31,851 bases of DNA from a virus, in IMG/VR virus record IMGVR_UViG_3300022847_000018, positions 1-31,851 of that record; one strand, given 5' to 3'. How positions within the stretch are numbered: position 1 is the stretch's first letter; every line of letters begins with the position of its first letter. A program made the position numbers and the translations under genes. The notes below the pieces were generated by a model that saw only the letters and a list, made by a program, of their open reading frames with translations, did not search any database and had not been told where the DNA came from. This document shows, piece by piece, positions 1 to 31,851 of the stretch.

Positions 1-684
1 TCATTGTGGCCTCCCTTTTGTGTTTACGGTTTCAAATTCGACTACCCACACCCATGGATTCTCTTCCCACCCGAATCCACGTTTTTGGTTGATGGAATCA
101 CATAGATGTCTGAATGACTCTTTTACCGTCCCTGCTGCCTGTGTAAGTTCTGCTGAGATAACCGGTACTGGGTCAGCTTTGTATGTAACTAAATCAGAAT
201 CTCTACATCCCTCCATAACCGCGTCACTCTCTGAAATGTCCTGTACCCTCTCCACCCGGACGCCTTTTACTCTGATCCATATTCGAGCAGCTTCTTTTGG
301 CATATGAATACTGGGCTTCCATGGTTCGTCTATAGGGTTACCGTCTTTCTCGGCAGTAGCTTTATATTCGTATGGGAATCCTGTTGGAAAGTTGTGCCTT
401 TTCGGGCTCCATGTTTCCCTCACATATAGAAGATCTCCGGGCTTTCCGTATGGGCATTTCATATAATCATAATACTGGTCAACACACGTTGGGACGCCAC
501 GAATTACATCCCACCAAACCTCAGATACACCCTCTTTTGGGTTTTCCACGTGAACAAATTTGGCTTCATGTATCCATTCAAAGCCCTTTACTCTAATCAC
601 ACGCCTCGTCTGTGTTTTCCTGGCCTCAAGAATTGCCCTCACCATTTCGGTGTTGAATATGATTGGTTTTTCAAATTGTTTCAT
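1..684 (-). CDS. ASCH-like phage accessory protein
   Basis: Complete 227-aa ORF whose TGA stop is the first three bases of the window. It resembles a widespread phage family that starts with a PIIFNTEMVRAIL..RKTQTRRVI segment (about residues 7-30), continues with GDLLYVRETW (about 83-92) and IRVKGVRVERVQDISE (about 137-152), and ends in NPWVWVVEFE. These blocks match the ASCH/PUA-like RNA-binding fold often mislabelled 'morphogenetic protein'. The function is unknown; an RNA- or modified-base-binding role is inferred from the fold only. It is the most distal gene of the leftward early cluster seen here and starts two bases after the preceding stop. The family assignment is fairly secure, the biochemical role is not. 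Confidence 0.75.
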   Translation of the reverse strand: MKQFEKPIIFNTEMVRAILEARKTQTRRVIRVKGFEWIHEAKFVHVENPKEGVSEVWWDVIRGVPTCVDQYYDYMKCPYGKPGDLLYVRETWSPKRHNFPTGFPYEYKATAEKDGNPIDEPWKPSIHMPKEAARIWIRVKGVRVERVQDISESDAVMEGCRDSDLVTYKADPVPVISAELTQAAGTVKESFRHLCDSINQKRGFGWEENPWVWVVEFETVNTKGRPQ

Positions 685-685
685 A

Positions 686-946
686 TCAGTTATGTGTTGG
701 ATTAATCTTACCGGTCACCGGATCGTCAGTACCCGACTCCCATCGAAGTAGCGTCGATCGCAGAGCTTCAATCATATCCTCTCGCTTAGCGTTGGATATG
801 TAGTTCACCCGGTCTTTTCCTTCCTGCGGATTAAACGGGAAAATCAAAAGTGCGAATCCTGTCCTCTCGCCAATAGCCTCCTCGAGGATATCCCCAACTG
901 CCCCGGCAAGTGTTTTTAGAAATTCTTCTGTTTCTTTTTGAGTCAT
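686..946 (-). CDS. conserved small phage protein
   Basis: 86-aa ORF with an ATG start at 944-946. The central block GFALLIFPFNPQEGKDRVNY followed by ISNAKREDMIEALR (about residues 30-63) is a pattern I recognise from small hypothetical phage proteins with no assigned function. It has no signal peptide, membrane segment or catalytic motif. It is co-directional with the ASCH-like gene, with one base between its stop and the next ATG, so the two are probably translated from one message. Real coding is well supported by the conserved block; function is not assignable. Confidence 0.7.
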   Translation of the reverse strand: MTQKETEEFLKTLAGAVGDILEEAIGERTGFALLIFPFNPQEGKDRVNYISNAKREDMIEALRSTLLRWESGTDDPVTGKINPTHN

Positions 947-995
947 TGTGCTTGTATTTTATCGTCTTTATATGTTTGCATAATTGATATTTTTA

Positions 996-1214
996 TTAAT
1001 TATGATTAGTCTCAAAAGCCACATAGCCGCCCTGCTTTGCTAGCATATACCGCCGGGCAACCACATCCGTTTTCTTCATCCGCATTATCATCTCGATCTC
1101 GGCGCGCCTTTCAACCGCCTCAGCGTCTAATCTCATTCGAGTAGACCCAACGGCCAGGATCCAGATGATTCCCGTCCAGATCACAAATAGTGCTATCAGT
1201 AGTATGTAGTTCAT
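996..1214 (-). CDS. small membrane protein, N-terminal TM
   Basis: 72-aa ORF. Residues about 3-24 form a hydrophobic segment (YILLIALFVIWTGIIWILAV), followed by a charged, helical, Arg/Glu-rich tail. This predicts a single-pass inner-membrane protein with a short cytoplasmic or periplasmic helix. It lies between the resolvase gene and the 86-aa gene, and resembles in layout the 40-aa membrane protein encoded at 1661-1783. No family is recognised. Possible roles such as superinfection exclusion or membrane anchoring are guesses without direct support. Confidence 0.6.
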   Translation of the reverse strand: MNYILLIALFVIWTGIIWILAVGSTRMRLDAEAVERRAEIEMIMRMKKTDVVARRYMLAKQGGYVAFETNHN

Positions 1215-1236
1215 GGCCTTATTGCTTTAGTTGTTA

Positions 1237-1671
1237 TTAAAAACCGTACACCAATTTGATCGCGTCCCTTACATGCTGGTTCGTGCTCTTTGTTATGCCT
1301 GTATAGACTTTCAGCTGCTTGGCGTCCCATTTTGATGATGTGGGTTTGATAGCCCGGCACTCAATGCCATTTTGTTCGCAATACTCAATCAGAAGCTGGC
1401 CTTCACGCTTATTACTTCCAACATTCTGACCGATTTTCAGCATCGTCCGATCGCGCTTATCCCCGCGTACTTTGAGGTCTCGATGGAATACGGGCTTATT
1501 TTTAGATGGGTCTTCAATGACCACTGTGATAGGTACAATCCATTGCTGAATCTCTTCAATGGCTCCCCAGAAGTCGGTTGTATGAAATACAATGTCTTTA
1601 CCGTCCCACACTGCCAGTCCGGTTGTAACCCCGGGATCGATGCCTATATAGATTTTCTGTCTATTCCCCAT
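1237..1671 (-). CDS. RuvC-like Holliday junction resolvase
   Basis: With the ATG at 1669-1671 this is a 144-aa protein of the RNase H-fold resolvase superfamily. Visible motifs are IGIDPGVTTGLAVW with the first catalytic Asp at residue 12, VVIEDPS with Glu at 53, the segment NVGSNKREGQLLIEY (83-97), and a C-terminal HVRDA (133-137), the usual HxxDA signature supplying the last acidic residue. The expected role is cutting branched DNA during recombination or before packaging. The start at 1671 is preferred because GTAAGG sits just upstream and the conserved fold begins immediately; a longer reading would add about 23 unconserved residues overlapping the neighbouring small membrane gene. It overlaps that gene's end by 11 bases. 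Confidence 0.82.
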   Translation of the reverse strand: MGNRQKIYIGIDPGVTTGLAVWDGKDIVFHTTDFWGAIEEIQQWIVPITVVIEDPSKNKPVFHRDLKVRGDKRDRTMLKIGQNVGSNKREGQLLIEYCEQNGIECRAIKPTSSKWDAKQLKVYTGITKSTNQHVRDAIKLVYGF

Positions 1672-1783
1672 CCTTACCCCAACCTTGAAATAGATATGCT
1701 CGCAGAGCCTCATAGATGATCGGCGCAAAGGGGTTGACAATAATGACAGCGATTATGATTAGTAGAATTTGAGTGTTGGTCAT
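1661..1783 (-). CDS. 40-aa single-pass membrane protein
   Basis: Short ORF with ATG at 1781-1783 and TAG at 1661-1663. Residues about 5-17 (QILLIIIAVIIVN) form a strong hydrophobic helix, followed by a short tail ending in GWGKDGE. The stop lies a few codons inside the resolvase gene in another frame, the overlap style used across this phage, which argues that it is translated and coupled. Function is unknown. It is one of several tiny membrane proteins in the window. Confidence 0.5.
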   Translation of the reverse strand: MTNTQILLIIIAVIIVNPFAPIIYEALRAYLFQGWGKDGE

Positions 1784-1809
1784 AAGAGCGTTGTGGTTTA
1801 TTTAAGCGT

Positions 1810-2004
1810 TTAGTAATCTTTTACAGTTGGCTCACCAGGTGCAAATCGTTGCAGATTCTGGTGATATTTTTTGTTTTGATGTTCAAGTTCTTCAATCCGC
1901 AGCCTGAGCCGGATGTTCTCCTTTCGCTCAGCGGCGATCTCATTTTCAAGTTCCTCCACTTTATCGTGTAAGTAGATATCAGCATGTTTATTTGTTGTTT
2001 CCAT
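1810..2004 (-). CDS. 64-aa coiled-coil protein
   Basis: Residues about 10-52 form an almost continuous heptad-like Glu/Lys/Leu/Arg helix (VEELENEIAAERKE and following), predicting a parallel coiled coil. The tail ends in FAPGEPTVKDY. No known family is recognised. It is co-directional with its neighbours and preceded by an untranslated stretch of about 150 bases. It is likely a real small early protein because the coding pattern is strong, but no role can be assigned. Confidence 0.55.
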   Translation of the reverse strand: METTNKHADIYLHDKVEELENEIAAERKENIRLRLRIEELEHQNKKYHQNLQRFAPGEPTVKDY

Positions 2005-2161
2005 TGTTAATAATTAAGGAGAAGTCGAATCCACACTCTAGCGTAAAGCTATGTCCGGGAATCGCCTTTCGGGAGCCGTGCTTTTTTCATGCCCGTCGAC
2101 TTCATTTCAATCTGTCAAATAATCCCTTCCCGGTATCTCATCCCCGGGGAGGGTAATCATC
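2005..2161 (-). other. intergenic stretch with two tiny ORFs
   Basis: This 157-bp stretch follows the metallo-beta-lactamase gene. It holds a 17-codon ORF at 2107-2160 (begins MITLPGDEIPGR, two bases after the upstream stop) and an 18-codon ORF at 2049-2105 (begins MKSTGMKKARLPKG). Both have ATG starts but neither has a recognisable family. It also contains the hairpin at 2124-2153. The arrangement could be leader peptides or chance; coding is unproven. Confidence 0.25.
2124..2153 (-). terminator. GC-rich hairpin after MBL gene
   Basis: A 10-bp inverted repeat (CCCTTCCCGG at 2124-2133 and CCGGGGAGGG at 2144-2153, one G-T pair, 10-nt loop) begins 8 bases after the stop of the metallo-beta-lactamase gene. 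On the minus strand the following bases are ATTATTTG, a poor U-tract, so it may be a weak terminator, an mRNA-stabilising hairpin or a pause site. Confidence 0.4.
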
Positions 2162-2905
2162 TTATTCTTGCTCAGAGATAGATGGCTTGCTTTGGGGTAA
2201 AAAATCTGTATCTGTATACACCGGCACCCCTGTAGCTTCCTGTAATTGTTTTATGAATTGAGTTTCATTGCTGTTTTGGTCCGATAGATGGAGCAACCAA
2301 ATTTCTTTCGTTTTCGACAGATCACTACTTTTCAAGAAGGCGATCAGATTCTCGATGCTCATGTGCGATCGTCTCACGCGGTCTTTTAAAGTCTCCTTGT
2401 ACCCGCTGTAATCGAGGATATCCCCCGCATAATTCGCCTCCAAAAGCCAGTGGGTTACGCCCGTAAAATCATAGTTGATCGCCGGCATATCCACCGAGTA
2501 GACAATTTTCGCGCCAGTGGCCTTAGATTCAATCAGATACCCAACCGACTCGGGCGTGTCATGATCAACCTGGAACGGAACCACAATCCAGTTCTCGGTC
2601 TCAAAGCGAATCTCCGATCTGACGAAGTACATCCCGCGCACTGGGGCGTCCATTCTCATTTCCCGCCATTCTCCCCAACTCATGTACACGGGGACACCCC
2701 TTCTTACCAGTTCAGGAACCGCCAGGCAGTGGTCCAAATGATGGTGTGTGATAAGCGCCGCCTCGACCTCGCCCATATCCGTTGACCGGCGGATCTTATT
2801 ATACCTCAGTCCGGCGTCCAGCAGCAGAGAGCTTGTGCCGTCGTTGATTACGACACAATTTCCCTTTGAGCTCGAGGCGATGATATGTACGTTCAGGTTT
2901 TTCAT
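2162..2905 (-). CDS. WalJ/YycJ-type MBL-fold hydrolase
   Basis: 247-aa metallo-beta-lactamase-fold protein. The metal-binding HxHxDH motif is H54-x-H56-x-D58-H59, with SLLLDAG (26-32) before it, a VDHDTPESVGY segment supplying another His/Asp, the LLEANY block typical of YycJ/WalJ, and a late HMSIENL..LLHLSDQNSN region. WalJ-like proteins are 5'-3' DNA exonucleases or related nucleases. Here the gene overlaps the RecT gene by ATGA, so the protein is a good candidate nuclease partner for RecT annealing. The nuclease role is inference from family and context; the fold and metal ligands are visible. Confidence 0.85.
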   Translation of the reverse strand: MKNLNVHIIASSSKGNCVVINDGTSSLLLDAGLRYNKIRRSTDMGEVEAALITHHHLDHCLAVPELVRRGVPVYMSWGEWREMRMDAPVRGMYFVRSEIRFETENWIVVPFQVDHDTPESVGYLIESKATGAKIVYSVDMPAINYDFTGVTHWLLEANYAGDILDYSGYKETLKDRVRRSHMSIENLIAFLKSSDLSKTKEIWLLHLSDQNSNETQFIKQLQEATGVPVYTDTDFLPQSKPSISEQE

Positions 2906-3867
2906 GCGCCTTCAAATACTGTTCCTTTTGCCAGTTCGTCGTCGGAAACAATAGAGCCGTCTTTCACCTCTTCTGAGTCAATATCGCTGTAGCTCTGTGG
3001 CTTTGAGGTGTCTATTGGCTTACGCCCCTCGGTTAGTTGAGATGGCTTCTGCTCCAAATCGTCTATAAAAAGACTATCCTGACTCTCCACATAGTGAACT
3101 GAGCTGTTTGCTTTTTCAGGATCTATTTTCAGGTGGTCAGTGGTTTTAATGACAAGGGTTTTTTTCCTCATTTCCTCGCCCCACTCACCCCAAAAAGCGT
3201 TTGACTTGGCTTTGCCCGAGATTTTTTTAAAGTGCTGCTCATTCACGACAACAACCTCATTAAATGCAGGGTCATGGTATGTGATGTATCCAAATCCACC
3301 AATAAGTTCACCCCTGTTGAATGGGTTTTTTACCTCAAACTCATAGCTTTCAACCTCTCTGTCTACATTCTTTTTGAGAACCTTGAAATGGTCGGTGTCA
3401 TAAACAAGCTCGTATCGAATGTCTGTCGGGTGTTTTAAAGCAACTTTCCGCCTGTAATAGTCTTTACCCTCGTAGCCAATCTGCAAATCAAGATCGTACT
3501 TGCTGTTTTTCGAGTTCCAATATGGAATCGGGTGAATATGGTTTGGGATAAGCGCGTCAAGGCCAAGGCGTACCCTGTGAACACCATCAACGGCCAGCTT
3601 TGCCATGTCAATGTTTGCCCAGATGATCGGCTGCCCGCCCTTGTTTTTTGCTATCCTGTTCGCCTCAAAATCATTGAGGGCGATATCGGTCTTCACAAAC
3701 AGATTCTGAACCAGTCGCTGTTGGTGGTCGTCAAGCTCGATCGGCTTGCCAACCAGTGCGGAAAACTCCTTTGTGACCGCGGCCTGGAATCGCTCTGAGT
3801 GTGTTGGCTGTCTTTTATCCGGCAAGTTATTGCCGTTCTTTTCTACTTTGTTGTTTTGATTGCTCAT
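2902..3867 (-). CDS. recT: RecT-family ssDNA annealing protein
   Basis: 321-aa protein matching the RecT family: a variable N-terminus, then a core with GLDALIPNHIHPIPYWN, the IGYEGKDYYRRKVA block (about 129-142), GGFGYITYHDP (about 190-200) and AFWGEWGEEMRKKTLVIKTT (about 223-242), followed by an acidic, disordered tail. RecT coats single-stranded DNA and anneals complementary strands in phage recombination and replication. The gene overlaps both neighbours by ATGA: the DnaQ-like exonuclease upstream and the MBL protein downstream. RecE is absent; one of these neighbours may supply resection. Confidence 0.9.
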   Translation of the reverse strand: MSNQNNKVEKNGNNLPDKRQPTHSERFQAAVTKEFSALVGKPIELDDHQQRLVQNLFVKTDIALNDFEANRIAKNKGGQPIIWANIDMAKLAVDGVHRVRLGLDALIPNHIHPIPYWNSKNSKYDLDLQIGYEGKDYYRRKVALKHPTDIRYELVYDTDHFKVLKKNVDREVESYEFEVKNPFNRGELIGGFGYITYHDPAFNEVVVVNEQHFKKISGKAKSNAFWGEWGEEMRKKTLVIKTTDHLKIDPEKANSSVHYVESQDSLFIDDLEQKPSQLTEGRKPIDTSKPQSYSDIDSEEVKDGSIVSDDELAKGTVFEGA

Positions 3868-4436
3868 ATCGTCGTTTTTTGTGTTAAGGTTTCAAAGATC
3901 TGCTTGGTGATAATGATATCGTACATGGCGTCGTGGGCTTTCTCCTGGTCAATCTCGATATCCAGTGCCTTAGCGACCTCCATCAGCTTAAAGCTGTTGG
4001 GACGCCCGCCGTTTTGCATGAAATGAATGGCGGCCACATTACTTACGTCAATGGCCGGCCAGTAGAACCAGCTTCCAAAGTAGAGGTCTTTATTCCGCTT
4101 GAACCACTCCCGTACAAAGTCCTCGTCAAATCGCGCGTTGTAGCCAATGAAATAAAACTTATCCTCCCGGTTGAATTTGTCGACGTACTTGGCCATGGTC
4201 TGCGTCAGTTTCAGATAAGACTCATAGGGCTTCGGGTATTCGCGAAGCTGCTCCATGGTCGTTCCCGTTACCTGCAGGGCTTCCTTGGATATCATTTGGC
4301 CCGGGAGCGGCGCACTTAATAGATCTACGCGCTCAACCTCCTGGCCGTCTATGACGATAATGCCTGAAAACTGAACCAGTGCGTGAAAAGCCGGACTTAG
4401 GCCTGTTGTTTCGGTATCGATGTAAAATTGTTTCAT
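3864..4436 (-). CDS. DnaQ-like DEDDh 3'-5' exonuclease
   Basis: 190-aa protein with the four exonuclease motifs: Exo I YIDTETTG with D7 and E9, Exo II GYNARFDEDF with D104, and Exo III HDAMYD with H168 and D173 (the DEDDh subtype). It is the length of a stand-alone exonuclease domain and has no polymerase domain attached. Likely activity is removal of nucleotides from 3' ends of DNA or RNA. It starts next to a winged-helix gene and overlaps recT by ATGA, pointing to recombination, end processing or proofreading. Confidence 0.9.
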   Translation of the reverse strand: MKQFYIDTETTGLSPAFHALVQFSGIIVIDGQEVERVDLLSAPLPGQMISKEALQVTGTTMEQLREYPKPYESYLKLTQTMAKYVDKFNREDKFYFIGYNARFDEDFVREWFKRNKDLYFGSWFYWPAIDVSNVAAIHFMQNGGRPNSFKLMEVAKALDIEIDQEKAHDAMYDIIITKQIFETLTQKTTI

Positions 4437-4437
4437 G

Positions 4438-4689
4438 CTAATACTCCGGCGTATAAATATTCATATTGAGATGCCGGTTCCTTTGAGTCGAAACCATGTC
4501 TTTATCACTCAGGCGTGCAATTATCCTGTAGGCACTCCGGATGGTTATCCCCTGAGCCTCCGCGATTTGCTTTATTGTGGCGCCTTTAGGAAACCGGCCG
4601 GCCATCCACAGATAAAAAATGATTAGCGAGTTGCTCACACCCGACTCCCGGACTTCTTCAATGACTGTATGAATGTTCGTTACTGTCAT
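4438..4689 (-). CDS. winged-helix DNA-binding protein
   Basis: 83-aa protein. Residues about 35-72 (KGATIKQIAEAQGITIRSAY, then RIIARLSDKDMVSTQ) read as a classic helix-turn-helix followed by a wing, as in MarR/ArsR-like or replication-associated winged-helix domains. It is directly adjacent to the SbcC-like ATPase gene (stop then ATG with no gap) and is followed after one base by the exonuclease gene. It could be a small regulator or an accessory DNA-binding subunit; the sequence does not decide. Confidence 0.65.
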   Translation of the reverse strand: MTVTNIHTVIEEVRESGVSNSLIIFYLWMAGRFPKGATIKQIAEAQGITIRSAYRIIARLSDKDMVSTQRNRHLNMNIYTPEY

Positions 4690-6672
4690 TTAGGCCACCG
4701 CCATTTCTTTCTCTTCCTGTTCAATCCGGAGCACTTTATCTTTCGGGCTCACAAATAGAGATATTATCTGCAGGTCCGTTTCCGGTAGCTCCGTTACGCT
4801 CTCCCGGCCGTCAAGGAGAATCGGGGCAGATTTACCGTAGAAGCTCGAGAGTGTTTTTATTATATCTACACCCGCCTTTATGCGCGCGGCCGTGTTGAGC
4901 CCCTCGCTGTAAGGCACCCCGCCAACCATAGGCTCGCAGGTCTCTGTGATCCCATCGTTTACCTGATCCTTAAATAGCCGCCACTCCACGATATCAAAAA
5001 GATCATTCACTTTATCGGTGATGTAGTGGGCTTTTGCCTTGTTAAACTCCTCAATCAGGTACAGGGCCTTCTCCGTCTCGTCAAGCTCCTGAGCGTATTT
5101 TTTGAGCATGTCCTGTAGCTCCTTATTGCGCGCCCGAAGCTGGCCATTAAACTCATACTGTCGGAGTATCTTTCGGAAATCCTCGGCCTTTGATTGAAGG
5201 TCAGCGATCTCACTATTAATACGGTCAACCTCCTGCTTTTTAGAGAGCCGGATTTCATCGATTTTCTTCTGCAGGGCCGCTTGTTTGGAGTCAAACACCT
5301 CGGTCGAAAACTCTGGCACTCCATCTTTTTGGCTTTGTAGTTCAGCCTTGGCCTTTTCAAGTGCGGCTTTTCGCTGAACATTCTTTGCCCTGGCCTTCTC
5401 TCCACCAGCCGCTCTTTGCTTGAGATCGGCGGTCAGATTGGTAACCATTTTTTGTGCTTCATCAAAATGGGCTTTCAGCTCCTTTAGCCTGGTGGCTTTT
5501 TTCTCGTTGAAATCCGACACATACTTATCGTATTGACCGACATGGTCTTCTTTTTCGGGGACCTCCTGATCGCATATCGGGCAGACTTCCGGCCCAGCAC
5601 TCTCTTTTTTCGGATCGGGCTGTATCTGCTGCTTTGATTCGATATCAGATACTATTTGAGTTGCTTTCTCCTCAGCGTCCTCAACCTCTGATTTAGTCTG
5701 AATGTAGGCGCGTGATGCCTCTCGAAATTCTTTCTCAGACTCGTCAACCTTGCTCTCGATACCAGCTACTTTCACTCTGGCCACTTTAAGGGACTCGTCT
5801 ACCTTATTCCGGTGATCATTACGAGCCTTGGCCTTCTCAGCTTCAATCTGCTGAATCTTGACCTGCAGCTCAGATACTCCGCCGCCGGCATTGACCCGGG
5901 ATAGCTCTTCACTTTTAGCCTCTATTTTGCCAGTAAGTTCTTCAATAGAAGCCTGTGCCTCTTCGGGCATGATCTCCATGGATACAATCTTTTGGTTGTT
6001 CTCGTCGATCCGCGAAGGGATGTTATCGATCTCGTCGTTCAGTTTCTTTTTACGATCGCGCAGGATCTTGATCATAGCCTCCTGAGTTCTGCCATCCAGT
6101 AGTTCAGTATAGCCATCAAGCGCCGGATTGTCGGCAATAATATCCTGATCGGTGATATCCCCGCACAGAAGTGAAAGGACTTGCCTTCTGTCTTTCCAGT
6201 GCATGGTCTCAGCGAAGTAATTAGGCAGCGTCAACACCTTGAACATCTGAGCCGACATAATCTCCTCAATACGTTCATTATAGTCAGACTGCTTAACCGG
6301 CTCTTCATTCCAGTAGTAGTCTGTTTTATGTCCGTCAAGCTGAGACTGTCCGTTACCTCGTTTAGTTACCCACTTCTCTTGATATACCTTTTTAAGCCGT
6401 AACTGCCCGCCGTCTTGAAGGGAAAACACCGCCTCAACAGTGGGTTCCATTCCGGGCACTACTTCTCCGGCCGCGTCAACCGGTTTAATCCCGAAGTTCA
6501 ACGGGCTTTTATCCTGGGTGTCTTTGTCAATAAGAAGCCATGAAACAGCATCGACAATCGATGTTTTTCCCGAGGCGTTCTGCCCGTATACATTAAGACT
6601 CTGCCCCTCTGGTTCGACGGCAAGAGACTCGATGCCTTTAAAAGATTGAATGATTAGTTTTTGGATTCTCAT
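4690..6672 (-). CDS. Rad50/SbcC-like SMC-type ATPase
   Basis: 660-aa protein with the AAA/SMC head split by a long coiled coil. The N-terminus MRIQKLIIQSFKGI is typical of RecF/SbcC, Walker A is GQNASGKT (30-37), two long Glu/Lys-rich coiled-coil arms flank a CPIC motif at 364-367, and the C-terminal Walker B is PILLDGRE (617-624). Only one CxxC per chain in the middle suggests a Rad50-like zinc hook. It is shorter than cellular SbcC (about 1000 aa). No SbcD nuclease is adjacent; the DnaQ exonuclease and MBL protein could fill that place. The likely role is DNA end tethering in recombination. Confidence 0.85.
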   Translation of the reverse strand: MRIQKLIIQSFKGIESLAVEPEGQSLNVYGQNASGKTSIVDAVSWLLIDKDTQDKSPLNFGIKPVDAAGEVVPGMEPTVEAVFSLQDGGQLRLKKVYQEKWVTKRGNGQSQLDGHKTDYYWNEEPVKQSDYNERIEEIMSAQMFKVLTLPNYFAETMHWKDRRQVLSLLCGDITDQDIIADNPALDGYTELLDGRTQEAMIKILRDRKKKLNDEIDNIPSRIDENNQKIVSMEIMPEEAQASIEELTGKIEAKSEELSRVNAGGGVSELQVKIQQIEAEKAKARNDHRNKVDESLKVARVKVAGIESKVDESEKEFREASRAYIQTKSEVEDAEEKATQIVSDIESKQQIQPDPKKESAGPEVCPICDQEVPEKEDHVGQYDKYVSDFNEKKATRLKELKAHFDEAQKMVTNLTADLKQRAAGGEKARAKNVQRKAALEKAKAELQSQKDGVPEFSTEVFDSKQAALQKKIDEIRLSKKQEVDRINSEIADLQSKAEDFRKILRQYEFNGQLRARNKELQDMLKKYAQELDETEKALYLIEEFNKAKAHYITDKVNDLFDIVEWRLFKDQVNDGITETCEPMVGGVPYSEGLNTAARIKAGVDIIKTLSSFYGKSAPILLDGRESVTELPETDLQIISLFVSPKDKVLRIEQEEKEMAVA

Positions 6673-6728
6673 AATGCTATATTTTAGTGTGTTAAGGGTA
6701 TCCTGATTGACTCAGGGTATTTCTTAGA

Positions 6729-6759
6729 AGCCTGATCTTCGTCGGATCGGGCTTTTTTT
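6729..6759 (+). terminator. plus-strand rho-independent terminator
   Basis: A 9-bp stem (AGCCTGATC at 6729-6737 with GATCGGGCT at 6745-6753, one T-G pair) and a 7-nt loop is followed by seven Ts to 6759 on the plus strand. This is a canonical terminator for rightward transcription, although no rightward gene lies to its left. On the minus strand the hairpin exists but is followed by TTCTAAG only. A second smaller hairpin (CCTGA/TCAGG at 6702-6716) sits beside it. Confidence 0.6.
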
Positions 6760-6775
6760 ATGGTTTGATTTTCTT

Positions 6776-7042
6776 TCAGGCCACCCCCTCTCTAAATAAT
6801 TTCAGGTACTTTTCATGGTGGTCCCGGATATAATCGTGCCACTGCAGAATGGTTCGACATCTGGCGTCCCACCGGCTTACCGTAGATCGGGACACGCCAA
6901 TAAGATCAGCGACCTGTGAGCGCTTCATCGGCCGGTCAATGAGCCTTAAATCACGCTGACGAATTTCCTCTTCGGCAGAGGTAATTCCTTCATTGATGTA
7001 CTGCCGTAATTTTCGTCTGATTGGTTTCATTGTTGGGTGCAT
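6776..7042 (-). CDS. HTH DNA-binding protein
   Basis: Starting at ATG 7040-7042 (AAGAA just upstream) this is an 88-aa protein; a TTG three codons upstream is an alternative start. The segment MKRSQVADLIGVSRSTVSRW (about residues 39-58) is a clear helix-turn-helix of the resolvase/terminase-small-subunit type, with a basic N-terminus (KPIRRKLRQYI) and a C-terminal helical tail. It is the second gene after the early promoter. A regulatory role is likeliest; a terminase small subunit is less likely because it is far from head genes. Confidence 0.65.
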   Translation of the reverse strand: MHPTMKPIRRKLRQYINEGITSAEEEIRQRDLRLIDRPMKRSQVADLIGVSRSTVSRWDARCRTILQWHDYIRDHHEKYLKLFREGVA

Positions 7043-7066
7043 TTCTTGCAATCGAATTGAATTGGT

Positions 7067-7297
7067 TTAGGCGTTAACCGCTTTTATATTTTTTTCAGAT
7101 CGATGACGATCAAAAGCCTCATTGCCCTCTTTGATTTTAGAATCAATGGCTTTTGTAAGCCGGGCACTTGTAGTATACCCAAGGCAAACGTCCCGAATTA
7201 CCTGAATAGAAGTGTCGTTTTCGTTTGCAAATTCCTTGATAGTAAATCCAAGAACGTTGCTTGCTATTTTGAGTTGCGAATACTTGTCAAGTGTCAT
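7067..7297 (-). CDS. small HTH-like early protein
   Basis: 76-aa ORF, first gene downstream of the leftward sigma70-like promoter at 7341-7369. Residues about 8-45 (LKIASNVLGFTIKEFANEND and on) have the spacing of a helix-turn-helix, and the C-terminal half is basic. The likely role is an early regulator of Cro type, inferred from position and weak fold resemblance. The start lies about 37 bases below the predicted transcription start. Confidence 0.5.
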   Translation of the reverse strand: MTLDKYSQLKIASNVLGFTIKEFANENDTSIQVIRDVCLGYTTSARLTKAIDSKIKEGNEAFDRHRSEKNIKAVNA

Positions 7298-7321
7298 AAT
7301 TATGTTATATTTAAGCTGTAA

Positions 7322-7350
7322 TTGTTAAGCGTCTGACATGAATGTATCAA
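7322..7350 (+). promoter_or_regulatory. candidate rightward sigma70 promoter
   Basis: TTGTTA at 7322-7327 and TATCAA at 7345-7350 are separated by 17 bases. Each box matches the sigma70 consensus at four of six positions. It would drive the plus-strand HTH reading frame. It overlaps the leftward promoter, so the two would compete. Confidence 0.35.
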
Positions 7351-7369
7351 AAGAATTAAACTAAGTCAA
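7341..7369 (-). promoter_or_regulatory. candidate leftward early promoter
   Basis: On the minus strand TTGACT (7364-7369) is followed after exactly 17 bases by TACATT (7341-7346). These match the -35 and -10 consensus at five and four of six positions. The predicted start is near 7334, just upstream of the first early gene (ATG at 7295-7297). One TATCAAA box overlaps the -10. Confidence 0.5.
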
Positions 7370-7413
7370 ATAAACTTTTAGAAAATTATCAAATAAGCGA
7401 AAAAACTTTGATA
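7345..7413. promoter_or_regulatory. TATCAAA operator-like boxes
   Basis: Three copies of TATCAAA occur within 70 bases: plus orientation at 7345-7351 and 7387-7393, and inverted (TTTGATA) at 7407-7413. The last two form an inverted repeat with a 13-base spacer; the first overlaps the -10 of both predicted promoters. This is the layout expected of repressor operators at a phage switch. Function is inferred from placement only. Confidence 0.4.
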
Positions 7414-7574
7414 CACCTGGGGAGTATGTTCGATTTTTAAGAAAGGAAAAAGGGCTTACTCAGGCTCAATTAGAAGAAAAGGCGGGTTTAACTCCCAAAA
7501 TTGTGAGTAAATGGGAGACAAACAGACACAGAGTAAGCCATGAATTTAGGGGTGTTTTTGAGACATATTCATAG
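7374..7574 (+). pseudogene. Xre/CI-like HTH frame lacking a start
   Basis: An open plus-strand frame encodes a textbook Cro/CI-type HTH: GEYVRFLRKEKGLTQAQLEE, then KAGLTPKIVSKWE, ending FETYS and TAG at 7572-7574. No ATG, GTG or TTG precedes the domain in frame. The in-frame upstream ATG at 7338 is followed by TAA at 7362 and another TAA at 7371. The C-terminus is also short for a repressor. It is the only convincing plus-strand coding signal in the window and lies opposite the leftward early promoter, as a lysogeny repressor would. Best reading: a decayed repressor or cro-like gene; a non-canonical start cannot be excluded. Confidence 0.5.
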
Positions 7575-7584
7575 TAGAAATATA

Positions 7585-7646
7585 CGAAGATTTTCACTCT
7601 TTCCGACTCTCTCAAATACCCAACCCATTGTGAAAATTAACCTTCG
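7585..7646 (+). other. long inverted repeat after the HTH frame
   Basis: ATTTTCAC (7590-7597) and GTGAAAAT (7630-7637) form a perfect 8-bp inverted repeat. They are flanked by CGAAG (7585-7589) and CTTCG (7642-7646), which can extend the stem across a 4-base bulge. The plus strand continues TTTTCTTT. It may be a weak terminator for the HTH transcript. The rest of 7575-7824 holds only one doubtful small ORF. Confidence 0.3.
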
Positions 7647-7672
7647 TTTTCTTTGAGCTAAAATCCAGTGGA

Positions 7673-7774
7673 TTACCGAGAACGGTGTCCGGAAAATGCA
7701 GCAGCTGCTGTGGAGTCATTCATAGAAGCAAAGCCTACACCGGCATTAGCCGTCTGCAGAAACTTATCACTCAT
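7673..7774 (-). CDS. possible 33-aa ORF after the holin gene
   Basis: Starts MSDKFLQTANAG and ends FSGHRSR with TAA at 7673-7675. The frame is open for about 20 codons further upstream (IDIDNEIGQIKDRQNQ), with coding-like composition but no start codon, so it may be the end of a decayed gene. There is no Shine-Dalgarno and no known family. It could also be chance. Confidence 0.25.
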   Translation of the reverse strand: MSDKFLQTANAGVGFASMNDSTAAAAFSGHRSR

Positions 7775-7824
7775 TTGATTTTGCCGGTCTTTAATTTGAC
7801 CAATTTCATTATCGATGTCTATTC

Positions 7825-8226
7825 TTAACCATTAGAATATTCTTTATACATTTTGACTGACTTCTCTATACTCCGCCCACCAAAATAAAATGAATATACG
7901 GTTAAAAGTAGGTTCTGATAAACAGGTACATAGGCTTCATTGACGATAAACCCCCAAGCGTTCCCGTCCGCAAAGGATATAATCACAAATATCGTTGACA
8001 GAAAAGCGAGAGCAATAGGGCGTATATTCTTACTTAGCCAAGAATCCGACTGCATGTCCAATTCATGCCGTTTGGTAATTTGCTCTTCAAAAAATTCAGC
8101 TGTGTCAATTATAGCTAATTGATAAGCGCTTTCAATTTCTTTTTTCTTATCCCGATCGACTACAGCCTTTTCAAGAACGTTTGAAAGGGGTGCTATTAAT
8201 CGTTTTAATATCGCTCCAATTCCCAT
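7825..8226 (-). CDS. GTA-type 3-TM holin-like protein
   Basis: 133-aa protein. An amphipathic/charged N-terminal half (residues 1-65) precedes SDSWLSKNIRPIALAF, a first transmembrane helix (about 70-86), a second hydrophobic segment (about 99-116) and the signature YFGGRSIEKSVK (114-125). The W-x-x-x-x-RP plus GGRSIEK pattern is that of the GTA_holin_3TM family. Expected role: forming inner-membrane holes at the end of infection. GAGG lies a few bases before the ATG. It is the last clear gene of the rightmost (late) transcription unit, as expected for lysis genes. Confidence 0.8.
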   Translation of the reverse strand: MGIGAILKRLIAPLSNVLEKAVVDRDKKKEIESAYQLAIIDTAEFFEEQITKRHELDMQSDSWLSKNIRPIALAFLSTIFVIISFADGNAWGFIVNEAYVPVYQNLLLTVYSFYFGGRSIEKSVKMYKEYSNG

Positions 8227-8385
8227 AATTACCTCAACATATTCTGTTAATATTAATAGTAAAGCAGATATTTCAACCCACCAGACTGCATTCGTTTTAC
8301 TCAGGTTTTTTTCTTGTAGTATGATGATTATTATACATGAAAACAGAAACAGTGCAAATGGTATCCATATTATACACTTCCAAAT
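8227..8385 (-). other. hydrophobic frame fused in phase to holin
   Basis: The frame is open for 53 codons directly upstream of the holin ATG and in the same phase, with no stop between. It would encode IWKCIIWIPFALFLF, a hydrophobic run of about 20 residues, a polar loop, and a second hydrophobic helix (EISALLLILTEY). It has no ATG, GTG or TTG. Its IWK-x-I opening resembles the small membrane protein at 9941-10042. It is either a decayed small membrane gene or an N-terminal extension started at a rare codon. The rest of 8386-8509 shows no gene I can support. Confidence 0.3.
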
Positions 8386-8509
8386 TTAAAGTCTTTAGAA
8401 ATGAAATTTAAAACTTAAAAATTATGAATATCTGGAATGACATTACACTACCGAGTATAGCCATTGGCCGATATGAAAAACTGGAACATATTTTGATTTC
8501 CGTATATAA

Positions 8510-9679
8510 TCATACGCTAAGGCCTAAATAAAAATTCGGAGCGGTTTTCTTACTGCTAAAGTCAAGAGAATTACCCAAGTCCTCTTCTGGAAAATGGAGA
8601 TCCCATTCATAGTGTATCACAGGGTGGCCGTCAATGACAAGGTTAGCTTGCTTCGCCGCCTGATTCCATTTTTCCATCTGATTCCATTCCTCGTAAAAAT
8701 CGGAAGCTGTGAGAGTAGCGATAGTCCAGCCACTCATCTCAATAATATCCCCAGGTGTTTCTCCACCTTTCGGGTGACGGGGTTGACAGGCAATAGCTGT
8801 TAATTTCTTCAAGTCATATAGTTTCATAGCTACGTGAATCGGGCTTTTGTAAACCATACCACCGTCCACAAGTAGCTCATTTTCTTTTTCAACAGGATCA
8901 AATACAACAGGAATAGCGGTTGAGCCTATGATATAATCAAGATCACTTTCAGTAACCACTTGTCCTTTGGCTATTTTGTGCTGACGGTATAGCGTAGGTT
9001 GATCGGGACGTTGCACAATTACATAGCTACACCAGTAATCAACATTCACTTTTTTACCTACAACATGCTTCCTGAGAAGTTTCCTAAAAGGATCGTTACT
9101 CCACTTCGCTAATTTTGGTTTTGCTATACCAAGTTTATAAAAACCAAGATTAAGAAGTAGTGAGATGTTCCGGCGCTTTCTGTAAGCCTGTGAAGGACTC
9201 ATATTCGTCCAAATTCCTTCTAAAAGATGCACCTGACCAGTGGCTGCCATGATACCGTTTGCCGATCCAATAGAATTGCAAAATATAGCGCCTATGTCAT
9301 CCTCAATACCTGGCCATAAGGCTGTCAGCTTTCCAGCTTGCCATGCGCCGTTAGAACCGCCCCCCGGTAAGATTAAGGCGTGGGTTTTCATAATTTTTTC
9401 GGCTACACTTTCATAAGTCTGATCAAAAATAGAAGGTTTACAAGGATATATTTTTCTCCAATCAGTAGGAAACGGCTCCACTATTAAGTAATCACCTAAA
9501 GAGCATTTCATCTCGCCTTCTAATGTAGGTATAATCAAAATCGGTTTTCTTTCTATGTCCCAATTATGAGATATATTCCCTTGTATACTTTTGGCCCAAG
9601 TGTAAACACTATCTTTTGTCTCATTGGTAAACCTTACAGCTTCAATTTCAATCGGTTTTTTTCTATATTTTCCCATCAT
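8510..9679 (-). CDS. patatin-like phospholipase with N-terminal phage domain
   Basis: 389-aa fusion. Residues 1-92 are a small domain common as a free-standing phage protein (KYRKKPIEIEAVRF, then GDYLIVEP, then YPCKPSIFDQTYE). From M97 on it is a patatin-like acyl hydrolase: oxyanion loop GGGSNGAWQAG (106-116), nucleophile S136 in CNSIGSANG (the first Gly of GxSxG is Cys), and the DGG catalytic Asp at 272. Expected activity is cleavage of acyl chains from membrane lipids. The join sits exactly at a 29-bp repeat that duplicates the patatin start. An internal start at 9389-9391 would give a normal-sized 293-aa patatin. The location beside holin-like genes suggests a membrane or lysis role. Confidence 0.85.
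   Translation of the reverse strand: MMGKYRKKPIEIEAVRFTNETKDSVYTWAKSIQGNISHNWDIERKPILIIPTLEGEMKCSLGDYLIVEPFPTDWRKIYPCKPSIFDQTYESVAEKIMKTHALILPGGGSNGAWQAGKLTALWPGIEDDIGAIFCNSIGSANGIMAATGQVHLLEGIWTNMSPSQAYRKRRNISLLLNLGFYKLGIAKPKLAKWSNDPFRKLLRKHVVGKKVNVDYWCSYVIVQRPDQPTLYRQHKIAKGQVVTESDLDYIIGSTAIPVVFDPVEKENELLVDGGMVYKSPIHVAMKLYDLKKLTAIACQPRHPKGGETPGDIIEMSGWTIATLTASDFYEEWNQMEKWNQAAKQANLVIDGHPVIHYEWDLHFPEEDLGNSLDFSSKKTAPNFYLGLSV
9368..9396. repeat. 29-bp direct repeat, copy A (inside patatin)
   Basis: Perfect copy of the 29 bases at 9694-9722. On the minus strand it reads AAATT, then the ATG at 9389-9391, then codons for KTHALIL. It marks the start of the patatin domain inside the fused gene. Confidence 0.95.
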
Positions 9680-9717
9680 TTTACTCCACTATTTAAGATT
9701 AAGGCGTGGGTTTTCAT
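9676..9717 (-). other. 13-codon remnant of original patatin start
   Basis: ATG at 9715-9717 overlaps the stop of the upstream coiled-coil gene (ATGA). The peptide begins MKTHALIL exactly like the patatin domain, then diverges to NSGVK and stops at TGA 9676-9678, which overlaps the ATGATG start of the fusion gene. It appears to be the old 5' end of the patatin gene left behind by the insertion, and may now act as a translational relay. Confidence 0.6.
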
Positions 9718-9722
9718 AATTT
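9694..9722. repeat. 29-bp direct repeat, copy B (original locus)
   Basis: Identical to 9368-9396, offset by 326 bases. This copy overlaps the end of the upstream gene, so it occupies the ancestral start position of the patatin gene. The sequence between the copies encodes the N-terminal phage domain. Confidence 0.95.
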
Positions 9723-9944
9723 GTTAGATACGGTTTTAATGAATAGCTGAATTACCTCACGAAGTTCTTTATTAGTTTGAATCTGATCTTTAGATACCTC
9801 GAGTTGCTGTACTACAAGATGATGTATTGTTCCTATGTTAAGATCCTTTTCCTCAACAAGTTTTTTGATACTTTCCTTTTTGTCATCCATTTGACCTTCA
9901 TGGCTTTGAATAAGACGTTCAGACTCTTTATCATGGCGCTTCAT
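9714..9944 (-). CDS. 76-aa coiled-coil protein
   Basis: Highly charged, helical protein (KKESIKKLVEEKDLN, later DQIQTNKELREVIQLF) with no membrane segment. Its ATG (9942-9944) overlaps the stop of the 33-aa membrane protein upstream (ATGA), and its stop overlaps the remnant patatin start. The tight coupling of a tiny membrane protein to a coiled-coil protein within a lysis region invites comparison with spanins or holin regulators, but no lipobox or recognised family is present. Function unknown. Confidence 0.55.
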   Translation of the reverse strand: MKRHDKESERLIQSHEGQMDDKKESIKKLVEEKDLNIGTIHHLVVQQLEVSKDQIQTNKELREVIQLFIKTVSNKL

Positions 9945-10042
9945 GCTTTTCCAATGATACCCTCGTATACCTCAGTAGCTTGCATCCAAACCCATGAGAG
10001 TACAATTAGCGAATAAGAAAGAATTGGTTTCCAGATTTCCAT
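9941..10042 (-). CDS. 33-aa membrane protein
   Basis: ATG at 10040-10042 lies two bases below the stop of the 97-aa gene, and TGA overlaps the ATG of the next gene (ATGA). The peptide starts MEIWKPILSYSLIVLSWVW, a single hydrophobic helix with an aromatic end. Coupled overlaps on both sides support real translation despite the short length. Possible roles: holin accessory or membrane anchor; unproven. Confidence 0.5.
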   Translation of the reverse strand: MEIWKPILSYSLIVLSWVWMQATEVYEGIIGKA

Positions 10043-10044
10043 AT

Positions 10045-10338
10045 CTATTTTGTTTTTTCGTTAATTATCTTTTCAATTTCACTAATGGCAATCTGAATTA
10101 GAAGTTCTACTCCCTGCTGCAGAAGTTCACCAGTAGCACCCTTGAGCCAGTCGTATATTCTGTAACTATGACTCCTTATTTTCAGGCGAATCTCTGATCG
10201 GTCTTCTAAAGAAAAGCCTTGCAGATCGTAACTTTTTTCAAGTAGTGCCTCTACAATCGCTTCCTCTAATTCAGCCTGTATAAAGTCCTTATCGTATTTA
10301 TTGAAATGTTCGAGTGGTATTTTTTTACGCTTTATCAT
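10045..10338 (-). CDS. 97-aa hypothetical protein
   Basis: The start is placed at ATG 10336-10338 because it overlaps the upstream stop by ATGA, the pattern used throughout; a longer frame would run into the upstream gene. The protein (MIKRKKIPLEHFNKYDKDF, then mixed helices) ends with an amphipathic segment GVELLIQIAISEIEKI (about 78-93) that may contact membrane or a partner. No known family. It lies between the fibre-like gene and the small membrane protein, at the border of tail and lysis regions. Confidence 0.5.
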   Translation of the reverse strand: MIKRKKIPLEHFNKYDKDFIQAELEEAIVEALLEKSYDLQGFSLEDRSEIRLKIRSHSYRIYDWLKGATGELLQQGVELLIQIAISEIEKIINEKTK

Positions 10339-11306
10339 GATAAAAATGAAATTACGATTTTTCCTGTATCCGACCACTGCGAATGGAAATCTCTATCATT
10401 GGGTCTGTTTATTGGATCTTCTCTCCACCCCCTCCAAAATAATGGGTCAGGTACTTTTTCACCCTCTGGCTGAGTGGTGTCTCCCAAGGGGCCATAAATG
10501 ACACCAAGAGGGAAACTACTTTTAGCAGGTTGACCCCAAAAATTCGGGTCGCCTTCATTGGTGTGATTTGCATTGATTCTTGTCAGGTCATTATCAGGGT
10601 CTCTATTGACAACTTTAATCCCCTTATGCCCTTTGGTTTTATCAATAACAAGAGTTTTGAATTTCTCTGATAGCTTGACAATTTTCACCCCTGCTGAAAC
10701 TCCATCAGGTTTTGGAAACGTATAGTCAAATTCATCTTTGACTTTTTCATCATTTACCCACGCATCAAAACTATCACCACCTAAAAAGACCAATGCCATT
10801 TCCACAGCAAATGAATCCTCAGGCTCTGGAGTTGGTTCAGGGTTTGGCTCTTCAATCGGCTGATCTATCACAGGTTCTTCGGGTTCAGGTACAGGAGTTG
10901 GTTCTACCGGTGCCTTGTACCGCTCTGTAATTTCCTTCTCCCATTCTCCAACAACTGCCTTGAAATAGACTTTCTTATCAAGAGTCTTATTGAATCCAAT
11001 GACAACCGATTGATCGGTAATAGGAATAGATTTACCTGTATATTTTTTTACGGAATGCTTCCACTCTTTCTCTCCTTCTAAGTGATATACAATATCCATA
11101 CCTCTCTCTGTATGTGCCTTCCATCGGACACGCACCATGTTTGGAGCAATTACTTCTGTGGTGATGTTAGTAATTGGCGCATTATCCTCTATCGGTTCGG
11201 GTACTTCAGGTATAGGATCAGGAAGTGGATCAGGCTTTGCAGCATCAAACTCCTTTGCTAATTGGAGATGAAGGTCTGCTATACGTTTTGTGTCAAGATT
11301 TTTCAT
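10335..11306 (-). CDS. fibre-like protein with Fn3-type domain and Pro linkers
   Basis: 323-aa protein with ATG at 11304-11306, ten bases after the upstream stop. Layout: short helix (1-22), Pro/Glu linker (25-42), a beta domain resembling fibronectin type III/Ig (about 43-130, with VRVRWKAHTERGMDIVYHLE and VYFKAVVGEWEKEI), a second Pro/Glu linker of PEP repeats (132-163), and a C-terminal beta-rich domain containing PNFWGQPAKSSFPLGVIYG. This multi-domain, linker-rich design is typical of tail or head fibres that contact the cell surface. The position after other fibre genes agrees. Receptor binding is inferred. Confidence 0.6.
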   Translation of the reverse strand: MKNLDTKRIADLHLQLAKEFDAAKPDPLPDPIPEVPEPIEDNAPITNITTEVIAPNMVRVRWKAHTERGMDIVYHLEGEKEWKHSVKKYTGKSIPITDQSVVIGFNKTLDKKVYFKAVVGEWEKEITERYKAPVEPTPVPEPEEPVIDQPIEEPNPEPTPEPEDSFAVEMALVFLGGDSFDAWVNDEKVKDEFDYTFPKPDGVSAGVKIVKLSEKFKTLVIDKTKGHKGIKVVNRDPDNDLTRINANHTNEGDPNFWGQPAKSSFPLGVIYGPLGDTTQPEGEKVPDPLFWRGWREDPINRPNDRDFHSQWSDTGKIVISFLS

Positions 11307-11316
11307 AATGTTTGTT

Positions 11317-11763
11317 TTAAGGTTGATTTTCCCATTCTTCATTTTCAGCCCACGTAAAGAAATCATCGACATCTGTATCGGTCATCCCTATGGCAGTAGC
11401 CATCATTTTAATAGCCTTGTCATTGCGTTGAAACGAGTTCGATTGATCCATTTCAATTTGAATCTTCCTTTTCTGCTTGCCCGTCAGACTAAAAATCACT
11501 GACAATATCGCTTCTCTCAGTGTCCCTGTACCCCAAGGATAAAACTCAATCCCCAGCATAAACTTCCTTCTTGTTAAAGAAGTGGTATTTCTTTCTTTTT
11601 CCTTCGCATATTCTGGACTTTGTAATTCCGCCCACGCATTTTCCAATTTCTTCTTTGTGGGTTTCGGTCTGTCGTCATGCCATTCAATTCCTTCATACGT
11701 ATTTCCTGTAACACTCAATTGAGCGTCAGGTATTAAGTGCTGTATGGATTCAAATATGTTCAT
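11317..11763 (-). CDS. tail fibre assembly-like / XkdW-like protein
   Basis: 148-aa protein. The N-terminal part IEWHDDRPKPTKKKLENAWAELQ (split at about 26-48) resembles the XkdW and tail-fibre assembly proteins that carry an 'IEW...RPxPT' motif. The C-terminal part (TSLTRRKFMLGI, then MATAIGMTDTDVDDFFTWA) matches a second pattern seen in phage proteins next to fibres. The start overlaps the upstream stop (TAATG). It is probably a chaperone or structural adaptor for the fibres flanking it. Confidence 0.6.
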   Translation of the reverse strand: MNIFESIQHLIPDAQLSVTGNTYEGIEWHDDRPKPTKKKLENAWAELQSPEYAKEKERNTTSLTRRKFMLGIEFYPWGTGTLREAILSVIFSLTGKQKRKIQIEMDQSNSFQRNDKAIKMMATAIGMTDTDVDDFFTWAENEEWENQP

Positions 11764-12641
11764 TATGCTATTTCCTCTAATATGATTGATGCGGTTGCTC
11801 CATATTCCTGTGCTAACATGGTATGTCCTGTATTATAGGGTCTGATTTGTGTTTTATACGTAACAGCGCCCGTAGTTGCAGGAGAGTCAATATAAGAATA
11901 TGACATTACTATTCTTAAAACCAGTGATGTAGTTCCTGAGTCTGTTACTGAAACGCCTAATGTAAAATCCCCGATTTCATCCGTTAATCCTGGCTGATAG
12001 ATCTCTGTAGTTCCCCTTAATAATCGAGTACCCCCCGCAGCAAAATCCCCAGACGCGTTCACCCTTATAAACTGACTAACGGTCACTTTTACCCTGCTAC
12101 TTGTGGTGGCAAGGGAAGGTAGGGTGGCTTCTAAAGTAGTGTCTGTATAAGTGGTAGTCGTGACAGTAACCGATGTTGATGTTGTCCCCTGCACCACTTG
12201 GAGGATTTTAAACTTCTCATTCAACACCTTCGCTAAGTTTGCACTTGCGGGCTTTGTTGTATCTGTTGAGGTTAAGACATTGACAATGTCTGATTTTGGC
12301 ACAAGTTCATCAAACATGGCCTTTGTCGGAGCTAATACCATTTCCCATATACCGCCAGTATCAAAGGCTACTGCGGTTGTTCCTTCCTGAGCCCTTACAA
12401 CTGTTAAGTCATTTACGGCGTCTCCCGTAACCTTCACAATCTCGTACCTTCCAGCTTTGAGAGCATCAGCAGCGCTTCCATACGATCGGTCAAAGATCAC
12501 TACATGGAAGTCTACTGAGGCAGTCAGATTTTCTGTGAACTGACTGGCATCTTCAACAGATAATACAGTAGCTCCAACTGTATAGGGTAAAGATGTGAGT
12601 CGGGTGCTGCGGGCATTTAGTATAGCTTGTAATAAACTCAT
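11763..12641 (-). CDS. tail fibre / baseplate-periphery protein
   Basis: 292-aa protein rich in Thr, Ser and Val, beta-structured, without enzymatic motifs. The N-terminal third (MSLLQAILNARSTRLTSLP, later RYEIVKVTG and TVVRAQEGTTAVAF) resembles the N-terminal adaptor domain of phage fibre proteins; the rest reads as a beta-sandwich. The start overlaps the upstream gene by ATGA. A structural role in the tail tip is inferred from composition and position. Confidence 0.55.
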   Translation of the reverse strand: MSLLQAILNARSTRLTSLPYTVGATVLSVEDASQFTENLTASVDFHVVIFDRSYGSAADALKAGRYEIVKVTGDAVNDLTVVRAQEGTTAVAFDTGGIWEMVLAPTKAMFDELVPKSDIVNVLTSTDTTKPASANLAKVLNEKFKILQVVQGTTSTSVTVTTTTYTDTTLEATLPSLATTSSRVKVTVSQFIRVNASGDFAAGGTRLLRGTTEIYQPGLTDEIGDFTLGVSVTDSGTTSLVLRIVMSYSYIDSPATTGAVTYKTQIRPYNTGHTMLAQEYGATASIILEEIA

Positions 12642-13456
12642 AATGTTCTATTTTTTCCAAAAGTTATTCGGAGATTGCTTAGGTCTCCTTTGATCTTGAC
12701 CGGAATCCCGTCCTGAACCCCCTCCGTAAAGTATGTAGCAACATAACGATAATTGCCATTAATGTCTTTCCCGGTATCATCCCAGGGCAGGCCGGAAACA
12801 TCACGGGATTCGACCACGGCAAACTGTTCAAGGAACTCATCCGATCGCTGGACTTCAATTTTTGCATTGATCGGATTCCCTACATCCACTTCAATAATAT
12901 CTCCGACGGCATTCCGGGTAACAAACAGATCGGGGATATCTGGAATAGCCGGGTATACAATATTAACCCCCGCCGAAAACACATTCACCTCGGCCTTACC
13001 TGCTGCAAAATCGGCTGATCCAGTGGCTACAATCCCCGGTGGATAAGCTACAGCCTGAACCTGCGCCGTAGCGGTGTCAAAATATAGCAATATGTCAAAG
13101 CCCTGACCCTGAGAGAGAACCCGGGCTGTGGCGGTGTCGAAATATAGTTTCAGGGTAAACGGATACCCGATAACCTGAACGCCAGCCGAGGCCGTGTCAA
13201 AGAATGCTGCGCCTGATACTTCTATAGCAGCACCCTGACTGGCAGCATTTACGGTAGCAGAACCTACCCGGAAGACCGGAACAATCTGCGCCCCTTGCCC
13301 TACAGTATTCACCTGAGCAGTGGCCGGATCAAAGTACAAAAGCAGATCGTACCCCTGCCCTTGCACGTCTACCTGAGCGGTATCGGTCTCGTAGATCAAT
13401 CGGTTGTACCCCATTGACCCGTAACCGGCTCCACCGTATGTGCCTGCTCCAATCAT
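12638..13456 (-). CDS. repeat-containing tail structural protein
   Basis: 272-aa protein. A Gly-rich start (MIGAGTYGGAGYGSMGYN) is followed by about seven degenerate repeats of roughly 22 residues between positions 20 and 170 (core pattern LYFDTATAxVxxxGQG), which should stack as beta strands. The last 100 residues form a separate domain with ITFGKN near the end. Such repeats suggest an elongated fibre or shaft. It belongs to the fibre cluster downstream of the J-like gene. Confidence 0.6.
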   Translation of the reverse strand: MIGAGTYGGAGYGSMGYNRLIYETDTAQVDVQGQGYDLLLYFDPATAQVNTVGQGAQIVPVFRVGSATVNAASQGAAIEVSGAAFFDTASAGVQVIGYPFTLKLYFDTATARVLSQGQGFDILLYFDTATAQVQAVAYPPGIVATGSADFAAGKAEVNVFSAGVNIVYPAIPDIPDLFVTRNAVGDIIEVDVGNPINAKIEVQRSDEFLEQFAVVESRDVSGLPWDDTGKDINGNYRYVATYFTEGVQDGIPVKIKGDLSNLRITFGKNRTL

Positions 13457-13459
13457 TGA

Positions 13460-13909
13460 TTATACGGGTTGAACGGATTGAAATTCAACAGCTCCGGTGG
13501 CTGGAATACGGAAATCAATATCCGAACCGTTGGTTTGGGTACTTAATCCTTCCAGATATATAACCAGTTTTCGATCAGCTTCTGTAGCTCCTTTCAGGTA
13601 TATAATACCCCACAGAATATCAGTGGTGGTATCAATCGCTGTATAAGCTACGTCATCACAATCGAACCGAACTTTGTTTCCGGCCACCAATGAGATTACA
13701 GGTGTGACTATGTCCTTGCGTTCATACCCCGTGCCTATGTTATTCTCCAATTCTCCTCCAGCGATAATATCTGTAATATTATCATCCGCCGGGTCAAAGA
13801 CATAGGTACTATTCCCTAAGAGTATCCCCAAGGCATCTGTTTCTAAATTTAACGTCTGCTTTACGACTGAAAGCAGGGCGTTGTCGTACATGACTCCTAT
13901 AACTGCCAT
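13460..13909 (-). CDS. small tail structural protein
   Basis: 149-aa protein. The phrases VKQTLNLETDALGILLGNS and KVRFDCDDVAYTAIDTTTDI, then LWGIIYLKGA, fit a family of phage structural proteins whose members share 'ADDVTFTAV..D..ALVIYK'. It is beta-rich, with no enzymatic residues. It is located between the coiled-coil small genes and the repeat protein in the fibre cluster. A fibre or tail-tip component is likely; the exact function is unknown. Confidence 0.55.
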   Translation of the reverse strand: MAVIGVMYDNALLSVVKQTLNLETDALGILLGNSTYVFDPADDNITDIIAGGELENNIGTGYERKDIVTPVISLVAGNKVRFDCDDVAYTAIDTTTDILWGIIYLKGATEADRKLVIYLEGLSTQTNGSDIDFRIPATGAVEFQSVQPV

Positions 13910-13911
13910 AA

Positions 13912-14058
13912 TTAATCACCTGATTTTTTAAGGTTTTTCATCTCCTCTTTCAAGGCTCTGATTTGTGCGTTGAGAATCAGTATTTCCGCTTCATGTGAAA
14001 CGATCTGATTTTCCCATTGCGTTATTCGTGTTTGCATGACATCTTTTAGTGTTGGCAT
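13912..14058 (-). CDS. 48-aa coiled-coil protein
   Basis: Begins MPTLKDVMQTRITQWENQ and continues as a Glu/Ile/Leu heptad helix to KKSGD. The stop sits just before the next gene. It looks like a sibling of the 55-aa ORF upstream: both are short coiled coils ending in a charged tail and are only three bases apart. Perhaps it trimerises fibre parts. Function unproven. Confidence 0.5.
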   Translation of the reverse strand: MPTLKDVMQTRITQWENQIVSHEAEILILNAQIRALKEEMKNLKKSGD

Positions 14059-14061
14059 GTT

Positions 14062-14229
14062 TTATTCACCTTTGTCTTGTTTGATTTGTGATTCGAGTTC
14101 TTTGATTCTTGATTCGAGCTGTCGATTATATTGCTGAATCTCTACAACCCATTGTATCGCCTTTTTATGTTCGGCGTTTGTGGCTTGCTGATCGAGTATG
14201 AACTGTTCGAGTAAGATTAGTTGTTTCAT
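14062..14229 (-). CDS. 55-aa coiled-coil protein
   Basis: Begins MKQLILLEQFILDQQ and ends ESQIKQDKGE; the C-terminal half is a regular heptad (LESRIKELESQIK). It lies directly after the J-like gene and before the 48-aa sibling. Short coiled-coil proteins next to the tail-tip gene are common in siphophages without known function. Coding is supported by composition and tight packing. Confidence 0.5.
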   Translation of the reverse strand: MKQLILLEQFILDQQATNAEHKKAIQWVVEIQQYNRQLESRIKELESQIKQDKGE

Positions 14230-14253
14230 AATTGTAATGTACTGAATTTAAGT

Positions 14254-17200
14254 TTAAACCGTGGCGGACTCTACCTGTCTCCACTCTGTTCCTGTATAAA
14301 AAGCAATCCTGCCAACGGTAGTATTAAAAATAAGAGAGCCAGTAGATGGGGATGAAAGGGCGTTCATTTGTGTCGTAGTAAGATTAATAAGAACTATAGG
14401 AGCGTTTGCAAATATCTCATCAGCAAATAAACCTATAGTAGTATCTGCGTTAATATCCAGAGCGGTATCTGATATGATAGCCAGCTTTGCGCCATTTAAA
14501 GTCTCAATTTTACTCATACTTGGTGCACTATATATTCTTAATTTATCGGTTACACCATCTACCCAATTAAGACCACGTTTACTTATCCAACCAATGCCAC
14601 TAATATCAAATTCAATACCGTCTGACTCCGTTGCTTTCCATTCTCCACCTTTACTTCCAACCCTCACACCAGTACCATCTACTGCAAAAACGATTTCTCC
14701 ACCGACAGCAGCTTCTATAATGTTTTCTCCCACATCCGTCCTCCCAACCATTTGCACATAATTAGTAGCATTCCGTTGAACCCGTACATACGGAACGCCT
14801 ACGGATGCCAGTCCGATAAGAACCTGATTTGTTCCGCCTTCTAAAGTACCGAGACCCGTTCCCATAGATACTTCACTACCAACGTTAAGCCGCTCTGTAT
14901 CAAAATTGACTTGGTCAGCACTAATATCTATGGTAGTTCCATCATGAGCAGCGCTTAATGCTACAAAAGCAATCTTTCCATTTGCGTCAACTTTTAATAC
15001 GGCTGTTGATTCAATGGCTAAAATTTCTCCATCGTTTTCGATAATACGGCTGTCCAGATTCAGCGATGCAGAGGCATTAACATCCATTAAGGCATTATCA
15101 ACTTCCCATGCTGTTCCATTGTATGAATACATTCGATTACTATCATCCGTGTCCACCCAAACATCACCGGTCTGTAATACCTCTCCGGACGGTCTTATTG
15201 TCGGTGCTCCAATTTGACGGAAAACATGATTTGAATCTGTTTGCAGGTTTGTAATGTTAGAATCTGCTGATAAGATAGCTGAAGCATTTACATCAATTAA
15301 CTTATCAACTTTTGTCCATGCAGTCCCATCCCAAATATACGCCCTGTCATTATCAGAAGTATCTACCCACGTATCACCTGACTTCAGGGCTTCCCCCGAG
15401 GGTCTTAATGTTGGTGGTGTTGCTGAACGTATAGAATTTGACAGATCAGCCTCATTCGTACCAATCTGACTTTTCAAGGTTAATCCAGAATAAGCAGATC
15501 CCCCGGCTATATTGACATGGGTGTCTAATGCGGCTATAGCTGTTTGGTTACCTGAAACATCAAGTGTAAGCCCGGCAATGGAACTTCCCTGATCTGAGAT
15601 ATTGGTGGCATTAAGAGCCACCTTCCCCGCTTCAATCGTTAGTCGTCCTGTCAGTTTATAACCGGCTTCAAAAACCGTAGAAACACCAACAGGATAATCA
15701 TATAGAGCTGTATTGGAAACAACATCAAGGATAGTGTTTGTGCCTCCACTCGGCCATGGTGTGCCGGCAATGGTGGTTTGGTCTCCGTCAATGACTACAT
15801 CCTGAAACTCACCTTGCTTATTTCGTATTTTAAGGATTTGACCATCAAGCAATTCGATAGCATCTTCACTTCGAATAACAATCGTTGAAAAAACTTCGTC
15901 TTTATCCAGAGCCTCCACCACCGTACCAACACTATCGCCACGTTGATTTCTCTCCACCAAGCCCTGAATCTTCCCCGGATCCACATGAAAGCGTGAGGCC
16001 AAGGACACTCCATTCAATTTGAAAAACGTGCCAGCAGGAAGTTTTAAATTTTGCTCCTGTATGGCTATATCCCGAACCCCGGAATCATACCTCTCTACGG
16101 GTGGAGCCCCTTTTGCTACCAGCACCCTTGTGGGTACCGACCGTTTCTCAATCATGAAATCAATCACATCTCCGGGGGTCAGAAATCCAAAGAGGTTAAC
16201 GTGTAAGGAAGACACCTCTCCGTTTACCGGTGTAATCAGCCGCCCGATGGCATCACTCTCGGTGATGATCTCAAATATCTCTTTCGGGGGGAATGTCTCC
16301 TCCTCAACGCCCTCCCCTGCCGTGTGCGGATCCCCTTCAACCCAGGAGCTTACCCGGTCACCTGTCCGGGCACGTATTTGAATAATGTAGGTAGAACCCA
16401 GCTCAACATCAAAAAGAGTCAGCGTGCCAGAGCTTGCCTCAGAAACCCCGAAAGCACTCCATCCATCTGAGTCCCCGGACTTGCGATATCGCCCTTCCAC
16501 ATACCCGGTTGGGTTCCCGCTACCGACTTGGAATGCAACCACAAGTCGTAGGCTCGGCACTCCATCGGGCGTTCGTGTAAGAGAATCGGTTCCTGATCGG
16601 ATTGACACGATTGTAGGTGCCGGTGGTTCAAGTCTTTCCAGATCCGGGGGCGGATTTGATGTATTTGAATCGAAGTCCGGGATCGTCTCCTGGTCGGCGT
16701 CGTATATAGCTGGGGCAGCGTCAATCAACGTCAGCCTTGCTCCAAGATCTGCGATAGGTTCCACAGAGAGAACTTTAAGCGCTTGGGTCTCTTTCGCTGT
16801 CTCTCCGAACATAAACAAGTCGCCCTGTGTAATCCCAGAGGTGTTACTGAGTGTAATTGTTGACTGGAGCCCGACCGCGGTTGAAACTACCTTTAACAAT
16901 GATCCTCCGGAAGTGGATCTCACCCGGAGATTGTAAGTTTTCCCAGACTCCATTTGGACCGGTTCGTCAAGCGTCACCGTGCCACTTGCGATAGATTTTA
17001 TTCTCCCGGAAGCTAGCCCCCAGAGCGACACATCATGGGTGACAAAAACTAGATCGCCTCGGGTACAAACTAAATTCTCAAAATCAGTGTTAATCTGGTA
17101 CCTCTCAGGTCGCAGTCGCAGCTCAGCCAACCGGTACCGGCCCTCTCGCCAGGCTTGCTCCCAATTAGTCACCCCCTCGAAACTCATACTCTCAAACCTG

Positions 17201-19023
17201 GTGGCCGGTGAACAACTTCCCCCGGGACCGGGAAAAACGCAATCCGAACCATCGAGGGAGTACCCATCATCGTACACAATACCTTCATCAGGTTGCCAGT
17301 TTTCATCTTCATTGGGAAACTGCACCCTTAAGCCGTGGGGAGCGTCAATAAAATTCCGAACAGAGGTAAACCCCCAGCTATTTCGCGGGGTAAAGTGCTG
17401 CACAGGCACAGTTTCATCGGTGTCCTGAATAATTGTATATATCCCGTTGTCTCTCATAGACAGGCTTCCCCTGGCAGAGGCGCCAATCAAGCCAGCAGTT
17501 TGCAAAACAGTTCGTGCTACATCTAGTATAATATTGCACTCGTCTCCCCGGGGACCGGCGTTATCCGCCCAGGCTTTAAAAGAAGCCCCATCCAGCCTCT
17601 CCCGGGGGATAGGCCGGGCGTTCACTCCGCCGGAGAGAATATCAGCCATAATCCAAGCGGGGTTTGAAGTAATAAGTCCACCCGTTCCGGATCCGTTTTC
17701 CGGGTCAAAAGTAGGTACCTGCCAAGCAGCTCCATCATAAAAAGCTAGTCTGGATTTTACTTCTACAGAAAATTGATCTAGGACTCCATTAATTTGATCG
17801 GTAGCCTGCACCCTCATGGCCAGCTGAACCGTTCCGGGCAAGTTGGTTGGATAAGTATAGTCGATTGACCGGAGAATAGTCCAACTAGCGTCTTCAAATA
17901 TCTGAGAAACGTCTTCGCTAACTTGGGAGGCGGTTATTCGTGTAACACGAACTTCATAAGGACCGGGTTCAAATACTTTCCATGAGATTCCCGAGCGTTT
18001 TGATTGTCTTTGAAGACCGACCGCCTGCCAGCCTCCATCTCCAGTATTGTATTGAATATTTCTTGACCTGTAAAAAGCCCCAGCCACCCCAACAGGGAAA
18101 AGTTCTGTCCATTCAGAGACACCCGTTTTTCGGTACTCGATTTTGAAAGTTGCGTGGCGTAGAATAGATTTTAGTTCATCATTAACGGCAAACAACCCGC
18201 TAGGAAATAAAATATCAAGTGAAATTTCGTTGATCTCTGCCTCTGTAGTCCTTGTAGCTGTATCTGAAACCTCGTCAAGATCAACATTCACGCTCTGTTC
18301 CTCGACCGTATTGGAATACAAATCGGGAGACTCGCCAACTTCTATTTCGAGATCTTTAAATTTATCATTGCTGGTGAACACATTATTGCTATCAAACTCG
18401 CCTACAATCGCGTCCCCGATCATGGGTTTTGATAGCTCTAAAGGCCCAGGCCCCAAGTTGAAAAGGAGTCGCAAATCTTGCCGCGATCCGAATATCTCTG
18501 TGAAAGGCTTTGCGCTCAGTGGAGGATATATTTTCCGATGGCCATACACCCGTGGAACTACTCCATACGGGTTTAGCCGGTTTCGAGTCCCGGTCAGGGC
18601 ACCAAGGCGTTTGAATTGCTCTTGATCGCCTATCTGATCGGCAATATCCGCCGGGGGAATAAGCGCGCTTGCGCCAAGCTGGGCTCCGAACGTGGCTGCC
18701 CCTACAAAAAGAGACAATCCTAAACTACCGGCCTTTAAACCCAGCGCAATACCGGCTGCTGGGGCAAAAGCGACAGCGGCCAACACCAGGGCGGTCCGCG
18801 CAATGTCTTTGCCTTGATCACCCCCTCGAGGGGCAGCAACCATGGTCAGAGTATCACCGGGTTTGAGCTGCCCGTTTCGATACTCTTTCCCATTTCGCTC
18901 AATAAGCACATGATCAGGGACTTTGATATGATCTGACAGACTTCCACTTGCCGGGATCTCACTGGTGACAATCTCCCTGCTAATGGGATTCAGGCATGCG
19001 GTTATGTGTACCATCTCATTCAT
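14254..19023 (-). CDS. J-like tail tip / host specificity protein
   Basis: 1589 aa from ATG 19021-19023, which overlaps the upstream stop in ATGAATGA. Residues 1-66 resemble the beta-grasp N-terminus of lambda gpI (ending KPGDTLTMVAAPRGG), followed by a hydrophobic Ala/Gly stretch (about 76-124) as in gpI, so I- and J-like parts seem fused; no separate I gene is present. The middle matches lambda J (GPGPLELSKPMIGD, DILSGGVNARPIP, RPERYQINTDFENLV), then Fn3-like domains. The C-terminal region has two copies of a GDxWVDT...W.GTAW module and a final small domain (GSLIFNTTVGRIAFYTGTEW). It closes the tail tip and contacts the receptor. Confidence 0.88.
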   Translation of the reverse strand: MNEMVHITACLNPISREIVTSEIPASGSLSDHIKVPDHVLIERNGKEYRNGQLKPGDTLTMVAAPRGGDQGKDIARTALVLAAVAFAPAAGIALGLKAGSLGLSLFVGAATFGAQLGASALIPPADIADQIGDQEQFKRLGALTGTRNRLNPYGVVPRVYGHRKIYPPLSAKPFTEIFGSRQDLRLLFNLGPGPLELSKPMIGDAIVGEFDSNNVFTSNDKFKDLEIEVGESPDLYSNTVEEQSVNVDLDEVSDTATRTTEAEINEISLDILFPSGLFAVNDELKSILRHATFKIEYRKTGVSEWTELFPVGVAGAFYRSRNIQYNTGDGGWQAVGLQRQSKRSGISWKVFEPGPYEVRVTRITASQVSEDVSQIFEDASWTILRSIDYTYPTNLPGTVQLAMRVQATDQINGVLDQFSVEVKSRLAFYDGAAWQVPTFDPENGSGTGGLITSNPAWIMADILSGGVNARPIPRERLDGASFKAWADNAGPRGDECNIILDVARTVLQTAGLIGASARGSLSMRDNGIYTIIQDTDETVPVQHFTPRNSWGFTSVRNFIDAPHGLRVQFPNEDENWQPDEGIVYDDGYSLDGSDCVFPGPGGSCSPATRFESMSFEGVTNWEQAWREGRYRLAELRLRPERYQINTDFENLVCTRGDLVFVTHDVSLWGLASGRIKSIASGTVTLDEPVQMESGKTYNLRVRSTSGGSLLKVVSTAVGLQSTITLSNTSGITQGDLFMFGETAKETQALKVLSVEPIADLGARLTLIDAAPAIYDADQETIPDFDSNTSNPPPDLERLEPPAPTIVSIRSGTDSLTRTPDGVPSLRLVVAFQVGSGNPTGYVEGRYRKSGDSDGWSAFGVSEASSGTLTLFDVELGSTYIIQIRARTGDRVSSWVEGDPHTAGEGVEEETFPPKEIFEIITESDAIGRLITPVNGEVSSLHVNLFGFLTPGDVIDFMIEKRSVPTRVLVAKGAPPVERYDSGVRDIAIQEQNLKLPAGTFFKLNGVSLASRFHVDPGKIQGLVERNQRGDSVGTVVEALDKDEVFSTIVIRSEDAIELLDGQILKIRNKQGEFQDVVIDGDQTTIAGTPWPSGGTNTILDVVSNTALYDYPVGVSTVFEAGYKLTGRLTIEAGKVALNATNISDQGSSIAGLTLDVSGNQTAIAALDTHVNIAGGSAYSGLTLKSQIGTNEADLSNSIRSATPPTLRPSGEALKSGDTWVDTSDNDRAYIWDGTAWTKVDKLIDVNASAILSADSNITNLQTDSNHVFRQIGAPTIRPSGEVLQTGDVWVDTDDSNRMYSYNGTAWEVDNALMDVNASASLNLDSRIIENDGEILAIESTAVLKVDANGKIAFVALSAAHDGTTIDISADQVNFDTERLNVGSEVSMGTGLGTLEGGTNQVLIGLASVGVPYVRVQRNATNYVQMVGRTDVGENIIEAAVGGEIVFAVDGTGVRVGSKGGEWKATESDGIEFDISGIGWISKRGLNWVDGVTDKLRIYSAPSMSKIETLNGAKLAIISDTALDINADTTIGLFADEIFANAPIVLINLTTTQMNALSSPSTGSLIFNTTVGRIAFYTGTEWRQVESATV

Positions 19024-19420
19024 ATCGATACACGCCCTCAATACGATTTTTCCACCGGGGGCCGGTAAAGGATTCAATACACGAATCAGTTCCCTGGTAA
19101 GCGTGCAGCATTCTCCCGCGACCAACACAGATTCCCACGTGTGCCGGGAATCCTGAGATATTCAATACAATCACATCGCCATCTTTGATATTTTCTGACT
19201 TGTCAACTTTTGACCAGTTGAGCTTTTCGGCCTCAATAATACCGGCAATTTCCGGTCGCGCTTTGGTGTGTGGATAACTTTTTAGAAGTGGCAGATCGAC
19301 TCCGAGTTCATGCTTGTAATACAGGTACACCAAACCCCAGCAATCGCATGAATGCATACTCCGGCCGTGTTCGAGAAATCGAATACCAACATATTTTGAT
19401 ATGTCTGAGATGTTATTCAA
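19016..19420 (-). CDS. NlpC/P60-type peptidase (lambda K-like)
   Basis: 134-aa protein with the catalytic Cys in SCDCWGLVYLYY (C27), first His in FPAHVGICVG (H94) and a further His in MLHAYQG (H106). It is the length of an isolated NlpC/P60 domain, with no Mov34/JAMM domain. By analogy with the C-terminal half of lambda gpK it would cleave murein peptides during DNA entry or tail assembly. It overlaps the metallopeptidase gene by 8 bases and the J-like gene by 8 bases. Confidence 0.85.
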   Translation of the reverse strand: MNNISDISKYVGIRFLEHGRSMHSCDCWGLVYLYYKHELGVDLPLLKSYPHTKARPEIAGIIEAEKLNWSKVDKSENIKDGDVIVLNISGFPAHVGICVGRGRMLHAYQGTDSCIESFTGPRWKNRIEGVYRYE

Positions 19421-19727
19421 ATTTTCTACTCTTCATAAATTGATGGAGACAGCCACCGATATGCTGAACGAGGTGCTCGTCCCGTGTCAAATCGTGGTAA
19501 CAGCCTGAGTACAGGATCGCATGGACGAGTTCGTGATAGAACGTGCCCTCAAGCCTGCAGGGCGGAACCTCTTCCCCGCTAAGGCGAACATGGAGATCTA
19601 TCTTACCGTGGGCCTCGTCGCACTGGCCAAGGGTGTCACTGTTTTTCAGGTCGTCGATAAATCGAGTTTCCCATTCTTCGCCAAAAAGTGTGAAAGATGC
19701 CGGGATGTCAAAGTTTGGTTTTTTCAT
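19413..19727 (-). CDS. small HExxH zinc metallopeptidase
   Basis: 104-aa protein with the zincin motif FYHELVHAIL (H65, E66, H69) and a downstream DEHLVQHIGG that likely provides the third ligand (Glu84). The size and layout are those of compact phage zincins related to SprT/ImmA-like proteins. The lambda K protein carries a metal-dependent JAMM peptidase at this place; here a zincin of another family occupies the slot beside NlpC. Its start codon lies in the last of four tandem 16-bp repeats, each carrying an ATG. A murein or virion-processing role is inferred. Confidence 0.75.
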   Translation of the reverse strand: MKKPNFDIPASFTLFGEEWETRFIDDLKNSDTLGQCDEAHGKIDLHVRLSGEEVPPCRLEGTFYHELVHAILYSGCYHDLTRDEHLVQHIGGCLHQFMKSRKFE

Positions 19728-19777
19728 TGTTTGGTTTTTTCATTGTTTGGTTTTTTCATTGTTTGGTTTTTTCATTG
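19714..19777. repeat. 4 x 16-bp tandem repeat carrying start codons
   Basis: Four perfect copies of CAATGAAAAAACCAAA (minus strand) at 19762-19777, 19746-19761, 19730-19745 and 19714-19729. Each contains ATG plus the first codons of the metallopeptidase gene (MKKP). The unit is not a multiple of three, so the four ATGs lie in different frames; only the innermost (19725-19727) opens the gene. The other three each give an 11-codon peptide. Confidence 0.97.
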
Positions 19778-19855
19778 TGGGTCTCGCTGTATGAGTATTC
19801 GAGCGTCTATGTCATCCCCTTCAAACTGCATTATTGATTGCTCTATATCCTCCAT
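19772..19855 (-). CDS. 27-aa linking ORF
   Basis: ATG at 19853-19855 overlaps the stop of the DUF1833 gene (TGATG). The peptide starts MEDIEQSIMQFEGDD and ends RDPQ; its TGA (19772-19774) overlaps the ATG of the first 16-bp repeat. The overlaps on both ends suggest a translational relay. The acidic composition is plausible for a real mini-protein, but no function is known. Confidence 0.45.
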   Translation of the reverse strand: MEDIEQSIMQFEGDDIDARILIQRDPQ

Positions 19856-20331
19856 CAGAAAATCCCCGGTGTTGTCCGAGGACTAAACATGTCCTTGGGT
19901 ATATTCTGGTTTAAAAAATCTTCATCATATGCCACGGTGCCTTTCATTGTTGTGGCATCATATTCAAACTGTTTTAATTTGAAACGCATCGGACCGACCT
20001 CAACCGTATTCGGCTGGCTTGCTAATACGATATTCACCTCGATCTCCGGAGCGCTCTGAAGTGGCCGGACTGCCTGAATGATCTGCCGATCCACGTTATC
20101 CAGGACAATCTGCCCGCGAGGGATATTATCCTGTTGGTCGTCCGGCAACCTGAACTCGAACGCTGCTGGTAAATACGTCCCGTCGCTTCGATCGAGAGAT
20201 ATTTTGTCATTGACAAAAAGCATCGGGGACGCAAGGGAAGCGTGCGTAATTTTTATAACCGTCAATGGGATCTCCGTGGTGCTCTGCGCGAGCATAGCCT
20301 GGAGCATCGTTGCGCTTACTTGACGACTCAT
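19855..20331 (-). CDS. DUF1833-like minor tail protein (L position)
   Basis: 158-aa protein fitting the DUF1833 phage tail family: early ITHASLASPMLFVND, then GTYLPAAFEFRLPDD, then IVLDNVDRQIIQAVR, and ending with AYDEDFLNQNIPKDMFSP. It occupies the place of lambda minor tail protein L between M-like and K-like genes. It probably joins the tail-tip hub. The start overlaps the previous stop by ATGA. Confidence 0.75.
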   Translation of the reverse strand: MSRQVSATMLQAMLAQSTTEIPLTVIKITHASLASPMLFVNDKISLDRSDGTYLPAAFEFRLPDDQQDNIPRGQIVLDNVDRQIIQAVRPLQSAPEIEVNIVLASQPNTVEVGPMRFKLKQFEYDATTMKGTVAYDEDFLNQNIPKDMFSPRTTPGIF

Positions 20332-20669
20332 GGCAGCCTCTCAATTTCGATCTGCACATTCCAGATCCGTTTATCTGGATCACTGTTCCCGACAATGATC
20401 TCCCCTGCCGGTGGGCTTAGAAAACGATATGTACCGGACAGGCCAGCGTCGGATATTGTAAATTCCACGTAGTCGGCGTAAAACTGTTTGAGGATGTCAA
20501 ACTGTGCGCCGCTCATCCGCATCGGTATACTGTGATTCGTGGGGTTTGCCCGGAATCTCCGGCGAACCTTTTGAGGGCCACCCTCCATCGAAGTCCGGAG
20601 AAAACCGTCCTGAGGTGTCACACTCACTGGGGTTCTAAAGGGCGGTAAAGTTGCTGGCCAGCTGCTCAT
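20328..20669 (-). CDS. minor tail protein (lambda M position)
   Basis: 113-aa protein. Segments such as MRMSGAQFDILKQFYADY and SGTYRFLSPP match small phage tail proteins found right after the tape measure gene. The length is close to lambda gpM (about 110 aa), and the order TMP, M, L, K, J is preserved. The start overlaps the tape measure stop by ATGA. A tail tip assembly role is inferred from synteny. Confidence 0.65.
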   Translation of the reverse strand: MSSWPATLPPFRTPVSVTPQDGFLRTSMEGGPQKVRRRFRANPTNHSIPMRMSGAQFDILKQFYADYVEFTISDAGLSGTYRFLSPPAGEIIVGNSDPDKRIWNVQIEIERLP

Positions 20670-23200
20670 CCTACGTTCCTCCCTGATCTACGAAGTCCGA
20701 ATGACCCCCCTAATTCGCGGTCGAGGGCTCCGGATCCAATTAATTCCTTTACTGTGTTTTTAATAATGATCCTGGCGTCAAAACCACCATCGGGACGTTG
20801 CTGGCGTTGAACGTCAACCTGAGCCCCCGCGTGGTTTTCAACATAGACGTTAAAGTTCGCGGGCTTTTGATCCCCTCCACCGGTTAACCCGGCCAGATTC
20901 TGAACGGCAAGCAGTGTGTCATTCGGGTGGGGTTTGAATACCCTACCTGAATCGGATATGATCAGATCATCGACCGGTTCAGCGTTATCGGATCCACCTG
21001 GGCTAAAGGCGCCTGAAAAAGAGTTCGCAAGTGCGTCTCCAAGGGGTTTGGTGACGGCTGTTCTCAGAAATATCCGGAGAATATCCTGCATGAGTCCCTG
21101 AGTGACATTCAATAGATCATTCAGGCTCCGAACATTCATAGCCGCCTCCTCAAATGCACTTGAGAACGTAAATCCTAAATCTTGTGTCAGTGCGTCCGTT
21201 TCGGTGAGCTCACCTTGTAGTTTTACGTACTTATCAACCAGCTCCTGTACGACCTTTGATTGAGGGTCATGACCGTCTTTAATTAGTCTGTCAATAGCGT
21301 CTAAATACAGACTAGCCTGCTGAGAGGTTGTAGTATAACTATCACCTAAAGCGTTATTCATTAAAATAAGATGTTGCTGCTCCGAACTTAATCCCCGAAG
21401 TAGCTCGAGGACGGACTTCATGGGGGGCTCAATATCATCAAACCCTTCAAAGAGTTTTGCGGGCTCTATTTTCCGGAGCTCCATAGAGTTGGCCTTTTCA
21501 AGCAGTTCGCTCATCGGTGTTATCGTCCCGAGCAGTATACCCACTTCTCGCTCGAGGGATTCTATCTGAGCTTGATAGGATGCAACGGTCTCGCGGTCAA
21601 AAGAGTTGTCTATCTCCGTTCCAAGATCCTGAATCAACTCCTTGAGCTGAGATACGGTCCGTAGTTCCGCCTGCGATACTCCACTCAGGTTGCCTTCACC
21701 TCCAAGTGCCTCCCGGTATTTAGGGGCTAACCCGATCAGTTCCCTGAGTCGATCAACCTCTTCCATAGCGGCCAGTCGACGGGATTCGATAAACTCCCCT
21801 CTTTTGCCCTCGGTGGCAATAAGTTGATTTTCAAAGTGGTTAATCTCCTCGATGATGCCCGTCTGACGTTCAAGTGCAATCTCTTGATCTTTCAGTGCCA
21901 GTAGTCTATCTGCTGAGGTGTCCGCGTATTTTGTTGCAATATGGCCAAGCCACTCGTCGAAATTACTGAACGTTCCGTCAAGAGCTTCCTGAACCTGTGC
22001 GAAGTCCTCCCGAAGCTCTGTTTCAAGTGATCTGGCATCCTGCCTGACAGTCCGGAGCGCCTGTTGGGTATTGTTCACCATGTTCTGGTAACTGAGGCCC
22101 TCTAATAGTTTTTGAGCTTCTTCAAGAGCTTTGTTCTGGCCGAGGAGCGCCTCAGTGAACTCGCTGGTCTCCTGCTCTGCTGAATTGACAGATGATATGT
22201 ATTTCCCGGTCAATAGCAGGGCTAATGCACCGGCCGCACCGGCGACTAAAAACCATGGGTTTGTGGAAAGCGCTAAACTCAGGCTGGCAACTCCTTTCGT
22301 GGCCCGGGCAGCAGCTCCCCCGAGTGTAATAAATGAGCTAACCATGGTCGCCGATAACCAGATAACCGGTCCGGCAGCAGCTGTGAGCAGAGCGAGTTGA
22401 GTGACTGTCTTTTTTGTCCCTTCGTCGAGCTCGCTGAATACCACAATCCAATCCTTGGATACATCGATTAAATCCGTTGCTATCGGGATCAGATCATCGC
22501 CAAGGATTGCAAGTAGATCTTTAAAGTCCCGTTTCAATTCCTCTATTTTCCACAATAAAGACCCTTTTTGCTCCTCGAGTCCATTAAGCGCATCCTGACT
22601 CTGACGATAAGACTGGATTAACAAGGCTTGCTGGCGTGCCTGCTCGGTCATTGCCTCACCAACTCGAATCAATCCCTCCTCCAGAGCAACTTGTTCTAAT
22701 ACGGTCGCTCGGGCATCAATACCAAATTGTCGCAATGGCCGGGTCATACCCGCAATTCCGGAACTCATTGCCTCGAGAACTGAACCTATCGGGACATCGT
22801 TAAAAGCAGAGAGTGCACCGGCGAGTTCCAGCCATTCCCGGGTCATCCCCGCTGCTTCTTTCCGGTTGATACCCATGGGAACCAGAAGATCCTGAAGGGC
22901 GGCCGCATGTTTGACGACCTCGCTTCGTGCGATCGGAAACTCCTCATTGTATAGCCGGACAAACTCATGCATTTCGGTGTTCATGCCCTGGAATACCACG
23001 TTGAACTTATCCAGGGCGCCCTCGAGCATCCCAGCCTCACGAACGGCGGCAATCATACCCGCTGCCAGTGGCAATGTAAGTCTGGTGGTCATCGTACGGC
23101 CTACCTGTGTTCCTTTTTGCGCCAATCCCTGAAGCTGCTGAGTAGCCGAACGGATTTGGGATCCGTCAATCGCGATAGTAAGCCGGGCTAAATCAACCAT
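20666..23200 (-). CDS. tape measure protein
   Basis: 844 aa, the longest helical protein in the tail module. It begins VDLARLTIAIDGSQI, contains a phage minor tail-like region (residues 60-200), a hydrophobic stretch with transmembrane character (about 268-334), long Gln/Glu-rich coiled coils, and a C-terminal domain with FNVYVENHAGAQVDV and GGSFGLRRSGRNVG. It sets tail length and helps DNA cross the inner membrane. The start overlaps the end of the chaperone frame by 8 bases. The length suggests a tail on the order of a lambda tail or slightly shorter. Confidence 0.9.
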   Translation of the reverse strand: MVDLARLTIAIDGSQIRSATQQLQGLAQKGTQVGRTMTTRLTLPLAAGMIAAVREAGMLEGALDKFNVVFQGMNTEMHEFVRLYNEEFPIARSEVVKHAAALQDLLVPMGINRKEAAGMTREWLELAGALSAFNDVPIGSVLEAMSSGIAGMTRPLRQFGIDARATVLEQVALEEGLIRVGEAMTEQARQQALLIQSYRQSQDALNGLEEQKGSLLWKIEELKRDFKDLLAILGDDLIPIATDLIDVSKDWIVVFSELDEGTKKTVTQLALLTAAAGPVIWLSATMVSSFITLGGAAARATKGVASLSLALSTNPWFLVAGAAGALALLLTGKYISSVNSAEQETSEFTEALLGQNKALEEAQKLLEGLSYQNMVNNTQQALRTVRQDARSLETELREDFAQVQEALDGTFSNFDEWLGHIATKYADTSADRLLALKDQEIALERQTGIIEEINHFENQLIATEGKRGEFIESRRLAAMEEVDRLRELIGLAPKYREALGGEGNLSGVSQAELRTVSQLKELIQDLGTEIDNSFDRETVASYQAQIESLEREVGILLGTITPMSELLEKANSMELRKIEPAKLFEGFDDIEPPMKSVLELLRGLSSEQQHLILMNNALGDSYTTTSQQASLYLDAIDRLIKDGHDPQSKVVQELVDKYVKLQGELTETDALTQDLGFTFSSAFEEAAMNVRSLNDLLNVTQGLMQDILRIFLRTAVTKPLGDALANSFSGAFSPGGSDNAEPVDDLIISDSGRVFKPHPNDTLLAVQNLAGLTGGGDQKPANFNVYVENHAGAQVDVQRQQRPDGGFDARIIIKNTVKELIGSGALDRELGGSFGLRRSGRNVG

Positions 23201-23531
23201 TGTCTAAGGATTTAAAGTATAGGATGTCAAGTTTTTTAATTGCCGATAGCTCCCATTGTCTGATCTCAATTCCTGAGAGTCTACTATAAGAGTCGATTTC
23301 CATATAGGTTATTGGCCCGCTTCTGCTGTGATGCAGATCACTGAACCACTGCCAAACATGACTGGCCATCATTGGTATTTCAGGACCATTAAGCCCATCG
23401 GGAACCTCCCCCGTCTGCTGATAGATTCCCTGCAGGTGTTCGGCCATAGTCGTTTTTGATTTCCCTATTTTCTGAGAAAGCCAAAAACGGTGATCGGCCG
23501 CCGTGCAGAGGTCTTCTATCAGCTCTTCATA
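23193..23531 (-). CDS. -1 frameshift extension of tail chaperone (GT-like)
   Basis: Downstream part of a lambda G/GT-like chaperone. After slippage at 23531-23537 translation continues YEELIEDLCTAADHRFW and runs without a stop through SGPITYMEIDSYSRLSGIEI to LDNG, giving a 246-aa fusion. A free-standing start at ATG 23445-23447 would give 84 aa, but the frame is open well upstream of it and overlaps the first gene, as in GT. PITYxEIxxYxRLxGIE is typical of the T part of tail chaperones, which bind the tape measure protein. Confidence 0.75.
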   Translation of the reverse strand, partial: YEELIEDLCTAADHRFWLSQKIGKSKTTMAEHLQGIYQQTGEVPDGLNGPEIPMMASHVWQWFSDLHHSRSGPITYMEIDSYSRLSGIEIRQWELSAIKKLDILYFKSLDNG

Positions 23532-23932
23532 AAATTTACGCGGTCAGAAATAAAGACCTTGACCTGCTCTTCAATCCAGGGCAGGTTGTCAAATACCAGC
23601 TTTACATTAGCCGGGGTGCATTCTAGTTCTTTACCGTCCCAACCAATGTTTTCCCATTCACAAACAGCGGCGACGGCCTTACGGCGCTGAAGATCAAGGG
23701 CATAATTAAGCATCGATTCTTTTTTGCGGTTTTTGAACGCCTTTTCCTCGGCGCTTTTCCGGAATTGCTTTTCAACATTTTTGATAACCGATGAATCAGG
23801 CCCCCACAAGGTCAGTGTCGCCACATTCCCTTTATCATCAACAAGAGGCTCCTCCGTCCTGGGGTCGATAATTTCATAAGTGGTTTTCTGTCCTTGCGGG
23901 TCAATCGATAAGGTTTTTAAATCAAATCCCAT
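23519..23932 (-). CDS. tail assembly chaperone (G-like)
   Basis: 137-aa protein: N-terminal beta part (MGFDLKTLSIDPQGQ, WGPDSSVIKNVEKQF) and a helical C-terminal half ending DRVNFMKS. It lies between tail tube and tape measure, the standard slot for the chaperone that coats the tape measure during assembly. A slippery heptamer four codons before its stop links it to the next frame. The start directly follows the tail tube stop with a one-base overlap. Confidence 0.75.
   Translation of the reverse strand: MGFDLKTLSIDPQGQKTTYEIIDPRTEEPLVDDKGNVATLTLWGPDSSVIKNVEKQFRKSAEEKAFKNRKKESMLNYALDLQRRKAVAAVCEWENIGWDGKELECTPANVKLVFDNLPWIEEQVKVFISDRVNFMKS
23531..23537 (-). other. -1 ribosomal frameshift site A AAT TTT
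   Basis: On the minus strand the zero-frame codons GTA AAT TTT ATG contain A AAT TTT, which fits the X XXY YYZ rule. Both tRNAs can re-pair after a one-base backward slip (AAA TTT). The -1 frame is then open to 23193. Three codons (ATG AAG AGC) separate it from the zero-frame TGA. Confidence 0.75.
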
Positions 23933-24846
23933 TAGGCGGCCTCCACTTCGGTTATCACAATAGAGCTCTCTGCAGTCACATCATAAAGCCCTTCAAAGTC
24001 AAGGCTCACGTCGATCACATTGCCGTTATTCTGCGGTGATCCGGAGTTGTATTTCAATCTCGGTAGAGAAATCTCGAGTGTATCGCCAGAATCAGCCGGA
24101 TTTATAAGCGTGACCTTTAGGCTGGACTCGGTTTCATCCTCGAACTTGCTGAACAGAGCCAATGAGTTGAACCGGGCTGTCAGATTCCCTGTAACCTGAA
24201 CCTGTCCGTCTGTAGGAACGTCGCCCTTGTTAGTACCTACAAGACCGCCGACGCTCTTCGATGCATTGATCGTCATATTCAGCGAGGTTACGATCGAAAT
24301 TGCGGATCCACCCTCCTCGATTGTCGCCCCTCCAAGCCCGTCAAACGGCGGGTGCGTTGCCACATCAGCCGGTGTACCCAACGATGTTGCCTCATAAGAA
24401 AAATCCATACCGACGAAATCCCAACCACAAGTCACTAGTTGATTTGTTAGGATTGTGATGGACAGCTGCGAGGGAGTCACGCCAAGGCCTCGGATAAACT
24501 TATCGGCGTTGATCTTCTGCTCAACGGTAAAGGTTTTTTGCGTACTGCCGACTTTCAGAACTCCCGCCTCCCAGACTCCGGAAAGAAGCGCGGCAAGCAT
24601 GTCATTATAGGCCCCAAATGAAAAATCAGTCGGCACGTTACCAGAAAACCCTCTCATCCCATGACGAACGTGCTCTCTCTGTCGATGCGAAAGGACTTCC
24701 TCGCTCTCAAGAAGGGATTTATTAGGGTTTGGGTTTAGCGGATTTTTGGTCCGTAGTTTTTTCATGGAAGGAGTGCCCGGGGTAGTCCCTGGAGTCACCT
24801 CTTCGACGTAGGAAAAAAATGAATCTTGAAATTTACTGTTACTCAT
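23932..24846 (-). CDS. major tail tube protein
   Basis: 304-aa protein of the phage tail-tube type: N-terminal SFFSYVEEVTPGTTPGTP, then LRTKNPLNPNPNKSLLES, a central Gly/Thr-rich beta region, and a final domain with PRLKYNSGSPQNNGNVIDVS and LDFEGLYDV. It polymerises into the hollow tube around the tape measure protein. AAGGTG lies nine bases before the ATG. It is the first gene after the tail terminator and precedes the chaperone, as expected. Confidence 0.85.
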   Translation of the reverse strand: MSNSKFQDSFFSYVEEVTPGTTPGTPSMKKLRTKNPLNPNPNKSLLESEEVLSHRQREHVRHGMRGFSGNVPTDFSFGAYNDMLAALLSGVWEAGVLKVGSTQKTFTVEQKINADKFIRGLGVTPSQLSITILTNQLVTCGWDFVGMDFSYEATSLGTPADVATHPPFDGLGGATIEEGGSAISIVTSLNMTINASKSVGGLVGTNKGDVPTDGQVQVTGNLTARFNSLALFSKFEDETESSLKVTLINPADSGDTLEISLPRLKYNSGSPQNNGNVIDVSLDFEGLYDVTAESSIVITEVEAA

Positions 24847-24870
24847 GGTTGGTCACCTTTTTTTATTGTT

Positions 24871-25299
24871 TTATGAAACTTTGTTCGCACTATGAGCCCG
24901 GTAGTCAATCTGGATGGGCAAGACCACCCATGGCGGCTCACTATCATCATTCTGCCCGACGGACGATCGCTCGATGGATACAATGTTGCCCGCTCCGATA
25001 TTTTGGGAGGGTCTGAAATGTTGTTTGATTGAATCAGCAAGGTTTTCAGCCGCGGAAATCGAATATCCCATTGGCACAATCAAGTCCAGTCTATAGACCC
25101 CAACACCAGTGCGCTCATCATTGGCAGAAAGAAATTCATCGGCCGGTAACATAGTCTCACGTATATACGGCAGCGGGCTCCCAGAGCCGTCTTCCGGAGG
25201 GTCAAATATCATCAGCTCCCAGTTGATAGCCGGCAGACCCGTCATATTAATGAGGTGCTGACGAAGAACAGCCCGTATGGTAAATTTCCGTGTACTCAT
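24871..25299 (-). CDS. tail terminator (lambda U / DUF4128-like)
   Basis: 142-aa alpha/beta protein: VLRQHLINMTGLPAINWEL, then PPEDGSGSPLPYIRETMLPA, TGVGVYRLDLIVPMG and WVVLPIQIDYRAH. This pattern matches phage tail terminator proteins of the DUF4128/lambda U group, which cap the tail tube and join it to the head. AAGGAG lies just before the start. The ATG overlaps the HK97 gp10-like stop by four bases. Confidence 0.75.
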   Translation of the reverse strand: MSTRKFTIRAVLRQHLINMTGLPAINWELMIFDPPEDGSGSPLPYIRETMLPADEFLSANDERTGVGVYRLDLIVPMGYSISAAENLADSIKQHFRPSQNIGAGNIVSIERSSVGQNDDSEPPWVVLPIQIDYRAHSANKVS

Positions 25300-25703
25300 G
25301 GGTTCTCCTTTTTAGCCGCTGAAACACCCTCTCGGACAAATTGCGGAAAACGTTTCAGTGTTTTTGCAACCATTCCGTTCGGCGCTTGTTTTGAACTGCC
25401 ATCCTCCAGATACTCAATGTGCCCCACATTATTTGATACATAGATTGTGTCCGGGGCCTCGGCCCTGGTAATAGATCGTTCGTTTTCTGAGATCGTTTTT
25501 TGGCCGCTTTTATCCGTGTCGGCCTCTTCCAGATTTACACCATTCACACCCACGTTCCATCCGCCTCTGGCTTGGCCGGTATCCACGGGAGTCAACAGCA
25601 CCACTGAGCGATCGATATCCATGGCCGTTTTTTGCAGAACGACCTTAGCCCGCTTTTCCAGCTTCTCAGAAAATCTACGTATGTCCAGTTCGAATGTGCT
25701 CAT
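25296..25703 (-). CDS. HK97 gp10-like neck protein
   Basis: 135-aa protein: an N-terminal helix, RSVVLLTPVDTGQARGGWNV (about 32-51), the YVSNNVGHIEYLEDGSSKQAP segment (split, about 92-112) and a helical end. 'TPVDTGxARxxW' and 'YxxxxEYG/EDG...AP.GM' are hallmarks of the HK97 gp10 family of neck or head-tail joining proteins. It overlaps both neighbours by ATGA, within a tightly packed connector cluster. Confidence 0.85.
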   Translation of the reverse strand: MSTFELDIRRFSEKLEKRAKVVLQKTAMDIDRSVVLLTPVDTGQARGGWNVGVNGVNLEEADTDKSGQKTISENERSITRAEAPDTIYVSNNVGHIEYLEDGSSKQAPNGMVAKTLKRFPQFVREGVSAAKKENP

Positions 25704-26017
25704 TGAAAAAGTGTTCTAATCGTTTCAACTATAATTGCAATAACACCGCCGGCTCCCGCTCCTGCAAGGCCTCCGGATCGCTTGATATTCTTTATCTCCG
25801 TGGTGTTTGTTTTGATGTCGTTCGAATTTTCTTTAATCAACTCAACAGCGCTATACGCCTTTCTTCGAACTTCAACAACGTCCCGGCTATTCTTGTCAAT
25901 CTGCTGTTTTACGGAAGGCGTTCCAAGCCTTTGGTCTCCCTCGGCCCATGCCAAAAGGCGATTAACCTTGGCGTCGATGGACTCAATAGAATGTTTTAAG
26001 TCTGCGTATTCACTCAT
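25700..26017 (-). CDS. coiled-coil/membrane protein, XhlA-like
   Basis: 105 aa: an N-terminal helical coiled-coil part (SIESIDAKVNRLLAWAEG, then VRRKAYSAVELIKENSNDIK) and a C-terminal Gly/Ala/Ile hydrophobic segment (residues 82-101, GGLAGAGAGGVIAIIVETI). The layout is that of hemolysin XhlA-type holin accessory proteins. It is fused by ATGA overlaps to the DUF5675 gene, which suggests an inserted lysis pair inside the connector cluster. XhlA homology is by architecture, not by a specific motif. Confidence 0.6.
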   Translation of the reverse strand: MSEYADLKHSIESIDAKVNRLLAWAEGDQRLGTPSVKQQIDKNSRDVVEVRRKAYSAVELIKENSNDIKTNTTEIKNIKRSGGLAGAGAGGVIAIIVETIRTLFQ

Positions 26018-26466
26018 TCCATACCCTGCTTTTCTGTAGGTTTCCGATGATCGCTAAAAACGATAGCGTCATAGAGTTCAAACACAAAAACATCATCGAT
26101 TTGGTCGTAGATCTGGTCCATTGCCAGTCTGCTTTTTGTCACGTCCACATGGCCGTCTGCGTCGATATCAAAAAATCCTTTACCTGGCGCTATACAGCCT
26201 TCTAGTTGATGGAAATGATTTGCCGAGTGAATGAGTATACCCGATCGCCCTGGTACAGAGTGGACTCTTATACACTTTCCAAACCGTCCATGAATCTCTT
26301 TTTCGGCCTTGTACCTTCCGGCGGGAATACAGCTTATACTCCGCTGATTTTCTTTCCAAGGAAGTTCAACAGAGCAGAACCTGCGAATCTCGCCGATTCC
26401 AATAAGAAGCAGCTCTCCAATGGTCTGGGCGTAGTCTTGTGATAATCTGTTTATAATCAGTTTCAT
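26014..26466 (-). CDS. DUF5675-family protein
   Basis: 150 aa. Motifs typical of DUF5675: CSVELPWKENQRSISCIPAGRY (split, about 31-52), VPGRSGILIHSANHF (71-85) and EGCIAPG (89-95). The conserved His80, Asn83 and Cys91 could form an active site; an L,D-transpeptidase-like or murein-related activity has been suggested for such folds but is not established. ATGA overlaps join it to the XhlA-like gene. It is a candidate endolysin or virion lysin because no other endolysin is evident. Confidence 0.75.
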   Translation of the reverse strand: MKLIINRLSQDYAQTIGELLLIGIGEIRRFCSVELPWKENQRSISCIPAGRYKAEKEIHGRFGKCIRVHSVPGRSGILIHSANHFHQLEGCIAPGKGFFDIDADGHVDVTKSRLAMDQIYDQIDDVFVFELYDAIVFSDHRKPTEKQGME

Positions 26467-26867
26467 TTTTTCGCCCTCACTGTCCAGGTAGCTCCTGCGG
26501 GATCCTTCTCAATAATTCCCGTTATTGTATAATTTTCACCGCCAATCTCAATCTTGTCTCCTGTCTTTGGATTGGTTCCCAGTGGTTTGGCTATTAAAAG
26601 TATTGGCACCTCGCCGGCATTGGTAAGCCCATCCATTAGAATCTGAGATTTGCCGGCAATACTACTGATTGCAGGGTCAATTCCATCGGTTGTAAACACC
26701 TGATCGACCGGATCGCCGGTTGGATCCCCGTTTTCGTCCTCATATCGGTCTGTCACCGAGTTATACTCCCCTTGCTGAACGCCCTTACGAGTAAGGGTTG
26801 CCTGTACCAGCTGACCTGAAAAGGCATCTGAAACAATAGAGGCGATATCGACTCCGAAAATACTCAT
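26463..26867 (-). CDS. head closure / connector protein
   Basis: 134 aa, beta-rich: SGQLVQATLTRKGVQQGEYN, a loop with DPVDQVFTTDG, and a terminal KTGDKIEIGGENYTITGIIE. 'GD.i.igG..YtI..I...dP.g....w.v..r' is common among small connector (stopper) proteins that close the filled head. It is embedded between the DnaT-like adaptor and the DUF5675 gene with 4-base overlaps. The assignment rests on composition and place. Confidence 0.6.
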   Translation of the reverse strand: MSIFGVDIASIVSDAFSGQLVQATLTRKGVQQGEYNSVTDRYEDENGDPTGDPVDQVFTTDGIDPAISSIAGKSQILMDGLTNAGEVPILLIAKPLGTNPKTGDKIEIGGENYTITGIIEKDPAGATWTVRAKK

Positions 26868-27253
26868 GCGATCCTCATTACCTTAGTGCCTGTAATCAGC
26901 CCGCGAAGCAATTTCTTTAAGTAGCTAAAAACGGTTCCTGATGGTGCGTTCTCACTCCACTGCACCTCAACCGGACCGGCTTTCACTCTGGTAATTTCTC
27001 CACCCCTTGCAGCTGGGGCTTGAAGTTCTGAAGAGGCATAAAAGGCAAGCCAGGAGACCGCATCTTTTAACTGATCTGAGACCTCCTCTCCAATAACCGG
27101 ATCTTCTACCCAGTAGAAACTCCGCAAGATAAATTCACTGGCGCGGATAAGCCTCGCCTCTTTATCGGTAAATTCTGCCCATGAACTATCACGATCCACC
27201 CAATAAGCATCGGCCTCGGCAATGGTAATAAAAGATCGATCTGTATACGCCAT
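26864..27253 (-). CDS. head-tail adaptor, DnaT-like family
   Basis: 129 aa. It begins TDRSFITIAEADAYWVDRDS, then EARLIRASEFILRSFYWVED, and SWLAFYASSEL. 'ItxxEAdaYwxxR...W......K.a.LirAsd.Id..y.w' is the pattern of head-tail connector proteins annotated as DnaT-like ssDNA-binding or Gp6-like adaptors. It would bind under the portal. The helical body plus a C-terminal beta strand agree. It is first in the connector cluster. Confidence 0.75.
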   Translation of the reverse strand: MAYTDRSFITIAEADAYWVDRDSSWAEFTDKEARLIRASEFILRSFYWVEDPVIGEEVSDQLKDAVSWLAFYASSELQAPAARGGEITRVKAGPVEVQWSENAPSGTVFSYLKKLLRGLITGTKVMRIA

Positions 27254-27292
27254 GAACGCATCGGGTTATAGGGTTAAAAAAACAATCGAGAT

Positions 27293-27628
27293 CTACGCCT
27301 TATCAAGCTTGGATTGGTCGGCCCGGGCTTTCACTTCGTTTTGAATCTTTTTACCACTTGATAGCTCCCACCATCCGTTGGCTCCTTTTTTTGGCCAGAC
27401 CTGTTCAGTCTCAGATTCATCTGTTTCTTCTTCAGAATCCTCGACATCCTCAGTCTCGGTTTCTTCGATATCTTCAGACTCGTCGTCTGCTGTTTTTGAT
27501 TTCTTTTTCGCCTCTTCCTTCGCTTTTTTCGCCTGTGCTTCGGCTTTTTTTCTGCGATTTACAAGGCTGTCCGGTTGCTTTCCGTGAACCTGGTAATATC
27601 TAATTTCTGCAAGTGTTGGTCGTACCAT
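27293..27628 (-). CDS. acidic/basic low-complexity protein
   Basis: 111 aa from ATG 27626-27628, thirteen bases below the upstream stop; a longer frame would overlap the upstream gene. A conserved-looking N-terminus (VRPTLAEIRYYQVHGKQPDS) is followed by a Lys/Ala-rich stretch, a strongly acidic run of Glu, Asp, Ser and Thr (about 50-80), and a C-terminal mini-domain WPKKGANGWWELSSGKKI. The acidic linker suggests disorder. It sits between decoration and adaptor genes, so it may be a virion protein, but no function is known. Confidence 0.6.
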   Translation of the reverse strand: MVRPTLAEIRYYQVHGKQPDSLVNRRKKAEAQAKKAKEEAKKKSKTADDESEDIEETETEDVEDSEEETDESETEQVWPKKGANGWWELSSGKKIQNEVKARADQSKLDKA

Positions 27629-27641
27629 GGTTGTGATTATT

Positions 27642-28085
27642 TTAAGCAGTTGCGATTGTAGCAGTTCCGTAGACTTCCTGCCATTCGGCACCAGTCCACT
27701 CCACTAATAAAAATTCATCTTCAGCGTCAAAAGTGACGCCGGTGGCTTGAACCCCGGATGCGTTGTGGATATTAGCCTCATCCAAAGCAACTTCATCACC
27801 TCCTGTCCCTATGGAGGTTAATGTGATTAACTTTCGCTGGCCAGGGATAGCCCCGTCTGCCAAACTGGCTACAGAACTAGCATGACTGGTTGTCATTTTT
27901 GTCTGGAACTCAGAAAGAGAGATTTCTTGAGTAGTATCACTCACCGTAACACTTTCAAAGGAAATGGCAACAGGATTTTGGGCCTGCAAAGACTCCATTT
28001 CTGATTTCACGGTTTCAAAGATATGCCCCAATGATTTTGGTAAACCAAGATCAGGTCGTCCGGTAGGTATTTTTGATTGTCCCAT
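27642..28085 (-). CDS. probable head decoration protein
   Basis: 147 aa, mainly beta. After a polar N-terminal arm (GQSKIPTGRPDLGLPKSLGH) it has TVSDTTQEISLSEF and a C-terminal domain, GQRKLITLTSIGTGGDEVAL to LLVEWTGAEWQEVY, that looks like the phage head-fibre or decoration fold with a W-x-G-x-x-W ending. It lies directly after the major capsid gene and its terminator. Decoration is inferred from order and composition. Confidence 0.55.
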   Translation of the reverse strand: MGQSKIPTGRPDLGLPKSLGHIFETVKSEMESLQAQNPVAISFESVTVSDTTQEISLSEFQTKMTTSHASSVASLADGAIPGQRKLITLTSIGTGGDEVALDEANIHNASGVQATGVTFDAEDEFLLVEWTGAEWQEVYGTATIATA

Positions 28086-28104
28086 AATAATTGATTTTTT
28101 AAAA

Positions 28105-28134
28105 GGTTAAAAAACAGGGGCCCGAAAGCCCTGT
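28105..28134 (-). terminator. rho-independent terminator after capsid gene
   Basis: Minus strand ACAGGG (28129-28134) pairs with CCCTGT (28114-28119) and is followed by TTTTTT. It starts five bases after the capsid stop. It should limit read-through from the capsid gene into the connector genes and so raise the capsid-to-connector ratio. Confidence 0.8.
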
Positions 28135-28139
28135 ATTGA

Positions 28140-29150
28140 TTATCCGTTTGTTTTCAAGAAAGCAATTGGAACCTGCTTCCGTTCGGGGTATACCCGGGTC
28201 CAGTTTGTAGCCAGTGCAAGCTCGGCGTTAGTCGGGCTTTTACCCGCCATGGAGCCGCCAACCCACTCAAAACCGAATGGGTGCAGTACAGTATGCCGGC
28301 GAGAATAAAGAATTTCCTCACCTTCACCATTACCCTTATCTGGGTGACGGTCTACCTCAGAGGGTGTCTTAGGCGACGCTTCAGCATAGCCGATAGATCC
28401 GTTTCCAAAGAGAATAGATGTGTAGGTCAATCGGTTGGAACCGGCAACAACGGGCAGTCCGTCATCGACAATCACGCGCAGATCACCAAACATCGGGATT
28501 CTTGCGTTTACCTCAGATTCAGGAATGAAGTCAATAGCATCATTCTCAAGCAACGTTCCGTACACACCAGAGTGCATTGCAATAGCTTGCAAGTCATTCA
28601 ATGCGTCACCAGAGGTTAATCTGGCGCGGGTGATGTTGGTATGAGAAACTTTATCAGCAGCAGCAATTGAGTCTGATGAATCAGTAGCCACATTGTGAAT
28701 CATGTCATCACTGTCATTGGCGTCATTATCAGCCAAAATACCATTCAAGGTAGCAATGAGAATTTTCTGATACTCTCGCGCCCAATACGCACCAATGGTG
28801 TTGGCAAGCTGTCCAAGAGGATCTCTCGGATCGGTCAGCGCAGCAGCAAGATCCATTTGCGCCCAGGAGTTGTTGGAGAAATGCTTGATCGCCTTCTCAA
28901 CATCTTTCTGCGCTGCATTTGGGGTAGAAGTTTCTGAAGGATCATCAGAGCCGATATTTCTGTTACCTCCTAAAGGTCGAAGTTTCGGCACCTCAATAAT
29001 AGAACCGGGGCCCTGCGCAAATTGAGTCAGAAGGGGGTCTTCACGGAAAACCCCACTGTTCCAAAATGCTGATAAAATTTTTGTTTGCAGTAGCGACTGC
29101 CGATCAAACGCGGCGGGTACGTATACATGGGAGATTTGGATAGTTGGCAT
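28140..29150 (-). CDS. major capsid protein
   Basis: 336 aa. It starts MPTIQISHVYVPAAFDRQ and contains GSIIEVPKLRPLGGNRN, LAAALTDPRDPLGQLANTIG, DLRVIVDDGLPV and LHPFGFEWVGGSMAGKSPTN, ending VPIAFLKTNG. These blocks belong to the HK97-fold coat proteins that carry 'VIVDDGLP' and 'hpfGf.w'. There is no protease domain; a separate scaffold gene lies upstream. It is flanked by a 200-base leader and a strong terminator, consistent with high, separate expression. Confidence 0.88.
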   Translation of the reverse strand: MPTIQISHVYVPAAFDRQSLLQTKILSAFWNSGVFREDPLLTQFAQGPGSIIEVPKLRPLGGNRNIGSDDPSETSTPNAAQKDVEKAIKHFSNNSWAQMDLAAALTDPRDPLGQLANTIGAYWAREYQKILIATLNGILADNDANDSDDMIHNVATDSSDSIAAADKVSHTNITRARLTSGDALNDLQAIAMHSGVYGTLLENDAIDFIPESEVNARIPMFGDLRVIVDDGLPVVAGSNRLTYTSILFGNGSIGYAEASPKTPSEVDRHPDKGNGEGEEILYSRRHTVLHPFGFEWVGGSMAGKSPTNAELALATNWTRVYPERKQVPIAFLKTNG

Positions 29151-29363
29151 GTGGTAGCCTCTTATTGGTTTTACGGTTGTTTGTTAAGCCGTATCGTCAA
29201 TTTTGACGGAACGGCGACCACAAACGGAGCTTCACGCTTCCCGTTTCCCAATCAGAGCATCACGCTTCCTGATATAATGGGTGGGTCAATAAATGTTTAT
29301 TTTACACTAATTATTAAAAGTTGATGTTTACACATTTGCCCATTAATAGCCGGGTACCTTTAG
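29151..29363 (-). promoter_or_regulatory. capsid leader with hairpin and repeats
   Basis: 213-base non-coding leader between the tRNA and the capsid ATG. It holds a palindrome CGTCAATTTTGACG (near 29195) and two near-identical 15-mers (separate entry). No ORF longer than ten codons. A TAAAAT box lies upstream on the minus strand without a clear -35, so promoter status is uncertain. It may control capsid translation or tRNA 3' processing. Confidence 0.35.
29227..29269. repeat. pair of 15-bp direct repeats
   Basis: GAGCTTCACGCTTCC at 29227-29241 and GAGCATCACGCTTCC at 29255-29269 (14 of 15 identical, 28-base period). Each can form a short imperfect hairpin (GGAGC with GCTTCC). They lie in the capsid leader; a protein-binding or RNA-structure role is possible. 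Confidence 0.7.
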
Positions 29364-29440
29364 TGGCGCGGGTGGGATTCGAACACCACGATCTCCGGGT
29401 TATGAGCCCAGCGAGGACGACCTGACTCCTCTACCGCACA
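29364..29440 (-). tRNA. tRNA-Met (CAT), initiator-type, extra T-stem base
   Basis: 77-nt cloverleaf: acceptor TGTGCGG/CCGCGCC with a mismatched 1-72 pair (T-C), D stem GAGG/CCTC with A11-T24, anticodon stem CTGGG/CCCGG (three G-C pairs next to the loop), loop CTCATAA, variable loop AGATC, T loop TTCGAAT. The T stem reads GTGGTG against CCCAC, one base too many. Discriminator A, then CTA instead of CCA. The 1-72 mismatch, three G-C pairs and purine 11-pyrimidine 24 are the three hallmarks of initiator tRNA-fMet. Function may be affected by the bulge. Confidence 0.75.
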
Positions 29441-29471
29441 TATTGAAACTACTTTTAAGTCGTTTGACTGT

Positions 29472-29491
29472 AAACCTATTTATAGATGGGG
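29472..29491. repeat. 20-bp element, copy 1
   Basis: Exact CCCCATCTATAAATAGGTTT on the minus strand, 14 bases after the zinc-ribbon stop and about 31 bases before the tRNA. Same as 30598-30617. It contains the small palindrome CTATAAATAG. Possible late promoter, processing site or regulator site. Confidence 0.85.
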
Positions 29492-29505
29492 TTCTTTAAT
29501 AGACG

Positions 29506-29673
29506 CTATTCAGCCCTTTTGAATCGGTTGGGCTTACTTGTGATATGCCACAGTCCACAATGTGGGCAATTGTAGATCCGATCAGGCTGCCGTGGAAGTC
29601 GTTTTGATTTTTGAAGGCTATTCAGGACCGTTTGAGCGGTTTTTTTGTCATAGCCTTCTTTTTTGCAATCCAA
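29506..29673 (-). CDS. 55-aa zinc-ribbon protein
   Basis: Short ORF from TTG at 29671-29673 (AGAGG four bases upstream) to TAG 29506-29508. It contains DCKKEGYDKKTAQTVLNSLQ and, near residues 33-47, IYNCPHCGLWHITSK. The 'C..K..Y......A...L' start plus 'Y.CP.CG.WHxTS' is a recognised pattern of tiny phage and mobile-element zinc proteins. The role is unknown (nucleic-acid binding inferred). It follows the scaffold gene with seven bases between. Confidence 0.6.
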   Translation of the reverse strand: MDCKKEGYDKKTAQTVLNSLQKSKRLPRQPDRIYNCPHCGLWHITSKPNRFKRAE

Positions 29674-29680
29674 AACACCT

Positions 29681-30526
29681 CTATGCTGACTCTATTTGAA
29701 CTCCGGCCTGCGTGGCAAGGCGTTTTGCCTCGGCTGGATTATCAGATTCCAGTTTACCCTGTTCGGTAAGATTCCAGGTTTCTTTTTTATAAGGATTCAC
29801 GCCGCCCGGGTTACCACCGCCCTTATTGCCCGCCCCGCCTCCCTGGTGATCGGGTGCCGGACGGAAGTTTTTGGCAACTTCTGCCTTGGAAATGTTCTCG
29901 AGAATTTCCTCGGCGCCCTTGCCGTCTTTGTACTCACCACCAACGACGCGGTAACCACCTCCCTCATCCTGTACTTCCAGAGATTTCAACCGGTTGCGCA
30001 GTTCGACAAATTCAGATAGATCACTGTGCTCGATTTTCAGCAAAAAAGTGTCCAGGTCGTCCAGGTTCTTAAACCCAAAGCGTTCGGCCAGCATATTTCG
30101 TCGCCATTGTTTGAGGTGATTCTGTTTAAAGCGGTTTTCAACCTCTTCTTTTTCCGATGTGGCGGCCGCTAGTTCTTTTGTGTGCAGATCCCTGAGTTCT
30201 CTTTCTCTCTCGCGGACAGCCTCGGAGATGCGGCGGTTGATTTCCTTTTCATCCTTGGGATCCAATCCTGCCCCGGGGTTTTCCGGATCGATGTCCTTGA
30301 CCTTCTCCCATATGTCCAGATCCACGTCCTTGAATTGTGCAAGCTGCCTCTCTGCCTCAATCTTTAGATCACGTTCTTTCTCAAGGGCGTTCTTTACACG
30401 GTCAATATCCTCCTGGGTCTTAACTCCTTCAATGTTCAGCTTCCACTGTCCACCGGATTCGCTGTAAAATCCTTCAGCTCTTTCAGGGATGACTTCTTTG
30501 GTGGCGTAAATTAGTTTTAATTTCAT
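29681..30526 (-). CDS. capsid scaffolding protein
   Basis: 281 aa. An N-terminal segment (MKLKLIYATKEVIPERAEGF) is followed by a long charged coiled coil (about 35-150, with KNALEKERDLKIEAERQLAQ and ERERELRDLHTKEL), a 'LAERFGFKNLDDLDTFL' block, a Gly-rich linker (GGGAGNKGGGNPGG) and a C-terminal NPYKKETWNLTEQGKL motif, as in minor scaffold or P22-like/phi29-type internal scaffolds found beside HK97-type coats. It directs capsid assembly and is then expelled or degraded. Good positional agreement between minor head and capsid genes. Confidence 0.8.
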   Translation of the reverse strand: MKLKLIYATKEVIPERAEGFYSESGGQWKLNIEGVKTQEDIDRVKNALEKERDLKIEAERQLAQFKDVDLDIWEKVKDIDPENPGAGLDPKDEKEINRRISEAVRERERELRDLHTKELAAATSEKEEVENRFKQNHLKQWRRNMLAERFGFKNLDDLDTFLLKIEHSDLSEFVELRNRLKSLEVQDEGGGYRVVGGEYKDGKGAEEILENISKAEVAKNFRPAPDHQGGGAGNKGGGNPGGVNPYKKETWNLTEQGKLESDNPAEAKRLATQAGVQIESA

Positions 30527-30597
30527 GGCTATTGTTTAATTAGGGGGTAAAATTTCTTTTGCGTACATCCAAATCTGCCCATAATCACTTTACAAGG

Positions 30598-30617
30598 AAA
30601 CCTATTTATAGATGGGG
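30598..30617. repeat. 20-bp element, copy 2
   Basis: Exact second copy of CCCCATCTATAAATAGGTTT (minus strand), five bases after the stop of the minor head gene and about 70 bases upstream of the scaffold start. Together with 29472-29491 it brackets the scaffold and zinc-ribbon genes. Confidence 0.85.
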
Positions 30618-30622
30618 GAGTT

Positions 30623-31717
30623 TTAAGAGAACAGATCCGGTTCCATTGCCCGAAGCTGCTCTAAAGTCAGTATCTGGCCTCTGTCTGCAAAAGATGTGAT
30701 ATCGGCGCCATTTTTGAAAGCATCATACCGGGACTGGCCAAGGATGTCCATCTGAGTTTCAGCGCTTTGACCCTCAAACCACTGCTGGTAGGTCATGGTG
30801 TCGGGTACTTCCCCGTTCATCGATGCTCGCATTCCCGGTTCGAGTTCATCGAAGTCATATCCAAGCTCCTCCCATGATGGAGTAATCACGGCCACGACAC
30901 ATCGGCAACCAATGTGAGCAGGAGCCTCCGGGTAGTTACTCGGGAGGTAAGGGTTTTGAGATTCGGCGTCCACACAAATACTGCAGGTCCGATCGTCCAA
31001 TGTTAATATCCACTGAAATCCCTTCACCACCTCGATGTTGTCCATGTGAAAGGCGTTTCTTGCCCTGTTCGACGCCCTCATGACCCCGCTTCTGACAATA
31101 GACTTTGCATTTTCACCCACCCGGCCGATTATTCCGTCTTTAAATCCGTTTTCCCGTCTGCCCCGGACCCTTCGCAGGATCTCATTGATCGACTCTCCTT
31201 CAATCATTCCCTGGCGGATCTGGTCGTTGATGGCCGTTCGCGTCTGGATCTTCATATCGGAAAACCATTGTCTCATAGACTTTCCGGCTATGGGCTCGGT
31301 CTCCATCAGGCTCATTAAGAAACGGTCTGATGGTGTGTTGAAGTTCATCTCTATTGGGAAGGCCTTTGAAAGGAGTCTCTTCTCAAAATCGGCCTCTGCA
31401 ATCGCTATTTTGCCCAGGCGCTTTAACGACTCGCCTGATAAACGTTCTAAAAGTTCGGTGACGGCCTCCGATCCTCTTGTGGCCGCCTCATTCATCAGCG
31501 CCTCGTCTGCAGCTGAGATGACACCCCCTTCATTGAGCTCGCTGAGAAGCGGGGTAATCGTCTTGGTGACAGCTCTTCGAACACTGGCCATCTGCGAGTC
31601 TGTCCAATTAGCCTCTCCGCCGGCCAGCCTGACAAGATAGATTCCGTGGCGAATAGATCGGTCAATCAGGATTTGATTTACTGTGCGGGGCCTCGATATC
31701 TTTCGTGGATCACTCAT
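30623..31717 (-). CDS. SPP1 gp7 / Mu gpF-like minor head protein
   Basis: 364 aa. A helical N-terminal half, RSGVMRASNRARNAFHMDN, then the zinc-knuckle-like core with C245-S-I-C248 and HIGCRC (H268, C271, C273), and a C-terminal YQQWFEGQSAETQMDILG segment. This is the classic 'head morphogenesis' family that binds the portal inside the procapsid and helps DNA ejection. The ATG overlaps the upstream portal stop by ATGA. Confidence 0.88.
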   Translation of the reverse strand: MSDPRKISRPRTVNQILIDRSIRHGIYLVRLAGGEANWTDSQMASVRRAVTKTITPLLSELNEGGVISAADEALMNEAATRGSEAVTELLERLSGESLKRLGKIAIAEADFEKRLLSKAFPIEMNFNTPSDRFLMSLMETEPIAGKSMRQWFSDMKIQTRTAINDQIRQGMIEGESINEILRRVRGRRENGFKDGIIGRVGENAKSIVRSGVMRASNRARNAFHMDNIEVVKGFQWILTLDDRTCSICVDAESQNPYLPSNYPEAPAHIGCRCVVAVITPSWEELGYDFDELEPGMRASMNGEVPDTMTYQQWFEGQSAETQMDILGQSRYDAFKNGADITSFADRGQILTLEQLRAMEPDLFS

Positions 31718-31851
31718 TCACGTGCACCCATTAACTCTCGAATCCCCGGCGGGATGCTGGTCTGCATTCTGCTCAGGCGGTCTTCTGCGGCGATATCCGG
31801 ATCGAGTACCTCTCCTTTTTGCAGAGCATAGATCATATCCTCCTCGAGGAT
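31714..31851 (-). CDS. probable portal protein, C-terminus only
   Basis: Partial gene cut by the window edge: 45 codons from the edge to TGA at 31714-31716, overlapping the minor head ATG. The end reads KGEVLDPDIAAEDRLSRMQT and PPGIRELMGARE. The sequence itself is not diagnostic; the portal call rests on position directly upstream of the SPP1 gp7-like gene, where portal (or DUF935-type portal) genes normally sit. Confidence 0.5.
   Translation of the reverse strand: MLEEDMIYALQKGEVLDPDIAAEDRLSRMQTSIPPGIRELMGARE

Follow-up and report, generated by a model that had tools for sequence, protein, structure and literature searches.

A duplicated patatin start on either side of a small phage gene and its probable insertion as an in-frame N-terminal domain

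Phage insertions bounded by direct repeats of 29 and ~50 bp have already been published (PMC3029335). In Island3, a mycobacteriophage of cluster I, a single gene of 85 residues (gene 68) was inserted with ~50-bp direct repeats at gene ends and is absent from a close relative, and in LRRHood 29-bp direct repeats flank the insert holding genes 43-46 and are present as a single copy in relatives, according to the sections of that paper on these two phages (PMC3029335). Mycobacteriophage mobile elements (MPME) are likewise small insertions, with 439 bp placed close to the 5' end of a phage gene (PMC3029335), and morons, or mosaicism at gene boundaries, involve the exact addition of one gene between two neighbours (PMC3233612, PMC3029335). 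The published cases, in the parts of the account that treat them, leave open whether such repeats were made by the insertion or were sites of recombination between phages (PMC3029335). A wider question is why mosaic joints match gene boundaries, for which targeted recombination at short boundary sequences has been set against random joins followed by selection (PMC3233612).

Here we compare with these systems a locus in a 31,851-bp IMG/VR virus record, analysed over its whole length and referred to below as the window. The locus lies on the minus strand, has a G+C content of 36-42%, and is placed between tail genes on one side and recombination genes on the other. Its features, from upstream to downstream on that strand, are as follows.

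9714-9944, minus strand: 76-aa gene, the open reading frame upstream of the patatin locus
9694-9722, minus strand: outer copy of the repeat, covering the last bases of the 76-aa gene along with the first 8 patatin codons; the probable ancestral patatin start
9676-9717, minus strand: 13-codon stub, MKTHALILNSGVK and a stop, read directly from the sequence; an apparently orphaned patatin start
9397-9693, minus strand: insert of 297 bp, comprising its own GGAG and a complete small phage gene minus the stop
8510-9679, minus strand: fusion open reading frame, domain plus patatin-like phospholipase, 389 aa in one frame through the inner ATG
9398-9679, minus strand: phrog_419 or 'PGDYG'-like domain, residues 1-94 of the fusion
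9368-9396, minus strand: inner copy of the repeat, with an ATG at 9391 that is residue 97, where the patatin domain begins

The two copies of the 29-bp direct repeat, AAATTATGAAAACCCACGCCTTAATCTTA, are exact (31 of 32 positions if extended), and with the exception of a 16-bp tandem array they form the longest direct repeat of the window. The longest exact direct repeat in 40 dinucleotide shuffles of the window was 18 bp, and the 29-bp repeat is thus far beyond chance. The sequence-only reading had proposed that the patatin start is carried twice, that the outer ATG overlaps the stop of the upstream gene, that the inner ATG opens the patatin domain, and that an ATGATG start runs in frame into patatin; each of these holds on inspection. 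The outer ATG (9717) overlaps, as ATGA, the TGA that ends the 76-aa gene, and it opens the 13-codon stub, whose stop overlaps the ATGATG (9679-9674) with which the fusion gene starts. A GGAG (9684-9687) lies within the insert, 7 nt ahead of the second ATG of the ATGATG, and a GGAG-type site is absent from the patatin ATG at both copies of the repeat. The original patatin was probably translated through its overlap with the 76-aa gene. Pfam and PHROG searches with the 76-aa gene gave no match, and its sole IMG/VR match (L003) was rejected as a chance coiled-coil similarity.

Two other repeats were seen in the window. The tandem array (19708-19787), with a 16-bp unit AATGAAAAAACCAAAC on the minus strand, multiplies the start-codon region of the gene at 19413-19727 and is thus a further case of a duplicated start in the window. 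An exact 20-bp repeat, CCCCATCTATAAATAGGTTT on the minus strand, occurs at 29472-29491 and 30598-30617, upstream of a 281-aa gene (29681-30526) and of the capsid gene, and may serve as a late promoter or as the binding site of a regulator.

The 389-aa product is a predicted patatin-like phospholipase, with PF01734 matched at residues 102-285 (E=1e-15, 58.8 bits against a Pfam curated cut-off of 27.7) within a patatin part that spans residues 97-389. The nucleophile Ser (in SIGS) and the Asp (in VDGG) are conserved, and the glycine-rich oxyanion loop is present as GGGSNGAWQ. The nucleophile elbow reads CNSIG (9266-9280, minus strand) in place of the G[IVT]SVG of most relatives, so that the first Gly, nearly invariant among the aligned relatives, is Cys here and GxSxG is not matched. 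The N-terminal part, residues 1-94, matches phrog_419 (E=8e-23) and is 49-59% identical to its nearest relatives. Its AlphaFold2 model (pLDDT 89) matches phage proteins in BFVD, several of them named PGDYG protein; a fold search of the PDB with the model gave no significant match, and no mention of PGDYG was found in the literature. The DNA between the repeat copies had been read in its entirety as a small phage domain, an identity that the PHROG match bears out, with the extent now corrected to an insert of 9397-9693 and with codon 95 of the fusion frame straddling the junction of insert and repeat.

Downstream of the holin, at 7612-7719 on the minus strand, lies the relic of a second, diverged patatin C-terminus (68% identity over 28 aa), from which we infer that another patatin gene once stood in the region; the relic belongs to the history of the region and lies outside the insertion. 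Elsewhere, in the 484-kb genome of an uncultured phage, a free-standing patatin directly follows a muramidase-like gene (L022:1420-2939), and this putative muramidase-patatin neighbourhood points to a possible place for phage patatins in lysis cassettes.

Both halves of the fusion are free-standing elsewhere. Patatin relatives came from 80 contigs of bacteria and 14 of viruses; those that were inspected begin at the patatin motif itself, all that were seen are free-standing, and in the best-matching host relatives the alignment begins near residue 97, which is the inner ATG. In Balneolaceae the patatin match begins at residue 95-98 in nine of ten genomes, while in the tenth the extra N-terminal part runs across a stop. 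None of the 18 patatin matches among 92 Balneolaceae genomes covers the domain, and the domain HMM found no match across 113 fetched patatin stretches, some of them overlapping. The domain, in turn, has no gene of its own here, being fused to patatin, whereas its relatives are mostly free-standing, as had been supposed: eight free-standing relatives that were compared end near TYExVxE and a stop, 71 of 90 HMM matches end within 10 residues of that terminus, and patatin is present in none of the roughly nine matches with longer tails. A fusion with unrelated flanks in all relatives, or a domain universally attached to this patatin family, either of which would have spoken against an insertion, was looked for and not found. 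Free-standing relatives stop after VAE or VSE where the window has TYESVAE-KI-MKTHALIL, which places the end of the insert at the natural last residue of the domain. As the last base of the insert (9397) and the AA of the repeat together make AAA, and a T at this position would give TAA, the stop may have been lost by a single change. Judged from these sequence comparisons, a small gene was very probably inserted into an older junction of the 76-aa gene and patatin.

We propose a model that covers the insertion, the duplicated start, the lost stop and the fusion, and we regard this model as a whole as likely. In the ancestor, the 76-aa gene would have been followed directly by a free-standing patatin, translated through the ATGA overlap of stop and start. 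A complete phrog_419/PGDYG-like gene, with its own ribosome-binding site, would then have entered the junction by illegitimate recombination, probably of an annealing or template-switch type, with the 29 bp that span the patatin start ending up on either side of the insert. Such recombination is plausible, since the phage encodes an annealing protein of the RecT type (phrog_148, E=1e-9) along with an SbcC-like protein and a Holliday-junction resolvase. The stop of the inserted gene would have been lost at the junction or through one later change, and having lost its stop the gene would now read into patatin as one protein. The 13-codon stub would be the surviving outer start and may still help ribosomes that leave the 76-aa gene to reach the start of the fusion. 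Insertion in one event is the most economical account. The sequence-only reading had also called the repeat a long target duplication and the stub a translational relay; comparison with relatives backs the insertion, and the repeat may be a true target duplication and the stub a true relay. For a target duplication made by one of the known small elements, 29 bp would be long. A transposon was rejected, the 297 bp holding only the domain gene and no transposase, as was an ultra-small mobile element of the MPME kind, from which the insert differs in length and anatomy. A search of the window for inverted repeats with arms of at least 18 nt found none at the insert ends, and with neither inverted repeats nor a transposase the idea of a mobile element was dropped.

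The same arrangement could have arisen had two phages or alleles sharing the patatin start recombined, one carrying the 76-aa gene before patatin and the other the domain gene before patatin, with an unequal or illegitimate join behind codon 8 of the former's patatin that brought in the domain gene of the latter; the repeat would then reflect shared ancestry and would not have been made by insertion. The patatin relic 0.9 kb downstream lends some weight to such an exchange, more than one patatin having passed through the region, as does the 29-bp case of LRRHood, for which the authors favour recombination with a second phage in the part of the paper that discusses it (PMC3029335). However, AAATT, with which the 76-aa gene ends, is part of the repeat, and a donor carrying domain and patatin could have it in common only by chance or after an earlier insertion at the same place; two events are needed instead of one; and the relic, at 68% identity over 28 aa, cannot have supplied an exact 29-bp copy. 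We consider an exchange of this kind unlikely. The relic, in showing that multiple patatin copies are possible, also speaks for a deletion, in which the first of two tandem patatins was cut to 8 codons and the loss extended as far as the ribosome-binding site belonging to a domain gene in front of the second patatin. This would require a very recent tandem duplication together with luckily placed deletion ends, and the shared sequence reaches just 5 bp ahead of the ATG, into the last bases of the 76-aa gene, all of which makes a deletion remnant highly improbable.

A relative with one copy of the repeat and an empty site, the check that had been suggested for the insertion, was sought for the window's own locus. 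Exact-pattern and single-protein searches of IMG/VR, made with patatin, the 76-aa gene and a 28-mer from the repeat, brought up no close relative, contigs related through capsid and tail proteins (L004-L009, L016-L020) held no patatin, a plasmid search returned one weak match, and no empty-site relative of this locus was found in any of these searches. The locus is covered by one contig only, and gain and loss look alike from the repeat alone. With a single contig, an error of assembly or of a base at the lost stop is possible: the repeat could join two strains or loci, 29 bp being shorter than typical read overlaps, or a base error could open the frame. The sole near-identical contig (L018) ends at window position 13,932, but it is a separate contig that matches 16.6 kb of the window at 99.98%; a chimeric join at a common 29-mer would leave a single copy; and the frames, ribosome-binding site and domain ends make biological sense. 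Such an artefact is, in our judgement, the least probable of the accounts considered.

For a relative of the domain gene, an independent pair of filled and empty sites is available from unrelated phages. In the Gordonia Soupsvirus Anon, gp48 is such a relative and stands between mazG and thyX, and MinecraftSteve, Rosalind and DekHockey33 have no domain gene and join mazG directly to thyX, with an empty site that reads aaccgATGAGCACCGTCAAG. The left junction in Anon is aaccgATGAGCACCGT-tcgtaagtaccgc (MSTV-RKYRKKP) and the right junction ttccga-ATGAGCACCGTCAAG, so that the 11-bp thyX start, ATGAGCACCGT, flanks the insert on both sides in the same geometry as in the window, with 11 in place of 29 bp. 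In both cases a gene of this domain family lies at a stop-start junction, and the enzyme gene that follows has its start on either side. Anon, for which empty-site relatives exist, differs in its shorter repeat, in that its stub is in frame with the domain, and in that the domain has kept its stop and hence is not fused to thyX. The mazG/thyX junction is an insertion hot spot. In Battleship and Soups it is occupied by another gene, of 69 aa (L227:1050-1259, L228:1048-1257), whose flanks have hardly more than the ATGA overlap in common.

The suggestion that gene capture at a start codon is a general route to new domains receives modest support, and it overlaps with the published cases. Exact repeats across stop-start junctions were found at further relatives of the domain gene, of 25 bp (L213/L209), 17 bp (L149 and L148), 15 bp (L146) and 13 bp (L220, whose flanks have no match among phages). 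Repeats of at least 13 bp occur at 6 of 87 domain genes (two of the six are near-identical) and at 7 of 359 other adjacent gene pairs from the same loci, and some of these control repeats likewise span starts; the enrichment at domain genes is modest. Among six Soupsvirus genomes we counted 13 distinct indels of roughly single-gene size, three of which have in-register exact repeats of 8-11 bp that hold the downstream start codon, as do 0.2% of 4,000 random placements, while the remaining ten have repeats of at most 5 bp. Start-spanning repeats are therefore real, yet they accompany a minority of indels. That small phage genes, notably the domain gene, repeatedly enter operons through a recombination process at work on stop-start junctions, which duplicates ~10-30 bp of the downstream start and sometimes makes the added gene an N-terminal domain, is a tentative idea that we would not yet expect to hold. 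If it were true, the patatin fusion would give a glimpse of phage domain fusions in the making. Inserts with a duplicated start on each side are a readable footprint of a recombination event, and with three such footprints among 13 indels the gene-boundary question becomes testable in existing collections of closely related phages.

Set against the described systems, the locus has direct repeats on either side of the added gene as in LRRHood and Island3, here 29 bp long and exact. In Island3, however, the repeat spans the 3' ends of two genes and no start codon, with no fusion described in the sections on that phage (PMC3029335), and the LRRHood insert is 1.35 kb with four genes and a repeat at a gene's 3' end, in the corresponding part of the same source (PMC3029335). 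MPME, as characterised there, is a conserved element of ~440 bp with inverted repeats and a 6-bp addition and has no long direct repeat (PMC3029335). Morons and boundary mosaicism, in the parts of the two papers that deal with them, usually lack a recognisable repeat, and the added gene remains separate (PMC3233612, PMC3029335). The case in the window is thus a variant of known phage mosaicism and not a new kind of system; what is new is the in-frame fusion together with the leftover 13-codon stub.
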